Shown here: positions 1 to 58,759 of the stretch, in pieces
Layout of the letters: each line of letters begins with the position of its first letter
How positions within the stretch are numbered: the first letter of the stretch is position 1
Source: an uncultured Candidatus Saccharibacteria bacterium
GTDB taxonomy: Bacteria > Patescibacteriota > Saccharimonadia > Saccharimonadales > Saccharimonadaceae
Direction: 5' to 3'
Assembly (NCBI GenBank): GCA_946408595.1
Contig: CAMJSX010000004.1
Location: 1-58,759, forward strand
Length of the DNA stretch: 58,759 nucleotides
Notes under the pieces: model-generated
What the model was told of the DNA's origin: nothing
What the model saw: only the letters and a program-made list of their open reading frames with translations
The model's database searches: none
Position numbers and translations under genes: made by a program

Positions 1-86
1 ATATTATAACATAATTTTAATAAAATTTAGCTCTTGCGTTTTTCCTTATGATTATGTATGATTAGTATAAGGATAAGCGAGGTAAT

Positions 87-770
87 ATGTTAGATAGTAA
101 CCAAGACCAGCACAGAGTTGTAGTCTCACGCCAGCCGAGAGTATCTACGGCGGTTAATCATAAGAATACAGTTAGACCGACCATGCATAGCGTCCAACAG
201 GCTCAAACGCAACCGACAGCCCAGGAATTAAAAGCCGCTGCCATTAAGAAAGTCTTAAACACCACTGCAAAAAGCGAGACTCAAACTAAGAAGAGTAGTC
301 ACATCCACTTTGGTTTCAAGCGAGTATTACTTGCTCTCGCTTGTTCGGCAGTGGCAGTTTTTGCGATTGTTTATTTTGTCAATCTGAACGCACCTAATAT
401 TTCTTTGAAGGTCGCCGCAATGCAGACCGGGATCGAAGCGTCTTATCCAGCCTACATACCGATGGGTTATAGCTTATCTGACATTACCTCAGAAAGTGGC
501 AAAATCACTCTCAACTTCAAAAATTCCGACACCGAAGAAAAGTATTCAATCATAGAAGAAAAATCATCTTGGGATACGAACGCCTTGTTGAACAACTACG
601 TTCGCAAAGAATACAATGACGACTACACAGTTGTCAAAGAGCAAGGTTTGACTATCTATATTAATAATAGCAATGCGACCTGGGTGAATGGCGGAATAAT
701 TTATAAACTGATTGCACCGACGGATTCTCTCACCAAAAAACAGATTAAAAGAATTGCCGTTTCTCTCTAA
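87..770 (+). CDS. Single-pass membrane protein with DUF4367-like outer domain
   Basis: Function not known. The 227-residue product has a polar, Gln/Thr-rich N-terminus (1-79), one membrane segment at about 80-99 and an outer domain of about 128 residues. The outer part carries a YIPMGYSL stretch near residue 123 that resembles the start of DUF4367-type modules; that likeness is by eye only. The start is supported by GCGAGG seven bases upstream. The gene ends 18 bases before gltX, whose own -10 box lies in that gap, so the two are probably separate transcription units. The N-in, C-out topology is inferred from basic residues before the membrane segment. Confidence 0.6.
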   Translation: MLDSNQDQHRVVVSRQPRVSTAVNHKNTVRPTMHSVQQAQTQPTAQELKAAAIKKVLNTTAKSETQTKKSSHIHFGFKRVLLALACSAVAVFAIVYFVNLNAPNISLKVAAMQTGIEASYPAYIPMGYSLSDITSESGKITLNFKNSDTEEKYSIIEEKSSWDTNALLNNYVRKEYNDDYTVVKEQGLTIYINNSNATWVNGGIIYKLIAPTDSLTKKQIKRIAVSL

Positions 771-773
771 AAG

Positions 774-788
774 TGGTATAATAATAGC
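774..788 (+). promoter_or_regulatory. Extended -10 promoter, leaderless gltX
   Basis: TGgTATAAT (hexamer 777-782) followed by six bases and then the gltX ATG at 789. With normal sigma-70 spacing, +1 falls on the A of the start codon. No SD is present. Confidence 0.7.
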
Positions 789-2231
789 ATGAAAAAAGCT
801 ATTACTCGTTTTGCACCAAGCCCAACCGGCTATATCCATATCGGAAATGTTCGTTCCGCTATTTATCCATATTTAGTTGCCAAACAAAGCAACGGGAAAC
901 TGATTCTTAGAATTGAAGATACTGATCGTGGACGCTATGTTGAAGGTGCAACCGAGCTAATTGAGGATACTTTGAAATGGCTTGGCCTAGATTGGGACGA
1001 AGGTCCAATCGTCGGCGGTCCAAATGAACCATACTTCCAAAGCGAACGTAAAGATATTTATGTCAAATGGGCAAAGAAGTTGATAGATGCTGGACGCGCC
1101 TATGCCGATCCAACCCCAGAAGAAAAGATTGACGAATATCGCCGCGAATGCAATGAGAAAAAAATACCATTTCTATATCGTAATTTCCGCCCAGAAAACC
1201 CACCAAAATGGGAACCTGGCATGCCAATCCGTCTAAAAACTATTCCAAAATCGTATGATTGGCATGACGAAGTAATGGGCGATATGCACACCGGACCAGA
1301 AGTCTTGGATGATATTATTTTGATTAAAAAAGATGGCTTCCCAACCTATAATTTTGCCCATATCGTAGATGATGCCGAAATGGACATTACCCACGTCATG
1401 CGTGGGGTTGAATATTTATCCAGCACGCCAAATTATTTGGCCTTGTATGAAGCTCTTGGGCTTGATCGACCACTTCTAGTGTCTTTACCGCACATTTTAG
1501 CGCCTACTGGTAATAAGAAGCTTGGTAAACGCGACGGAGCTAAATCAGTAACCGAATACCGCGATGACGGCGTACTCCCAGAAGCAATGTTAAACTATCT
1601 TGCTTGCCTTGGCTGGAATGACGGTACTGAACAAGAAATCTACACTAAGGACGAACTAATTAAGTGTTTTTCAATCGACCGCATTCAGAACTCCGGCGCT
1701 CGTTATGACGAAACTAAACTATTATGGATGAACGGGCAATGGATTCGTCGCATCTTTGATGAACAAGGCGCCAGGGCTCTATATGACCGCACTATCGGTT
1801 TTTGGCCAGAAGAAGCCGAGAACTATTCAGAAGATTATCGCGTCAAGGTTCTGTCGATTATTTATGATCGTCTGAAAACCTTATCAGATCTAAAGACTAT
1901 GACTAACTATTTCTTCACCGAACCAGAAATAGACATCAATGCCATCGTCGAAAACAAATTCCTGAAGAAAATGAGTGAAGCCGAGATTGAAAATCTCCTC
2001 AAAGTAGCAATCAAGAAATTATCCAGCATCAAGGAATGGAATGAAGATGAACTACAGACAGCACTCAACGAACTTTTGACCGAAACAGGGAAAAAGCCAG
2101 CCGAATTATTCTCCCTCATTAGAATATCAGTTTCTTTCGCACCATTTAGCCCAGCACTAAACCTCACCCTAGCAGTCCTAGGGCGTGAAAAATCACTCGC
2201 TAGACTAAACGCCGTAGCAAGAAGTATTTAA
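789..2231 (+). CDS. gltX: Glutamyl-tRNA synthetase
   Basis: Charges tRNA-Glu with glutamate in the cytoplasm; class I synthetase. The HIGH-type motif is seen at about residues 11-25 (SPTGYIHIGNVR) and the KMSKS-type loop near 243-250 reads KKLGKRDG, so the usual serine is glycine. The 480-residue length is normal for bacterial GltX, with an alpha-helical anticodon-binding C-terminus. The start is fixed by the -10 box six bases upstream. The window also encodes a tRNA-Glu (CTC anticodon) 2.3 kb downstream. Whether this enzyme also charges tRNA-Gln (non-discriminating type, with GatCAB) cannot be judged here. The stop lies five bases from the convergent surface-protein gene. Confidence 0.96.
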   Translation: MKKAITRFAPSPTGYIHIGNVRSAIYPYLVAKQSNGKLILRIEDTDRGRYVEGATELIEDTLKWLGLDWDEGPIVGGPNEPYFQSERKDIYVKWAKKLIDAGRAYADPTPEEKIDEYRRECNEKKIPFLYRNFRPENPPKWEPGMPIRLKTIPKSYDWHDEVMGDMHTGPEVLDDIILIKKDGFPTYNFAHIVDDAEMDITHVMRGVEYLSSTPNYLALYEALGLDRPLLVSLPHILAPTGNKKLGKRDGAKSVTEYRDDGVLPEAMLNYLACLGWNDGTEQEIYTKDELIKCFSIDRIQNSGARYDETKLLWMNGQWIRRIFDEQGARALYDRTIGFWPEEAENYSEDYRVKVLSIIYDRLKTLSDLKTMTNYFFTEPEIDINAIVENKFLKKMSEAEIENLLKVAIKKLSSIKEWNEDELQTALNELLTETGKKPAELFSLIRISVSFAPFSPALNLTLAVLGREKSLARLNAVARSI

Positions 2232-2235
2232 TTAA

Positions 2236-3192
2236 TTAGTATTCCTCTTCTTCTTCATCGTCTTTGCGACGTTTTGCTGCAATCAGGAAGAACAAACCTG
2301 TTGTAGCAGCAATTGCTGAAGTGACCGCAAGACCAGTAGCCAGTGGAGTACCTTCGTTAACTACGGTAGTAGTCACGCCCGCTGGATCAGCATAAGAAAA
2401 GTTCACAGTATTTCCCGAATTAACCTTCGTGGTATTCGTAGTGGTGTGGTTAGTTGAATCTGAGGTAGATGAAGTATAAGCTGTGGTATTAGTAGTGCTA
2501 TTATATGTCGGCGTATTTGGTTGGAGATTTCCAGGATCAACCGGATTAACTGGAGTAATTGGGTTATCATTTTGATTGTCTTCTGGAGTCGTGATAACAC
2601 CAGTGACTACACTAATAACTACTGTACCTTCATATGTACCAGAAGCGATAGTTGAATCAGCTTTCGCACCGAAATAAACGTTTTGGGTAGCCGAACCAGT
2701 ACCAGTTAGAAGCGTATTTGGAGTTGCATTCTTAAGAGCAACTTGTTTATAGGTCACATCATCGGTCGACCAACCCCAGAATTTAGTGTTGGTGGTGTTA
2801 CTTCTAGTCCAATCAGCCGAAAGTGTTGGGATGGTATCACTAGAAAAAGAGCTAGCTCGGTTAGAAAGAGCAGCGCTAGTGGTAGAGTCGCTAGTCATTG
2901 ATGCGGTAAAACCAGCTGAGTTATTAGTTGCAATATTCAAGGTAATAGTATTTATTAATAAATCACTTACCCATTTGCCAGCAGATTGATTATATGTCAA
3001 AGAACCAGATGCCATTACATCTGGAGTAGTAACGGAAACCGCAAGTGATTCCTGAACGTTAACCTGAAAAATTACATCTTCTTCCGTCGCCTTCGCCACA
3101 GAAAAGAAAAACATTGGAGTCAAAAATAAAGCAAATATAACTATAGAACAAACTATGTTTATGTTAAATTTTAGTGTGTTATGCCTGACCAT
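2236..3192 (-). CDS. Secreted Thr/Ser-rich surface protein with C-terminal membrane anchor
   Basis: No named family recognised. The product (318 residues from the ATG at 3192) has an N-terminal signal-like hydrophobic segment (about residues 10-36, ending near AKA), a beta-rich domain with a GTYEGTVVISVVTG end, a Thr/Asn/Pro-rich linker (about 205-280), a hydrophobic segment near 290-308 and a tail of RRK plus acidic residues. That tail fits a C-terminal membrane anchor with a cytoplasmic tip. The domain layout (asparagine/threonine-rich, ATNNSAGF, then WGWS, then GTY near its end) resembles the N-terminal module of the two giant proteins at 4700-12531. A longer reading from 3210 exists, but the ATG at 3192 is six bases from a TATAAT box and is preferred. 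Confidence 0.65.
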   Translation of the reverse strand: MVRHNTLKFNINIVCSIVIFALFLTPMFFFSVAKATEEDVIFQVNVQESLAVSVTTPDVMASGSLTYNQSAGKWVSDLLINTITLNIATNNSAGFTASMTSDSTTSAALSNRASSFSSDTIPTLSADWTRSNTTNTKFWGWSTDDVTYKQVALKNATPNTLLTGTGSATQNVYFGAKADSTIASGTYEGTVVISVVTGVITTPEDNQNDNPITPVNPVDPGNLQPNTPTYNSTTNTTAYTSSTSDSTNHTTTNTTKVNSGNTVNFSYADPAGVTTTVVNEGTPLATGLAVTSAIAATTGLFFLIAAKRRKDDEEEEEY

Positions 3193-3207
3193 AAGCATAT
3201 TATAACA
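3193..3207 (-). promoter_or_regulatory. Extended -10 promoter, leaderless surface protein
   Basis: Minus strand TGtTATAAT (hexamer 3199-3204), then ATGCTT, then ATG at 3192. Same six-base spacing as the other leaderless genes; the spacer is identical to that of pth. Confidence 0.7.
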
Positions 3208-3262
3208 CAATCATTTTATTTTGTGCTAAAATTATAGAAAATAGTTATGGATATTTTAAGAA

Positions 3263-4456
3263 ATGAATGAAAGTTTTCCACAAGGCGACAAGATAAAAGG
3301 CTCAAAAGCATGGTTAGTCCTTTTAATAATAGGTATTTTAGAGGTTCTCGGTGGAGCAGCTTGTGTCCTGGTGATCTTTTTAATGCCAAAAGAAGTTTTA
3401 CCAGATTTAGATTTTCCAGAAGTGCCATCAGCCAAAGTGGAGAACAAGTTTTATAGCCATTTGACTGGTCTACCAGTAGCAGACGAAGCAGCAATCACTG
3501 CACCAACTTATTGTATTCAGACACCAAACGGTACCGACGGAGCAAGACCACAGGCTGGTCTCGATGAAGCTGGCGTTATCTTTGAAGCGATCGCCGAAGC
3601 AGGCATTACTCGGTTTGCCGCAATCTATCAAAATCCCTCGTCGGCAGTAATTGGCCCAATTCGCTCGCTCCGTTTATACTATTTACACTGGGATACACCA
3701 TTTGACTGCACGATTGTCCACGCTGGTGGCGCCGATGACGCAATAGCTGCAGTACGAAGCGGTGGATATAAAGATTTGTCAGAAAACTACTGGTATATGT
3801 ATCGTGAATATAATGGTGGAAGGGCCTGGAATAACCTATTTACCACTTCAGCCTTGCTTCGGCAAATGAACGCCGATTGGGAACATGGTAATTCTAACGT
3901 AATCGGGTTTAAACGCATGACGCCAGAAGAGTCTTTGAAGGCTCGAGCAGACGCTGTAGCCAAAGAAAAACTTATTATTACTAAACCGACCACCGAAGAT
4001 TTATCCAAACTCACACCTAAAGCCTCGAGTATTAGTATTTGGTTTGGTCGTTCGGCAAATTTCAATGTGATTTATACTTATAACTCAGAAACTAATAAAT
4101 ATGCTCGTAGCTATGAGTCCGGTGCAGCACACGAAATCTACGCTTGTCCGAAAGAAAGCTTAGGTGAAGTAAACCCAAATACAAACTGCAACTTAACGCA
4201 GCTTAGCCCATCCGTAGTAGTAGCAATGATTGTAGAAGAAAGAAAAGCTTGGGATGGTTATCACGAAGACATTACCACAATTGGTTCCGGCACAGCATAT
4301 ATTTTTCAAAACGGTGACGTAATTGCAGGCACCTGGAAAAAGAACTCCGTTGGAGAACAAATTCAGTTCTTTGACGGGGAAGGAAAAGAAGTCGCCCTCG
4401 CCCCAGGGCAAACCTTCGTCGAAGCCGTCCCCGCCTATGGTGGTGTTGAATATTAG
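3263..4456 (+). CDS. DUF3048 (YerB-like) membrane-anchored protein
   Basis: The 397-residue product has one N-terminal membrane segment (about 16-40) and an extracellular DUF3048-type body. Diagnostic stretches are RPQAGLDEAGVIFEAIAEAG followed by ITRFAAIYQ, GPIRSLRLYY, and a C-terminal YHEDITTIGSGTAYIFQNGDVIAGTW. YerB of Bacillus is a lipoprotein of this family with no settled biochemical role. Here there is no lipobox; the anchor is a plain transmembrane helix. An ATG at 3246 stops after seven codons, so the ATG at 3263 is the first usable start; no strong SD is visible. The gene ends 28 bases before tRNA-Glu. Confidence 0.85.
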   Translation: MNESFPQGDKIKGSKAWLVLLIIGILEVLGGAACVLVIFLMPKEVLPDLDFPEVPSAKVENKFYSHLTGLPVADEAAITAPTYCIQTPNGTDGARPQAGLDEAGVIFEAIAEAGITRFAAIYQNPSSAVIGPIRSLRLYYLHWDTPFDCTIVHAGGADDAIAAVRSGGYKDLSENYWYMYREYNGGRAWNNLFTTSALLRQMNADWEHGNSNVIGFKRMTPEESLKARADAVAKEKLIITKPTTEDLSKLTPKASSISIWFGRSANFNVIYTYNSETNKYARSYESGAAHEIYACPKESLGEVNPNTNCNLTQLSPSVVVAMIVEERKAWDGYHEDITTIGSGTAYIFQNGDVIAGTWKKNSVGEQIQFFDGEGKEVALAPGQTFVEAVPAYGGVEY

Positions 4457-4465
4457 ATAAGTTTG

Positions 4466-4474
4466 TGTTAAAAT
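4466..4474 (+). promoter_or_regulatory. Extended -10 promoter of tRNA-Glu
   Basis: TGtTAAAAT with the hexamer at 4469-4474 places +1 near 4481, four bases before the tRNA 5' end. Confidence 0.5.
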
Positions 4475-4484
4475 ATAACTACTT

Positions 4485-4561
4485 GGTTCCGTCGTCTAGT
4501 GGTCTAGGACGTCTGGTTCTCATCCAGAAAATCGCGGGTTCGACTCCCGCCGGAATCACCA
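4485..4561 (+). tRNA. tRNA-Glu (anticodon CTC)
   Basis: A full cloverleaf can be drawn. The acceptor is GGTTCCG with CGGAATC, the anticodon stem is TCTGG/CCAGA around the loop TTCTCAT (anticodon CTC, reads GAG), and the T arm is GCGGG-TTCGACT-CCCGC. CCA is encoded (4559-4561). The CTC form implies that a separate tRNA-Glu(TTC) should exist elsewhere. Confidence 0.95.
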
Positions 4562-4603
4562 AAGTAAACAAAATGAACCCGCAGGGTTCTTTTTGTTTAC
4601 TTT
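4561..4603. terminator. Long two-part hairpin after tRNA-Glu
   Basis: A 13-bp arm at 4561-4573 (AAAGTAAACAAAA) pairs with 4591-4603, and inside it GAACCC (4575-4580) pairs with GGGTTC (4584-4589) around a GCA loop. It starts at the last base of the encoded CCA. There is no U-run outside the stem, but the 3' arm itself is T-rich, so it may end transcription in either direction. Confidence 0.6.
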
Positions 4604-4605
4604 GG

Positions 4606-4698
4606 TTGGTCCCCGACAGGGGACCGAAGCCGCGAAGCGGGTTCGCTCGCCAAAGGCGAATAGCCGAAGCGAAGCGGAGGCTAACTCCCGCTAAGCTA
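4606..4698. repeat. GC-rich run of short palindromes between tRNA-Glu and a giant surface gene
   Basis: GGTCCCC (4608-4614) pairs with GGGGACC (4619-4625) around GACA. Further CGAAGCGG/GAAGCGG-type repeats follow up to the stop of the surface-protein gene at 4700. The block is much richer in G+C than its surroundings. It reads as an intergenic palindromic (REP-like) cluster; function not known. Confidence 0.4.
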
Positions 4699-4699
4699 T

Positions 4700-7600
4700 T
4701 TACGACCCGAGCACACAACGCACAGAGGTACCGTAGAGGCGACTGTAGCCACTGGACGGAACCACAGCGCTAGAAACGACGTAGAGGGTGTACATACTGC
4801 TAGTACTGTTCCACGTAGAGGACCAGAAGTAGCTGTAGGAGCCCTGATTGTACGCCGAGCTATTGACGAAATACCCAGAGAGCGGCGTAGAAAGGGCGTT
4901 GCGCAGTGCTGCTGCTTGTCCAATCGTAGCACCACTATAAGCTGCGTAAAGAGTGCCGTAGTCCGTAATCCTCGTCGTACCGCTATTAGTATTACCTGTT
5001 GGAAGACGCCAGCCTGCTGGGCAAATGTCAGATTCTATATCGCGCCAAGTATCTGCCACATCCACCCCAGCATTACTGGCATAACAATACGATCCGGCAC
5101 TAGCGGCACAATAATTATAATACACACCGATTTTACCGCTACCTGGGCCATAAGCGATTGGTGATATACTATCTGCCGTCCATTGGTTGGTGCTTGGATC
5201 ATGTGCACAGTAAGAAGCGTTAGCGCACGTTCCACTTGTGGCAATATATGGTAAGTTATATGAGTTAGTCCAGCTACCACCGCTCAAAGTTTTAGTTTGC
5301 ACTGCCGCAGTGGAAAATGAACCGGTACAAGTATTGCCGTCATACGAGCCAGTTAAAAGACAAGAAATAGCTTGTGCTGAAGCATTGGTGTTGCTTGTAG
5401 ACAAAGTAATCTTATCAGTACCACTATAACTTGGTAAGGCTTTAGAGAGATCTAACCTTAGATTATCTAGCATCCAAACTTTACCATCGCAAAGTTCCGC
5501 CACCCAGTAAGCTTCATTATCGCGCGAGTCATATACAAGCTGTGGAGTAATAGCCTCATTTTTACAATTATTATTTGGTGTAGTTCCTGACGCCGAAACT
5601 GTAGCAATGTCCGTAGTTGCTTGTTGGCTAGTAATAGTAATAGTAGCATCACCTGAAGGTGTGTATGAAGCAACACCTCTAGCACTACTAGTCGGGTCAC
5701 CACCAGTAGCAGACCAACCAGTAACAGCATATCTTGCTGAAGAAATAATTGAAACATAGTAAGTCTTATTACGCTCTAAAGTGACAGTGGAGCCACTTGT
5801 AGTTACGGTTTGAGCTGGACCATCTTCCTTTTTAAGGGTTACACTTTCAACTCCGTTAGCAAAATTCACCGTAACCGAAACCGGATCATAACGCATACAG
5901 CGCACAGACACACCACTTATAACACTTGTCATTATTATCGGAAGTGCATTTGCTGTGCCAACCACCATATCATAATTGTATTGCTCACGATACCAAGTTG
6001 AAGACCAAATATCCGTACTAGTGCCATGGCCATGGACAGAACCACTATAATAACTACCTGAAAATGCCGTAGATAGAGCATTACGAAAAGCCACTATTTG
6101 ACCAGACGTAGCATCTGCATATTGATTATATAAGTTCTGAAGTTCACCACCACCAGTTACAGAGTTATATTCACCACCAGTCGGCATGCGCCATCCCTTC
6201 GGGCAAATATCTCCTTCAATATCACGTGCAGTAGGTGCAACAGTAGTATTTGGATCGGTAGTCGGAGTGCCAGTGCCACTTGAACCATCACCATAACAAA
6301 AAGTACCAGCCGAAGCCGCACAATAATTGTAATAAACACCTACTTTACCAAGACCTTGCCCATAAGTCGTTGACGCTACAGTGTCTTTCGTATAAGAACC
6401 AACCCATCCACTACCATTATCGGCAACAGCATTCCCGCCGACGTTAACCCGAGGTTCTGAAAAGCTATAAGAAGAGGAATTCCAGTTAGAACCAGAAAGT
6501 CCAGTAATAGCATATTTGTCTGAGGCAGTCCCTCCACCATTCTTAAGATAACCCAATGCAGTATTTGAAGCATTAGTATTAGACTCACTGAGACTATTAA
6601 TCACTGTTGAATCAGTGAGGTCTAGCCTTAGATTATCCAGCATCCAATAGTTTCCGTCGCAAAGCCTCGCCACATAGTAAGCCTCATTATCACGTGGATC
6701 ATATACTAAAGTCGGGGTAGGCGTCTGATTTTTACAATCGCTAGATACTGGATCAGTCGATACCGGCAAAGAAGACATATCTACAGTAGCCTCTTGGCTA
6801 GCTAAGGTGATAGTAGCGTTGCTACTTGGCGCAGTAAAAACAGTAGATGGGTTAGAACTATTAGCTAATGAGCCAGCCGTAATCGTCCAACTATAAAAGC
6901 CATATTTAGTCGCATATTCGCCACCAATAGTATAATCACGTCCCTCAACAGCTTGCGTAGTTTGGTTATTAGTATATTTAACACCGTCAAAGTAAATACC
7001 GGTTGTATTGGCATCGGCAGTCTTAAATGTGATGGTATATGTCTTATCCCACTGAGCATAAAGCGTCACATTAGTGGCAGCCGTGCCAGCAATTGCATAA
7101 TAGCTATCACCTTCATTATAAGTCGTACCACTACCATCCGGCCTAGTATTCCAGCTGTTAAAAGCATACCCACTGCGGGAAAAAGCATTATTTGTAATAG
7201 TGCCAAATTTATTTGCATCAATAGTTTGTGAGTTTACAGTGCCAGTGGCATCACTAGCATTTTTATCGTAAGTAATCTCCGTAGAACCAGTGTTTGCTTG
7301 TCTAGCAATACAACGAACTGGCATACCGTAACTCCTCGTAGAATAAGTAGATGCATAATACGGGTATGCTGCATTACTTTGGAAATAAAAACCATAAGCA
7401 TAATCCGCACTATTAGTCTTATTCGTACGATAATAAATACTAGCGCCATTAGTAATAGTAGTGCCATTTTTATAGCCAGTTCGTGAAAAGTACATCGGCG
7501 CACTACTTAAATTAGTATAACCATTCGTCGCATATTTTCCACTCGCGCCAAAAGCAGATACATAATTGGTCAAAATATTCTGACTCACTAAAGTCAAATT

Positions 7601-8869
7601 TACTTCTGAATAATAACCACCATCCGTAGTAGTATCGCTGGTTTTACTTTGCGGCAACCGCCATCCCTTTGGACAAATAGAGTTTCCCATAGTTACAGAG
7701 TTGAGTGTATTAGTATTATTAGAAGCCACCGACGCCGTAAAATTATAATAATTCCCAGAATGATAATGCGGACAAGTACCATCGTTATGAGCGGCTTCAC
7801 AAGCTACTCTCGTAGAATACGATGTAGCACTACCAGAGGAGTTTATATAATAATAGTATTCTCCACGATCAAAGGAATACGGCACATTGTTACTCGGAGT
7901 CCAAGCTTCGGCTGTTGTAGTAGCAGCAGTCGCAGCTGGTACCCAAGTGATAATGCCGCCAGCGCATGTTTCCGAAGCATTACTACAACTATAATTATTA
8001 GTTGCAGTATAGTTTTGCGATCCATAAGTATTAAGATCAGTATTTAAAGAAGTTAAAGCAACATAATTATTAGCTTTGGTATCCGAAACTAAATCTAGGT
8101 CCAAGTTCTGCGTCATCCAAACTCTACCGTCTTTCATCTTAGCAACGTAATATTTCTTATAATCACGATTATCATAAAGTTGATATTGGACTTCTGGCTC
8201 CATAGAATTAATTACTCTATCATTTATATCTTGCATACAAACAGCAGTATCAATGGTAGTAGTCGTTGGATTACAATCCGGTCTATTTGCTACAGCCACG
8301 ATTACAAAGGTATTGGAATAAGTACCTGGCTTAGTTGTAGTATCCACTCTCGCGCCAATAGAAATGGTATAATTTACCGCCGTATTGTTGCCAGCTTCTG
8401 AAGTTTCGTCGATAACATCGCCATTAGCGGTTGGCGCTGGATGAAAATCGGTATTTGCTGCCGAATTAAACTTGCTTGGTAAATAACCCCAGGTGTTGTT
8501 TAGATTATTAGCTAATGCATAAGTATTATCTGCATAATTAGTCGGAGAAACCGCAGAAGTAATAGAAGTAAGTGCAGTATTTGCCGTAGAGTTAATTAAA
8601 GTTCTAGCACTAGCGGCGGAAGAAGAAGCTCTAATACTTAGTAAATACCCACCAAGACCATTAAGCGTCACTGAAATACCTAAATTTGAAGAAGAAGCAA
8701 AAGTGCCATCAGAAGAAGTTGGTGTTGTCAAAAGGGAAAGTGAAGAACTATCTAAGCTAAGTGTAAGAGTCGCAGCAGAAGTATCAGAAGCAAAAAGAAA
8801 CGGCAAAATGAATGTCATAACTAGTATGACAATACTACCTTTAAAAACGCTATTTTTTATTTTGTGCAT
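4700..8869 (-). CDS. Giant secreted protein with three FISUMP domains and an InlB-type repeat
   Basis: A 1389-residue predicted surface or secreted protein. A signal-like segment spans residues 8-33 (ending SAA). An N-terminal beta module (about 35-200) carries WGYLPSKFNS and GARVDTTTKPGTY. Three modules of the Fibrobacter-type major paralogous domain (FISUMP, TIGR02145) follow at about 230-520, 722-995 and 1112-1389, each with DNRD/DPRDNEAYYVA, DGxxWMxxNL, ICPKGWRLP and a closing VRC. Residues 536-613 form one InlB B-type (Flg_new) repeat ending TLYAQW, and two related beta modules separate the FISUMP units. No C-terminal membrane helix or sorting motif is seen. A probable role is attachment to, or interaction with, a host cell or matrix; this is inference. 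An AGG lies seven bases before the start. Confidence 0.8.
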   Translation of the reverse strand: MHKIKNSVFKGSIVILVMTFILPFLFASDTSAATLTLSLDSSSLSLLTTPTSSDGTFASSSNLGISVTLNGLGGYLLSIRASSSAASARTLINSTANTALTSITSAVSPTNYADNTYALANNLNNTWGYLPSKFNSAANTDFHPAPTANGDVIDETSEAGNNTAVNYTISIGARVDTTTKPGTYSNTFVIVAVANRPDCNPTTTTIDTAVCMQDINDRVINSMEPEVQYQLYDNRDYKKYYVAKMKDGRVWMTQNLDLDLVSDTKANNYVALTSLNTDLNTYGSQNYTATNNYSCSNASETCAGGIITWVPAATAATTTAEAWTPSNNVPYSFDRGEYYYYINSSGSATSYSTRVACEAAHNDGTCPHYHSGNYYNFTASVASNNTNTLNSVTMGNSICPKGWRLPQSKTSDTTTDGGYYSEVNLTLVSQNILTNYVSAFGASGKYATNGYTNLSSAPMYFSRTGYKNGTTITNGASIYYRTNKTNSADYAYGFYFQSNAAYPYYASTYSTRSYGMPVRCIARQANTGSTEITYDKNASDATGTVNSQTIDANKFGTITNNAFSRSGYAFNSWNTRPDGSGTTYNEGDSYYAIAGTAATNVTLYAQWDKTYTITFKTADANTTGIYFDGVKYTNNQTTQAVEGRDYTIGGEYATKYGFYSWTITAGSLANSSNPSTVFTAPSSNATITLASQEATVDMSSLPVSTDPVSSDCKNQTPTPTLVYDPRDNEAYYVARLCDGNYWMLDNLRLDLTDSTVINSLSESNTNASNTALGYLKNGGGTASDKYAITGLSGSNWNSSSYSFSEPRVNVGGNAVADNGSGWVGSYTKDTVASTTYGQGLGKVGVYYNYCAASAGTFCYGDGSSGTGTPTTDPNTTVAPTARDIEGDICPKGWRMPTGGEYNSVTGGGELQNLYNQYADATSGQIVAFRNALSTAFSGSYYSGSVHGHGTSTDIWSSTWYREQYNYDMVVGTANALPIIMTSVISGVSVRCMRYDPVSVTVNFANGVESVTLKKEDGPAQTVTTSGSTVTLERNKTYYVSIISSARYAVTGWSATGGDPTSSARGVASYTPSGDATITITSQQATTDIATVSASGTTPNNNCKNEAITPQLVYDSRDNEAYWVAELCDGKVWMLDNLRLDLSKALPSYSGTDKITLSTSNTNASAQAISCLLTGSYDGNTCTGSFSTAAVQTKTLSGGSWTNSYNLPYIATSGTCANASYCAHDPSTNQWTADSISPIAYGPGSGKIGVYYNYCAASAGSYCYASNAGVDVADTWRDIESDICPAGWRLPTGNTNSGTTRITDYGTLYAAYSGATIGQAAALRNALSTPLSGYFVNSSAYNQGSYSYFWSSTWNSTSSMYTLYVVSSAVVPSSGYSRLYGTSVRCVLGS

Positions 8870-8922
8870 ATAACCTGCTTACTATACTAGTATAGCATAA
8901 GCTATATTAAAAAGTAAAGGTT
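8870..8922 (-). promoter_or_regulatory. Promoter region of the 1389-residue surface protein
   Basis: On the minus strand TTTACT, an 18-base spacer and TATACT precede a short leader with GCAGGTTAT directly before the ATG. The stretch CTTATGCTA and the GCAGGT(t/c)AT...CACAAA start region recur upstream of the paralogue that starts at 12531. Confidence 0.45.
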
Positions 8923-11900
8923 TTATGAATTAATAACGCAGCGAACAGCCCAACCAGCGGTTTTACTAGCTCCTCCACTACCAGGAGCAACACCACTTTT
9001 AAACATTATGAGACCGCCACCTGCATTATACTTATCTATCACCATAGGCGACCAATAAGATCCGATTTCCCCACGACGAGACGTAGATGCCCCCCCTGTT
9101 GATGATCCCTCCCCCCAACTACCAGCACAAACAAAATTGTTCGGAAAGATGCGCCAGCGTTGAACAGCAATAGAATTATTAAATTGATTGCCGCCAGTGC
9201 CATGACTACCATCTGGACTGGTGAGTTTAGTATCTAAATACGAAAAACCACCACTAACAATACTGCTACCTATATCAGAATTACCACCATAAGGTAAGTG
9301 CCAGCCAATAGGGCAAATGTCGCCATCCACATCGCCAGAAGCCATGCTATAAGTACCTTTGCCAGCAGTGGCAGAATACCAGTTGTAATAGTTACCATAA
9401 CTATAAACCGGATAATCAAGATAGGCATAAGCTGGTGAAGTCTGAGTGGTGGCACCAACGCTATGAGTAACACTTGGGCTATAGTCATAAGTATAACCAG
9501 TGGTAGCAGTATTTGTGATATGGAGCTTATTCCAAACATTCAACATAGATTGGTCAAAACAATTAGTATTATGATTATCATCATTAACAACATACCGACA
9601 CCAACCTGTAAAACTAGCATATGTATTGCCATTAGTTCTATTAGTTAAAGATGGTGATAAGTGATTTGCGGTGGTGGCAGCAATAGATAATGAAGAATTC
9701 TGATACCAGGTTTGTTTTAAAGCTACGGTGCCATTATCTACTAATGGATTGTTTGTATTAGACGCTGTGATTGTAGCGCTATTATCTAATCTTAAGTTTT
9801 CGCCCATCCACCAATTGCCATCAGCAAGTTTAGCTACCATATAAACGTCATTGTCACGGTTATCTTCTAGAGCAATTACACTACCATTTGGCATATTGCT
9901 ATATGTTGCGCTCGTGGGATCGAAAGTTTGCATCGTAATACCAGTTTCTGGAGCTATCCAGACAGCGTAAAGAGTAATAACACCATTATTATCGGCATAA
10001 GTAGGAAAATCATTATCTGGATTGAATGTCTCATTAGGACCATAAATTTTATAAGTTCCATTTACAACATTTGTATTAATTGTCGTACGGTCTGTTGTGG
10101 TAATTTGGTTTAAACTCCAACCAGCAAAACCATAACCGCTCCTCTTATAATTTGAAGCGAAGAGATCAAACCAGTCACCCACAGCAACATTAGTATGTTT
10201 GATGTTGACCATATCGCCATCTGTAGCACTGCTATCTGCACCATTGCCATTATAGACGACCGAGTAGACTGAAGCCCAATGAGCATAAAGAGTAATACTA
10301 TCGCCAACGCTAGCACTAGTGATATTATAAGTGCTGCTTACTGGATAAGCAGTGCCAGTGCCATTAGCATTTGTAGTCCACTCCTTAATCTTCCAATTAG
10401 TAAGAATGAATTTATAATAACCACCCAGAGTACCAGAACCATTACCAGAAGCATCGAGATTAATCGCCTGTGTAGAAATAGTATTTGAAGCATCGTCAGT
10501 ACAATTATTATCCGAAGAGGCCCAGGATTTGCAGTTATTAACATAATTAATAATATATTGTGGCACCCACTGAGCATAAAGAGTGATAGTATCACCAGGA
10601 GCAAGACCAAGATTAGAAACTGAAGCGTTTGCGGCTATAGCAACGCCAGAACCATCTGGTGCAGTATTCCACCCAGTGAATCCCCAACCAGTACCACGAG
10701 TGAAGCTATTTGCTCTTGCCATAGTAGAATTAATCTCTACATTTTCTTGAGCAGCAGTGGTACCGGTCACTGGATATTCCGTAGTACCATTACCATCATA
10801 ATATACTGTAGCAGTACCACTACTAGCCACACACCTAACAGAATAACCGTAACGTTTGTAACTATCCCAGTTTGAAGTATTATTATAAACGGGACTATAA
10901 TAAGCACTAGATTGACCGCTATTAGTTGAGGTCCATAATCTAATACTACTAGTTTGACTGGAAAAACTATTGCCATTCCTATATCCGGCATAGATGAAAT
11001 TGTAAGGGGATGCGTGAGCAGCATTATAATTATTAAGGCTTCCTTTAGTTTTTAAATTTTCATACTGAGCAGCTGATGGTAAGTCCCAGTTTTTAGGACA
11101 GATAGAAGTAGTAATGATGGTACCAGCAGTATAGGATGTAGTACTAGCAATGGCGGCCGCATAAGAATAATACCCACCGTAAGTGCTATCTATGAGGACT
11201 TTAGGTGATGTATAGGTTGTAAATGAATTGGTGGTTTCAAATTCCGTAGTGCTTTCAGGAAGAATAAAATTAGTAGTAATGTCTGTATCATCTGGAGTGA
11301 GTTCAATTTCATCATGATCAGCACCAAGATTTAGGTTAGTGGTCATCCAGCAGAGGCCATCGGCAAGTTTGGCGACTGTGTAACTTCTCACAGTGCCATC
11401 ACGGTCGTCTGTTAAAGTAGCAGTGTCATTAATAGACGAATTATAACAAGCCATTGGTGACATATCTTGCATCGTAGCATGATTCGCATTTAGTTTGGTA
11501 AGGTTTGGTTGCCACCAAATAGCATAGAGGGTTGCGATGTTTACCGTAGTTTGGTCTACACCAAAAACACCACTTGGTTGAGAAATAGCAGCACCGCCAG
11601 GACATACTTGGTCCTCTGGATAATTAGGGTTTGCAGTAGGCTGAACACTGCACCAACCTAGAAATTCATAACCAGTGCGTCTAGGTATATTATTGCTCAA
11701 AGTAATGTAAGTGCCAGTAGTGTTACCAGTTTGAGGGTTTGGAGATGGCATGTTAGTAGTATTTGCACCATTTGCGCCATCATTAGCATCATAAGTAATA
11801 CTATAGTTAACTGGATTTCCTACCGCGATGATAGTAAAGGCATGTTCATAAGTACCAGCAGTAAGAGTACCATCAACTCTAGCGCCAAGTGTAATACTAT

Positions 11901-12531
11901 AGGAATCTGTGTTATTAGTGCATGGTGAAGTACCATTGGCACAGGCAGTAGTATTGAGAATAGTAGCGGTATCATAATCTGGAGCTGGGAGATAGTTGGT
12001 ATTATTGCTAGAGTTAAGTTTGCTTGGTAAATAACCCCATTGATTATTGTACTGAGTGTTAGAAATATTTGAAAAGGTGGCTGGTGCGAGGGAGCTAGAA
12101 ATGCTACTGATATACTTAGTATCGTCATCTGTATTGACTAATCTTGAGGCATTAGTTATTTCTGTAGTGTCAGTAGGATTTACAACCTTAGATTTGATAC
12201 TTAGTGTATATCCCGAAACATTATTGGTAGAGACAGTGAAATTAGCCGGAGAAGAGGCCGCAAAGGTGCCAGCAGAAGATGTGGCAGCAAGATCTAGTGC
12301 GAGAGTATCATTAGTAAGCGTGAGGTTAAGAGAAGTAGTACTAGGGTTACCGAGCATGCCACCACGAGCATACGACGAATCAGTTTTGATTTGCACTGGG
12401 AATAAGATAGTAAATACAAGAAGACTAAATAAAACTACAGATGAAATACCAACAAAACGGCTATTTCTTTTATAGGAAATATAACTGCTAAAAGAAGAGC
12501 TCCCAAAATAATGTTTGTGTATGACCTGCAT
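8923..12531 (-). CDS. Giant secreted protein with two FISUMP domains and four InlB-type repeats
   Basis: A 1202-residue paralogue of the adjacent downstream gene. A signal-anchor-like segment lies at about 27-50. The N-terminal beta module again contains WGYLPSKLNSS and GARVDGTLTAGTYEHAF. InlB B-like repeats ending in TLYAIW, TLYAQW, TLYAHW or TLYAVW lie near 244-337, 577-652, 657-750 and 754-855. FISUMP modules lie near 377-567 (VAKLADGLCWMTTNLNL, ICPKNWDLP, VRC) and 890-1202 (LEDNRDNDVYMVAKL, ICPIGWHLP, VRCVINS). No C-terminal anchor is seen. The start is uncertain: the ATG at 12531 lies only four bases from a TATAAT box, so the transcript might begin inside the annotated start codon. Tandem duplication of the two genes is likely. 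Confidence 0.78.
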   Translation of the reverse strand: MQVIHKHYFGSSSFSSYISYKRNSRFVGISSVVLFSLLVFTILFPVQIKTDSSYARGGMLGNPSTTSLNLTLTNDTLALDLAATSSAGTFAASSPANFTVSTNNVSGYTLSIKSKVVNPTDTTEITNASRLVNTDDDTKYISSISSSLAPATFSNISNTQYNNQWGYLPSKLNSSNNTNYLPAPDYDTATILNTTACANGTSPCTNNTDSYSITLGARVDGTLTAGTYEHAFTIIAVGNPVNYSITYDANDGANGANTTNMPSPNPQTGNTTGTYITLSNNIPRRTGYEFLGWCSVQPTANPNYPEDQVCPGGAAISQPSGVFGVDQTTVNIATLYAIWWQPNLTKLNANHATMQDMSPMACYNSSINDTATLTDDRDGTVRSYTVAKLADGLCWMTTNLNLGADHDEIELTPDDTDITTNFILPESTTEFETTNSFTTYTSPKVLIDSTYGGYYSYAAAIASTTSYTAGTIITTSICPKNWDLPSAAQYENLKTKGSLNNYNAAHASPYNFIYAGYRNGNSFSSQTSSIRLWTSTNSGQSSAYYSPVYNNTSNWDSYKRYGYSVRCVASSGTATVYYDGNGTTEYPVTGTTAAQENVEINSTMARANSFTRGTGWGFTGWNTAPDGSGVAIAANASVSNLGLAPGDTITLYAQWVPQYIINYVNNCKSWASSDNNCTDDASNTISTQAINLDASGNGSGTLGGYYKFILTNWKIKEWTTNANGTGTAYPVSSTYNITSASVGDSITLYAHWASVYSVVYNGNGADSSATDGDMVNIKHTNVAVGDWFDLFASNYKRSGYGFAGWSLNQITTTDRTTINTNVVNGTYKIYGPNETFNPDNDFPTYADNNGVITLYAVWIAPETGITMQTFDPTSATYSNMPNGSVIALEDNRDNDVYMVAKLADGNWWMGENLRLDNSATITASNTNNPLVDNGTVALKQTWYQNSSLSIAATTANHLSPSLTNRTNGNTYASFTGWCRYVVNDDNHNTNCFDQSMLNVWNKLHITNTATTGYTYDYSPSVTHSVGATTQTSPAYAYLDYPVYSYGNYYNWYSATAGKGTYSMASGDVDGDICPIGWHLPYGGNSDIGSSIVSGGFSYLDTKLTSPDGSHGTGGNQFNNSIAVQRWRIFPNNFVCAGSWGEGSSTGGASTSRRGEIGSYWSPMVIDKYNAGGGLIMFKSGVAPGSGGASKTAGWAVRCVINS

Positions 12532-12532
12532 A

Positions 12533-12580
12533 CATATTATATTAGCATAAGTTATTTTGTTTTGTAAAGCATTTTAGTGG
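12533..12580 (-). promoter_or_regulatory. Promoter of the 1202-residue surface protein
   Basis: Minus strand TATAAT (12536-12541) is followed by ATGT and the annotated ATG at 12531, a shorter gap than the six bases seen elsewhere. CTTATGCTA just upstream of the hexamer is shared with the promoter region of the paralogue. Confidence 0.4.
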
Positions 12581-12600
12581 TTTGAAATCTTTACTTTTTA

Positions 12601-12615
12601 TGTTATAATTATGAT
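12601..12615 (+). promoter_or_regulatory. Extended -10 promoter, leaderless der
   Basis: TGtTATAAT (hexamer 12604-12609) plus six bases, then ATG at 12616. No SD is present. Confidence 0.7.
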
Positions 12616-14043
12616 ATGAAAAAGATGCCAATTGTAGCTTTAATTGGTCAGACTAACGCAGGGAAGTCTAGCATTTTGAACCGCCTGGCCAGGAAAAATA
12701 TCGCCATCGTAGCACGCGAAGAGGGCACTACGCGCGATAACGTAGTGGCTACAATTGACGATACTTTTATATTGATTGATACAGCGGGCTTAAAAGACCC
12801 TTCTGATGATTTTGAAGCGTCAATCCAGAACCAAATTCAAGACGCCATTGAAGCAGCAGATGTTATCCTAGTGACGCTAGATTCTTCGAAATATTTTGAT
12901 TATCGCGATAAGCAAATCGCTAAAAATGCTCTAAAATCCGGCAAACCAGTTTATTTGGTTTTGAACAAATGTGATCTTGGCGACTCATTACCAATTGAGG
13001 AATTCCGCGCTCTTGGCATTGCACCAGAGAACATTTATTATGTCTCAGCCACGACCGGAGAGGGAATTACTAAATTAAAAGATGGCATAAATGTCCTTTT
13101 GAGGGGATTCCGGAGCGCGGCAGCGCGAGGTTTAGCGCGCGAGCCCCGTGGCGACGGGCGCGAGCGACGCGACCCGAAAAAGGACGTTATGCCAGCTTTG
13201 AAAATTGCACTAATTGGCCGTCCAAACGTAGGTAAATCTTCATTGTTCAACACATTAGGCAAGAAGCAACAAGCTATCGTTAGCTCGAAGCAGGGCACCA
13301 CGCGTGATGTCAACCGTGTAGAAATTCGCTACAAAGGTCGCGATTTAGAGATTTTGGACACCGCGGGATTACGCAAACCTGGCAAGCGCGAAGTTGGCAT
13401 TGAAAAATTTAGCGCCATCAGAACGCTCGCCGCAATCGAAGAAGCCGACATTTGTTGTCTGCTGGTCGACGCTACCGAGCCTCATAGCAAGCTCGACCAA
13501 TCTCTCGCTGGCCAAATCGTCGAAGCCGGCAAGGGAATTATCATGGTGGTAACCAAGGCAGATTTACTAGACGAAGCTACCCCTACTAACTATTACGGCG
13601 AAGAAAACATCAAAAACCGCACCGCCGCCGATTTTCTGATTGACGCCCTCGAAAAAGATTTTGATTTTCTACCTTACGCACCAGTACTTATGACTAGTGC
13701 TAAAACCGGCCTCAACGCTACGCAATTATTCGAGCTCGCCCTAACTATCGACGAAGCCAGACACACCGAAGTTAAAACCTCAGACTTAAACAAAATTCTA
13801 AACGAAGCAATTGTTTCTCACGCTCCCGCCGGTCTCAAAAACACCCGGCCAAAACCAAAATACATCGTGCAAACCGACGTTTGCCCGCCTTGGTTTGTGG
13901 TCCATGGTCACGATTTAGAGTTGCTCCACTGGTCGTGGAAGCGTTATTTAGAGCGTAAAATTCGTGAAAAATACCCATTCATCGGCACGCCAATCATGTT
14001 TTCGTACCGTAGTGACGGGGATAAACTTGACAAAATCGATTAG
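12616..14043 (+). CDS. der: Ribosome-assembly GTPase Der (EngA)
   Basis: A double-Era GTPase that acts in 50S subunit maturation. The first G domain has a P-loop at 11-18 written GQTNAGKS (the family usually has GRPNVGKS), then EEGTTRD, DTAG and NKCD. The second has GRPNVGKSS near 199-207, KQGTTRD, DTAGLR and TKAD. The C-terminal KH-like domain ends GTPIMFSYRSD. The 475 residues include an odd linker (about 163-193) between the G domains that is rich in Arg, Gly and Ala and is encoded by a strongly GC-rich stretch (13105-13175) unlike the rest of the gene. The reading frame continues through it. The gene is leaderless by its -10 spacing. Confidence 0.95.
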   Translation: MKKMPIVALIGQTNAGKSSILNRLARKNIAIVAREEGTTRDNVVATIDDTFILIDTAGLKDPSDDFEASIQNQIQDAIEAADVILVTLDSSKYFDYRDKQIAKNALKSGKPVYLVLNKCDLGDSLPIEEFRALGIAPENIYYVSATTGEGITKLKDGINVLLRGFRSAAARGLAREPRGDGRERRDPKKDVMPALKIALIGRPNVGKSSLFNTLGKKQQAIVSSKQGTTRDVNRVEIRYKGRDLEILDTAGLRKPGKREVGIEKFSAIRTLAAIEEADICCLLVDATEPHSKLDQSLAGQIVEAGKGIIMVVTKADLLDEATPTNYYGEENIKNRTAADFLIDALEKDFDFLPYAPVLMTSAKTGLNATQLFELALTIDEARHTEVKTSDLNKILNEAIVSHAPAGLKNTRPKPKYIVQTDVCPPWFVVHGHDLELLHWSWKRYLERKIREKYPFIGTPIMFSYRSDGDKLDKID

Positions 14044-14064
14044 TTGTGCTATAATTTAAGAATT

Positions 14065-14087
14065 AAGCGTTTTTAGGCGCTTTTTTC
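14065..14087 (+). terminator. Terminator after der
   Basis: AAGCG (14065-14069) pairs with CGCTT (14078-14082) followed by a T-run. A TATAAT lies at 14051-14056 between the der stop and this hairpin, so a very short transcript could start and stop here; that is speculative. Confidence 0.5.
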
Positions 14088-14095
14088 TTTTTTAT

Positions 14096-14182
14096 GATAA
14101 AATTAAGGTAAGTGGGAGAAACTAAAGGAGGCTCTCATTTTTTGAGTTAGAACTCAAAGTACATTAAAAAGGAGGCTAGGGT
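14096..14182 (+). promoter_or_regulatory. phoH leader with duplicated SD and a hairpin
   Basis: A TAAAAT box near 14097 precedes AAAGGAGGCT at 14124-14133, then a perfect 8-bp hairpin TTTGAGTT-AG-AACTCAAA (14141-14158), then a second AAAGGAGGCT at 14168-14177, seven bases before the ATG. The first SD copy has no long ORF after it. The layout could be regulatory. Confidence 0.45.
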
Positions 14183-15823
14183 ATGAAAAAAAGACCAATC
14201 TATGTCATAGACACCAACATTTTGTTGGATTATGGCGAGATCATACCACCACCCGATAAATCAAACGTTGAGATTCGTGAACCAACGATTGATTTAAAGG
14301 GAGCACACCTGGTGATTCCTTCCGCGGTAGTGCGCGAGCTTTCCAGTTTCAAGAAGGAAAAAAGCGACCGCGGTCGGTCAGCACGTGAAGCTCTGCGACG
14401 CCTAAGAGCGCTCGTAGAGGAGCAACAAACCAACATGGCCTGGTCTTACGGGCTGGAAAATGCCATCTGGATCCCCGAGACCGGTCAGAAGATTTCTATT
14501 TTGCCCATCAACTGCAATTTCAAGAAATCTTTGCCATTCGCTCCTTCTGAAAGCGATATGGATGGTCAAATTATTTTGACCACACTGTCCGCTATCTTTA
14601 AGGAGTTAGAAATCCCTACCGATGGTAGTGCGAAAAAAGAAAGAGTCTTGGTGGCAGAATGTGACAACGTCACCCTACTCACCAACGACAATGGTTTAGC
14701 CATTCGTGCTAGACAACGTGGTATCAAAACCAGTCGTTACGGCTACAAGTATCCGGAACCCTACACTGGTAGACGTGATATCGCAGTACCAAGGGAACTC
14801 CTGGCAGAATTCTTCGCAGCGAAAAGAGTTTCGCGTATGTATTTTGAAGAAATGATGCCGGATCAACCCCGATTGGTAGCTAACGAGTTTATCGTCATGC
14901 GAGTGGAAGGCGACGAGTATCCTGGGCTTTACGTACCAGAATTTGATCCGTATTTTGCCTACATCGGACGTTATGACGCAGAGGAAGATGCTATTGTCAC
15001 CTTAAAGTACGCTAGCAGCTTCCCGGTACAACCGCGCAACCCTGGTCAGGCTATCTATGCAGAGGCGCTCATGAATCCTGATTTTTCAGCCATTATCTGC
15101 ACTGGCCCGGCCGGTTGTGGCAAGACCTTCATGGCTACCGTCTATGGCTACAACGCCTGCAAAGACGGTGAGTTCATCGGTGTCACGGTGATTCCGTGTG
15201 AAAGCCAAAGCAAAATTGGCGCTCTGCCTGGAGACCTTGGTGAAAAAATGGACCCCGAGGTGCAACCACTCAAAAACGCTCTCAGAAACTACCTACTCAT
15301 CAGCGATTCCAAGCTGAAAAAGGAGCTCGAAGCCCTGAAAAAGTTCGGTCAGGAAGTCAAAGCTGCCGAAAACAAAGGTGCTTCGAAAAAGTGTAGTTGC
15401 GAAAACGGTCAAGATGAGGACGTTCAGAATAAACGTTCGATCAAGTCGAAGCTCAAAGACCGCGTCGATTTAATCTGGGAAAACTGGTTTTCTAGTATCC
15501 CGATCGAAAACGCCCGTGGTCGCGACTTTGCCTACGAACTGGCCATTTATGACGAGTTCCAAGACCAAAATGTCTCACAGGCCGATACGCTAATTAAGCG
15601 TCTAGGCACCGACGGCAAAATCATCCTCACCGGTGATATCGAGCAGATTCACGCCCCGTATCTTGACCGCACCAACAATGGTCTAGTCTACGCATCGCGA
15701 CTGCTCTACGACAACCCGATGGTGGCACAGGTATGCTTTACCGAGGAAGAAATCATTCGCCATCCGTTGGTGAAGATTGTCGCTACTCGGCAAAAAGATG
15801 CCCACGCCAAGAAAGAACCTTAA
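14183..15823 (+). CDS. phoH: PIN-PhoH family ATPase (YlaK type)
   Basis: A 546-residue two-domain protein. An N-terminal PIN-like nuclease fold (about 1-185) begins IYVIDTNILLDYG and has acidic positions such as AECDNVTLLTNDNG. A PhoH-type P-loop NTPase follows, with GPAGCGKT near 309-316 and DEFQDQN near 456-462, then TGDIEQIH. PIN-PhoH proteins are reported as RNA-unwinding and cleaving enzymes; the exact substrate here is unknown. An insert rich in Lys, Glu and Cys lies near 385-420. The start is set by a consensus AAAGGAGG seven bases upstream, one of the strongest SDs in the window, in contrast to the leaderless neighbours der and pth. Confidence 0.9.
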   Translation: MKKRPIYVIDTNILLDYGEIIPPPDKSNVEIREPTIDLKGAHLVIPSAVVRELSSFKKEKSDRGRSAREALRRLRALVEEQQTNMAWSYGLENAIWIPETGQKISILPINCNFKKSLPFAPSESDMDGQIILTTLSAIFKELEIPTDGSAKKERVLVAECDNVTLLTNDNGLAIRARQRGIKTSRYGYKYPEPYTGRRDIAVPRELLAEFFAAKRVSRMYFEEMMPDQPRLVANEFIVMRVEGDEYPGLYVPEFDPYFAYIGRYDAEEDAIVTLKYASSFPVQPRNPGQAIYAEALMNPDFSAIICTGPAGCGKTFMATVYGYNACKDGEFIGVTVIPCESQSKIGALPGDLGEKMDPEVQPLKNALRNYLLISDSKLKKELEALKKFGQEVKAAENKGASKKCSCENGQDEDVQNKRSIKSKLKDRVDLIWENWFSSIPIENARGRDFAYELAIYDEFQDQNVSQADTLIKRLGTDGKIILTGDIEQIHAPYLDRTNNGLVYASRLLYDNPMVAQVCFTEEEIIRHPLVKIVATRQKDAHAKKEP

Positions 15824-15833
15824 ATTAAAATCT

Positions 15834-15900
15834 TGCCTTCTGCAAATGTTGCAAAGGCGAGGCCTCCTGAGCCCCCGCGACTTTCGCGGGGGTTATTTTT
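15834..15900 (+). terminator. Tandem hairpins and terminator after phoH
   Basis: GCCTT-c-TGCAA-atg-TTGCA-AAGGC (15834-15857) is followed by CCCCCGCGA (15872-15880) pairing with TCGCGGGGG (15884-15892) and TTATTTTT. The second hairpin is a strong rho-independent terminator. Confidence 0.85.
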
Positions 15901-15901
15901 A

Positions 15902-15916
15902 TGGTATAATATGCTT
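15902..15916 (+). promoter_or_regulatory. Extended -10 promoter, leaderless pth
   Basis: TGgTATAAT (hexamer 15905-15910), then ATGCTT, then ATG at 15917. Confidence 0.7.
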
Positions 15917-16438
15917 ATGAAACTAGTTGTTGGTTTAGGAAATCCAGGGGGACGGTATAATTTCACGCGGCACAACGCGGGATTTTTAGCGCTGGATTTT
16001 TATTTCAAACTTCGTGGGCTGTCTTGGGATGCTAAACCACGCTTTGGCGCAATATGTGCAAGGGAAGGCGACGTGTTTTTTGTAAAACCACAAGATTTCT
16101 ATAATGATTCCGGACGTGCTGTAGCGGAATTCGCACGGTATTATAAGATTGATTTATCTAATATATTAGTGATTTGCGATAATTTCGACCTAGAATTTGG
16201 CAAAGTACGCGCTCGCATCTCCGGCGCCGCAGGAGGGAATAACGGCCTCAAGTCTATCGATACTTCTTTAAGTTCGTCAGAATATCCACGAATTCGAATT
16301 GGCACCGGAAATGACGCTCTGCGTCGGCAAATGGGAGACATAGATTTCGTACTCTCACGCTTTACCCCTGAAGAAAAAGAGAAGTTGCCAGACGTTTTAC
16401 GCGAAGTCGCCACTAAAATCGACGAATTCCTTAGTTAA
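15917..16438 (+). CDS. pth: Peptidyl-tRNA hydrolase
   Basis: Releases peptides from prematurely dropped peptidyl-tRNA. The product has 173 residues from the leaderless ATG at 15917; upstream in-frame starts would read through the phoH terminator and are rejected. The family motif GLGNPG is at 6-11 and the catalytic His at 19 (TRHNAGF). The Asp of the CDNFDL stretch corresponds to the catalytic Asp of the usual HDDLD motif. The usual GGHNGLKS appears as GGNNGLKS, an Asn for His change in the substrate-binding loop. The protein is slightly shorter than the typical 185-195 residues. Its stop overlaps the convergent dprA stop by eight bases. Confidence 0.94.
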   Translation: MKLVVGLGNPGGRYNFTRHNAGFLALDFYFKLRGLSWDAKPRFGAICAREGDVFFVKPQDFYNDSGRAVAEFARYYKIDLSNILVICDNFDLEFGKVRARISGAAGGNNGLKSIDTSLSSSEYPRIRIGTGNDALRRQMGDIDFVLSRFTPEEKEKLPDVLREVATKIDEFLS

Positions 16439-17345
16439 GACTCCAAGCGTTCATACCAAGAGCACGCAGGCGACCTTTAATCTCAAGAAGTGTGACGGTC
16501 TGGTTGAAAACCTCTGGTGGAAGGTTAGTGGCCTGCATAATCTCTTCGCCTTTTCTAAGACCAGAAGCTATCGCCTGGAGAATCAGAGTTTCCACATCAG
16601 TGTCACCGACAAGATGCGACTTTTTCAGGCGTTTTTGCTTCTTATAGTATTCTTCAGGGAATAGTTCACGTAAAACATCATCTGGTTCGGTGTAGGGAAA
16701 AGCGCCCTGTTTGATCAGTTTATTGCACCCCTGAGAATATGGATTAGTGATATTGCCTGGCACCGCAAAAACAGTCTTGCCTTGTTCAATAGCATGCGTA
16801 GCGGTGTTTAAAGAACCAGATTGCTCGGCCGCCTCCACCACTACAACAATATCAGAGAGGCCAGCAATCAAGCGGTTACGCTCCAAAAAACTAGTTCTCA
16901 TAAAAACTTTTGCCCCTGGAGCATATTCAGATATAATGGCACCATTTTTAGCTAATATTTCTTCGGCGAGCTTAAGGTGATTTCTAGGGTAAATTTGGTC
17001 AATTGGCGTCCCTAGCACCGCAATAGTAGTACCGCCCCCATCCAGGCACCCCTGATGGCCGATCGAATCTATCCCATAGGCCAGACCAGAAATCACAATT
17101 ACATTATGTTTAGCCAACTCGTAAGCTAGCTTATAAGCTACCTCTTCACCATATTTAGTATTATGCCTAGAACCCACGATAGCGACAGTTTTAGGGCGCT
17201 GTTTTGACACATTTTCTGGCATTTTACCATAAAAATACAATATTTTAGGCTTAAGCGCAATAGAGTTTAACACCTCTGTAAAATCGCTCTCCAGAGGTGA
17301 GATTTGGTTGATTTTTTCAGAAAAGTGTGAAAAAAGTATTGACAT
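16431..17345 (-). CDS. dprA: DNA processing protein DprA
   Basis: Loads RecA on incoming single-stranded DNA during natural transformation. The 304-residue protein has the Rossmann-like DprA core: VAIVGSRHNTKYG near 54-66, SGLAYGIDSIGHQGCL near 86-101, FLERNRLIAGLS and PGNITNPYSQGCNKLI. A C-terminal winged-helix part (about 240-304) is recognisable by its TDVETLILQAIASG start. The start ATG at 17345 has AGGAG seven bases upstream. It is a sign that this lineage keeps DNA uptake, as reported for CPR bacteria. Its 5' end overlaps the -35 element of the RNA promoter on the other strand, so the two units may interfere. Confidence 0.94.
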   Translation of the reverse strand: MSILFSHFSEKINQISPLESDFTEVLNSIALKPKILYFYGKMPENVSKQRPKTVAIVGSRHNTKYGEEVAYKLAYELAKHNVIVISGLAYGIDSIGHQGCLDGGGTTIAVLGTPIDQIYPRNHLKLAEEILAKNGAIISEYAPGAKVFMRTSFLERNRLIAGLSDIVVVVEAAEQSGSLNTATHAIEQGKTVFAVPGNITNPYSQGCNKLIKQGAFPYTEPDDVLRELFPEEYYKKQKRLKKSHLVGDTDVETLILQAIASGLRKGEEIMQATNLPPEVFNQTVTLLEIKGRLRALGMNAWSLN

Positions 17346-17367
17346 ATTTTCTCCTGTGTGATATAAT
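17339..17367 (+). promoter_or_regulatory. Perfect consensus sigma-70 promoter for the RNA at 17374
   Basis: TTGACA (17339-17344), a 17-bp spacer and TATAAT (17362-17367): both hexamers match consensus exactly. The -35 lies over the dprA start codon. The preceding AAAAAGTA and the GTGATATAA around the -10 recur at 56281-56318. Confidence 0.8.
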
Positions 17368-17373
17368 GATAGC

Positions 17374-17685
17374 AGTTAGGACGCAAAAAGCGTTCTACAC
17401 CGCACCTAAATAAGTTATAATTTCAGCTATACTTATTTAAGTTTAGCAGAAATTGCGTGCTTTTGAAACCCTTTCGCACAATAAATTTCTTCATGGTTTA
17501 TTGTTATAAGTATTACCTCCACTTTGAAAGGTCCACTTCGAAGGCATAGCAATCCCTCTAACCGGCGGGCCCCAATATTGTGTGAGGTGGGTTGCGCTTC
17601 CGGGGTTCACCCGGTATAGTAGTGAAGAGTTAGAGGGCCAAAATACCCTCAGGTGATGCCCACCCTTACCTGAGGGTTTTTTGGT
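17374..17685 (+). ncRNA. Structured noncoding RNA or long leader, identity unknown
   Basis: About 310 nt with no credible ORF. Visible helices: AGGACGC/GCGTTCT (near 17378-17396, A5 loop); AAATAAGT/ACTTATTT (near 17407-17437); CAATAAA/TTTATTG (near 17479-17503); a domain closed by CCCTCTAAC (17554-17562) with GTTAGAGGG (17629-17637) that holds CCGGG-GTTCA-CCCGG (17600-17614); and a terminator CCCTCAGGT/ACCTGAGGG plus six T. GAGGG of the domain's 3' arm can instead pair with CCCTC of the terminator's 5' arm, a switch-like arrangement. I could not match it to tmRNA, RNase P RNA, SRP RNA, T-box or any riboswitch that I know. The next gene has its own leaderless promoter, so an independent RNA is more likely than a leader. 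Confidence 0.6.
17646..17682 (+). terminator. Strong rho-independent terminator of the 17374 RNA
   Basis: CCCTCAGGT (17646-17654) pairs with ACCTGAGGG (17668-17676), then TTTTTT. Confidence 0.9.
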
Positions 17686-17700
17686 GGGAAAAAACTGGCA

Positions 17701-17715
17701 TGTTATAATGAGCTT
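17701..17715 (+). promoter_or_regulatory. Extended -10 promoter, leaderless membrane protein
   Basis: TGtTATAAT (hexamer 17704-17709), then GAGCTT, then ATG at 17716. Confidence 0.7.
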
Positions 17716-18615
17716 ATGGATAACAAACGAGATTCCGAACAGTTTGCCTTCGTCAATGGAAAAACGATAAGAATAGAGAACACAGAAGAAGAAAGGGCAC
17801 GTATCGCCGCTGCTAAAGCAGAGCTAGATAAGCAATTGAGTGAAGGCTTGATCACTGGGGCAGAATACAACCAAAAACTGATTGAACTGAGAGTACCAGA
17901 AAAAGAAAAACCAAGACCCAAAAAAGCTAAAAAAATCAACGCACTAATTCCGATCGTATTCATAATCATCGTTGCAGCAATTCCCGAAATAATCCATCTA
18001 AACTGGCGGTTCTTTTTCCAAAACAGTCTTCTTGCGGAAGGGGTACCAAACTATAGCGACACAATGACCTCAACAATTAACAACGAACCTATTCAAATCA
18101 ATCTAGAGGGGTATTCGGAAACCGGAACATACAGGGGAAGATCAATTAGGATTACCTACAAAGCCTATTACGACATCACTGGCATGGTAACTAGCGTACG
18201 AAACTATTGGGGTTTTTCGGCATATGACGCTTTGGTACCGAGGGATGTTTGCATGGTTTGGGGAAAATTAGTAGATACTTACAAAAATCACGAGGTAGAT
18301 TTTTCGCAGGGGAAAAGAAATTGCAAACCTAAAATTAACGGCGTAGACATTGATGATCTCGATGCATCAGTCGTGAAAGGGAAGTTTGGCAATGACATGC
18401 TCGCTTTGCACGAGTTTTCAAATAATCATCTTATTCCAAGCACGTCGGAGATTAAAAATCAGATTCTGGGGCTGAACAAAAACGACATCGTAAGAATTAC
18501 CGGGTATTTAGTTAGCGTAGACTACGACGGAATTTGGCTGAGTTCGAGTATGTCGAGAAGCGATTATGGCGATCACGCCTGCGAAGTGTTTTATGTGACC
18601 AAAATCGAGAAATAA
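17716..18615 (+). CDS. Single-pass membrane protein with SHOCT-like N-terminus
   Basis: Named function not recognised. The 299-residue product has an N-terminal charged region containing LDKQLSEGLITGAEYNQKLIEL (about 32-54), which resembles the short SHOCT helix-turn-helix motif, then a Lys/Pro-rich stretch and one membrane segment near 76-94. The outer domain (about 95-299) has conserved-looking aromatic and Cys positions and ends WLSSSMSRSDYGDHACEVFYV, a pattern seen in some uncharacterised membrane proteins whose outer part looks like a small beta-barrel. It follows the 310-nt RNA and precedes another membrane protein by 24 bases, each with its own promoter. Confidence 0.6.
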   Translation: MDNKRDSEQFAFVNGKTIRIENTEEERARIAAAKAELDKQLSEGLITGAEYNQKLIELRVPEKEKPRPKKAKKINALIPIVFIIIVAAIPEIIHLNWRFFFQNSLLAEGVPNYSDTMTSTINNEPIQINLEGYSETGTYRGRSIRITYKAYYDITGMVTSVRNYWGFSAYDALVPRDVCMVWGKLVDTYKNHEVDFSQGKRNCKPKINGVDIDDLDASVVKGKFGNDMLALHEFSNNHLIPSTSEIKNQILGLNKNDIVRITGYLVSVDYDGIWLSSSMSRSDYGDHACEVFYVTKIEK

Positions 18616-18624
18616 TAATTTATC

Positions 18625-18639
18625 TGATATAATGTGCTT
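18625..18639 (+). promoter_or_regulatory. Extended -10 promoter, leaderless membrane protein
   Basis: TGaTATAAT (hexamer 18628-18633), then GTGCTT, then ATG at 18640. Confidence 0.7.
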
Positions 18640-19212
18640 ATGGAATTAATTATTTTAACAATCATTGCAGGGATTTTGGGGGCGGCATTTCTCTCTTGGG
18701 GGATTTATCAAATTAGAACTGGCAAAATGGTGGCAAAAAACCGCGCTTTTGCGACAGATGAACCGCGCGAAGTAGGAGTAATTTTCGTGTATCTCGGGAT
18801 ACTGGGCCTAGTTTGGGCCATTAACTTCCTACTTTGGAGGTTAGATAGCTTTAATGTATTTTCTAGCGCAAGAATTCATTTGCCAAGCATCTTCGCGATG
18901 GTATCAATCGCAGTAGGGATGTGCGGACCACTGCTTTTAGTAATCTTTGGCATTTACGACCTAATTAAAAAGCGAGTTTTTAGCATCAAAACAATGCCTA
19001 GCACGAAAAAAATGATCAAAAAATACTATCGTGCAATTGGGATTTCTAAGATTATGGTCGGAGTTTTAGCTCCACTTGGAGTAATCTTTACTTTTGTGCC
19101 AGAAATTAGTGACTACGTGTCCGTCGTGCTAGTTTTAATAGCTATGGCAGCGACTATCACGCTTTGTGCTTTGATGTGTAAAATTGAAATTTCAGCTAAA
19201 AAACGGAAATAA
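18640..19212 (+). CDS. Polytopic membrane protein of unknown function
   Basis: A 190-residue product from the ATG at 18640; the -10 box six bases upstream argues against a two-codon longer start. About five hydrophobic segments are visible (near 2-22, 46-66, 85-113, 134-155 and 160-180) with basic loops between them. I recognise no family. It lies between another small membrane protein and topA, all on the same strand but each with its own -10 box. Confidence 0.6.
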   Translation: MELIILTIIAGILGAAFLSWGIYQIRTGKMVAKNRAFATDEPREVGVIFVYLGILGLVWAINFLLWRLDSFNVFSSARIHLPSIFAMVSIAVGMCGPLLLVIFGIYDLIKKRVFSIKTMPSTKKMIKKYYRAIGISKIMVGVLAPLGVIFTFVPEISDYVSVVLVLIAMAATITLCALMCKIEISAKKRK

Positions 19213-19251
19213 TATCTCTGCATTTTTATCACGTTTGTGCTTGACTTGGTG

Positions 19252-19266
19252 TGCTATGATAATATT
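19252..19266 (+). promoter_or_regulatory. Extended -10 promoter, leaderless topA
   Basis: TGcTATGAT (hexamer 19255-19260), then AATATT, then ATG at 19267. The hexamer has one departure from TATAAT. Confidence 0.65.
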
Positions 19267-21543
19267 ATGGCTAAAAATTTAGTAATTGTAGAGAGCCCAG
19301 CGAAGGCGCAAACCATCGAGAAATATCTCGGAAATGATTTTAAGGTACTGGCGTCAGTCGGCCACATTCGCAAGGACACAAAGGTGGATAAGTCTACTTT
19401 TGATGTCACCTATGAAATTGATCCGGGGCACAAATCTATCATCACTGAACTGAAAAAAGAAGCTAAAAAAGCCGATAAAATCTGGCTCGCAACTGATGAA
19501 GACCGTGAAGGAGAATCAATTTCGTGGCATTTATGCGAAGTTTTGGGGCTTCCTAAAGACACAGCACGGATTACTTTTCATGAGATTACTAAACCGGCTT
19601 TGGATGCAGCAATCAAAAATCCGCGCGTAGTGGATATGGATATGGTATCCTCGCAGCAAGCACGTCAAACTTTGGATATGCTAGTCGGCTATGATTTATC
19701 AGATATGGTACGCAAAAAAGTACCAGGCGCCGTGTCAGCCGGACGCGTTCAATCACCAGCTTTGCGCCTAATTGTCGAACGCGAAAAAGAAATTGAGAAA
19801 TTTGAAAGTAAATTCAGTTTTAAAGTTTCAGGTAAATTCTTTAAAGATGCAGAGTTTACCGCCATTTTAGAAGGGAAACAACCGAATACCGAAGAAGAAG
19901 CAAGGAAACTCTTAGAAAAGCTAATTCCGGCAGAGTTTAAAGTTGAGAACATCGAGGAAACCGAGGGATTGAAACCTAATCCTGTGCCATTTACTACGGC
20001 CGCTCTACAAATTGAAGCCAACGCCAAGCTCGGTTTCTCGTCTCGAACTACCATGACGGCTGCCCAAGGCCTTTACCAAGCTGGTATGATTACTTACCAC
20101 CGAACCGATTCTTTGAATCTGTCTTCGCAAGCTGTAGGAGCGATGGCTGCCTATATTAAAGAGCAATTTGGCGATAAATATTTAAAAACCCGTCATTTTA
20201 AGACCAAAGACGCCTCGGCACAAGAAGCACATGAGGCAATTCGTCCGACCAGTATTTCAAGAACTACCGCCGGCAAAAACGAATATGAAAAGAAATTGTA
20301 TCAATTAATTTGGGCCCGCACCTTAGCTACTCAAATGGCCAATGCCCGCGTAGCAAAGACCACCATTAATCTAAGTCATGATTTCGTCGCCAAAGGTGAA
20401 GTGGTAGTGTTTGATGGTTTCTTGAAAGTCTACGGCAAAAGTAAAGATTTGGAGCTTCCGAAAGTCTCTAAAGGCGACAAGGTGAATTGTCTAGAACTCA
20501 CCGCCAAGCAGACTTTTGCCAAACCACCGGTAAGATACACTGAAGGTTCACTGGTCAAAAAACTCGAGGAACTCGGCATCGGCCGTCCATCCACTTATGC
20601 TACGATTATGACTGCCATCCAAGCCCGCGGCTACGTGATTAAGGGCGAATCGGAAGGTGAAGAACGAGAAGTAGTTGAATTAGTAGCCGAAAACGGCTCG
20701 CTCGAGGAATTACGGATTAAAGAGAAGTTCGGCGCCAACAAAGGCAAACTTATCCCAACGCCGATTGGCGAACTCGTCGCTGGCTTTTTGATCGACAATT
20801 TCAAGAATATCGTGGATTACAAGTTTACCGCCAACATCGAAAAAGATCTCGACCTAGTCGCCGAAGCTAAATTGGAGCGCGTCAAGATGCTCCGCGACTT
20901 TTACGGACCATTCCGCGACACCGTATTAATCGCTCAGGGTGTAGAACGTTATAATAATGCTCGTTTACTCGGCCACGATCCAGAGACCGGCAAGCCAATT
21001 TATGCCAAAGTCGGCAAGAGTGGTGGCTTCATTCAGCTCGGCGACAACGAAAAAAATGCCGGCGAAAAACCACGTTTTGCACCTTTACCAAAGCGAAAAT
21101 CCGTCAAAACAGTAACTCTAGAGCAAGCTTTAAAGCAGCTAGCCCTGCCAACCTTACCAAGATCACTCGGCAAAGCTCCGGATGGCGCAGAATTAATCGC
21201 TGCCAATGGACCATTTGGCCCGTATTTGAAAGGTGGCAAATATAATATTCCAATGAAAGATTTTGACCCTTACACCGTAACACTAGAAGATGTTTTGCCT
21301 CTATATCAGAAAAAAGTCGACTCCATGATTGCCGACTGGGGTGAAATACAAATCATTAATGGCGCCTACGGGCCATATATCAAGGGTCCAGGACGTCGCA
21401 ATAACGCCAAAATACCAAAAGATGTTGATCCGAAGACAATCACTCTAGAACAAGCTAAAGAAATGCTCGAAAACAAGCCTAAAACCGCACATAAAACTAG
21501 ACGCGGCGCTCGCGGTAAGAAGAAACCTACTAAAAAGAAATAA
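19267..21543 (+). CDS. topA: DNA topoisomerase I (type IA)
   Basis: Relaxes negative supercoils. The product has 758 residues from the ATG at 19267; a start 30 bases earlier would lie upstream of the promoter. The Toprim domain opens KNLVIVESPAKAQTIEKYLG and has DEDREGE near 78-84. The catalytic Tyr is in MITYHRTDSLNLS (the family usually has TYMRTDS). GRPSTYATI follows. The C-terminus holds at least three topoisomerase-I C-terminal repeat-like units (ANGPFGPYLKGGKYNIP and INGAYGPYIKGPG) instead of Cys4 zinc fingers, then a Lys/Arg-rich tail (about 735-758). This arrangement is common in reduced genomes. Confidence 0.96.
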   Translation: MAKNLVIVESPAKAQTIEKYLGNDFKVLASVGHIRKDTKVDKSTFDVTYEIDPGHKSIITELKKEAKKADKIWLATDEDREGESISWHLCEVLGLPKDTARITFHEITKPALDAAIKNPRVVDMDMVSSQQARQTLDMLVGYDLSDMVRKKVPGAVSAGRVQSPALRLIVEREKEIEKFESKFSFKVSGKFFKDAEFTAILEGKQPNTEEEARKLLEKLIPAEFKVENIEETEGLKPNPVPFTTAALQIEANAKLGFSSRTTMTAAQGLYQAGMITYHRTDSLNLSSQAVGAMAAYIKEQFGDKYLKTRHFKTKDASAQEAHEAIRPTSISRTTAGKNEYEKKLYQLIWARTLATQMANARVAKTTINLSHDFVAKGEVVVFDGFLKVYGKSKDLELPKVSKGDKVNCLELTAKQTFAKPPVRYTEGSLVKKLEELGIGRPSTYATIMTAIQARGYVIKGESEGEEREVVELVAENGSLEELRIKEKFGANKGKLIPTPIGELVAGFLIDNFKNIVDYKFTANIEKDLDLVAEAKLERVKMLRDFYGPFRDTVLIAQGVERYNNARLLGHDPETGKPIYAKVGKSGGFIQLGDNEKNAGEKPRFAPLPKRKSVKTVTLEQALKQLALPTLPRSLGKAPDGAELIAANGPFGPYLKGGKYNIPMKDFDPYTVTLEDVLPLYQKKVDSMIADWGEIQIINGAYGPYIKGPGRRNNAKIPKDVDPKTITLEQAKEMLENKPKTAHKTRRGARGKKKPTKKK

Positions 21544-21772
21544 ATCTATCTTTTTATTATAGCATAACAGCTTTAAAAAGTCAAGTTTAACAGGGGTATT
21601 TTGTGGTTTAAAGATAAGCGTTTACAATTTTTATAATTTTTTTTCAGAATTGTAAAAAATGTGCTACAATAGTGTAGGAAAATGAAGAAAATCGTAGTTG
21701 ACAATTCAGCAAAACTATGGTATTATAAGCATAATTAACAATATTAACAGGGTTGGAAAAGGAAAAATACTG
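21544..21772 (+). promoter_or_regulatory. Intergenic region with inverted repeat and promoter of the HARE-HTH gene
   Basis: An inverted repeat TTTACAATT ... AATTGTAAA lies near 21624-21659 (9-bp arms). A promoter TTGACA (21698-21703), 17 bp, TATTAT (21721-21726) follows. AAAAGGAAAAATACTG just before the ATG at 21773 supplies an SD. Confidence 0.55.
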
Positions 21773-22801
21773 ATGGACCAAAATGCGGAAATCCTCAAAA
21801 ATGCAATCTCCGGCAGCCTCAAAATAATCGAACAAGACCGCGAAAAGGAAATTATCTCGCGACGTTTTGGGCTCTCCGGCAACAAAGAAACGCTTGAACA
21901 GATTGGAGAAATGTTGTCGATTACGCGCGAACGTGTAAGACAGCTCGAAAAAGCTATTCTCATTCGTCTTCAAATTTCCGCAGAAGAAAATGAAATCCCT
22001 GAACTCGCCGCCGCCGAAAAGATTCTGGTCCGTAATCTTACCGAAATGGGGCGAGTAGCTAAATTATCTGATCTCGCTGACAAAATCTATGGGCGCACCT
22101 CTACCGCTTCAGAACGAACCGGTATTTATTTTATTGCTACCTTTGCAAAGAATTTAACTGTTGTAGAAGAGAATGATAAGTATAACGCCGCTGTCGGAAT
22201 TGCTGAATACGGCGATGAAAAGACTATTCGTGGTCGCGTTGATGAAATCGTAAAGCTCATTCGCGAGAATAAAGCGCCGATGACGATTGACGAGCTTGAC
22301 AATCAATTAAATTATGAGCATCCTGACCATATTAAAGCTATCGCGTCAATTTCTAAGCTGTTAGCTACCCTAAATGGTGTCTGGGGCCTCACTAAATGGC
22401 CAATGGTCAACCCGAAAAACATCCGTGACAAGATTTTTGTGATTCTCGAAGCTAGGAAAGAGCCGATGCACTTCTCGGATATCGCTAAAGAGATTAAAGA
22501 CTCGAATTTCAAGCGCAAAAACGTGACTGTACAAGCCATTCATAACGAATTAATCAAAGATTCACGCTTTGTGCTTATCGGACGTGGTATTTATGCACTT
22601 TCGTCATGGGGCTACAAGAAGGGAACTATCGCCGAAATCATCACTTCTATCCTAGAAAAATCTGAGAAACCACTGACAAGAGAAGAGATCGTCAAACAAG
22701 TCTTAAAAACCCGCAAAGTAAAAGAGACCACAATCCTCTTAAACCTTCAAAACAAGAAATTATTCAAAAAAATCGACAAGAACTCTTATACACTAGCGTA
22801 A
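21773..22801 (+). CDS. Sigma-70 region 4-like plus HARE-HTH (RNA polymerase delta-like) protein
   Basis: A 342-residue predicted DNA-binding or RNA-polymerase-associated protein. Near residues 23-62 it has a sigma-region-4 type helix-turn-helix (SRRFGLSGNKETLEQIGE, then SITRERVRQLEKAIL). The rest looks like HARE-HTH/RpoE-delta winged helices: APMTIDELDNQL near 175, EPMHFSDIAKEIKDSNF near 230, and a third, KPLTREEIVKQVL, near 305. Sigma regions 1-3 are absent, so it cannot be a complete sigma factor. The start at 21773 is chosen for the MDQNAEILKN N-terminus and SD; a start at 21698 would overlap the promoter. It is leadered, unlike topA and the next gene. Confidence 0.8.
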   Translation: MDQNAEILKNAISGSLKIIEQDREKEIISRRFGLSGNKETLEQIGEMLSITRERVRQLEKAILIRLQISAEENEIPELAAAEKILVRNLTEMGRVAKLSDLADKIYGRTSTASERTGIYFIATFAKNLTVVEENDKYNAAVGIAEYGDEKTIRGRVDEIVKLIRENKAPMTIDELDNQLNYEHPDHIKAIASISKLLATLNGVWGLTKWPMVNPKNIRDKIFVILEARKEPMHFSDIAKEIKDSNFKRKNVTVQAIHNELIKDSRFVLIGRGIYALSSWGYKKGTIAEIITSILEKSEKPLTREEIVKQVLKTRKVKETTILLNLQNKKLFKKIDKNSYTLA

Positions 22802-22805
22802 TTTG

Positions 22806-22820
22806 TGATATAATATAAAC
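22806..22820 (+). promoter_or_regulatory. Extended -10 promoter, leaderless VirB4/TraG-like gene
   Basis: TGaTATAAT (hexamer 22809-22814), then ATAAAC, then ATG at 22821. Confidence 0.7.
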
Positions 22821-25778
22821 ATGGACGCAGTCATACATTTTATTCTAATGCCGATTTTCTGGATACCAGTAGTGGGGGTTTTGGCATATTTTACTTATCG
22901 CAATTATAAAAAACTCAATAAACTGAAGATTCTAAATGTAGACTCTGTGCTTTTGATGCTAGAAATTCCTCGCACCAACGACAAAAAAGAGCTCGCAGCA
23001 GAGCAAATGTTTGCCAGCTTGCATGGTATTTTACGTGATAAACAAGAGCTGAGAAATTCTGGTGGCGTGCAAGAACATTTGTCATTTGAAATTGTTTCCA
23101 CGTCGGGCCAAATTAGATTCTACGTGTGGGTGCCAAAGATTTTGCAAAGCTTTGTTGAGGGCCAAATCTATTCACAATACCCAACCGTCCAAATCTACAA
23201 AATGAATGAGGACTATGTAGATGCCCGTAATAAATACACTGTCAGTTACTCTGCAGAACTTGGGTTAATTGACAACGAAGCCCTGCCAATTAAAACTTTT
23301 GATACCTTTGAAGTCGACCCACTCGCCGGCATTACCGGGACTTTGGCGAAGCTAAGCCCAGAACAAACCGAAGAAATGTGGATTCAAATTCTTACACGAC
23401 CAATCCCAGATGATTGGCACAAAAATACTACTGACAAATGGGTCCGTAAAATTAAATCAGGCGGGAAATATTTATTTGGTGGGTCATTTGACTGGACTTA
23501 TGTTGCAGAAATATTCCTAGCTTTATTTAGGCCGCCAGCAGGAGGAACCACATCAGAAACTAAAGTAGAATTATCCGAACGAGCCAAGACTCAAATTAGC
23601 AAGGCCGAAGAAAAAGCCACTAAACTTGGCTATGAAGTAAAAATCCGTTTAGCATATCTTGGTCACAGTGACGTAGATGCTAAGCTCAACATGCAAGCGC
23701 TCGTAGGCTCCTTCAAACAGTTTAACTCAACTAATTTAAATGGTTTCAAACAAATCGGTGGCACATTTAGTCGCGACGCATTATCGGCTTATAAACTACG
23801 TGAGTTTGCTGATCGTGGTTTTATTCTTAATATTTCTGAATTAGCCTCAGTTTATCATTTACCACATACTTCAGTAGAGACCCCAAATATTGTGTGGGCC
23901 TCTTCTAAGACCGCCGAACCACCAGCCAAATTACCAGTCATAACTGGCAACGTTTCAGAAGATGAAAATATCTCAGCCTTTGGTCTCACGAATTTCCGTG
24001 GTATTAATCATCAATTCGGTCTGCTACGTCGCGATCGTTCACGTCACGTTTATATAATTGGTCAAACCGGCGCAGGGAAGAGCGGCATGCTCGAACTCTT
24101 GGCCCTCTCAGATATCTTTTATAATCAAGGTTACTGTATTATCGATCCGCACGGAGATTTCGCTATCGATAACTTAAAGTTTATCCCAGAATCGCGTATT
24201 CAGGATGTGGTATATTTCAACCCAGCAGATACAGCTTATCCAATCGCCTTCAACCCACTAGAAGTTTATGATCCAGCCAAAAAACCAAACGTCTGTTCAG
24301 AAGTAATTGGCGTTTTAAAAAGAATGTTTGGCGATTCTTGGGGTCCTCGACTAGAACACATTCTCCGCTATACCTTACTTGCTTTGCTCGACCGTCCAGA
24401 AACTACTTTACTAGACATTTCACGTATGTTGACGGATAAAGATTTCCGAAAAGAAACCTTGGATTATTGTCATGATGTCACAGTTTTGCAATTCTGGAAA
24501 CATGAATTTGGCCAATGGAATGATAAACAAGTTAATGAATCAATTGCGCCAGTTCTTAATAAGGTTGGCGCCTTCACGGCCAATCCAATCATCCGCAATA
24601 TCATTGGTCAACCAAAATCCTCCTTTGATATTCGCAAAATCATGGATGAAGGAAAGATCTTAGTAGTCAACCTATCAAAGGGCCTTATCGGCGAAGACAA
24701 CGCCGGTATTTTAGGCGCATTCTTAGTAACTAAAGTCCAACTCGCTGCCATGTCGCGTTCAGATATTCCAGACGTCAAAGATCGTCGTCCATTCTATTTG
24801 TATGTCGACGAGTTCCAAAACTTCGCCACAGATTCGTTTGCGGTAATTCTATCAGAAGCCCGTAAATATGGCCTAAATCTAACCGTAGCCAACCAATATG
24901 TCGCCCAAATGACTGAATCGGTGCGTGATGCAGTATTCGGCAACGTCGGTACCACCATTTCCTTCCGCGTGTCAGCCGATGATGCGCCAGTACTCGTCAA
25001 ACAGTTCGAACCAACCTTTGAAGAGTCTGATTTATTGCAACTTAACAACCGTCACTTTGTCATTTCAATGATTATCGGCGGCGAAAAAGTGCCAGCCTTC
25101 TCAGCTACTACTTTGTCAATTCCGGATTCACCATCAGACAACTTTGATGCCATTATTGACTATTCTAGGGCTCATTTCGCAAGACCACGCGCTGATGTAG
25201 AAGCCGAGATTCGTGAAACTATCGAACAGTCCGAGAAATACAAAAAAGAATTGTCGGATTCTGGACGACAGGAAGAGAAAACCGTAGTGTTTGCACCAAT
25301 TGCTCACGAACGTAAAACAACCGAACAAAAACCGAACTTAAAACGTCCTGAATCTCCGCAAGCAGATTTTCGTCGACAAAACTTGAGCCCAAATGAGGCT
25401 GAAGGCAAAGAAAAACTTGGTCTAAAAGATTTAGCCAGAGTCGTTGCAGAAAAAGAGGGAAAAGTTGTTGAAAAAGAAAACAAGAAGCGCGAGAAAAAAG
25501 GGAAACGTAAGCCAGGAAAAAAGGCACCAGAGGTAAAACCTAATGCTTCCCCTGTAGTTCCCGCCTCCATCCCTGTCAATAATGAGCCAACTGCCCAAGA
25601 AAACACTACAGTTTCCTCCCCTGTTAGACCAGAGGTAGTTTATGAAGAAAAAGAAGTAGTAGTGATCAACCCGTCTAAGGAGTCACTACCCCTGTCTACC
25701 CCTGTTAAAAGGACCGACAGATTCGCAGAAATCGATAATTCAGTAGATGGATTTTTAGCCATCAAACACGACAAATAA
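22821..25778 (+). CDS. VirB4/TraG-like membrane-anchored ATPase
   Basis: A 985-residue protein. One membrane segment at about 6-26 is followed by a domain of about 380 residues (FEIVSTSGQIRFYVWVPK), then a HerA/VirD4-superfamily ATPase: Walker A IIGQTGAGKSGM near 413-424, DPHGDFAIDNL, and a TraG/TraD-type YVDEFQNFATDSFAVILSEA near 658-677. The tail (about 800-985) is low-complexity and rich in Lys, Glu and Pro. Such proteins are common in Saccharibacteria beside type IV secretion or pilus genes, but none of those partners is adjacent here. A role in DNA or protein transfer across the envelope is inferred. The closely related HerA-like ATPase at 44996 lacks the membrane anchor. Confidence 0.8.
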   Translation: MDAVIHFILMPIFWIPVVGVLAYFTYRNYKKLNKLKILNVDSVLLMLEIPRTNDKKELAAEQMFASLHGILRDKQELRNSGGVQEHLSFEIVSTSGQIRFYVWVPKILQSFVEGQIYSQYPTVQIYKMNEDYVDARNKYTVSYSAELGLIDNEALPIKTFDTFEVDPLAGITGTLAKLSPEQTEEMWIQILTRPIPDDWHKNTTDKWVRKIKSGGKYLFGGSFDWTYVAEIFLALFRPPAGGTTSETKVELSERAKTQISKAEEKATKLGYEVKIRLAYLGHSDVDAKLNMQALVGSFKQFNSTNLNGFKQIGGTFSRDALSAYKLREFADRGFILNISELASVYHLPHTSVETPNIVWASSKTAEPPAKLPVITGNVSEDENISAFGLTNFRGINHQFGLLRRDRSRHVYIIGQTGAGKSGMLELLALSDIFYNQGYCIIDPHGDFAIDNLKFIPESRIQDVVYFNPADTAYPIAFNPLEVYDPAKKPNVCSEVIGVLKRMFGDSWGPRLEHILRYTLLALLDRPETTLLDISRMLTDKDFRKETLDYCHDVTVLQFWKHEFGQWNDKQVNESIAPVLNKVGAFTANPIIRNIIGQPKSSFDIRKIMDEGKILVVNLSKGLIGEDNAGILGAFLVTKVQLAAMSRSDIPDVKDRRPFYLYVDEFQNFATDSFAVILSEARKYGLNLTVANQYVAQMTESVRDAVFGNVGTTISFRVSADDAPVLVKQFEPTFEESDLLQLNNRHFVISMIIGGEKVPAFSATTLSIPDSPSDNFDAIIDYSRAHFARPRADVEAEIRETIEQSEKYKKELSDSGRQEEKTVVFAPIAHERKTTEQKPNLKRPESPQADFRRQNLSPNEAEGKEKLGLKDLARVVAEKEGKVVEKENKKREKKGKRKPGKKAPEVKPNASPVVPASIPVNNEPTAQENTTVSSPVRPEVVYEEKEVVVINPSKESLPLSTPVKRTDRFAEIDNSVDGFLAIKHDK

Positions 25779-25980
25779 GTAGAGAATTAAACCACAATTT
25801 AAAATAAATGCAGGCCAAAAGAAAAACTAGCGGGAGCTAGAACGTAAAGTCAATCGGCTTTCCACGCGAAGTGTAATGTCGCACAATACACATTTTACGA
25901 CATTAAGGATAAATCAAAAAGCCGATTAAACACCCGTCCAAGCATAAGCCCATATTCCCATAGCTCGTATATTTCCAGCT
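25779..25980. repeat. First part of gene-free block: nested hairpins
   Basis: No convincing ORF. CTAGC-ggga-GCTAG lies near 25827-25840. AATCGGCTTT (25852-25861) pairs with AAAGCCGATT (25918-25927), enclosing TAATGTCG (25874-25881) paired with CGACATTA (25898-25905). It lies just downstream of the VirB4/TraG-like stop. Confidence 0.7.
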
Positions 25981-26168
25981 AATGTGGGGGAATTGCGTGG
26001 GCCGTATGTACTTATTTATGAATCTTGAACAAGCCCAAGAGTTTAAAAATTATTTCACAGATTTGAATCCTATACTGATAATATAGGTGAAAATCTGCCT
26101 GAAATAATTTTTAAAATCCTGGCGCGCCGTGAATCAATTCATAAATAAGTACATACGCGCCCCACATT
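25981..26168. repeat. 188-bp nested palindrome between convergent genes
   Basis: Five perfect arms share one centre. AATGTGGGG (25981-25989) pairs with 26160-26168. GTATGTACTTATTTATGAAT (26004-26023) pairs with 26137-26156, 20 bp. TTTAAAAATTATTTCA (26042-26057) pairs with 26100-26115, 16 bp. CAGATTT (26058-26064) pairs with 26091-26097. CCTATA (26069-26074) pairs with 26082-26087 around CTGATAA. Between arms lie CTTGAACAAG and GGCGCGCC. No coding potential. Candidate cruciform, structured RNA or miniature mobile element. Confidence 0.85.
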
Positions 26169-26376
26169 CGCCCATGATCGCCCATTTTTTGCCTGATTTG
26201 CCCGGATTTTTGCGGATTTGACATTTCCCCGTTTTATTTCCCTATTTTACTTTTTTCCCTGTTTCCCTACTATTTTTGTATATATTTATTATTGAAAAAT
26301 TCCCATTTTCCGAACAAAAACCGAACAGAAGAGAAGAGAACAGTATCTAGAACAAAAACCGAACAATTCCCTGTTT
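26161..26376. repeat. 10-bp degenerate repeat, pyrimidine tract and direct repeat
   Basis: CCC recurs every ten bases from 26161 (CCCACATTCG, CCCATGATCG, CCCATTTTTT, GCCTGATTTG, CCCGGATTTT). Runs of TTTCCC follow to about 26270. A 16-bp direct repeat GAACAAAAACCGAACA sits at 26312-26327 and 26350-26365, just before the stop of the minus-strand ftsQ-like gene. No ORF is supported. Confidence 0.6.
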
Positions 26377-26982
26377 TTAGCGCCAATATGCCTGTCTTTC
26401 CAGGCGAACATCGATATATTGATACTCTTCAACACCTATACTGGCAAGATAACGGATCATTCTATCGGCATCCTCTACCGATACACCACTTCCTCGGTCT
26501 ATAATCATTTTAATGTAACCAGATTGACCTTCCAAATATAAATCTACCTCACGAATTACGCCCACTGGAATCACAGCCTTAACTGGCACGTAGCCGAGTT
26601 CACGAAAACACGCTTCGACTTGACCAATAAATTCCTTCATCCGGCTAGTCAAATGTTCTTCGTTTGTCAGGGATGACGCCTCATCAATAATTTCAATTGT
26701 TGGCGAAACTGGCACAATAATAGTATCCGAAGTCGGATCATTTTCATCATGACGGAAAAGTGGCAAAACTGCCAGAATAATAATTACCGCTACAGCCAAA
26801 AATCCCACACTCGTAAAAATAATACGAGCATTTCTTTTCGCCTTGTTCTTTTTATGTATAGCAGTACGTTCAGAAGCGGTCTCGAGCTTTTCCCTTTTTT
26901 CGCCAATCGTACGACCAGACTTCATCGTCGACTTACGATTTGCCAGACGGCGAGCTGGTTTAGGCGTTTTTTGCTCTTCCAT
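26377..26982 (-). CDS. ftsQ: FtsQ/DivIB-like division protein
   Basis: A 201-residue single-pass protein: basic cytoplasmic N-terminus (1-53), membrane segment near 54-73, and an outer domain of about 125 residues. The end, IRYLASIGVEEYQYIDVRLERQAYWR, matches the FtsQ beta-domain pattern in which an I/V-D-x-R strand closes the domain. The N-terminal POTRA part seems reduced or unrecognisable. It starts one frame unit after murG (TAAATG junction, no spacer), so translation is probably coupled. It is the last gene of the minus-strand division and wall cluster, the place FtsQ holds after MurG in the standard dcw order. No ftsA or ftsZ follows. Confidence 0.65.
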   Translation of the reverse strand: MEEQKTPKPARRLANRKSTMKSGRTIGEKREKLETASERTAIHKKNKAKRNARIIFTSVGFLAVAVIIILAVLPLFRHDENDPTSDTIIVPVSPTIEIIDEASSLTNEEHLTSRMKEFIGQVEACFRELGYVPVKAVIPVGVIREVDLYLEGQSGYIKMIIDRGSGVSVEDADRMIRYLASIGVEEYQYIDVRLERQAYWR

Positions 26983-28179
26983 TTAGGCAATTTCCAAGAT
27001 TATTTCAGCAAGACGGTGAGCGGCATCTGCACGAGCCTCATTATGAAGGCGATCCGCCATATCGGCACAAAGACGCGGTGATTTAACTAAATGTTGGATT
27101 AGCTTTAGTAGTTCAGTTGGGTTTTCCATCATCTTAGAATCATATATTACCTCTACAGCTTCGGCAGCTTTCAGCCTCTCAGCATTTCGAACTTGATGGC
27201 TACCTGGTAATTTTTCAAATGGGACTAGAATAACAGCTTTTTTAAGCGCTGCTAGCTCAGCAATAGTCGTTGCTCCCGCGCGCGATACCACTACATCGGC
27301 TGCTCCCATCAATTCATTCATTGCGGTATTGAATTCCCACATCCGAAAATTCGATTCTAGGCTTGCATGATCCCAGTTTTCATACTGCTTCAAATCAACC
27401 ATGTTCTCATAGTGTTTACGCCCCGCCACCAAGCCAACCGAAGCAATTTTAAGCAATTCTGGCAGAATCTGGCGAGTAGCCTCATTTAGGTTTTCAGAAC
27501 CCTGCGATCCACCAGTAATTACTACTAACGGCTTTTCAGCGTTAAAAGAAAAGGCTTTCTTTAAAGACATTACTCTTGCCGGAGTAACAGCCCTATATTC
27601 TGGCCCAACCGGAATACCAGTCCAGACATAATTTGGATGTTTTTCTAAAACTTCGTCAGATGGCGGAATCCCAAAAGCAACTTTTTTCGCCTTCTTCATC
27701 AGAATACGATTAGCTAATCCCGCGACCGCATCTGATTCATGGATAACGTACGGTATCCGAAAAAGTTTCGCCACCAGACCAACCGGCAAACCAACGAAAC
27801 CACCTTTTAGAAAAATCACATTTGGACGCGATTTTTTTAATATCATTCTGAAAAAACTAGTAAATAATCCAGCGACAAAACCAAAAAATCCAATGATATT
27901 ACTAAAAATAATATCTCTCAAAGTCACATCAAAATGTTTGAAATAATCACTAAATTTCCAGCCAGCATACCTATGGAACTTCCCCGCCGGCAAACGACGC
28001 ACCTTAATATGAGTTGAAACTTTAAGTTCTGTAGTCAGTTTTGTTACGTTTTTATAGTATTTAAAATCAGTCCAAAATTCAACATTGGCACGGGGTCTCA
28101 GTTCTAAAATTTCACGCACGACGGCGACGGCTGGAGTAATGTGTCCCCCGGACCCCCCGCCGACTACTAATATCTTCAT
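26983..28179 (-). CDS. murG: UDP-GlcNAc:lipid I N-acetylglucosaminyltransferase MurG
   Basis: Makes lipid II from lipid I on the inner face of the membrane. GT-B fold with VVGGGSGGHITPAVAVV at the N-terminus, FLKGGFVGLPVGLVA, VITGGSQGSENLNEA near 222, and SRAGATTIAELAALKKAVILVPFE with GSHQVRNAERL near 300-335. The 398 residues are about 40 more than Escherichia coli MurG, mainly a basic insertion in the N-terminal domain (near 40-110). The start ATG has AGAGG nine bases upstream and overlaps the end of ftsW by 68 bases, an unusually long overlap that should couple the two. Confidence 0.95.
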   Translation of the reverse strand: MKILVVGGGSGGHITPAVAVVREILELRPRANVEFWTDFKYYKNVTKLTTELKVSTHIKVRRLPAGKFHRYAGWKFSDYFKHFDVTLRDIIFSNIIGFFGFVAGLFTSFFRMILKKSRPNVIFLKGGFVGLPVGLVAKLFRIPYVIHESDAVAGLANRILMKKAKKVAFGIPPSDEVLEKHPNYVWTGIPVGPEYRAVTPARVMSLKKAFSFNAEKPLVVITGGSQGSENLNEATRQILPELLKIASVGLVAGRKHYENMVDLKQYENWDHASLESNFRMWEFNTAMNELMGAADVVVSRAGATTIAELAALKKAVILVPFEKLPGSHQVRNAERLKAAEAVEVIYDSKMMENPTELLKLIQHLVKSPRLCADMADRLHNEARADAAHRLAEIILEIA

Positions 28180-29335
28180 TTTTTATTACCTCTCTACTAG
28201 TATAGCATGAAAGTTGTAAAACGAGGCCGATAGCAAACGAAATAAAGACCATACTCGTACCACCATAAGATAAAAGTGGCAACGTAATACCGGTGACTGG
28301 TACTAACCCAGTCATCGCCATAATATTAACTACTACTTGAGCCAAAGTCCAAGAAAACACCCCAATCACCAACAAACGACGATCATTTTGCTCAGTATGT
28401 TCAGCAATGCTAAGCATTCTAAAAAGAATCGCTCCAAAAACCGCTATAATGACAGATAGACCAACAAAACCAAATGTTTCTCCCATGATAGCGAAGACTG
28501 AATCGTTAATCGATTCCGGTAAATACCCAGTCGCTTGCACAGAATTGCCAATCCCAGCACCGAAAAATCCACCAGTGCCAATAGCTAGCATCGCATTCTC
28601 AATATGATAGGTCGAATCCGTCACTTCGGCACCAGAAATAGTATCAAGCCAAGCATTAATCCGCTGCATACGGTGGCTAGACGTGGCAATTGCACCAACC
28701 GCAACCACTAATACAACAGCTAGAAGCAACGCAAATTGTCTAAATGACACTTCCGACACAAGAAGCATGCCGAAAATAATCGCCATCAACGCCACGCCAG
28801 TACCTAAATCACCTTGAGCCACAACCACCAAACCTAACGACAATCCACAAACAATAAGAAGCGGCAACCAAAACTCCTTCCATTTACCAATTTCATTCTC
28901 TTCCCTTTTCCTAGCCAAAAAATCTGCTAGATAAATCGTCAGTGCAAGTTTCAAAAATTCTGCCGGCTGAAAACTTATTGGACCAAAATTATACCAACGA
29001 CACTCACCAAGCTCACATTTAGCCAATGACGAACCAGACATAGCTAAAATCCATAGTAATCCCGACATCAAAAGAGCGACTATAATTATCAACTTGGCAT
29101 ATTTTCTAATATATTTGTATGGTATTACTTTGAAAGCTAGAAAAAATGCCACTATCGACAAAGCCACCGAGCGTAACTGCCCAAGAAAAAAATCATTTGG
29201 ACCATAATTGGTGCCATAGGCAGAGTTTAAAACATTCGCTCGCATCGGGCCGATTGCATAGATCACAATTAACCCTAAGGCCATCAAACCTAGTGTCATA
29301 AACAATAAAACTAGGTCAGATTTGTGTTTTCTCAA
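28112..29335 (-). CDS. ftsW: Lipid II polymerase / SEDS protein FtsW
   Basis: A membrane glycosyltransferase of the divisome. The 407-residue product has about ten hydrophobic segments and SEDS signature stretches FQPAEFLKLALTIYLAD, VVAQGDLGTGVALMAI, GFFGAGIGNSVQATGYLPE, NDSVFAIMGETFGFVG and GLVPVTGITLPLLSYGGTSM. The start appears to be TTG at 29335, whose TTGA overlaps the mraY stop (TGA) by four bases; a GGGGGTG is just upstream. The C-terminal basic tail (RRGVRGTHYSSRRRRA) is encoded in the overlap with murG. Its partner transpeptidase FtsI lies two genes upstream. Confidence 0.94.
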   Translation of the reverse strand: MRKHKSDLVLLFMTLGLMALGLIVIYAIGPMRANVLNSAYGTNYGPNDFFLGQLRSVALSIVAFFLAFKVIPYKYIRKYAKLIIIVALLMSGLLWILAMSGSSLAKCELGECRWYNFGPISFQPAEFLKLALTIYLADFLARKREENEIGKWKEFWLPLLIVCGLSLGLVVVAQGDLGTGVALMAIIFGMLLVSEVSFRQFALLLAVVLVVAVGAIATSSHRMQRINAWLDTISGAEVTDSTYHIENAMLAIGTGGFFGAGIGNSVQATGYLPESINDSVFAIMGETFGFVGLSVIIAVFGAILFRMLSIAEHTEQNDRRLLVIGVFSWTLAQVVVNIMAMTGLVPVTGITLPLLSYGGTSMVFISFAIGLVLQLSCYTSREVIKNEDISSRRGVRGTHYSSRRRRA

Positions 29336-30360
29336 ATTGCACCCCCAACAGCAGCAATAAAGATGCCCACTATAGCGCAGACTCCAGCCAAAATCCAGAA
29401 ACGCATTACAATCTTTGCTTCACCCCAACCTTTTGCTTCGAGATGATGATGAAGCGGCGCAGAGATAAATACCTTCCGATGGAAGAACTTTTTGCTAACT
29501 AACTGTATCAAGCTTGAACTAGTTTCAATCACGAACATCAAGCCAATTATTGGCAGCAGCAAGAAAGAATTAGTCATCATCGCTACTACACCAAGCCCAG
29601 CACCCAGCGCGAAAGAACCGGTATCACCCATCATAAAACGTGCTGGTGGAACATTGAACCAAATATAAGATAGCAGCCATCCCACGACAGTCATACAAAA
29701 ACCAAATAGTAGCATATTATTTTGGAAAAGGGCAATTATCCCAAAAGCACCATAGGCCAACATCGCCAACCCACCAGAAAGACCATCTAAACCATCAGTA
29801 ATATTTACGGCATTTGAAGTAGCCACTACAGCAAATGCGAATACTAAAATCATACAAACGACGCCTATTTCGATATTCCCCATAAATGGTATTAGAATCG
29901 TAGTCCAACCTAGTTTGACTGCAAAGAACCATCCAAGTACAAGACCAACTATAGATATCAACAAGAATTTAACTGGACCACGTAGTCCCGCAGCACCACG
30001 GCCATTTCCAAAAATATTGATTACATCATCAATCACCCCAACCAATGAGCCACCCAAAAAACCAACTAACGGCAACCAAGTTTGGCCACGATCAAGATTA
30101 AATATCCAAGTTACAACCGTAACCGATATAACACCAATTAGCCCAGCCATAGTTGGAAAAGTATGTTTAAACTTATGTGCATGAAGCTTGGTCATAATCG
30201 GCAATGCCTGACCATCTACTGTAGTTTTCTTTTGCTTCTTCCAGAATTTATATTTATAAGCAAAGTGCGTATACACCGGCGTCAACATCATCGACAAAAG
30301 AAAACCGGCCAATGCCAAAAGAAGTCCATAAAACATTTCTTGATTGATATCGTTACCCAT
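29332..30360 (-). CDS. mraY: Phospho-N-acetylmuramoyl-pentapeptide transferase MraY
   Basis: Forms lipid I from UDP-MurNAc-pentapeptide and undecaprenyl phosphate. The 342-residue polytopic protein has the MraY/WecA motifs: KKTTVDGQALPIM near the N-terminus, GVIDDVINIF near 110, NAVNITDGLDGLSGG near 184-198, GDTGSFALGAGLG near 248, and the HHHLEAKGWGE loop near 304-314. Its promoter lies over the end of ftsI, so it can be transcribed separately from ftsI. In the classical dcw cluster murE and murF lie between ftsI and mraY and murD between mraY and ftsW; all are missing here. Confidence 0.96.
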   Translation of the reverse strand: MGNDINQEMFYGLLLALAGFLLSMMLTPVYTHFAYKYKFWKKQKKTTVDGQALPIMTKLHAHKFKHTFPTMAGLIGVISVTVVTWIFNLDRGQTWLPLVGFLGGSLVGVIDDVINIFGNGRGAAGLRGPVKFLLISIVGLVLGWFFAVKLGWTTILIPFMGNIEIGVVCMILVFAFAVVATSNAVNITDGLDGLSGGLAMLAYGAFGIIALFQNNMLLFGFCMTVVGWLLSYIWFNVPPARFMMGDTGSFALGAGLGVVAMMTNSFLLLPIIGLMFVIETSSSLIQLVSKKFFHRKVFISAPLHHHLEAKGWGEAKIVMRFWILAGVCAIVGIFIAAVGGAI

Positions 30361-30372
30361 ATTAATATTATA
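30361..30372 (-). promoter_or_regulatory. -10 promoter, leaderless mraY
   Basis: Minus strand TATAAT (30367-30372), then ATTAAT, then ATG at 30360. No TGn extension. It directly abuts the ftsI stop codon. Confidence 0.6.
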
Positions 30373-32112
30373 CTACGCTTTCGGTTTTATTTTATAGTAA
30401 TCAACCACAAAAGAAGCCAGCGATTCAAAAAGATCCATCGCATCTCCACTACCCACCGCTTCACCTTCGCCCCACATTTTGACCATGATGACATAATCAG
30501 GTATTTCACCTTGCTGCCCAACAAAACCAGCATAAGAACCAATCAAGTTCTCCATTTCATTATCATAAGCGCCGTTAATCACCACCTGAGCGGTACCAGA
30601 TTTACCACCCCAATCATAGCCAGCCGGATTATAACGCCAGCTACGGTTATTTATTAACATATCGCGCATCGTTGCGCTTGTCTCACTAGACAAAATTTGT
30701 TCCGAAATAGTTTCTCGGTTTTCCAGCGGAGTAATAACGCCATTTTCGAGCGTGCCTTTAACGATAGAAGGCGTACGATAATACCCACCATTCACAACTG
30801 CCGAAAACGCCGTAGCAGTTTGAATCATCGTAATACCTAGGTTTTGACCAAACGTCATGTTGGCGTAAGCCGCATCCAAACCATATATTTCAGCATGCGG
30901 GTCCCAAATAAAACCTTCTGCTTCTATTAATTCTATCCCCGTAGCCTGACCTAAACGAAACTTATTATAATAATAGTCATACATCCTTTCCCTGCCAGTT
31001 GCATTAATTGAATCCGGGTCATCGCCTAAGAATTTCAAAGCCTGAATCGAACCAGCATTGAGTGACCAATACAGGGCTTCTTTCATCGTTAAAGTATGAT
31101 TGTTAATCTTAGCCCGCTGCTCCGCATTCCAAATTTTGATGCCATCAACCACCACATATGGTTCGTTGAAATAAGTCGACTCAGCCGTCATCTTCCCTTC
31201 ATTAATTGCAGCCGAAAACACAAAGTTTTTACAAATTGAAGCCGGCTCATACGGAACTTCAGTTACCTGGTTAATATATATTGAAGCGTCTTTTACGTGC
31301 CCATAATCACCCGGGTTATAATTCGGAAGGCTCGACATTGCCACAACTTCACTAGTTTTTGGGTTCATTATAATCATTGCAGCGTTAGTCGCATTGGAAT
31401 TATTGAGGTGTTCTGCAATTATTTCTTCAGCTCCTTTTTCCAAATTACGGTCTACACTCAAGACTATATCTTTCCCATCTTCTGCCGGTATTTTAACGTT
31501 ATCTTTACCGATTGAAAGAGCCACTTTATTAATATCGGCGGTCGTTTTTAGAAGCCCATCGTTTCCAGACAATATCTTATTAAGCGAACCCTCAACTCCA
31601 TATTGGCCAATACCATCTGCATTGACAAAACCCAGAAGTGAAGAGGCCATTTCGCCCTCAGGATAAACTCGGCGGTTCCCTTCCTTTAACCAAACGTTAT
31701 TGATTCCCTCTTCGGCAATTTTAACGGCATTTGAATATGGAACATTCCTTGCAACAATATAATATCTTAGCCCCTTAATCTCATAAACCTCGTCTAAATC
31801 AGCAGAAATAAAATCCTTGGCATGTTTTGAAAGCGCCTCTTTAATTTGCTCTTTATCGGTAGTAGCAGGATCAATAATGACTTGATAAACCGTCTGATTC
31901 AAAACCACCGCCACCGGTTCACTCCCATCCATCATATAAACCTCACCGCGTTTAGCAGTAATCGTTTCTAGCAAAGTATGCTGTTCGTTTGCTTTCGCTA
32001 CCCAAGCATCATGTTCAATAATTTGGATGAAAAATAGCCGCACGAAAATGACAGCCAAAGAAATAATAGTCAAGCTTCGTAAAAGTCTAATACGAAAAAT
32101 CCCATTTGACAT
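30373..32112 (-). CDS. ftsI: Division transpeptidase FtsI (class B PBP)
   Basis: Cross-links septal peptidoglycan. A 579-residue class B penicillin-binding protein: short cytoplasmic tip, membrane segment near 8-28, PBP dimerisation domain (about 50-225), and a transpeptidase domain with catalytic SICK (EPASICKNFVFS, near 292; the family usually has STFK), SLNAGS for SxN near 351, and GGKSGTAQV as the KTG box near 503. It follows the FtsL-like gene by 15 bases, yet has its own TATAAT box six bases before the ATG. It is the only transpeptidase in the window. Confidence 0.95.
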   Translation of the reverse strand: MSNGIFRIRLLRSLTIISLAVIFVRLFFIQIIEHDAWVAKANEQHTLLETITAKRGEVYMMDGSEPVAVVLNQTVYQVIIDPATTDKEQIKEALSKHAKDFISADLDEVYEIKGLRYYIVARNVPYSNAVKIAEEGINNVWLKEGNRRVYPEGEMASSLLGFVNADGIGQYGVEGSLNKILSGNDGLLKTTADINKVALSIGKDNVKIPAEDGKDIVLSVDRNLEKGAEEIIAEHLNNSNATNAAMIIMNPKTSEVVAMSSLPNYNPGDYGHVKDASIYINQVTEVPYEPASICKNFVFSAAINEGKMTAESTYFNEPYVVVDGIKIWNAEQRAKINNHTLTMKEALYWSLNAGSIQALKFLGDDPDSINATGRERMYDYYYNKFRLGQATGIELIEAEGFIWDPHAEIYGLDAAYANMTFGQNLGITMIQTATAFSAVVNGGYYRTPSIVKGTLENGVITPLENRETISEQILSSETSATMRDMLINNRSWRYNPAGYDWGGKSGTAQVVINGAYDNEMENLIGSYAGFVGQQGEIPDYVIMVKMWGEGEAVGSGDAMDLFESLASFVVDYYKIKPKA

Positions 32113-32127
32113 ATTTATATTATATCA
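32113..32127 (-). promoter_or_regulatory. Extended -10 promoter, leaderless ftsI
   Basis: Minus strand TGaTATAAT (hexamer 32119-32124), then ATAAAT, then ATG at 32112. Confidence 0.7.
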
Positions 32128-32472
32128 TTATTCAGTAGCGTAACCAGTAACCGTTGCGTTCTCCATATTGGCAGCAACAGTGCTATTCTTAGCAGCAGCA
32201 ACCGAAGTAAGCCTTGCCTTTTCAACGGCAAGATCATCACGACGAGCGGTCATTTCAGTAATTTCAGACTCAACCTCAGAAATTTTATAATCAAAGCTAG
32301 TAGCTTTCGTTCCCTCAATCACGTAAATTAAACCAAAAACCAAAGTCAACATACTCACGATCACAATTTGGGAAATGGACCCTAAATTCCTCTTGGTGTG
32401 ACGGACGATGTTGCGATTACGGACAAAACCAATACCCGCTTCCCTTCTACTCACGTATGTTTGACTGATCAT
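32128..32472 (-). CDS. FtsL-like division protein
   Basis: A 114-residue protein with a basic N-terminus (1-33), one membrane segment near 34-52 and an outer coiled-coil-like stretch (about 58-92) rich in Glu, Ala, Arg and Leu. The size, topology and place between rsmH and ftsI are those of FtsL, which diverges too fast to confirm by sequence alone. The start has GCGAGGAA about ten bases upstream. The long leader before it (32473-32668) holds several stable hairpins. Confidence 0.65.
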   Translation of the reverse strand: MISQTYVSRREAGIGFVRNRNIVRHTKRNLGSISQIVIVSMLTLVFGLIYVIEGTKATSFDYKISEVESEITEMTARRDDLAVEKARLTSVAAAKNSTVAANMENATVTGYATE

Positions 32473-32668
32473 GTTAAAAATATTCCTCGCTAATGTTTAT
32501 GTTTGTTTTTCTTTATCCTTAGTCCGGGGGTTTCTGTAAGCAGAGCTATAAGTAACCTACAGAAACTTAGCCCGGGAAGGTCATACACTTCACACTCTAC
32601 ACAATGTGAAACTCTAATTGGCGGACCATAAAGGTCCATATCTTGGCGTCACTAAGGCGCCAAGTCAG
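32473..32668 (-). promoter_or_regulatory. Hairpin-rich leader between a small ORF and ftsL-like
   Basis: Inverted repeats: GTTTCTGTA/TACAGAAAC (near 32529-32566) flanked by CCGGG/CCCGG; TTCACAC/GTGTGAA-like arms (near 32588-32612); GGACC/GGTCC (near 32624-32637); CTTGGCG/CGCCAAG (32643-32664). No U-tract follows any of them on the minus strand, so they look like structure within a transcript rather than a terminator. Confidence 0.55.
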
Positions 32669-32734
32669 TTAACGAAAGTTAACCTTGATGGTTTGTTTGC
32701 GAGATTTGTTCGCAACTACGATTTGTTTAGGCAT
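32669..32734 (-). CDS. Small basic ORF (21 residues) between rsmH and ftsL-like
   Basis: ATG at 32734 is preceded by AAAGGAGG (32739-32746) with a 4-base gap, a better SD than most in the window. The peptide begins MPKQIVVANKSR, has seven basic residues and stops with TAA inside GTTAAC. Its last codons overlap the repeat GTTAAC-gaaa-GTTAAC, the first of a chain of hairpins. It could be a leader peptide or a small protein; I do not recognise it. Confidence 0.5.
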   Translation of the reverse strand: MPKQIVVANKSRKQTIKVNFR

Positions 32735-32770
32735 TTTGCCTCCTTTTTTATTTTTATTTGTTTGTTTTTA

Positions 32771-33646
32771 TCAATTCCGCGTCGCCACTCGCAGTTTCGC
32801 ACTCCGGGCACGCGGGTTGATAACTAATTCATTAGGTCCTGCAACGATCGGTTTTTTGGTTTTTAAAACAAGTTCCGACTCTTCGCCATAAGAAGCAGCT
32901 TCTCTGAAATAATCTTTGACTAATCTGTCTTCTAGGCTATGGAAAGTGATAATCCCGACGCGACCATTTTTGTTTAACAGTTTCGGAAGAAGTGGAAGAG
33001 TTTTTTCAATCTCTCCTAGTTCATCGTTCACTGCAATTCTAATGGCCTGGAAAACTGGCGCGGCAGGATGGGTCCTACTGTATCTAGATTTTGACAAGAT
33101 AAGATCGGCGAGCTGCTTGGTAGTCGTAATCGGGCGATGAGTTACAATCTCTCTGGCTAACATTTTCGCGCGACCGGGTTTTTCTTCCCCGTATTTCGCG
33201 AAAAGTTCTGCCAAATCTCGCTCACTAAAGCGGTTGACTATTGTCTCTGCAGCCAAAGACTGTCGTCGATCCATCCGCATGTCTAGAGGACCATCGTGAT
33301 GATAGGAAAAACCACGCTCGTCATTATCCAATTGCGGTGAAGAAACCCCAAAATCCGCTAGTATTAAGTCAAAAGTCTTTCCACACTCAATTAACTGTGA
33401 CACTGCGCTATAAAAATCAGTATTCATCATGGTAATACCCGTATCTTTGAATTTACTCTTGAGATTATCAATAGCAAATTCATCACGATCTACCAAGACA
33501 GAATCCTTATAATTCAGTGTTACATCCAAAATTGAACTAGCGTGACCACCATAACCAGCTGTTAAATCCAAATATGATTCATGCGGTTTCGGTGCTAGTG
33601 ACGCTAACACTTCTGATAATAATACTGGGACATGTTGATTCTTCAT
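32771..33646 (-). CDS. rsmH: 16S rRNA m4C1402 methyltransferase RsmH (MraW)
   Basis: Methylates N4 of C1402 in 16S rRNA. The product has 291 residues from the ATG at 33646 (HVPVLLSEVLASLAP); longer readings would pass through the promoter. Motifs: YLDLTAGYGGHASSIL near 27-42 (family: DGTLGxGGHS), DFGVSSPQLD near 106-115, RGFSYHHDGPLDMRMD, and C-terminal GRVGIITFHSLEDRLVKDYF near 243-262. It opens the division cluster as in most bacteria, but no mraZ precedes it. The stop is 36 bases before the small ORF. Confidence 0.95.
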   Translation of the reverse strand: MKNQHVPVLLSEVLASLAPKPHESYLDLTAGYGGHASSILDVTLNYKDSVLVDRDEFAIDNLKSKFKDTGITMMNTDFYSAVSQLIECGKTFDLILADFGVSSPQLDNDERGFSYHHDGPLDMRMDRRQSLAAETIVNRFSERDLAELFAKYGEEKPGRAKMLAREIVTHRPITTTKQLADLILSKSRYSRTHPAAPVFQAIRIAVNDELGEIEKTLPLLPKLLNKNGRVGIITFHSLEDRLVKDYFREAASYGEESELVLKTKKPIVAGPNELVINPRARSAKLRVATRN

Positions 33647-33658
33647 GACCTTATTATA
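33647..33658 (-). promoter_or_regulatory. -10 promoter, leaderless rsmH
   Basis: Minus strand TATAAT (33653-33658), then AAGGTC, then ATG at 33646. No TGn extension. Confidence 0.6.
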
Positions 33659-33742
33659 CATTGTTTGAGACCGATCAACTAGAAACTTCAGCGTTTTTGT
33701 TTCTGCTTTGATTTTTGTTTTATAACACAATTAATCTACCAC

Positions 33743-33945
33743 GATTGTACCAGCGCGAAGCTAATCATATAATCGCAGCCGTTGAGAGACTTATTGTGTG
33801 TTTTTGACCTTGCGGTCTATAGAGTTTTATTGGGAGGTGTGTTTAAAGAAGGTGCACGCGATTTTGGTTACGCATCTCGTTTAACTGTTTAATGCGCGCC
33901 GAAACTCCTAGTTGGCCGGTCTCAAACGTTTTTAATGTGCTTTTT
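33743..33945 (+). ncRNA. Possible structured RNA, plus strand
   Basis: Gene-free stretch. TTGTAC, 17 bp, TATAAT (near 33745-33773) could start an RNA near 33780. GTTGAGAGAC there can pair with GTCTCAAAC near 33918-33926, enclosing GACC-ttgc-GGTC, GAGTTT/AAACTC and GGTGC/GCGCC. T-runs follow directly. I could not match it to a known RNA class. Confidence 0.35.
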
Positions 33946-34202
33946 TATCTGTGGTGTTTGTGTATTGTTTCCACTAATCTCAGTTTAGTATATTTTTCAA
34001 AAAAAAGCAAGAGCTTTTTTGGACTTTTTTTATTAGGGTGTTTTGCGCAGGTGTGGAAAACTTCTCTGTTATTTTACCGAACGTTTACTGTTGATTTTAA
34101 TCTAATTTAGTGTCGTAATAACCGAACACACATATCAGCTAGACGGTCTTGATTTTTTATTAAAACCTGTTGTATTATGCTATTCTTCCCTGTTTTTCGC
34201 AT
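33946..34202. other. Gene-free AT-rich stretch with one A/T hairpin
   Basis: AAAAAAGC-aaga-GCTTTTTT near 34001-34020 followed by GGACTTTTTTT could act as a terminator. CCGAAC occurs twice (34077, 34122). No supported ORF. Confidence 0.4.
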
Positions 34203-34250
34203 GAAAAAGCCCCTTGGCTAGTGTCGCGCAAACAGCGCAACTCCAAGGGG
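34203..34250 (-). terminator. Terminator of the 69-residue gene
   Basis: Arms CCCCTTGG (34210-34217) and CCAAGGGG (34243-34250) enclose a smaller GCGC-aaaca-GCGC hairpin; on the minus strand the U-tract CTTTTTC follows. Confidence 0.8.
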
Positions 34251-34257
34251 GGTCGCT

Positions 34258-34467
34258 TTAGTAAATAACGGTAATACGGGCTCCTTTTGCAGTGCCACGT
34301 TCACCATTATCCATCAGGATTTCGAAGAAGTGATCAGTATCATCTCTTCTGATCCCGACTATGGTACCCAGACCAGACCGATAGATTCCGGGGCAAATAT
34401 AGCCTCTGGAGTCTCCGCTCACCTTGACGCGGTCGCCCAAATAGACGATCCTTCTGCTCTCTACCAC
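34258..34467 (-). CDS. Small SH3/KOW-like beta protein
   Basis: A 69-residue product read from GTG at 34467. GDRVKVSG, GLGTIVGIRRDDTDHFFEILMDNGE and ITVIY look like a five-strand SH3-type barrel of the KOW or DUF1918 kind; no family is certain. The GTG lies two bases after the stop of the 22-residue ORF upstream, which suggests coupled translation; there is no SD of its own. An in-frame CTG or GGT-rich extension upstream is open, so the exact start is uncertain. It is divergent from the KwaB-like gene. Confidence 0.5.
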   Translation of the reverse strand: MVESRRIVYLGDRVKVSGDSRGYICPGIYRSGLGTIVGIRRDDTDHFFEILMDNGERGTAKGARITVIY

Positions 34468-34469
34468 AC

Positions 34470-34538
34470 CTACCAGAGTGTTCCAGTGATGTCTTTGATC
34501 GTTATTGTCTGTGGCTCATTAAATGTACGATACGCCAT
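34470..34538 (-). CDS. Small ORF (22 residues) upstream of the SH3-like gene
   Basis: ATG at 34538 with AAGGAGG (34545-34551) six bases upstream. The peptide begins MAYRTFNEPQTI and ends TLW with TAG. It sits two bases before the GTG of the next gene. An SD this good on such a short frame argues that it is translated. A TGgTATAAT near 34619-34627 is a probable promoter for both. No family recognised. Confidence 0.5.
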   Translation of the reverse strand: MAYRTFNEPQTITIKDITGTLW

Positions 34539-34692
34539 ATATACCCTCCTTCTATGTAAAACAGAGGCATTTGTGATTGAAATTAGCGCTAAAGCACCTC
34601 ACAAACGCATATACTATTATTATACCACATATGTTTATTTTTGTCAATATTTGCAGGATTGTGATATAATGAAGAAAATAAGTGAGGTAAAT

Positions 34693-35670
34693 ATGGAAAA
34701 TACAGAATTCGATGTGTTCCTGTGGGCGAACGAAATTGATGAAATCAAAAACAACGTCTCGGCAGAGCTGTTTTTGTTTAATAAAAACTACACCCCATAT
34801 AAGATTAAGTATTCTGATAAGCTAACCGGGGCAGTAAAGTCGATGTTCATGCAAGAAGCCGTGCATTTTATCATCGAAGAGGCCGACAAGGGGCTAGAAT
34901 GCCGCGAATACGAGAAAGCCGACGGCGAGGAAAACGTAATTTATCGTACTTCCCTTTCTAAAGTTGGTCGTGCCGAAACCTTAATCCACCTGATTGAAAA
35001 TGAGTACAAAGATATCGATTATTTCTCAGAAAACGAATACGACTTCAAGAAAGTCAAAGGTATTATCGCCAAGTTTACCTATCCTGGTGAAGAAGGCATG
35101 AAGACCTTCTACATTGCGAAGTTGCTCCCAGCCTCTTCGGCACTCAAAGGTGCCACTTCTTGGGAGATTAACGGCGAATCATTCGAGCCATTCTCAGCAG
35201 AAATCGCCTTAAAAATGCCAGATGACAACCAAGTCGCCATTGTAGATGGCACAATTATTGTGTTCAACCAAGCTAAATTCGAAAACCTCTTCCAATATGA
35301 CTTCAAATCTCAAGTCATTGCCGAAGCCAAAGCCAAAGAATTGACCGAAAAATACAAACTGTCATTCGCAGAGGGCCTCACTCTCGATGCTTTGTTAGCA
35401 GATAAAAAACCTATCCTCAAAAAAGTCCAAGCAATGGATATCGCCGAAGAAATGCCACAAGATAAGCTCCTAGATTACGCCGACGAAATGCAGCTTGAAC
35501 TGATGACTGACGACGATGGCTCAATCATCATCATGGACGACAAAGACCTCACCATGTTTGTCAATTTACTCAACGAAGACTACTACATCTCCCCAGTTAA
35601 TGGCCGCAGATACGAAATCAAATCCAAAAAATTGCTCGGCGAGCCAGATGGTGAACCACCACGTGGTTAA
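34693..35670 (+). CDS. DUF4868 / KwaB-like protein
   Basis: The 325-residue product starts at ATG 34693 with GTGAGG eight bases upstream and a TATAAT near 34663. The pattern (an N-terminal mixed domain, KFTYPGEEGMKTFYIAKL, then VDGTIIVFNQAKFENLFQYDF followed by helices) fits DUF4868, the domain of KwaB in the Kiwa anti-phage system. In Kiwa, KwaB works with the membrane protein KwaA; no KwaA-like four-helix membrane gene is next to it. The neighbour 35667-36365 is a membrane protein but looks like PnuC and is convergent. So this is either a solitary KwaB-like protein or a household DUF4868 protein. By-eye call. Confidence 0.55.
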   Translation: MENTEFDVFLWANEIDEIKNNVSAELFLFNKNYTPYKIKYSDKLTGAVKSMFMQEAVHFIIEEADKGLECREYEKADGEENVIYRTSLSKVGRAETLIHLIENEYKDIDYFSENEYDFKKVKGIIAKFTYPGEEGMKTFYIAKLLPASSALKGATSWEINGESFEPFSAEIALKMPDDNQVAIVDGTIIVFNQAKFENLFQYDFKSQVIAEAKAKELTEKYKLSFAEGLTLDALLADKKPILKKVQAMDIAEEMPQDKLLDYADEMQLELMTDDDGSIIIMDDKDLTMFVNLLNEDYYISPVNGRRYEIKSKKLLGEPDGEPPRG

Positions 35671-36365
35671 CGTTTGGCCTTTTTCTTATTTAAAATTATA
35701 TTCCACTTAATGGCGCCATAGAGATTAATTATTAGATATCCGGTAGCACTCAGCAAGCGGATAGTAGCACCTGACCCACCTTCAAATTGGATAATTCCCC
35801 AGAGGATTACTGACAAAACACCGGAAATTACCCCTAACCACCAAGTCTCCCTAAACCTCAGCATCATCAAAATTGCAACGCAAATATCTATACAACAAAT
35901 CGTTGAATCTAAGAAAGCAAATTGCTGCATCGGTATCTTTGTTAAAAAATAACCCATGATAATACTGCCAAGGGTGCAAGCACCAGTTACTATGATTGAA
36001 ATTGAAGTGTTAAACTTTCTGATTTTGACATTTTTATCCAAATCTAAACTACGTCCCCATAAGAAAAATCCTACTATTTCCAGTGGTGCAAAAATAAAAA
36101 CATCCACGAAAAACGAACCGAATAGATTATTTTTAAGAGCAGCATAAGCCAAAAGCAACGCATTAATTGCCCCCAGAATATAATTTGATCTTCGTCTTAA
36201 GCTCGCAATATAACTAGCCAAAAGACCAGTCGAAAGAAGTGGCCAACCAATCAATAAGTCATTACTTAGAATTCCCAAAACCATCGGTACAAAAATACAG
36301 AGAAGAATTATTAGTATTTCTCCTTTTTTGAATTTTTGTGTTGGTTTTGTTTTTTGTTTTTTCAT
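35667..36365 (-). CDS. pnuC: PnuC-like nicotinamide riboside transporter
   Basis: A 232-residue polytopic membrane protein with about seven hydrophobic segments. FFVDVFIFAPLEIVGFFLWGR in the middle and GYLIINLYGAIKWN near the end resemble the PnuC family, which brings nicotinamide riboside into cells that cannot make NAD from scratch. That fits a host-dependent lifestyle. Its stop shares a TTAA with the convergent KwaB-like stop (4-base overlap). A TATAAT lies ten bases before the ATG, so it is nearly leaderless. Confidence 0.7.
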   Translation of the reverse strand: MKKQKTKPTQKFKKGEILIILLCIFVPMVLGILSNDLLIGWPLLSTGLLASYIASLRRRSNYILGAINALLLAYAALKNNLFGSFFVDVFIFAPLEIVGFFLWGRSLDLDKNVKIRKFNTSISIIVTGACTLGSIIMGYFLTKIPMQQFAFLDSTICCIDICVAILMMLRFRETWWLGVISGVLSVILWGIIQFEGGSGATIRLLSATGYLIINLYGAIKWNIILNKKKAKR

Positions 36366-36376
36366 AGTTTATTTAA

Positions 36377-36910
36377 TTATAATTCGAAATACGCACTTTC
36401 TACAATATTATATTCCCCAAGGGTCGCAAAAGTCTTCTTCAAATCTTCCCTAGCCTCTACAATAGAGTCTGTAGCGGTAAGATCGGACTCAATTTTGGCA
36501 TAAGCTTCACCTTCACGGCCATCAATTTCATCAAGATAAATCTTAGTACCTGCTCCCATCATTAATTCCTGACGACGACGAGAGACTTCACCAGCCGGTT
36601 TAAACCCAAGTTGCAGAATAATATTTACCGTATTTGCATAATCCTCAACTGGGGTAGTTTCAATAATATCAACACCAGAATCCTCTATGTGACGCTTCAA
36701 AATCAAACTATATTTTGGTGGTTCATCCACCGCCTTCATCTCTGTACGCATCACCAGGCGCGGTAAATTCATACCGCGTTTATAACCGCGGGGCACGTAA
36801 ACACGATCGTGCTGCCAATAAATTGCACCAAAATCTAAGTCGATTTCGCTTAGTTTATCTTCAAAACTATCGCGATTTGCCAATTTGCATTTCAAAATGA
36901 CTTTCTTCAT
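36377..36910 (-). CDS. CYTH domain protein
   Basis: A 177-residue CYTH-fold protein (class IV adenylate cyclase / thiamine-triphosphatase superfamily) that acts on polyphosphate-bearing substrates with divalent metal. Supporting stretches: LVMRTEMKAVDEPPKYSLILKR, TTPVEDYANTVNIILQLGFKP, RRRQELMM, KIYLDEIDGREGEAYAKIESDL. The N-terminal ExExK motif is replaced by VILKCKL, so catalytic metal binding may differ. Leaderless by its -10 spacing; the promoter lies over the recJ stop. Confidence 0.75.
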   Translation of the reverse strand: MKKVILKCKLANRDSFEDKLSEIDLDFGAIYWQHDRVYVPRGYKRGMNLPRLVMRTEMKAVDEPPKYSLILKRHIEDSGVDIIETTPVEDYANTVNIILQLGFKPAGEVSRRRQELMMGAGTKIYLDEIDGREGEAYAKIESDLTATDSIVEAREDLKKTFATLGEYNIVESAYFEL

Positions 36911-36925
36911 AACCTAATTATACCA
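36911..36925 (-). promoter_or_regulatory. Extended -10 promoter, leaderless CYTH gene
   Basis: Minus strand TGgTATAAT (hexamer 36917-36922), then TAGGTT, then ATG at 36910. Confidence 0.7.
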
Positions 36926-38534
36926 TAACTACGTCAATTAGGCGAGCCTCAACAGAGCGAGTACCATTCCACTCGTTCTCAACAGGTTTAATCAGGAAAT
37001 CATAGGTCTCGGTATTATCAAGATTAAACCAGGCCTCAGGGGCATAAAAAGCCACACATTTTAAGATTTTGCCGTCTTTCCCCCTTAAATCAATTCTTAA
37101 GTGTTGCCCCTGGTCACCCATTCGCCGAGTTTCCACGATTTCAGGGTCCTTAATACAGATTACCGGTTCCTCGTTCCCTGCCCCAAAAGGCTCAAGTAGT
37201 TTCAAGTCCTCAACCAGCTCAAGTGAAATGTCCCCCAAGTTTGTCGTTTCAAGTTCAGCATGGCTTTTAAAATAATTTTCTTGTTCAACGAGGTGAAGGC
37301 TTCTATAGTATTCGTTAATCTTTTCGCGGAATTCAAATAAACTTTTTTGTTCAAGTTTTACACCCGCCGCACCCGCGTGACCACCACCACTAATGATAAT
37401 ATTTTTAACAAAACTTAGTGCTTCTGAAAGGTTAAAATCACCGAAACTACGCCCCGAACCTTTCAAAATACCCCCGTCAATTTCCGTCAACACAAAGGCA
37501 GGTTTATGGAATTCTTCAACCAAACGACCAGCCACAATACCAAGAATCCCCTCGTGAAAATTGCCAGTTTCGATAATCACTGGTTCATTTTTTTGTTCGC
37601 GATGAGCAATTTCTTCAGTAGCGGCACGTTGTTCAAGCCGACGTTTTTTATTCAATTCTTCAAGTCTCGCCGCAATGGTAGTAGCCTCTGTATTAGCATT
37701 CGTGCGCAAGAGTTCTAGCGACAATTCAGCAGTCTCGAGACGACCGGCCGCATTCAGGCGTGGCCCAAGTTGAAAACCAATAGAATCAGAGGTAATTCGC
37801 TTCACGTTCGCCGTCCGCATAAGCTCTCTTAGACCTGGACGACGAGTTTTAGCTAGAACTTTGACGCCGAAATACCCTAAAATCCGGTTTTCACCAGTTA
37901 ACAGCATATTATCGCAAATCGTGCCAAGTAGCACCAAATCAAGCAACCATTTCTCTTGACCATCAACAATCAAACCACGCTTCACTAAAGCCTGAGCAGT
38001 CTTAAAAGCTACCCCCACACCAGCTAAATTTTGGAGTATTGGCGTCGGCTTATCTTGACGATGGGGATTAATCACGGCAACCGCTTCTGGCAAAGTGTCG
38101 GCACACTCATGATGGTCCATAATAATAGTATCAATAGATAGCGTATTCAATTCATCAATAATGGCATGGTTTTTAGAACCACAGTCTACTGTGATTACAA
38201 GGGTTATTTGGTTATTTTTGGCTCGTTCTATCAAACGCGGGCTCATACCATAACCATCAGCAAAACGATCCGGCAACATTATTTCGATATTTTCTGGATT
38301 AGCGCCAGCAAGAATCAAAGCCTGTTCCACCAGAGTGCTAGCAGTAACACCATCAACATCATAATCCCCGTAAATCAGAATTTTTTCGTGGTTATTAAGC
38401 GCTTTCTCGACACGAAATACCGCTTTATCCATATCATTTAATTCAAACGGATCGGCGAGATTCTCATATTTTGGATGCAAAAAAGCTTCGGAAAGATGTC
38501 GTTTTTCTACGAGTTGAGCAAATAATTTGTTCAT
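36918..38534 (-). CDS. recJ: Single-strand DNA exonuclease RecJ
   Basis: A 5'-3' ssDNA exonuclease for repair and recombination. The 538-residue DHH/DHHA1 protein has IYGDYDVDGVTAS near 55-66, VDCGSKNH, MDHHECADTLP near 140-150, and the C-terminal SGGGHAGAAG near 383-392, then the RecJ OB-fold part (about 430-538). Start ATG with AGAGGTG seven bases upstream. It is the second gene after a winged-helix regulator (12-base gap), likely one operon from the -10 box at 38860-38865. Confidence 0.94.
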   Translation of the reverse strand: MNKLFAQLVEKRHLSEAFLHPKYENLADPFELNDMDKAVFRVEKALNNHEKILIYGDYDVDGVTASTLVEQALILAGANPENIEIMLPDRFADGYGMSPRLIERAKNNQITLVITVDCGSKNHAIIDELNTLSIDTIIMDHHECADTLPEAVAVINPHRQDKPTPILQNLAGVGVAFKTAQALVKRGLIVDGQEKWLLDLVLLGTICDNMLLTGENRILGYFGVKVLAKTRRPGLRELMRTANVKRITSDSIGFQLGPRLNAAGRLETAELSLELLRTNANTEATTIAARLEELNKKRRLEQRAATEEIAHREQKNEPVIIETGNFHEGILGIVAGRLVEEFHKPAFVLTEIDGGILKGSGRSFGDFNLSEALSFVKNIIISGGGHAGAAGVKLEQKSLFEFREKINEYYRSLHLVEQENYFKSHAELETTNLGDISLELVEDLKLLEPFGAGNEEPVICIKDPEIVETRRMGDQGQHLRIDLRGKDGKILKCVAFYAPEAWFNLDNTETYDFLIKPVENEWNGTRSVEARLIDVVMV

Positions 38535-38546
38535 TTGGCACCTCTG

Positions 38547-38837
38547 TTAGCCAATTGTTTTTGAAGGTTTGCTGCCTTTTTGGCTTTTAATTACAATACT
38601 TTGGAGTTCTTTTAAAATCGGAAATTGTTTGTTAGTTTGATAAATTTTAGTGCGACCTTTTTTAGTGACAATTAGGAATTTGCCCTCAGCCATCCGCTCC
38701 AATTCCCTCTGAATATTACCCGGATCCTCTTTAATCAACTTAGCTAGACCTCTAACATGGGTTTTGAAATCAGGATATTTAGCAAAAACTACGATAATTT
38801 TACGCCGAACCCTTGATGTCACGAATAAATCTAACAT
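38547..38837 (-). CDS. Winged-helix DNA-binding protein
   Basis: A 96-residue predicted regulator. SRVRRKIIVVFAKYPDFKTHVRGLAKLI followed by PGNIQRELERMAEGKFLIV and KKGRTKIYQTN is the helix-turn-helix and beta-wing pattern of ArsR-like or nucleotidyltransferase-linked HTH proteins. No effector domain. SD GAGGAA precedes the ATG at 38837, and TGcTATAAT (hexamer 38860-38865) lies upstream. It is divergent from priA and begins the recJ unit. Confidence 0.75.
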   Translation of the reverse strand: MLDLFVTSRVRRKIIVVFAKYPDFKTHVRGLAKLIKEDPGNIQRELERMAEGKFLIVTKKGRTKIYQTNKQFPILKELQSIVIKSQKGSKPSKTIG

Positions 38838-38893
38838 ATTTCCTCACTTAGCTTTCTCTATTATAGCATAGTTTTTAGTATTTTTTACAACAA

Positions 38894-38908
38894 TGCTATA
38901 ATGATGAT
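38894..38908 (+). promoter_or_regulatory. Extended -10 promoter, leaderless priA
   Basis: TGcTATAAT (hexamer 38897-38902), then GATGAT, then ATG at 38909. Confidence 0.7.
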
Positions 38909-40834
38909 ATGTTTTACGAGGTGATACCGGTAGGTAAGGTGGAGACTTTGACCTATGATTTTGACGGTTCCCTGTTCCCTGGCCAAATTGTACTAGTGCC
39001 ACTTGGCAAAAAATCAGTCCCGGGCATAATTGTTAAAAAAGTTGCGCAACCGAATTTTAAAACCAAATCAATTTTAAAAATTTTGTATGCAAAACCACTG
39101 CCGAGCCATTTATTAAAAGCTGCCGAGTTCATCCATGAATATTATTTAGTACCAATTGGCCTGACTGCAAATCTTATCTTGCCAACAGGAGTAGAAAAGA
39201 AACGCCGAACAAAACCGAACAAAACCGAACAAAATAAAACAATCCCCAACCAAGCGAATATTCCCCTCAACCCCGCACAAAAAATGGCCCTAGAAGGCCT
39301 CCAGAAGGGCCTAGAAGGCACGAAACTGCTTTATGGCGTTACTGGTAGTGGTAAAACCAACATCTACCTCAAAATGGCTATTAATGCCTTTAAACAGCAA
39401 AAATCTACTATACTACTAGTGCCAGAAATCGCTCTCACCAGCCAATTGGTGCAAATTTTCCAAGAAATCTTTAAAAACAACGTAGTTTTAATCCATTCCA
39501 AACAGACTGAAGCCGAAAGACATTTGATTTTTGAACGTATTATAGAAGCTGAGGAGCCTTTAATCATTATTGGGCCACGTTCGGCGCTGTTCGCTCCCGT
39601 GCACAATTTAGAACTAATTATTGTTGACGAAGAACACGAAACTACTTATTACCAAGAGAATCCTCCTCGTTATTCAGCTATCCGAGTCGCCAGTTTTATC
39701 GCCACGGCCGTTAAAGGCCAGTGTATCCTCGGTTCAGCCACCCCAACGGTCACTGATTATTATATTGCTAAACAGAAAGACTCCCTGGTCACTCTAAAAG
39801 AGCGCGCTAAAAAAGAAGCCAAAAAAGCCAATATCAATATTATTGATCTCAAAAACCGAGAAGATTTCTCGAAAAACAAGTATTTTTCTAACCAAATGCT
39901 TGAGTCAATCAAGAAAAACCTAGAAGAAAAGCGCCAAACACTGATTTTCCATAACCGAAGAGGTTCGGCTCCCTTAACGATTTGCGAGCACTGCGGGCAC
40001 GAAATTACCTGTCCAAACTGCTTCTTGCCACTCACTTTGCACGCAGACACCTACGAACTAGTCTGTCATACCTGTGAACACCACGAAAAAGTACCCCTTT
40101 CCTGCCCTGAATGTGGCCATTTAGGCCTCGTTCACAAGGGTTTTGGCACCAAACTGCTCGAAAGCGAACTAAAAAAGCTCTTCCCTAAAGCAAGAGTCAA
40201 ACGTTTTGATGCCGACAACAAGAAGGGTGAAACCCTCGACGCAATCTATGAAGAAGTACGCGATGGAAAAGTAGACATCTTAGTAGGAACACAAGGGCTC
40301 GCCAAGGGGTTAGATTTGCCAAAACTCGCCACTGTAGGGGTGGTGCAAGCCGATGCCGGGCTCTCTTTACCAGATTACGCCGCCGAAGAACGAGTTTTTC
40401 AGCTTATTACCCAAGTGATCGGGCGCGTTGGACGCGGCCACCTCGATGCAGCCGAAGTTTTTATCCAGACTTTCCGCCCAGAGCATCCCGTTCTAAAATT
40501 CGCCACCGAAGAAAACTACGAAGAATTCGCTAAGTATCTCTTAAAACAGCGCCAAAAATCCGGCTTCCCACCTTATAAATATGTCGCAAAACTAGAACTT
40601 ACCATGAAAACTGAAGCCATCATCATCAAAAAAATGCGCGAAGTAGCCCAAAAACTACAACAAAACGCCAATTACCTAGTTTCCCCGCCTCAACCAGCCT
40701 TCCACGAACGCACTATCAAGGGTTACACCTGGGAAATGATTATCCGCTCCAAATCTAGAAAAGAACTCTTAGAAATGTGTTCTAGTCTAGACCAAAACTT
40801 CCGCCTCACCTTAGACCCGCCTAGCTTGCTATAG
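38909..40834 (+). CDS. priA: Primosomal helicase PriA
   Basis: Restarts stalled replication forks. The 641-residue protein has an N-terminal DNA-binding domain, a Lys/Thr/Asn-rich linker near 95-115 encoded by a repeated CCGAACAAAA, Walker A GVTGSGKT near 143-150, DEEH near 241 and GSATPT near 275. Two zinc-binding Cys clusters follow at about 353-410 (CEHCGHEITCPNC and CHTCEHHEKVPLSCPEC), then helicase motifs V-VI (GTQGLAKGLDLP, QVIGRVGRG). PriA-def-fmt is a common bacterial gene order and is kept here. Confidence 0.95.
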   Translation: MFYEVIPVGKVETLTYDFDGSLFPGQIVLVPLGKKSVPGIIVKKVAQPNFKTKSILKILYAKPLPSHLLKAAEFIHEYYLVPIGLTANLILPTGVEKKRRTKPNKTEQNKTIPNQANIPLNPAQKMALEGLQKGLEGTKLLYGVTGSGKTNIYLKMAINAFKQQKSTILLVPEIALTSQLVQIFQEIFKNNVVLIHSKQTEAERHLIFERIIEAEEPLIIIGPRSALFAPVHNLELIIVDEEHETTYYQENPPRYSAIRVASFIATAVKGQCILGSATPTVTDYYIAKQKDSLVTLKERAKKEAKKANINIIDLKNREDFSKNKYFSNQMLESIKKNLEEKRQTLIFHNRRGSAPLTICEHCGHEITCPNCFLPLTLHADTYELVCHTCEHHEKVPLSCPECGHLGLVHKGFGTKLLESELKKLFPKARVKRFDADNKKGETLDAIYEEVRDGKVDILVGTQGLAKGLDLPKLATVGVVQADAGLSLPDYAAEERVFQLITQVIGRVGRGHLDAAEVFIQTFRPEHPVLKFATEENYEEFAKYLLKQRQKSGFPPYKYVAKLELTMKTEAIIIKKMREVAQKLQQNANYLVSPPQPAFHERTIKGYTWEMIIRSKSRKELLEMCSSLDQNFRLTLDPPSLL

Positions 40835-40862
40835 AGCGGTCTTGACCTTACAGGGATAAATA

Positions 40863-40877
40863 TGCTATAATAAGCTT
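40863..40877 (+). promoter_or_regulatory. Extended -10 promoter, leaderless def
   Basis: TGcTATAAT (hexamer 40866-40871), then AAGCTT, then ATG at 40878. Confidence 0.7.
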
Positions 40878-41450
40878 ATGAAAATCATTACCACGCCGGA
40901 TCCGCGGCTCAGGGAGAAATCGGAAAAAGTTGGCAAAATTACGCCAGAAATACTAGACGTCATCGCAAAAATGCGTCAGCTTTCTCTTGATTGGGAAAAA
41001 GACCACCCCTATGAGCTCTCCGCAGCCATGGCGGCACCCCAAATGGGTGTTTTAAAGCGCATCATTATTATTCGCGACGATATGGAAGACAAGAAAAATG
41101 CCTCTTTTACTGCGCTAATTGACCCAGTAGTAATCAAAGCCGAAGGAAAAATCAAAAAAGATTATGAGGGGTGTTTATCTGTTCCTACGATTTACGGCAT
41201 GGTTCCCCGCGCTACAAAAGTGCGCGTAAAAGCCAAATTAGAGGATGGTACAGAGGTACGCATTAAGGCAACCGATGAGCTAGCCAGAACTTTGCTTCAC
41301 GAAATCGACCATCTAAACGGCATTTTATTCATTGACCACATTCGTGACGACAAGGACGCCTTCTATGAAATGAGTGACAGCGGTGATTTAGTACCAGTAG
41401 ATTATGATAAAAAGATTAAAAATAATCAAAAACTCTGGGGCGAGGAATAA
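40878..41450 (+). CDS. def: Peptide deformylase
   Basis: Removes the formyl group from new proteins. The 190-residue metalloenzyme shows the three family motifs: AAMAAPQMGV near 48-57 (motif I, with Met where Gly-Leu is usual), EGCLSVP near 96-102, and LLHEIDHLNG near 138-147 with the HExxH metal ligands. Seven bases separate it from fmt, so the enzymes that add and remove the formyl group are made together. Confidence 0.95.
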   Translation: MKIITTPDPRLREKSEKVGKITPEILDVIAKMRQLSLDWEKDHPYELSAAMAAPQMGVLKRIIIIRDDMEDKKNASFTALIDPVVIKAEGKIKKDYEGCLSVPTIYGMVPRATKVRVKAKLEDGTEVRIKATDELARTLLHEIDHLNGILFIDHIRDDKDAFYEMSDSGDLVPVDYDKKIKNNQKLWGEE

Positions 41451-41456
41451 TCTACA

Positions 41457-42233
41457 ATGGAAAAAGTCATCTTTTTTGGAAATGGCCCTCTGGCAGATTA
41501 TGCTCTAGAAGTGATTCAACGCTACTGCCAGGTGATTTTTCACGCCAGAGAAAAAGCTGATTTAGAAGAAGTAAAACTATTAAAACGCGAAAACCCTGAG
41601 GCTCATGGCGTTTTAGCCTCGTTTGGTGTAATGATTAAAAGCGATGTGCTAGATTTATTCGAACCAGAGGGTATTTTAAACGTACACCCCTCCCTGTTGC
41701 CACTTTATCGTGGCGCTTCCCCAATAGAGTCAGCAATTTTAGCTGGAAATACAGATTTTTCAGTATCAGTAATGAAACTCAAAAAAGCCATGGACGCCGG
41801 GCCGGTATATCACCAAGAAACTCTAAAAAATCTACCTCTAAACAAGCTTGAAATCTACAAAGCCCTCGCTGAAACAGGGGCAGAGTGGATTGTAAAGAAC
41901 TTAACGAAACTGCCAGAACCAACCCCACAAGATGACGAAAAAGCCACTTTCTGCGGTAAATTAGAAAAATCCATGGGTCCTTTAACTCCAGAAACAGATA
42001 CAGCAGAACAAACTTTTCGAAAAATCGTCGCCTACCAAGGCTTCCCGAAGCCAAAATTTACCTTCTACGGCCTTCCTTGCATCATTCTAGAGGCACATAT
42101 ACCAAAGCAAGGTGAGACAGCACTTCTTTCGATTCCCTGCGCTGACGGGCAACTAGTGGCCATTGACAGATTACAACCCGAAGGTCGCAAGGCAATGGAC
42201 ACCAAATCCTTCTTAAACGGCTACGCTAAATAA
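41457..42233 (+). CDS. fmt: Methionyl-tRNA formyltransferase (short form)
   Basis: Formylates initiator Met-tRNA. Only 258 residues against about 310-315 usually. The catalytic stretch NVHPSLLPLYRGASPIESAIL (near 77-97), then SVSVMKLKKAMDAGPVY, is intact. The N-terminal Rossmann part is trimmed (EKVIFFGNGPLADYAL), and the C-terminal tRNA-binding domain is short but present (FRKIVAYQGFPKPKFTFYG). The ATG follows the def stop by seven bases, and GAGGAA at the end of def may serve as SD. Its last eight bases overlap the convergent gene at 42226. Confidence 0.92.
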   Translation: MEKVIFFGNGPLADYALEVIQRYCQVIFHAREKADLEEVKLLKRENPEAHGVLASFGVMIKSDVLDLFEPEGILNVHPSLLPLYRGASPIESAILAGNTDFSVSVMKLKKAMDAGPVYHQETLKNLPLNKLEIYKALAETGAEWIVKNLTKLPEPTPQDDEKATFCGKLEKSMGPLTPETDTAEQTFRKIVAYQGFPKPKFTFYGLPCIILEAHIPKQGETALLSIPCADGQLVAIDRLQPEGRKAMDTKSFLNGYAK

Positions 42234-42513
42234 GTTTCGTACGATTTGCACGAATTTCAGACTTCATTTCTTCGATAGTACGCGTGACAATCTCGCGGTA
42301 ATCCGGGCGATTAATCTCTAACCATTCGGCAGCTTCGGCTTGATCAGTTATCTTATCAAATTCAGCTAATTGAACCTCTGTAAGTCCTCTAGATATACGC
42401 TCACCAATACGGATTTCTAATTCATTTTGTATGTAATCCAAAAACTTCTGCTTTTGGTCTTCCGGCATCGCCGAAAGCCCCATTTCTTGTAAAAAATTCT
42501 CATCAAACTTCAT
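42226..42513 (-). CDS. Small DUF5663-like helical protein
   Basis: A 95-residue, all-helical, acidic protein (LSAMPEDQKQKFLDYIQNELEIRIGERISRGL, then EVQLAEFDKI). The pattern resembles DUF5663 proteins frequent in CPR genomes; function unknown. A second protein of the same type lies at 53062-53367. Start ATG with AAGGAG seven bases upstream. Confidence 0.6.
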   Translation of the reverse strand: MKFDENFLQEMGLSAMPEDQKQKFLDYIQNELEIRIGERISRGLTEVQLAEFDKITDQAEAAEWLEINRPDYREIVTRTIEEMKSEIRANRTKLI

Positions 42514-42551
42514 CTTTACTCCTTATGCTTATTATAGCATATGAAATAAAA

Positions 42552-44318
42552 CTACAAAGTACGTTTTTTAGCTTCACGAGTAAAGAATTTCAAACGATCG
42601 TTTAGTTTAATCTCAAGTTTAGATTTGGTTTTCAAAGCTAGGCCACCAGTTTCGCCAGCCACCAGTTCCTTCACGTCCATTTTTTCCTTCTGGACGGACA
42701 CTACTTCAACTTCGCCAATATACTCTTTATCACGTACTACACGAGCAAGATAAGTCGGCTTCACATCGCCTTTTAACACCTCACCACCTGCAATAATAGA
42801 AGTCTTTTCAGTACGAAAAACACCCAGCACCTTCATTTCACCCTTATCCTCTTCAATTATTTCAGCATCAAGTAAGTTTTCCATCTCGTGTTTGGCATCA
42901 TCAAGTAGCTCATAAATCACCTTATAAGTGCGTACAGGAATATTATCGCGTGCCGCCATCTTGGAAATATTGATTGGCACCGAAACATTAAAACCATAAA
43001 TAACGGTATTTTCACCTGCGGCCATGTAGACATCATTTTCGTTCACGTCGCCCACGCCAGTACTCACAATGTTCAAAGTAATCTCACCGTGAGTATCAAT
43101 CATTTTGAGAGAATCTACTACGGAAGTCACTGAGCCAAGCACATCACCTTTAATGATCACGTTGAAAATCTTCGAATTATCCGCCACGTTCATCATCCGA
43201 AGTAAATCTGAACTAGTCACATTAGCTGAAACTGACTCATTTGCAATCGACTGAGCATTTAGAAGTGCCATTCTACGAGCAGTTTTTTCATCCTTCGCCT
43301 CAATAAAACGATCACCGAAGTTCGGAAGTTCCTTAAAACCAGTCACCGTAACTGGAGTAGATGGCGTAGCCTTCCCCTTTGGTTTACCTTGCCAATCTAA
43401 CATTGTACGAATCTTACCATAAGTTGCCCCTGCGACAATAAACTCGCCAGTCTTTAATTCGCCACCAGTAACTAGGAGATTTACTACAGAGCCCTTCCCT
43501 GTCTCCATATGTGACTCAATCACGAGACCCTCAGCCGGAATATCTACATCGGCTTTAAGCTCTTCTATATCGGCAGTAAGTAGAATCATGTCTAATAATT
43601 GTTCAAGGTTAGTACCTTGCTTAGCCGAAATTGGCACCATCGTAATATCTCCACCCCACTCTTCTGGCTGGAGACCATGGTTAGATAAATCAGCCTTAGT
43701 ACGATCAATATCGGCACCCTCGCGGTCAATCTTATTAATCGCTACGATAATCTTAGCGTTAGCAGACTTAGCAAAGTTAATTGCCTCAACAGTTTGTGGT
43801 TTCACACCATCATCAGCCGCCACCACAATCACCACGATATCCGTTAACATCGCGCCATGTTGGCGAATCGCCGCAAAAGCCTCATGACCAGGAGTATCAA
43901 GAAAAGTAATCAATCTATCATCATGTTTTAGCTGATAAGCCGAAATATGCTGAGTAATACCACCAGCTTCCTTTTCAACGGTCTTCTTATGGAGTAAAGT
44001 ATCAAGAAGCGTAGTTTTACCATGGTCGACGTGACCCATCACCGCCACTACTGGTGGACGAGAAACCGCCTTATCAGATAACTCGCGATGATAATCAGAA
44101 GTCTTAGTAGCAGTGTTCTTCTTCTCTAACTTAACATTCTTAAGACCAAGCTCATCAATAATAATAGAGGCCGTTTCGAAATCCAAGCGCTGATTAATTG
44201 TTGCTACAATGCCATTTTTAAAGAGAGTCCCAATTAATTCGGTCACAGAAAGACCAAGGGCTTTTGAAAGCTCATCTACAGTAATAGAACCGGCGATTAA
44301 TATTGTTTTCTCTTCCAT
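42552..44318 (-). CDS. infB: Translation initiation factor IF-2 (short form)
   Basis: A GTPase that places initiator tRNA on the ribosome. The 588 residues comprise one IF2_N-like module (about 12-60), then the G domain with GHVDHGKTT at 95-103, DTPGHEAF near 138 and NKID, then domains II, III and IV. The long N-terminal region of Escherichia coli IF-2 is absent. A TAAAAT with TGa extension sits seven bases before the ATG, so it is leaderless or nearly so. It shares the neighbourhood with def and fmt. Confidence 0.95.
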   Translation of the reverse strand: MEEKTILIAGSITVDELSKALGLSVTELIGTLFKNGIVATINQRLDFETASIIIDELGLKNVKLEKKNTATKTSDYHRELSDKAVSRPPVVAVMGHVDHGKTTLLDTLLHKKTVEKEAGGITQHISAYQLKHDDRLITFLDTPGHEAFAAIRQHGAMLTDIVVIVVAADDGVKPQTVEAINFAKSANAKIIVAINKIDREGADIDRTKADLSNHGLQPEEWGGDITMVPISAKQGTNLEQLLDMILLTADIEELKADVDIPAEGLVIESHMETGKGSVVNLLVTGGELKTGEFIVAGATYGKIRTMLDWQGKPKGKATPSTPVTVTGFKELPNFGDRFIEAKDEKTARRMALLNAQSIANESVSANVTSSDLLRMMNVADNSKIFNVIIKGDVLGSVTSVVDSLKMIDTHGEITLNIVSTGVGDVNENDVYMAAGENTVIYGFNVSVPINISKMAARDNIPVRTYKVIYELLDDAKHEMENLLDAEIIEEDKGEMKVLGVFRTEKTSIIAGGEVLKGDVKPTYLARVVRDKEYIGEVEVVSVQKEKMDVKELVAGETGGLALKTKSKLEIKLNDRLKFFTREAKKRTL

Positions 44319-44349
44319 TCACATAATTTTATCACAAAATGGAAAAATA

Positions 44350-44358
44350 TGCTATAAT
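44350..44358 (+). promoter_or_regulatory. Extended -10 promoter of tRNA-Asn
   Basis: TGcTATAAT (hexamer 44353-44358) gives +1 near 44365, four bases before the tRNA. Confidence 0.6.
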
Positions 44359-44368
44359 AGAGGTACGT

Positions 44369-44443
44369 TCCCGGGTAGCTCAATGGTGGAGCAAGAAGCT
44401 GTTAACTTCGAGGTTGCTGGTTCGAGCCCAGTCCCGGGAGCCA
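44369..44443 (+). tRNA. tRNA-Asn (anticodon GTT)
   Basis: Acceptor TCCCGGG/CCCGGGA, D stem GCTC/GAGC, anticodon loop CTGTTAA (anticodon GTT) closed by GAAG/CTTC with an A-G mismatch at the fifth pair, T arm CTGG-TTCGAGC-CCAG, discriminator G, encoded CCA. A T-run follows directly. Confidence 0.94.
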
Positions 44444-44453
44444 TTTTTTTATC

Positions 44454-44933
44454 TCAAAAACCTCGGAATAATCCCAGCGATATACCAAGCATAATTAACC
44501 CAGCAATCAAAACGCCAACAGTAACAGATAAAATCGTTTTCTTAAAAGGCAGGTTCAGAATACTCGCCGCTAGCGTCCCGGTCCAAGCTCCAGTACCAGG
44601 CAAAGGGATCGCGACAAAGAGAAGAAGTGCAATGAAAGTGCCGTATTTACCGGCATTTTTTAATAGTTTTTCACCAGCCTTCTCTCCTTTTTTCAGGCAA
44701 AAATCACAAAACTTCTTAAATGCCTGCCATTTAGCCTTACTCCCCCATTCTAGAACTTTACGAGCAAATAGATAAATAAATGGTACCGGCAAAATATTAC
44801 CTATAATCGCTACCACCAGAATTAGCCATTCTGGAAGTCCCAGATTCATTGCCACCGCCACAGGAATCGCTCCACGTAGCTCAATCAATGGTACCATCGA
44901 GATTAGAAAAACGATAAGGATTTTCAGAAACAT
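44454..44933 (-). CDS. Small multidrug export-like membrane protein
   Basis: A 159-residue membrane protein of the PF06695 type (putative small multi-drug export). Features: VPLIELRGAIPVAVAMNLGLP at the N-terminus, GNILPVPFIYLFARKVLEWG, a basic loop (KAKWQAFKKFCDF), and VAIPLPGTGAWTGTLAASIL. The transported substrate is unknown and the family name is historical. A TATAAT lies seven bases before the ATG. Confidence 0.8.
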   Translation of the reverse strand: MFLKILIVFLISMVPLIELRGAIPVAVAMNLGLPEWLILVVAIIGNILPVPFIYLFARKVLEWGSKAKWQAFKKFCDFCLKKGEKAGEKLLKNAGKYGTFIALLLFVAIPLPGTGAWTGTLAASILNLPFKKTILSVTVGVLIAGLIMLGISLGLFRGF

Positions 44934-44995
44934 ATACTATATTATAACATCGATTTTTATACCAGCATGATAAAATAGAGAAAAGAGGAGTTGAT

Positions 44996-46621
44996 ATGTT
45001 AAAAGATAACCGACTTTTGATTGGCAAAACCGCCGAGAAAAAAGAGCTTGCCATCTTACCACAAATGGCAAATCGACACGGCCTAATCACTGGAGCATCT
45101 GGCTCTGGCAAAACCATCACTTTAAAAGTAATGGCCGAGAGTTTTTCAGACGCAGGAGTACCAGTATTCCTAGCGGATGTAAAAGGCGACTTAGCCGGAA
45201 CCGCCGTAGAAGGTGAAGTAAACGAAAGCATCCAAAAAAGATTAGACAAAATTGACGTTAAAGATTTTGAAGCAAAATCATTCCCTGTCAGATTCTGGGA
45301 TCTATATGGTACCGAAGGTCACCCTGTACGTGCGACCGTCGAAGCTGTCGGCCCAGAAGTCCTCTCAATCATGCTTGGTCTTTCTGAAGCGCAGGAAGGC
45401 AACCTCGCTATCGCTTTCGCAGTAGCCAAAGATGAAAATCTAGCCCTCATCGATCTTAAAGATTTAAGATCCGTTCTCCAATATGTCAGCGAAAATAAAG
45501 ATACATACACCACCAAATATGGCAATATCACCTCGCAAAGCATCGGCGTTATTCAAAGATCACTTCTCACTCTAGAAAACCAAGGCGCCGATCATTTCTT
45601 CGGCCAACCAGCACTCGACGTCAGTGATTTCTTCGCCCGCGAAAGTGACGGACGCGGTGTCATCAACATCCTCCACGCCGTTACTCTCTTTGAAAGCCCA
45701 GATATGTATGCAGCCTTCTTGCTCTGGCTCCTCACCACACTCTTCTCTACTTCACCAGAAGTCGGCGATTTAGATAAACCAAAACTTGTCTTCTTCTTTG
45801 ATGAGGCTCATCTTCTCTTTAATGGCATGCCAACCTACCGATTAAAGCGCATCGTCCAAATCGTTAAACTGATTCGCTCTCGTGGTATCGGCCTGTATTT
45901 CATTTCGCAAAGTCCAACCGATATCCCAGATGAAATCTTAGCTCAGCTCGGCAACCGAGTACAACACTCTTTACGTGCTTACACTCCATCTGAACAAAAA
46001 GCAGTTCATGCCGCCGCTCAAGCCTTCCGAGTAAATAAAGCTTTTGATACCGAAAAAGCCATCCTAGAACTCGGCACCGGCGAAGCCTTGATTTCCTTCC
46101 AAGATGAAAAAGGCGCTCCGGAAATTGTCGAACGCGCAACCATTTTACCACCGCAAAGTAGAATGGGCGCCATCGACGGAATTACTAGAAACAAAATCAT
46201 TAACATGAGCCCGCTTTGTGGTAAATACGACGAGGCTATCGATCCAGAATCCGCCGCCGAAATCATCCAGCAAAAAGCCGAAACTAAAGCAGCTGAAGAA
46301 AAAGCTCGTATCGAAGCCGAAGAAGCCGCGAAACAACAACTCGCCGCCGATAAAGCTGCCGAAAAGGCTGCCAATGAACAAGCCAAACTTGCCGAAAAAG
46401 AACGCCTCGCTGCCGAAAAAGCCGCTAAAAAAGCCGAAGCCGACCGTATTAAGGCCGAAGAAAAACGACGCGCTCAAGCCGAAAGAGAAGCCTCAAAAGC
46501 CAAAACCAGTTCTAAAACTAAATCGGGCGCCGACAGATTCCTCGGCAATATCTTAGGTTCTGCCGGAAGTGCCATCGGCCGCAAAATCACCAACAAAATC
46601 TTGAAAGATATCTTTAAATAA
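44996..46621 (+). CDS. HerA/DUF853-like ATPase with coiled-coil tail
   Basis: A 541-residue soluble ATPase of the DUF853 (YjgR) type in the HerA/FtsK superfamily: RLLIGKTAEKKELAILPQMANRHG, Walker A GASGSGKT near 29-36, DVKGDLAGTA near 61, FFDEAHLLFNG near 264, and QSPTDIPDEILAQLGNRVQHSLRAYTP. Residues about 430-510 form an Ala/Glu/Lys-rich coiled coil, followed by a KTKSGADRFLGNILGSAGSAIGRK end like other DUF853 proteins. The in vivo role is unknown. SD GAGGAG precedes the ATG. It shares only the ATPase core with the 22821 gene product. Confidence 0.9.
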   Translation: MLKDNRLLIGKTAEKKELAILPQMANRHGLITGASGSGKTITLKVMAESFSDAGVPVFLADVKGDLAGTAVEGEVNESIQKRLDKIDVKDFEAKSFPVRFWDLYGTEGHPVRATVEAVGPEVLSIMLGLSEAQEGNLAIAFAVAKDENLALIDLKDLRSVLQYVSENKDTYTTKYGNITSQSIGVIQRSLLTLENQGADHFFGQPALDVSDFFARESDGRGVINILHAVTLFESPDMYAAFLLWLLTTLFSTSPEVGDLDKPKLVFFFDEAHLLFNGMPTYRLKRIVQIVKLIRSRGIGLYFISQSPTDIPDEILAQLGNRVQHSLRAYTPSEQKAVHAAAQAFRVNKAFDTEKAILELGTGEALISFQDEKGAPEIVERATILPPQSRMGAIDGITRNKIINMSPLCGKYDEAIDPESAAEIIQQKAETKAAEEKARIEAEEAAKQQLAADKAAEKAANEQAKLAEKERLAAEKAAKKAEADRIKAEEKRRAQAEREASKAKTSSKTKSGADRFLGNILGSAGSAIGRKITNKILKDIFK

Positions 46622-46627
46622 TTATTC

Positions 46628-47341
46628 TTATAGCTGTTTAATTAGTTTTTCTACAGTCTCTTTAAGCTCGCTAGGAGAAATTGCCTCACCATTAATAAAA
46701 AGCGCCGGAGTACCAGAAACATCTATTTTCACCCCAAGGCCATATTCAAAAGCAATCCTTTTTGCAACGTTATCACTATATAAATCTTGATAGAATTTAT
46801 CAGTATCACCTTGGCCATCAGAAGCCTTTTCGAATAGTTCACCAAGATAATCACGTAGTTTACTTCCACTCATATAATACCATTCGGATTGATTCTCGAA
46901 CAAAAGGTCCTTGTACTCTTCCCAATATCCCTGTAATTGTGCAGCCGTAGCAGCAGAAGCGGTAATTACATTATTCCGAAAATAGTTGATTAGATACCCA
47001 CGAAAAACTAGAGCAACCTTTCCATCATAATCTTTTAATATCTTATTGATTACAGTATTGGCCTCAGCGCAATGGCTACAGGCATAGTCGGCATATTCAT
47101 AAATAATAATCGGTGCATTTTCATCGCCCTTCACTTTTTCATCAATATCCCCAGAATTACTACTGGCAGGAATAATCGAATTAGGATCGTATTCATCGAA
47201 ATTAATAGTTTCCGATAGTCTAACAGTATCTTGATAGCTAAAAGAACGTGTCCGATTATGGCTATCTGCAATAATAAAAATTGAAGCTAGGGCGGCAATA
47301 GCTAATATAACACCAAATATAATTCCCAAACGTTTTTTCAT
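46628..47341 (-). CDS. Membrane-anchored DsbA-like thiol oxidoreductase
   Basis: A 237-residue protein with an N-terminal membrane segment (about 5-25) and a DsbA-type thioredoxin domain outside: YADYACSHCAE (active site CSHC at 88-91), helical insert, then VSGTPALFING with the cis-Pro near 213. It probably forms disulfides in exported proteins. The giant surface proteins carry paired Cys in each FISUMP unit and are possible substrates (inference). A TATAAT lies nine bases before the ATG. Confidence 0.88.
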   Translation of the reverse strand: MKKRLGIIFGVILAIAALASIFIIADSHNRTRSFSYQDTVRLSETINFDEYDPNSIIPASSNSGDIDEKVKGDENAPIIIYEYADYACSHCAEANTVINKILKDYDGKVALVFRGYLINYFRNNVITASAATAAQLQGYWEEYKDLLFENQSEWYYMSGSKLRDYLGELFEKASDGQGDTDKFYQDLYSDNVAKRIAFEYGLGVKIDVSGTPALFINGEAISPSELKETVEKLIKQL

Positions 47342-47379
47342 AATATCAACATTATATCATACTGAGTAGCTACTCTGAG

Positions 47380-49101
47380 CTATTTCTTCGATTTTTCTTC
47401 TGCTTCAAGCTTTTTGAATGCTACTTTACCAACAAGGGTTTGTGGAAGCTTATCGCGAAATTCATAAGCGGTCGGAAGAGCATAGACTGGAACGTTTCTC
47501 TCTAGCAGCTCTCTAATCTCTTTTTCAAGACGTTTACTAGGCTTATAACCTGTTTTTAGAACAATGAATGCCTTTGGCACTTGACCTTTATACGGATGGT
47601 CAATACCAATCACCGTAGAAGTCAGCACGGCTTCATGTGAATTGATAATTGATTCAAGATGTGTTGGATAAATATTGTAACCGCTACTAATAATCATCCT
47701 CTTTAAGCGCTGCGCAAAGTAAACTAAACCATCATCGCCTAAACGGCCAAGATCTCCCGTATGTAGCCAAATCTTACCATCCTCATGCAAGCGTAAAGTT
47801 TGGGCAGTTTCGGCATCATCACCTAAATATCCCATCATTACGAGCGGACCGGAAATACAAATCTCGCCTTCTTCACCTACTGGTTGAGCCTTAAAGGTAT
47901 CATTTTTGACGATTTTAAAATCGATATCCGGAAGCGGTGCACCAATAATATTATCGGCAAAAGAATTCTCTGGTGAAAGACAAACCGCACCAGAACCTTC
48001 AGTCAAACCATAACCAACCCGAATTTTAGCGCTAGAACCATGGTCCTTCAAATAGTTATTAACCTTGTCGCGTAAAGTTTGAGTTAGTGCATCGCCACCA
48101 CAAATCACAGCGGTCACCGATTTCAAATCATCTGGTCTTAGTTTAGTATTAACTAAAGCCTCAAACAAAGTTGGCACCCCAACGATGAAATTAGGCTCAT
48201 TTTTCTTGATAATCTCAGCAAATTGTTTATGCGAAAAGGCTGGGATCAAGATACAACCCATGCCCCGACAAAGTGGTGTATGAATACAAACGCCGAGACC
48301 AAAACAATGGAAAAGCGGAAGGATAGACAACACCGTAGCCCCCGGTACAATTTGACGAATCATCGCAGCATCACATATTGATTCGGCATTAATATTAAGA
48401 TTTGAGAGCAACACAGCCTTTGGAGCACCAGTAGTACCACCAGAGTACATAATCACAGCCGGATCTTCCCCGCCCCGCTCTTCGTGATAATTCCCCTGGT
48501 AGAAATATGAATTTGCAATAAAATCTTCCCACAAAACCACCCGGTTGTCATTTTGCGGCAAACGTACTTTTTTAATATGAAGAGCTGTATAGAGCTTTTT
48601 CTTCAAAAATCCGAGGCCATCAGATGGACGCACTACAATAATCCGTTCGAGTTGTGCAGTATCACGAAGACGATATATTTTATCAAAAACCGCATCGATT
48701 ACCAAAACGTACTTAGAATCTGCCACTTTAATGTAGTACTCTAATTCCTTCTCGGAAGATAGTGGGTGCACCATATTACAAACGGCACCGACCATGTTCA
48801 CCGCATAAACCATCGTAATGCCCTCTGGAGTATTCGGCATACAAATAGTTACTCGGTCGCCTTCTTTCACGCCATAATTTTTAAGAGCACGCGCAACCTT
48901 TTCAATTTTTTTCACAAAATTCTTATAGGTTACTTTATGACCATAATATGAATAAGCAACATTGTCAGGCCATTTTTCAGCTGACTGCATTATCATATCA
49001 ACCATTGAACAATCAGGATATTCAATGTTACCTGGGATGTTTTCATCCTCATAAAACTTGAGCCAAGGGCGCTCTTCGAAATCTTTTTTAGCGTATTTCA
49101 C
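47380..49101 (-). CDS. AMP-forming acyl-CoA synthetase-like ligase
   Basis: A 573-residue ANL-superfamily adenylate-forming enzyme: IMYSGGTTGAPKAVLLSN near 218-235, YGLTEGSGAVCLSPE near 352, GEICISGPLVMMGYLGD, WLHTGDLG near 445, and the lysine-bearing PQTLVGKVAFKKL near the end. By overall pattern it is a fatty-acid CoA ligase; the substrate is unproven. CPR cells generally cannot make fatty acids, so it may activate fatty acids taken from a host (inference). The start is GTG at 49101 with AAGGAG seven bases upstream and TGgTATAAT further up. Confidence 0.88.
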   Translation of the reverse strand: MKYAKKDFEERPWLKFYEDENIPGNIEYPDCSMVDMIMQSAEKWPDNVAYSYYGHKVTYKNFVKKIEKVARALKNYGVKEGDRVTICMPNTPEGITMVYAVNMVGAVCNMVHPLSSEKELEYYIKVADSKYVLVIDAVFDKIYRLRDTAQLERIIVVRPSDGLGFLKKKLYTALHIKKVRLPQNDNRVVLWEDFIANSYFYQGNYHEERGGEDPAVIMYSGGTTGAPKAVLLSNLNINAESICDAAMIRQIVPGATVLSILPLFHCFGLGVCIHTPLCRGMGCILIPAFSHKQFAEIIKKNEPNFIVGVPTLFEALVNTKLRPDDLKSVTAVICGGDALTQTLRDKVNNYLKDHGSSAKIRVGYGLTEGSGAVCLSPENSFADNIIGAPLPDIDFKIVKNDTFKAQPVGEEGEICISGPLVMMGYLGDDAETAQTLRLHEDGKIWLHTGDLGRLGDDGLVYFAQRLKRMIISSGYNIYPTHLESIINSHEAVLTSTVIGIDHPYKGQVPKAFIVLKTGYKPSKRLEKEIRELLERNVPVYALPTAYEFRDKLPQTLVGKVAFKKLEAEEKSKK

Positions 49102-49157
49102 AATAACTCCTTACTACGCTAATTATACCACAGAAGCATTAAAAACGTAAGGGTTTA

Positions 49158-52100
49158 TCACATTTTAACGTTAATCAGATACCAAGTTCTGAACCCAACA
49201 CCCCATTCAAGATCATGACTCATATCTGAATCATAAACCTTTCTTACCAACTCTGAAACCTTTGTTTTCTGTTCGTCGTTCAAAGAGCCCCACCAACTTC
49301 TATAGCGATCTCCTGTTGTAGTGCTTAGCTTGGCAGTGTCAGTCAGAATATCAACGCTTTCCTGTCCTATTAACTCCTTGTTAGCTTCAATTTCATTGCG
49401 CATTTCTTGACTAAATTGCTTTAGTTCGCCTCTAGTATGGTCTGAAAATTCCAACTTCTCATTATCATCCTGCGTCTCGCCTTGAGAGGAGCCGCCATTC
49501 GCTTCGGTATTGCCTGCAGCACCACCGGCACCAGCATTATTCTCGCCAGAACCTTCTTGCCCCTGTTCACCAGCATTGTTCTCACCAGAAGCACCACCCT
49601 CAGTCGGCCCATTTGGATTATTAGGAGATTCGCCACCCACGATACTCCCAGCTGGACCGCCTAGACCAGTTCGAGCAGTCTCCGGACCAAATGCTATTCC
49701 AGCTGTAGTAACAGCTGCAGTTTCCGTAACTACACGCGGAACTTCAGTGACTGTAGTTTTAACAAATGAATAGGTCGCTGGATGTTCAATAATTGTCTCA
49801 CTAATTTGCTGCATAGTACCAGTGAATGAATCCGTACCTCGATCAGTGGCCAATGATATAACATGGTGTACACCATCTTCATCAACACCATTGTCTACGA
49901 CAACTTGGAAGAATTTGTATAATTCTTTACCACTTTCACTTACGCCACGAATCGTTTCGCCAGTAGTAGTGGTGAATACACCATTTTCACCCCAGACAAG
50001 TTGACCAGATTCGTTAACTTTAGAAGCAAGTTCGAACTTACTGCCGCCAATATAAAGGATACCTTTAACCTTACCCTCCGCAGCCAATGATTCGTAATTT
50101 AATGTTCTACCGCCCATGGTCGAATTACCGCGCATGCGTGAAATCATAGTACCAGTTCCCCGATCGTAGTGTACGCGAAGCTCATTACCATCAGCACCGG
50201 AAGTTCCATTATTTGCCCAGCCATCAACCTTCACTTTAATTGCAGCAGTCGATTCAGAAGGCTTAACTTCAACCATATCTTTTTTAACTTCTGACCACCC
50301 CGGAGACGTTTCAACCTTCTGATAACCTGCTTTCTCGTAAGCTTCAATTTCTGTTGTTCTATCGCCAGAAATATCTTCTATAGTATCAACATGGTAATCT
50401 TGTACTTTAACTGTTCGAGTTGGATCTCTGAACAACTTCGCTAAGACTGTTTCCTTAGCACCACTTGCATTTTGGGTCTTTAGTATCCCGGCCTTTTCAA
50501 GAATACCTACCTTACCTGGGTCAATTGCCGCCATAACTTCTTGAGACACGACAAATGTAGCAGCACCTATTAGTATCGTCTTTCCAGCTTTCTTTGCTGC
50601 CATATGGGCACGCATCTTCTTAAAATCTTTATCTGATTCATCAACTTTTTCAGAGATTTCTTCATAAACTTGCTTCTTCAAGACCTCAAGTTTCTTCTGG
50701 TCCTCTGCTGATAGTGATTTTTCAGCTTGAATTAATGCTTTATCGAGTGCAAGACGCTCATCACCACGTTTTTCTGCTGAAGAATAAGAAATCAAATCCT
50801 TACTTTCGGCATCAGAAAAGTCTGTACGTACTCTTGCTTCAGCAATTGCGCGCAAGACAGCATCACTGCGACCTTCACCCTCCATTTTCATGGCTGCATC
50901 TAAGTTCGCAGCTAGCTCACTCGCCGGTCTCATGTCATAAAGAGTCCCGCCAATACGTGTTTCATACTTTTCGGTACGCTTACCAACTTGCCTGTCACCA
51001 TCTTCATAACTCATTCCTTCAGCGGCGTCACGCATCATTCGGGCACGATCCTCAGTGATACGATTACGCTCCTTAAGCCCAGAAATAATACCACCAGCCA
51101 AAATACCACCAGCAGCACCAGCTACAGCCCTTACGCCGGTCTGTGTCAAAGCAGAAGCTATGCCACAACCTGCAGCCAACGCCTCAGCTGGAATGAAACG
51201 CCCAAAGAATGAACTTTCAACCTTATTGACCAGTTTATCTACTGCGTCACGATGGGCTTCAGTACGTGCGCCATCACGGGCCTTAGCATTGTAGACTTTA
51301 AATCCGTCCATCACATCATCAATTGCCATACCATGCGAAACTCGCTCGAAAGCTTGCTCGGCAACCTGTTCATAGTTATCAAATACCGCTTCGTCTACTT
51401 GTTGACCTTTATCTCTATGTTCCGCTCTAATACGAGCTAGCTCTTCCCTAAATTCACGCTTACGGTCTTCTGGTGAAATATTTTGAGCAGTTGCAAAATG
51501 AGAAATCGCATCACGTATCTCAGCTGTCACTTCAGCATCAGCCTCAGTCATTTCTTCGCCAGCTTTCTTATGGATGAATTGTTCGCTATCTTCTACAACG
51601 CTCAATACGAAACGTTCAATAGCCCCATCTTTACGTCTTCGCATCAAATCATTAAGGCTGAATTCTTCGCCGTCAATCTTTACCGAACGCTCGCCCTCCA
51701 TAAACTCACGGGTGTACTTTTGTTCATAATACTTTTTGAACAACGTCCCCTTCCACATTCTCTTAATAGCCCCTTTAAGGCCCTTGGCGCCAGCAACTTC
51801 ATCATTAAGATTACGTTCAGCAAGATCATGAGCCAAATCTTTTTTGTCAAGTGTGAAATCAGCATTGACAGCTACTAACGGTTTCTTCTCCGGCTCTGGT
51901 TCACCCAGCTTTCTATCAATTTCCTCGATTCTTTCATCTATCTTCTTTCTCTCTTCTATCAGTCTAGCTCTGGCTTTTTCTTTTTCCTTTTGCCGAGCAC
52001 GCTCTAACTCTTTCTGTTTTTCAGCTTCCTTATCTTTATCCTGTTCCTTATCTTTGTCCTTGAATTTACGATTCAACAAATCTTCCAGATTCTTTTTGTG

Positions 52101-53060
52101 CTCATCGGTTAGGCCTTCATGCTCCCTAATCTTTTTCTTCATTCTTTCATAATATGATTCTTTTGAACCGTCTTTGTCTTTTTCTTTTTCCTGCTCTAAG
52201 TATTCAGCTGTCATTTCGTGCATACGGCGCAAACGCTTGCCATACTCTTCTGGCGTCTCGCCTTTCATCCTAGGATAACGGTCAAATTCGACGAAAGAAC
52301 GCTTCTTGCCAGTTCCATCATTAATGTTACGCTCACCAGCAAATTCATCCCTCGGTTCTTCCTGCATCCTTCTAAGGTGTTCCTGCCAATCATCTTCGGA
52401 CATAGTCCCATCTTCAGGTTTTTTGTCCGGTTTGTCGCCTTGCATCTGCCCCTGCGTCTGCACCTGTTTTTCGTCTGGCTTTTGCCCTTGATTTCCACCA
52501 CCTAGGTTATCACCAGAATTGTCATTTGGTCTATTACCAAAGTTATCATTTGGTTTATTACCAGAATTATCATCTGGCTTAGAGCCACCTTCTCCTGTAG
52601 CTCCATTCGGCTCTGGCTCTGGAGTACGTTCGCGTATTATCCAAGTCTCTATTGGATAATCGTAACCATCATCATCCACCCCGTAAGTGTCTGCCATATA
52701 CTTCTTACCAGGCCAATCTTCGCCAGTAAGACGCTTGAATTCTTCTTCTTTAGTGACACCAGGAGCAACTTGAAAAGTCTTACCAATCAACGGATCCTGT
52801 TGTTTTTCTTCCTGGCGTTCAGTAATTATCCAAGTTTCTATCGGGTAGTCATAACCATCATCGTCCGCTCCATAGGTCTCTGCTTTGTATTTCTTACCAG
52901 GCCAATCTTCGCCAGTAAGACGCTTAAACTCTTCCTCCTTAGTCACACCAGGAGCAACTTGAAAAGTCATCCGCATTGGTTGGTTCTTTAGGCTATCCCA
53001 CGGGTTTTCTTGATTTTGCTGGGATTCGCTGTTTATTCCTGCACCGACAGTTTCACTCAT
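49158..53060 (-). CDS. 1300-residue repeat protein with two hydrophobic segments
   Basis: No family recognised. Residues 33-81 and 96-144 are near-identical copies (FQVAPGVTKEEEFKRLTGED ... YDYPIETWII) with a 63-residue period. Then follow an Asn/Gly/Asp/Lys-rich low-complexity linker (about 150-215), a strongly charged, coiled-coil-like region (about 270-420), a helical domain, a Gly/Ala-rich hydrophobic segment near 628-660, another near 826-846, a beta-rich region (about 900-1130) and a Gly/Asn/Glu-rich linker before a short C-terminal helical domain. No signal peptide. SD AGGAG precedes the ATG, one base after the DUF5663-like gene, so the two form an operon. Confidence 0.7.
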   Translation of the reverse strand: MSETVGAGINSESQQNQENPWDSLKNQPMRMTFQVAPGVTKEEEFKRLTGEDWPGKKYKAETYGADDDGYDYPIETWIITERQEEKQQDPLIGKTFQVAPGVTKEEEFKRLTGEDWPGKKYMADTYGVDDDGYDYPIETWIIRERTPEPEPNGATGEGGSKPDDNSGNKPNDNFGNRPNDNSGDNLGGGNQGQKPDEKQVQTQGQMQGDKPDKKPEDGTMSEDDWQEHLRRMQEEPRDEFAGERNINDGTGKKRSFVEFDRYPRMKGETPEEYGKRLRRMHEMTAEYLEQEKEKDKDGSKESYYERMKKKIREHEGLTDEHKKNLEDLLNRKFKDKDKEQDKDKEAEKQKELERARQKEKEKARARLIEERKKIDERIEEIDRKLGEPEPEKKPLVAVNADFTLDKKDLAHDLAERNLNDEVAGAKGLKGAIKRMWKGTLFKKYYEQKYTREFMEGERSVKIDGEEFSLNDLMRRRKDGAIERFVLSVVEDSEQFIHKKAGEEMTEADAEVTAEIRDAISHFATAQNISPEDRKREFREELARIRAEHRDKGQQVDEAVFDNYEQVAEQAFERVSHGMAIDDVMDGFKVYNAKARDGARTEAHRDAVDKLVNKVESSFFGRFIPAEALAAGCGIASALTQTGVRAVAGAAGGILAGGIISGLKERNRITEDRARMMRDAAEGMSYEDGDRQVGKRTEKYETRIGGTLYDMRPASELAANLDAAMKMEGEGRSDAVLRAIAEARVRTDFSDAESKDLISYSSAEKRGDERLALDKALIQAEKSLSAEDQKKLEVLKKQVYEEISEKVDESDKDFKKMRAHMAAKKAGKTILIGAATFVVSQEVMAAIDPGKVGILEKAGILKTQNASGAKETVLAKLFRDPTRTVKVQDYHVDTIEDISGDRTTEIEAYEKAGYQKVETSPGWSEVKKDMVEVKPSESTAAIKVKVDGWANNGTSGADGNELRVHYDRGTGTMISRMRGNSTMGGRTLNYESLAAEGKVKGILYIGGSKFELASKVNESGQLVWGENGVFTTTTGETIRGVSESGKELYKFFQVVVDNGVDEDGVHHVISLATDRGTDSFTGTMQQISETIIEHPATYSFVKTTVTEVPRVVTETAAVTTAGIAFGPETARTGLGGPAGSIVGGESPNNPNGPTEGGASGENNAGEQGQEGSGENNAGAGGAAGNTEANGGSSQGETQDDNEKLEFSDHTRGELKQFSQEMRNEIEANKELIGQESVDILTDTAKLSTTTGDRYRSWWGSLNDEQKTKVSELVRKVYDSDMSHDLEWGVGFRTWYLINVKM
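52615..52975. repeat. Tandem DNA repeat inside the 1300-residue gene
   Basis: Two near-identical copies about 189 bp apart (about 52640-52780 and 52829-52970) encode residues 96-144 and 33-81. Few silent differences separate them, pointing to a recent duplication or to gene conversion. Confidence 0.8.
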
Positions 53061-53061
53061 T

Positions 53062-53367
53062 TTATTCTCCTGAACCTAAATAGAAACCACGAAACTTCAA
53101 CATTGTATCTACTACAACTTCAGTAAGATCAACTCCAGAATCTTGTATAAATTTGGTCATATCCTCGTTGGTAAAATTTGGATCGTCAACAAGGCTTGCA
53201 AGCTCAGTAGCTTTTTCTTCGCTGAGCTTCATAATAGCAGCCTTATCAATTTGATCCATAAGGCGCTTTTTCATATCTTCTTTTAATTCTGCCCGAATAT
53301 CAGGCTCAACATCAGTGATACCCTTTTCGTTCAAAAGATTTTCTAAGAATTCATCAATATCTTGCAT
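53062..53367 (-). CDS. Small DUF5663-like helical protein
   Basis: A 101-residue acidic helical protein: DIDEFLENLLNEKGITDVEP, then LKEDMKKRLMDQIDKAAI, then DDPNFTNEDMTKFIQDSGVDL. It resembles DUF5663 and the product at 42226-42513. It heads an operon with the 1300-residue protein (one base between). AAAGG lies about 11 bases before the ATG. The promoter is a full -35/-10 type. Confidence 0.6.
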   Translation of the reverse strand: MQDIDEFLENLLNEKGITDVEPDIRAELKEDMKKRLMDQIDKAAIMKLSEEKATELASLVDDPNFTNEDMTKFIQDSGVDLTEVVVDTMLKFRGFYLGSGE

Positions 53368-53401
53368 ATTTGTATGGCCTTTCTTTTATGCATTTTCCTT
53401 C

Positions 53402-53430
53402 ATTATAATGCTAACGCTAATTAAAGTCAA
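53402..53430 (-). promoter_or_regulatory. -35/-10 promoter of the DUF5663-1300aa operon
   Basis: Minus strand TTGACT (53425-53430), 17 bp, TATAAT (53402-53407), with a leader of about 28 bases. Unlike the leaderless genes it has a clear -35. Confidence 0.7.
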
Positions 53431-53434
53431 CAAC

Positions 53435-53466
53435 AAAAACCCCACTTTTATTCCTAAAAAGTGGGG
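53435..53466 (-). terminator. Terminator of rpsA
   Basis: CCCCACTTTT (53440-53449) pairs with AAAAGTGGGG (53457-53466); on the minus strand TTTTT follows. Confidence 0.88.
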
Positions 53467-53477
53467 TTTAAGTTCTC

Positions 53478-54545
53478 TTATTTTGCAATCGAAAGCGAAA
53501 TCTTGCGACCTTCTTTATCAATGTCTAAGACCTTGAAGCTTTTACGCTCATTCAAAGTGAAGACCTTCTCTGGGTCAACGTCAGATCCCTCACCTAGCTC
53601 AGAAACATGGACTAAAGCTTCCACGGCTGGGCTAATTTGGACGAATGCACCAAACGGAGTAATCCTCGTTACCGTACCTTCAACCTTTGAACCTTTTTTG
53701 AGATTCTCTACTTCGTGAAGCCACGGATCTTCTACTAATTGCTTCATTGAAAGAGACAAACGCTCCTTATCAATGGCAATAATCTTAGCTTCAATAGTAT
53801 CGCCAACCTTTACATAGTCAGATGGATTATTAACGCGTTCCCAAGAAATCTCGGAAATATGGATAAGACCTTCAATGCCATCGACATTGACAAAAACGCC
53901 AAAGTCAACAACACCAGTCACTACGCCCTTTACCACATCACCAACCTTCAGTTCAGCAAAGCGTTCAGCTAAACCGTCCTTGATAGCTTCTTTTTCAGAG
54001 AAAATAAGTTTGTTTTCCTTCTTAATAGCATCAAGAATACGAACCTTAATTTGCTTTCCAACTAATGAGTTAAGACGTTGCAATATCTCATCCTTATCTG
54101 CGCTACCAACACGTGGATAGTGTTCGGCAGAAAGTTGTGACACTGGCAAGAAACCGCGAATACCTTCATATTCAACAAGAAGACCGCCACGGTTAGCATC
54201 AAACGGCGTAATTTCAACCGTCTCAGCATTATCAAGCTTGGCCTGAATTTCATCCCAACCTTTATCTTTGACAGCCTTGCGAAGTGACAACAGAACATAT
54301 CCATCATCCATCTCGGCTTCAATGACTGAAGCAGTTACTTCGTCACCGACATTTAGATTGCGTACATATGACGCCTCTCGACGAGGAACCAACCCTACGC
54401 CCTGTGCACCAAGATCAATCAAAATCTCGTGCTTCTTGACAGAAATTACCGTACCTTTAACGGTGTCTCCTGCAATAACTTTTTTGGATGCATTTTCGCT
54501 AGCAGCGAGAAGCTCATCCATGGTTAATTTTTTGGCATTTGCCAT
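53478..54545 (-). CDS. rpsA: Ribosomal protein S1 (four S1 domains)
   Basis: A 355-residue protein with four OB-fold S1 motifs near 20-90, 105-175, 195-263 and 280-350 (for example GVVTGVVDFGVFVNVDGIEGLIHISEISWERV and EGTVTRITPFGAFVQISPAVEALVHVSELG). Escherichia coli S1 has six; four is common in Gram-positive and CPR bacteria. S1 helps leadered mRNAs bind the 30S subunit and is not thought necessary for leaderless ones. SD AAGGAAGG precedes the ATG, and a 14-bp hairpin ends right at that SD. Confidence 0.9.
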   Translation of the reverse strand: MANAKKLTMDELLAASENASKKVIAGDTVKGTVISVKKHEILIDLGAQGVGLVPRREASYVRNLNVGDEVTASVIEAEMDDGYVLLSLRKAVKDKGWDEIQAKLDNAETVEITPFDANRGGLLVEYEGIRGFLPVSQLSAEHYPRVGSADKDEILQRLNSLVGKQIKVRILDAIKKENKLIFSEKEAIKDGLAERFAELKVGDVVKGVVTGVVDFGVFVNVDGIEGLIHISEISWERVNNPSDYVKVGDTIEAKIIAIDKERLSLSMKQLVEDPWLHEVENLKKGSKVEGTVTRITPFGAFVQISPAVEALVHVSELGEGSDVDPEKVFTLNERKSFKVLDIDKEGRKISLSIAK

Positions 54546-54650
54546 AGATTATTTTTTCCTTCCTTTAGACTCATTCACGAAATCATCACCAACCAAATCG
54601 TGTAAGTTAGTGTTAATCTCATGAATGAGTCTAAAACTAATTCAATTATA
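54546..54650 (-). promoter_or_regulatory. rpsA promoter and hairpin leader
   Basis: Minus strand TGaTATAAT (hexamer 54645-54650) gives +1 near 54638. TTTAGACTCATTCA (54564-54577 on the plus strand) pairs perfectly with 54622-54635 around a 44-base loop. On the mRNA the 3' arm is directly followed by GGAAGG, so the helix touches the SD. Confidence 0.7.
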
Positions 54651-54661
54651 TCAAATTCTTG

Positions 54662-54676
54662 TGTTATAATCAAGGT
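54662..54676 (+). promoter_or_regulatory. Extended -10 promoter, leaderless ROK gene
   Basis: TGtTATAAT (hexamer 54665-54670), then CAAGGT, then ATG at 54677. It is only 14 bp from the divergent rpsA -10 box. Confidence 0.7.
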
Positions 54677-55444
54677 ATGTACTTAGCAATCGACATTGGA
54701 GGAACCAAAACCTTAGTAGCGCTTTTCTCGGCTCGTGGGCGAGTAATCAAGCGCATCAAAATACGCACTGCAAAAGGAGCCACAAAGTTTATTTCGGATC
54801 TCAAAAGAGTGCTCACTGATTTTACAAAATATCACGTTGACACTGTCGCAGTAGCGATCCCCGGACTTGTACAAAAAAATTATTCAGTTTCTTTTGGTAA
54901 TCGAAATTGGCCTGGAATTGACCTATACACACCTATAAAATCTTTGTTCAACTGCCCAATCTTTTTTGAAAACGATGCCAACCTCGCCGCTCTTTATGAA
55001 GGCTCCTTCTATCCCGGCCGGGCAGTGTTTCTCACCTTCTCGACTGGCATCGGTGGCGGCGTAGTCGAAAAAGGCCAAATACTCCCTGAATCCAACAAAT
55101 TCGAACCTGGTCACAAAATCTACGAATACAACGGACAGAAGTTAGAATGGGAAGACATCGCAGCGGCCAGTGCCCTAGAAAAATACTATCATGTCGACCT
55201 AGCCACTGATTTGAGAAAAAAAGTCATCATGCAAGACATCGCAAATCGAATTGCACTTGGTCTTCCCTACATTATCAAGAAATACTCCCCCGACGTCATC
55301 GTCCTCGGTGGCCCCCTCGGAAAGATTTTCAAGCGCTATAGTAAGTTTCTACCAGACTTCAAAGTCAAATTTGTCCGTCCTAAAAAACCTCTTGAATCCG
55401 TGATCTACGGCTGTTACCTCTACGCTAAGCAAAAATCCAAATAG
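54677..55444 (+). CDS. ROK-family sugar kinase-like protein
   Basis: A 255-residue ASKHA-fold protein: YLAIDIGGTKTLVALF at the N-terminus (phosphate 1), FFENDANLAALYEGSF near 100, FSTGIGGGVVEKGQILP near 124 and VIVLGGPLGKIF near 217. The zinc-binding CxCGxxGC of most ROK kinases and repressors is missing, and the protein is about 50 residues shorter than glucokinase. No HTH, so it is a kinase rather than a repressor; the sugar is unknown. Longer upstream starts are rejected because they overlap the -10 box. Confidence 0.85.
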   Translation: MYLAIDIGGTKTLVALFSARGRVIKRIKIRTAKGATKFISDLKRVLTDFTKYHVDTVAVAIPGLVQKNYSVSFGNRNWPGIDLYTPIKSLFNCPIFFENDANLAALYEGSFYPGRAVFLTFSTGIGGGVVEKGQILPESNKFEPGHKIYEYNGQKLEWEDIAAASALEKYYHVDLATDLRKKVIMQDIANRIALGLPYIIKKYSPDVIVLGGPLGKIFKRYSKFLPDFKVKFVRPKKPLESVIYGCYLYAKQKSK

Positions 55445-55453
55445 GAGCCCCTC

Positions 55454-55855
55454 GTGGACGCCAAGTTTCTGACCAGAATCAAACAGGATTATCCTACTCT
55501 CAAATTCACCCAGGGCAAAAGGTTCTCTTTTCGTGCACCTAGAACCATTACAATCGGGCCAGCAGAAGAAAACGATTCCCTTTTACTCCTGCATGAGCTC
55601 GGGCATGCCCTTTTGAATCACCAAGATTTCGGGACTGACGTCGAAAGATTAAAAATGGAGCGCGCGGCTTGGGAAAAAGCCCGAGAATTAGCGCCCGGAT
55701 ACAGAATAGTATTCGATGATAATCTGGTCGAAAATGAGCTAGATTCATACCGAGATTGGCTAAACAAAAAATCCCAGTGCCCAAAGTGCCATCTAACGCG
55801 GTTTCAGACCCCAGATGGAAAATACCACTGCCCAAAATGTGAAAATTTCACCTAA
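55454..55855 (+). CDS. ImmA/IrrE-like mini metalloprotease with zinc ribbon
   Basis: A 133-residue protein. DSLLLLHELGHALLNHQDFG near 36-55 supplies HExxH metal ligands as in ImmA/IrrE/COG2856 peptidases. The C-terminus has CPKC...CPKC (near 113-130), a rubredoxin-like zinc knuckle. Start GTG at 55454 with AGGAG six bases upstream, nine bases after the ROK stop, so probably co-transcribed. A substrate (such as a repressor) is not visible nearby. Confidence 0.7.
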   Translation: MDAKFLTRIKQDYPTLKFTQGKRFSFRAPRTITIGPAEENDSLLLLHELGHALLNHQDFGTDVERLKMERAAWEKARELAPGYRIVFDDNLVENELDSYRDWLNKKSQCPKCHLTRFQTPDGKYHCPKCENFT

Positions 55856-55886
55856 AAAAGAAGCCCCATAACCTGAAGCTTCTTTT
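55856..55886. terminator. Bidirectional terminator
   Basis: AAAAGAAGC (55856-55864) pairs with GCTTCTTTT (55878-55886), giving T-runs on both strands between convergent genes. Confidence 0.8.
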
Positions 55887-55891
55887 AATCA

Positions 55892-56095
55892 TTAGGCAGC
55901 TTTTTTAGCTGGGCCACGACGAGAGATACGGCCACCCTTAGCGCCCGCGATGCGAGCTAGAGCAGGGTTAGCGGCAAAACCGCCGGTGTGACCATTTTGG
56001 CCACCTTTTTTACCAATACGAGCGTAAAACTCTTTACCGTATTTGGCTTTGTTGGTAGCGGCAGCTTTCATGCCACCAGCTTTAGTTCCAGACAT
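55892..56095 (-). CDS. KGG-repeat small basic protein
   Basis: A 67-residue basic protein with KKGGQNGHTGGFAANPALARIAGAKGGRISRRG, matching the KGG (stress-induced, PF10685-like) motif twice. Function unknown; such proteins often appear in stress or stationary phase. The start at 56095 (MSGTKAGGMK) has GAGGAA six bases upstream and is preferred to an ATG nine codons earlier. Confidence 0.7.
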   Translation of the reverse strand: MSGTKAGGMKAAATNKAKYGKEFYARIGKKGGQNGHTGGFAANPALARIAGAKGGRISRRGPAKKAA

Positions 56096-56289
56096 TTCCT
56101 CTGTTCCTATTCTGCCCACCAAATTCTTAAATTATTGATAAAACACCACCCTTTTACGAGTGAATAACCCCATTATATCATACTGCTTTAGTTTTGTCAA
56201 TATGCTTTTTCTTAAAAATATGTTTTAATTTTTTTAATTTTCCCGAACAATTTTTGTGGAAAACTGCATAAAAAAGTTCAAAAAAAGTA

Positions 56290-56318
56290 TTGACAATATG
56301 CACCACGTGATATAAAAT
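56290..56318 (+). promoter_or_regulatory. Promoter of the small RNA at 56325
   Basis: TTGACA (56290-56295), 17 bp, TAAAAT (56313-56318). AAAAAGTATTGACA and GTGATATAA are shared with the promoter at 17331-17367. Confidence 0.7.
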
Positions 56319-56324
56319 GAAGTT

Positions 56325-56410
56325 AACTTAAGTAGATTAAACTGCGAGGCTACTTAAGCGCATGTATGACCTAGGAAACCGCCTTCTAACGGGCGGTTTC
56401 CACTTTTTTA
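56325..56410 (+). ncRNA. Small RNA with two hairpins, identity unknown
   Basis: About 85 nt, no ORF. CTTAAGTAG (56327-56335) pairs perfectly with CTACTTAAG (56350-56358) around a 14-base loop (attaaactgcgagg). A short single-stranded stretch follows, then the terminator hairpin. It lies 52 bases upstream of tRNA-Ala. I could not place it in a known RNA family. Confidence 0.6.
56374..56410 (+). terminator. Terminator of the small RNA
   Basis: GGAAACCGCC (56374-56383) pairs with GGCGGTTTCC (56392-56401), followed by CACTTTTTT. Confidence 0.9.
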
Positions 56411-56462
56411 CCAAGGTTTTTCCTTTGACTTTTTTCACAAGATGGTGTAAAATAACCGACAT

Positions 56463-56539
56463 GGGGTAATAGCTCAGTTGATTAGAGCGCTGCCTTTGCA
56501 AGGCAGAGGTCCAGGGTTTGAGTCCCTGTTACTCCACCA
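56463..56539 (+). tRNA. tRNA-Ala (anticodon TGC)
   Basis: Acceptor GGGGTAA/TTACTCC with the G3-U70 pair that marks alanine tRNAs, anticodon loop TTTGCAA (TGC), T arm CAGGG-TTTGAGT-CCCTG, encoded CCA. Confidence 0.96.
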
Positions 56540-56551
56540 ATTTTACATTGT

Positions 56552-56628
56552 GGGGATATAGCTCAGCTGGTTAGAGCGCGTCACTGATAATGACGAGGTC
56601 TGTGGTTCAAGTCCACATATCCCCACCA
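56552..56628 (+). tRNA. tRNA-Ile (anticodon GAT)
   Basis: Acceptor GGGGATA/TATCCCC, anticodon stem CGTCA/TGACG around CTGATAA (GAT), T arm TGTGG-TTCAAGT-CCACA, discriminator A, encoded CCA. The Ala-Ile pair, usually in the 16S-23S spacer, stands alone here. Confidence 0.96.
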
Positions 56629-56649
56629 TTTTTTATGTTTTATTTGTAG

Positions 56650-56661
56650 TATAATAATCTT
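56650..56661 (+). promoter_or_regulatory. -10 promoter, leaderless C39-like gene
   Basis: TATAAT (56650-56655), then AATCTT, then ATG at 56662. No TGn extension. Confidence 0.6.
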
Positions 56662-57243
56662 ATGAAAATCCCGCTAAGATATCAAAACACCGAATATGAT
56701 TGTGGCACCACAACATTTATTAATGCCCTGGCCTACCTCTACGACCGGGAAGATATCCCAGTAGAACTCTTAAAAGCTATCCACCAGCTATCTCTAGACG
56801 TTCGCGATTCCAAAGGAGTCGTCGGAAAAGGTGGCACTTCCGCTAAGCATGCCGAACTCATTGCGAAGTTTTTCTCTGATTACGCAGCAAAGCATGCTGA
56901 TTTTAGTGTTAATTGTGAAATACTCTACGGCAAAGACGCCAGTGCCAATAAGATCAGAAAAGCCCTCGACGAAGGTGGCGTAGCAATAGCCCGCTGCTGG
57001 CAGAATACCGAACATTACGTCTTAATCACCAAGATTAGCGACGATTTCGTCTATCTATTTGACCCCTATTATTTAGACAAAAACTACTACGATAAAGATG
57101 ACGATGTGGCAATGGTTTTTCACGAAGAATTCACCCACAACCGAATAGTAAAGATTAGCCGCGTTTTTGACGATTCAGAAAAGGATTATTCCCTGGTCAA
57201 TGGTAACGACAGAGTGGTAATAATCCTGAAAAAAATAATCTAA
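56662..57243 (+). CDS. C39-like cysteine peptidase-fold protein
   Basis: A 193-residue papain-like protein: RYQNTEYDCGTTTFINALAYLY (putative catalytic Cys14), EHYVLITKISDDFVYLFDPYY with the candidate His and Asp near 116-133. This is the Cys-His-Asp order of peptidase family C39 and its relatives. No signal peptide and no ABC transporter nearby, so it is probably not a bacteriocin exporter domain; the substrate is unknown. The stop overlaps the convergent methylase by four bases. Confidence 0.7.
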   Translation: MKIPLRYQNTEYDCGTTTFINALAYLYDREDIPVELLKAIHQLSLDVRDSKGVVGKGGTSAKHAELIAKFFSDYAAKHADFSVNCEILYGKDASANKIRKALDEGGVAIARCWQNTEHYVLITKISDDFVYLFDPYYLDKNYYDKDDDVAMVFHEEFTHNRIVKISRVFDDSEKDYSLVNGNDRVVIILKKII

Positions 57244-57764
57244 TTCAAGACATTCTGCCGGGTCCATTCGTACATCGCGATGGCCGCGGCAGCACCAACA
57301 TTAACCGAGCGTGTAGAACCGAAGGATTCAATATAGCGAACATCGTGAGCCTTCTCTAATAACTCACCCGAAATTCCATTGTTCTCAGAACCAAAAATCA
57401 GCGTGGTATTCTCGGCAAACTTTTTAGTATGTAGCTCCTTTGCGCGTGGAGTATTATTCTCAATAGCAACCAATTCCCTATCCTTTTGGGTTTTCAAAAA
57501 ATCTTCAAGTGTAGCATGGTGAATAATCTCTAAGTACTTATCGGTACACATTGCACCGCGACGATTATACTTTTTACGACCAATAATATGAACTTTACTC
57601 ACATTAAAAGAATTTGCTGTACGGACGATAGAGCCAATATTAAAATCGTGTTCAACGTTTTCAATCGCGATTTCAAGCGAAGTACGTTTTTTACTTAGTG
57701 CATCAAAAACTTGTTCATTAGATAAACCTTTATATTCATCAACTAGATTCCTCGTATCTTCCAT
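57240..57764 (-). CDS. SpoU/TrmH-family RNA 2'-O-methyltransferase
   Basis: A 174-residue SPOUT enzyme: ENVEHDFNIGSIVRTANSFNVSKVHIIG near 37-64 (motif 1 with the NIGSIxRTA core), LIFGSENNGISGELL near 127 (motif 2), and GSTRSVNVGAAAAIAMYEW near 150 (motif 3, the knotted SAM site). It methylates a ribose 2'-OH in tRNA or rRNA; which site is not clear. A TATAAT lies ten bases before the ATG and overlaps the divergent promoter. Confidence 0.9.
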   Translation of the reverse strand: MEDTRNLVDEYKGLSNEQVFDALSKKRTSLEIAIENVEHDFNIGSIVRTANSFNVSKVHIIGRKKYNRRGAMCTDKYLEIIHHATLEDFLKTQKDRELVAIENNTPRAKELHTKKFAENTTLIFGSENNGISGELLEKAHDVRYIESFGSTRSVNVGAAAAIAMYEWTRQNVLN

Positions 57765-57767
57765 GCG

Positions 57768-57783
57768 TGCTATAATTATACCA
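57768..57783. promoter_or_regulatory. Overlapping divergent promoters in one palindromic box
   Basis: TGcTATAATTATAcCA: the plus strand reads TGcTATAAT (hexamer 57771-57776) toward the MazG-like gene and the minus strand reads TGgTATAAT (hexamer 57775-57780) toward the methylase. The two -10 boxes share two bases, so both cannot be occupied together. Confidence 0.7.
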
Positions 57784-57800
57784 TAAGAGGAGGAATAGAG

Positions 57801-58142
57801 ATGGATTTCGATGATTATCAGAAAAAAGCCAAAAAGTATGATTTTTTTGAAGAAACAGAAGATTTAAGTGCGGTAGGATTTTTTGAAAAAATTCTCGGAT
57901 TGACCGGTGAGGCCGGCGAGACTGCAGATAAGGTCAAGAAAATCCTCCGCGACAAAAACGGAGTAATATCTGATGAAGACCGTGAACTCCTAGTCAAAGA
58001 GCTAGGTGACGTCTTATGGTATTTAGCAGCAATTTCAAGATATCTAAAAGTTCCCCTTTCAGAAGTCGCAAAGGGCAATTTAGACAAACTAGAAAGTCGC
58101 CACCAAAGAAACAAACTTCACGGCGAAGGCGACGACAGATAA
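57801..58142 (+). CDS. MazG-like nucleotide pyrophosphohydrolase
   Basis: A 113-residue all-alpha NTP-PPase-type protein: GLTGEAGETADKVKKIL near 33-49 and VKELGDVLWYLAAIS near 69-83, the EEx(n)E-xxD metal site of MazG relatives. It probably hydrolyses nucleoside triphosphates to monophosphates as housecleaning. GAGGAGG precedes the ATG by nine bases, with a leader of about 18 bases. Confidence 0.85.
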   Translation: MDFDDYQKKAKKYDFFEETEDLSAVGFFEKILGLTGEAGETADKVKKILRDKNGVISDEDRELLVKELGDVLWYLAAISRYLKVPLSEVAKGNLDKLESRHQRNKLHGEGDDR

Positions 58143-58203
58143 AATTGACGCTTTTTATTAAGCATATGCTATAATAAAACTATAATAATAAAGGAGTGTT
58201 AAT

Positions 58204-58515
58204 ATGATACAAAAACGCGATATAGTAGTGGTTTATCTACTATCTATTATCACCTTTGGTATTTACGGCATTTACTGGGAAGTAAAGACCAAAGAAGAAA
58301 TCAATAGCCTCGGCGGTGATATCCCTACGGCCTGGCTTCTCATTATCCCTATTGCCAATATCTATTGGTTATACAAATATGCAGACGCTTTTTCAAGATT
58401 GGTAAAGAAAGACAACAACGGCATTCTTTGGTTCATCGTCTTCTGGATGATTGGAGTAATCATGCCAGCAGTTGTACAATCTGATTTGAACAAAATTGCA
58501 GAGAAAAAGAAATAA
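58204..58515 (+). CDS. DUF4234 membrane protein
   Basis: A 103-residue protein matching DUF4234: YLLSIITFGIYGIYWEVKTKEEINSLG, then AWLLIIPIANIYWLYKYADAF, and a third hydrophobic segment (WFIVFWMIGVIMPAVVQSDLN). Three membrane segments, function unknown. SD AAAGGAG precedes the ATG, and a TGcTATAAT lies about 35 bases upstream. Confidence 0.85.
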   Translation: MIQKRDIVVVYLLSIITFGIYGIYWEVKTKEEINSLGGDIPTAWLLIIPIANIYWLYKYADAFSRLVKKDNNGILWFIVFWMIGVIMPAVVQSDLNKIAEKKK

Positions 58516-58526
58516 TCATATCCTAC

Positions 58527-58557
58527 GAAAAACGCTCCCTTAAGGAGCGTTTTTTTG
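58527..58557. terminator. Bidirectional terminator
   Basis: ACGCTCC (58532-58538) pairs with GGAGCGT (58544-58550) with A-runs before and T-runs after, so it can end both the DUF4234 mRNA and the 16S transcript coming from the other side. Confidence 0.85.
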
Positions 58558-58717
58558 TTTAACAACTTGGTTGTGCAATTTTCATCTGTTAGTTTGTGTT
58601 AGCTTAACGTTACGTCTGTTACCAGATGTTGTTGTGTTATAAGCTTATCTTAACACAACCGTAACCGACCTTGCATTATGCATCCTCGCGGATTCATAAG
58701 CATCATTCCTTCTCAAG
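58558..58717 (-). other. 3' trailer of 16S rRNA
   Basis: No gene. GTTGTGTTA (58631-58639) pairs with TAACACAAC (58651-58659), a likely processing or stability hairpin. No tRNA and no 23S 5' end is present before the terminator. Confidence 0.6.
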
Positions 58718-58759
58718 AAAGGAGGTAATCCATCGACACGTTCTCGTACCGATGCCTTG
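58718..58759 (-). rRNA. rrs: 16S rRNA, 3' end only (continues beyond the window)
   Basis: The minus strand ends GGATTACCTCCTTTCT, with the anti-SD CCTCC intact. The preceding bases (CAAGGCATCGGTACGAGAAC and following) align position by position with helix 45 of bacterial 16S; the dimethyl-A tetraloop reads AGAA instead of GGAA. Only about 42 bases lie in the window. Confidence 0.92.

Follow-up and report, generated by a model that had tools for sequence, protein, structure and literature searches.

A candidate miniature mobile DNA hairpin with mirrored flanks beside a dif-like site in gut Saccharibacteria

What kind of sequence is the palindrome at positions 25981-26168 of the 58,759-nucleotide stretch of Saccharibacteria DNA analyzed here (hereafter the window)? 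The initial annotation described five perfect arms around a single centre, in a gene-free stretch between convergent genes, and left open whether they belong to a cruciform, a structured RNA, a miniature transposable element or a chromosome landmark. Both descriptive statements hold. The flanking genes end at 25778 and 26377, and the arms of 9 bp (AATGTGGGG, 25981-25989 with 26160-26168), 20 bp (GTATGTACTTATTTATGAAT, 26004-26023 with 26137-26156), 16 bp (TTTAAAAATTATTTCA, 26042-26057 with 26100-26115), 7 bp (CAGATTT, 26058-26064 with 26091-26097) and 6 bp (CCTATA, 26069-26074 with 26082-26087) are all present and share their centre. The palindrome folds far beyond chance, with z scores of -10.2 (plus strand) and -12.2 (minus strand) as RNA and of -11.0 and -12.3 for the two strands as DNA; none of 200 shuffled versions folds as well. 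At the base of the stem no T-run typical of an intrinsic terminator was found, the arms being followed by CGCCCATGATCGCC.

The palindrome is made of two nested parts, a hairpin unit of about 113 bp (26024-26136) and a locus-specific outer stem that encloses it. The view of a single palindrome is thus right about the arms and needs amending in two respects: the inner part recurs elsewhere whereas the 20-bp arm and everything beyond it belong to this locus, and the centre is not perfectly symmetric, with conserved one-sided bulges on either side. The unit, a member of the R1 family with tip type A, scores 135.5 bits against the R1 covariance model and lies on the plus strand, as assigned from the conserved asymmetric bulges; its ends were placed from the arms, with a possible error of a few bases. 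It is an imperfect hairpin, capped by a conserved tip loop, in which short GC clamps alternate with internal loops; some of these loops, judged by eye, could accommodate tandem G-A pairs. The two sides of the 16-bp stem form a covarying helix in an alignment of 52 sequences (A5). The apical part (26058-26097) comprises the 7-bp and 6-bp stems and the tip loop, conserved in alignment A3, and the same alignment shows conserved extrahelical bases, AA at 26031-26032 in a GCAAGCC motif and an invariant CC at 26098-26099 in a TCTGCCTGAAA motif. Outside the unit lie the two 20-bp arms, perfect complements of each other and unrelated in sequence to the arms of other copies, and then the outermost arm, which combines the 9-bp repeat with an asymmetric stretch on the 5' side (25981-26003) and terminates in CCCCACATT on the 3' side (26157-26168).

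A DNA search found a diverged second copy in the window's genome (C1:61194-61293), flanked by genes that we take, from sequence recognition, to be khpB-like and lytR-like, and one copy in a relative. A motif search found nine copies, whose alignment and consensus fold yielded the covariance model of the unit. This model matches 96 of the 174 genomes of this gut Saccharibacteria genus, with 1-16 matches each, a range that includes a few matches from the second strand of the same palindrome (kept out of alignment A5 by E-value). Among 247 sampled genomes of the order, 12 carry matches and all belong to this genus; at 1e-6 there was no match in the roughly 220 sampled genomes of the order's other genera. 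Carriers are listed in public records as gut and rumen Saccharibacteria. An exact pattern run across GTDB returned 38 stretches, several of them in Saccharibacteria MAGs; the pattern is a loose one, and the stretches from other taxa appear to match it by chance. Two exact motifs gave no match in viral contigs.

These copies separate the unit from its arms. At another gene, in genome G070, a unit 91% identical to that of the window carries unrelated outer arms, and units at unrelated loci of one genome can be 96-100% identical while their arms, with an identity of about 0.5, are at background (0.50 ± 0.07). The boundaries of the unit between same-genome copies in relatives are abrupt. Since units are nearly identical and arms unrelated within a genome, it is the unit that travels, the arms being tied to the locus. 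The proposal of a miniature transposable element is accordingly upheld, in the sense of short, non-coding, dispersed copies that move as a unit, with sharp boundaries and empty sites, but no direct target-site duplication was seen. The concern that the palindrome might be solitary and its arms unconserved is answered by the second copy, by the many copies in relatives and by extensive compensatory change among the copies. We also observed, in genome G086 (L138-L146), near-identical longer copies in which the outer arms are identical too; several lie at contig ends, the left flanks are alike in some, and they were perhaps duplicated along with a repeated gene family. In G097 (C11, L129), fragments of hairpin units are found within a repeated array adjoining a full copy.

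The compensatory changes bear on the level at which the stem is maintained. In alignment A5 (52 copies), 95.3% of about 2050 pair cells hold standard pairs, 38 of the 41 pairs change on both sides, and there are 435 double-change cells against 110 in shuffles. An RNA stem selected on one strand should favour G-U, which here is no commoner than A-C: the two are about equally rare in the unit core (21 against 25 of about 2050 cells) and close in the outer arms (42 against 34). This points to pairing at the level of DNA or to equal use of both strands, as function on both strands would yield the same outcome in this test.

Where, then, do the outer arms come from? They are matched in all 59 copies examined, with a median length of 23 bp and a median alignment score of 19.5 against 6.0 for arms paired across loci (the weakest, at L151, scores 7.5). 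They are AT-rich, G-C making up 22% of pairs, and the GC stem of a terminator is often missing. Empty sites allow a closer look, with the proviso that the genomes compared are different species, mostly MAGs, and that the order in time of empty and filled states was set by parsimony. Between ldh and sbcB in G097, the ldh coding end CAGTAAAACTCTAACTGTTTTC is followed by a 123-bp unit, a mirror of that end (GAAAATAGTTAGAGTTTTACTG) and the sbcB end; all 11 empty relatives are without the mirror and without the hairpin. Removing the unit and the 22-nt mirror leaves an empty-like site, whose joined flanks equal the longest empty site (G051) in length to about a base. They can also be aligned with the other empty sites, of which several are shorter, by up to about 9 nt, and G091 by more. 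At this site, the only one reconstructed to the base, no direct target-site duplication was seen, and an inverted copy of the flank stands in its place. In G111, neither of the 27-bp arms at ldh matches the coding ends. At infA, empty spacers from the upstream stop codon to the -35 box measure 2-22 nt; in filled genomes 17-21 nt separate the unit from the -35 box, and a mirror of these nucleotides stands on the unit's other side. At ldh/sbcB and infA, the mirror copy seems to have been made by the insertion itself. Between rplU and parA, empty genomes carry a short intrinsic terminator of the AAAAATAAACCCGCAAGGGTTTATTTTTT type and filled genomes carry the unit inside a similar A/T stem, and at the L148 site of G068 an ordinary intrinsic terminator occupies, in empty relatives, the place that the outer arms take in filled genomes. 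At these last two sites a mirrored copy and an old right arm are indistinguishable, because the terminator is itself palindromic.

We propose that the window palindrome represents one copy of a miniature mobile DNA hairpin, about 113-130 bp long and inserted mostly at gene ends, and that some 20 nt of flank were inversely copied when it inserted, a reading that we consider somewhat probable. The unit would fold as single-stranded DNA, and a 3' end at a replication fork or nick would acquire it. The newly joined unit would then fold back, and its 3' end, through snap-back or template-switch synthesis, would copy about 20 nt of the flank just upstream before synthesis resumed on the normal template. 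Host flank, unit and mirrored flank would thereby become one long hairpin, whose arms repeated template switching might later keep matched. The proposal draws on the dispersed copies, the movement of the unit apart from its arms, the presence of arms in every copy, the lack of the mirror at empty ldh and infA sites and the DNA-type covariation. We infer the snap-back step, the participation of any enzyme and the idea that termination would be a tolerated side function. The terminators in empty relatives at rplU and L148 count against the proposal, as the arms may pre-exist there, and so do the unmatched ldh arms of G111 and the failure to find a mobilizing enzyme or autonomous partner among the Y1 and reverse transcriptase families. 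More tentatively, and with the odds in our view somewhat against it, this may be a new mode of DNA mobility, in which snap-back synthesis makes an inverted target duplication of about 20 nt, possibly without a dedicated transposase, and each insertion lengthens a palindrome.

The palindrome of the window has a particular setting. At 25877-25902, outside the element, the minus strand carries a dif-like site with the core TGTCGTAAAATGTGTATTGTGCGACA, contained in an inverted repeat (25874-25905); the site lies 75 bp from the palindrome and is single-copy in the window's genome. Allowing up to 3 mismatches, the repeat was found in 97 of 166 genomes of the genus, once each in nearly all (G047 has four); roughly one match per genome and a variable centre are what a dif site should show. 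Here the genes converge, and gene direction and GC skew both switch, and the window copy is probably at the replication terminus. The left neighbour (22821-25778, plus strand) encodes a TraG/VirD4-like coupling-protein ATPase (Pfam TrwB_AAD_bind, 2.4e-08), and the right neighbour (26377-26982, minus strand) a 201-aa membrane protein without a Pfam hit, which takes the place of FtsQ in a murG/ftsW cluster, the FtsQ-position, murG and ftsW names being given from sequence and position. From this gene to the hairpin runs a noncoding block (26180-26376 in the window) that is conserved in many species and contains GTTCGGTTTTTGTTC repeats in pairs, together with a stretch rich in GGGAAA (GGGAAATAAAACGGGGAAATGTCAAATC); these are possibly protein-binding repeats near the terminus.

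Four other explanations deserve weighing. If the unit inserted into the loops of hairpins that were already there, for the most part intrinsic terminators at gene ends, the arms would be old stems and no copying would be called for. The terminators of the empty rplU genomes, with the same kind of A/T stem in filled ones, and those at L148 are what this explanation predicts, and the window has native stems as long as 17-30 bp; it accounts for some sites, but it has to invoke a further event at ldh and infA, since the second arm is missing from every empty ldh/sbcB site and the empty infA spacers are too short for both arms, and the AT-rich arms often lack a terminator's GC stem. A stricter version, with insertion always in terminator loops, held at rplU and failed at ldh/sbcB and infA, and loop insertion was therefore kept as a rival, unlikely though far from negligible. 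Inverted flank copying on a hairpin, by comparison, fits the ldh, infA, rplU and L148 sites as one process. One might also think of a MITE mobilized in trans by a conventional transposase, for example a Y1 enzyme of the IS200/RAYT type. The unit is small, non-coding, dispersed and hairpin-shaped, and conserved one-sided bulges occur in the substrates of single-strand transposition. We nevertheless think this explanation rather unlikely: the Y1 transposase (PF01797) was found in 8 of 170 genomes of the genus, neither it nor the reverse transcriptase (RVT_1, PF00078) was found in G000, and the reconstructed ldh/sbcB site has no direct target-site duplication. Both enzymes were set aside as mobilizers on account of their absence from G000. 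Elsewhere in this small-genome genus the reverse transcriptase occurs in 95 of 170 genomes, in some with up to 5 copies.

A structured noncoding RNA or 3'-UTR regulator, its stem kept by selection on the transcript, would agree with the very strong conserved structure, the conserved tip and internal loops and the position at gene 3' ends, but not with the near parity of G-U and A-C, with the patchy presence of the hairpin or with the different families found at one site across species. Rfam 15 returned no family at its gathering score for the window palindrome and 12 loci with copies or other hairpins; low-score matches to plant miRNA families reflect hairpin shape only. The suggestion of a structured RNA is thus not favoured, and we regard it as improbable. 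The last candidate, a functional structure of the replication terminus linked to the adjoining dif-like site, has in its favour the single-copy site close by, the flip of GC skew and a hairpin of at least 35 bp on that side of the dif-like site in 12 of 18 species, compared with 4 of 18 on the opposite side. Yet the hairpin family varies by species (G070 has another one), several species have no hairpin there, and most copies are elsewhere in the genome; such a function is very improbable. We take the position beside the dif-like site as a slot near the terminus where insertion is tolerated and not as proof of a terminus function. The earlier idea of a chromosome landmark survives as a description of the context, with its dif-like site and its switch of skew and gene direction, and the hairpin itself is not the landmark.

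Insertion slots of this kind appear to change occupants. The slot between rarA and an ABC gene holds tip type A in G012, type B in G070, a decayed remnant in G114 and unrelated hairpins in others. The rplU slot holds at least five kinds of hairpin, counted by eye. Downstream of rplU (L164-L203), several other families sit at the position of the terminator; for example, one family has GTGGCATAATGAGATTTAGACC..AAGTCCAAGCCAC in G108, with similar ones in G091 and G100, another has ATTTGACAAACCCAGTTAATTTTTACAAC in G115 and G152, and a third has GACGGGTGACGCC in G071 and G173. In G070, the closest relative found, the window's own slot (L205) is not empty; it carries a hairpin of another family whose apical loop has itself received a further insert of about 80 nt, one insertion lying inside another. 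Several sequence-distinct hairpin families of the genus thus sit in the same kind of slot, as if sharing one insertion mode.

How does the unit compare with known systems? We know of no other bacterial mobile element with a mirrored-flank signature; to our knowledge, neither Correia/NEMIS, RUP, ERIC and Rickettsia elements nor the double-hairpin elements of fungal mitochondria have mirrored outer flanks, of about 20 bp in the fungal case. Integron attC sites are single-strand hairpins with conserved extrahelical bases and a variable stem, located at gene 3' ends, and the unit is alike in this. Unlike attC, the unit is dispersed and not arrayed, its outer arms are locus-specific, and by eye we saw no conserved R/L boxes in it. 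YPAL/RU-2 of Yersinia comes closest in size and shape and in favouring dyad symmetry: it is palindromic, intergenic and about 168 bp long, has empty and filled sites, and uses targets that span or adjoin dyad symmetry. YPAL, however, is described as duplicating 3-26 bp of its target (PMC2229807), whereas the unit shows an inverted copy of its flank. Correia/NEMIS, RUP, ERIC and Rickettsia palindromic elements are likewise small, non-coding, dispersed and able to form stem-loops, and most such bacterial MITEs have TA-ended terminal inverted repeats and target duplications (PMC2229807). For the unit, no partner IS was found in the Y1 and RVT_1 families that we counted. REP/REPIN-RAYT systems are also dispersed palindromic extragenic repeats, with REPs of 20-40 bp (PMC3116915, PMC3733652), and go with a RAYT-type Y1 enzyme in the genome, which G000 lacks. 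The double-hairpin elements of Allomyces mitochondria are, as far as they are cited in PMC7218506, optional at their sites and taken as mobile. In E. coli, quasipalindrome correction, in which a nascent strand copies its own fold, makes inverted repeats more perfect (PMC7202029). It would explain matched arms without a G-U bias. The process is known to mutate quasipalindromes that already exist and is not known to accompany the insertion of an element.

In the literature on palindromes, hairpins, terminators and MITEs of Saccharibacteria and Patescibacteria we found nothing matching, in a search of open-access sources that is weak evidence in itself; the mobile DNA hairpin of this genus is apparently undescribed. 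The results also carry a caution for the reading of alignments, in that very strong covariation can reflect arm matching at the level of DNA rather than a structured RNA, and the near-absence of one-sided G-U changes offers a simple test between the two. Should insertion indeed create the mirror, this would be the first case known to us in bacteria of an inverted target duplication, and it would tie mobile hairpins to template switching in replication. Saccharibacteria have tiny genomes and few recognized mobile elements. In such genomes, an element that over half of a genus carries, some members with as many as 16 matches, would contribute notably to change between genes and would give rise to new or altered gene ends.
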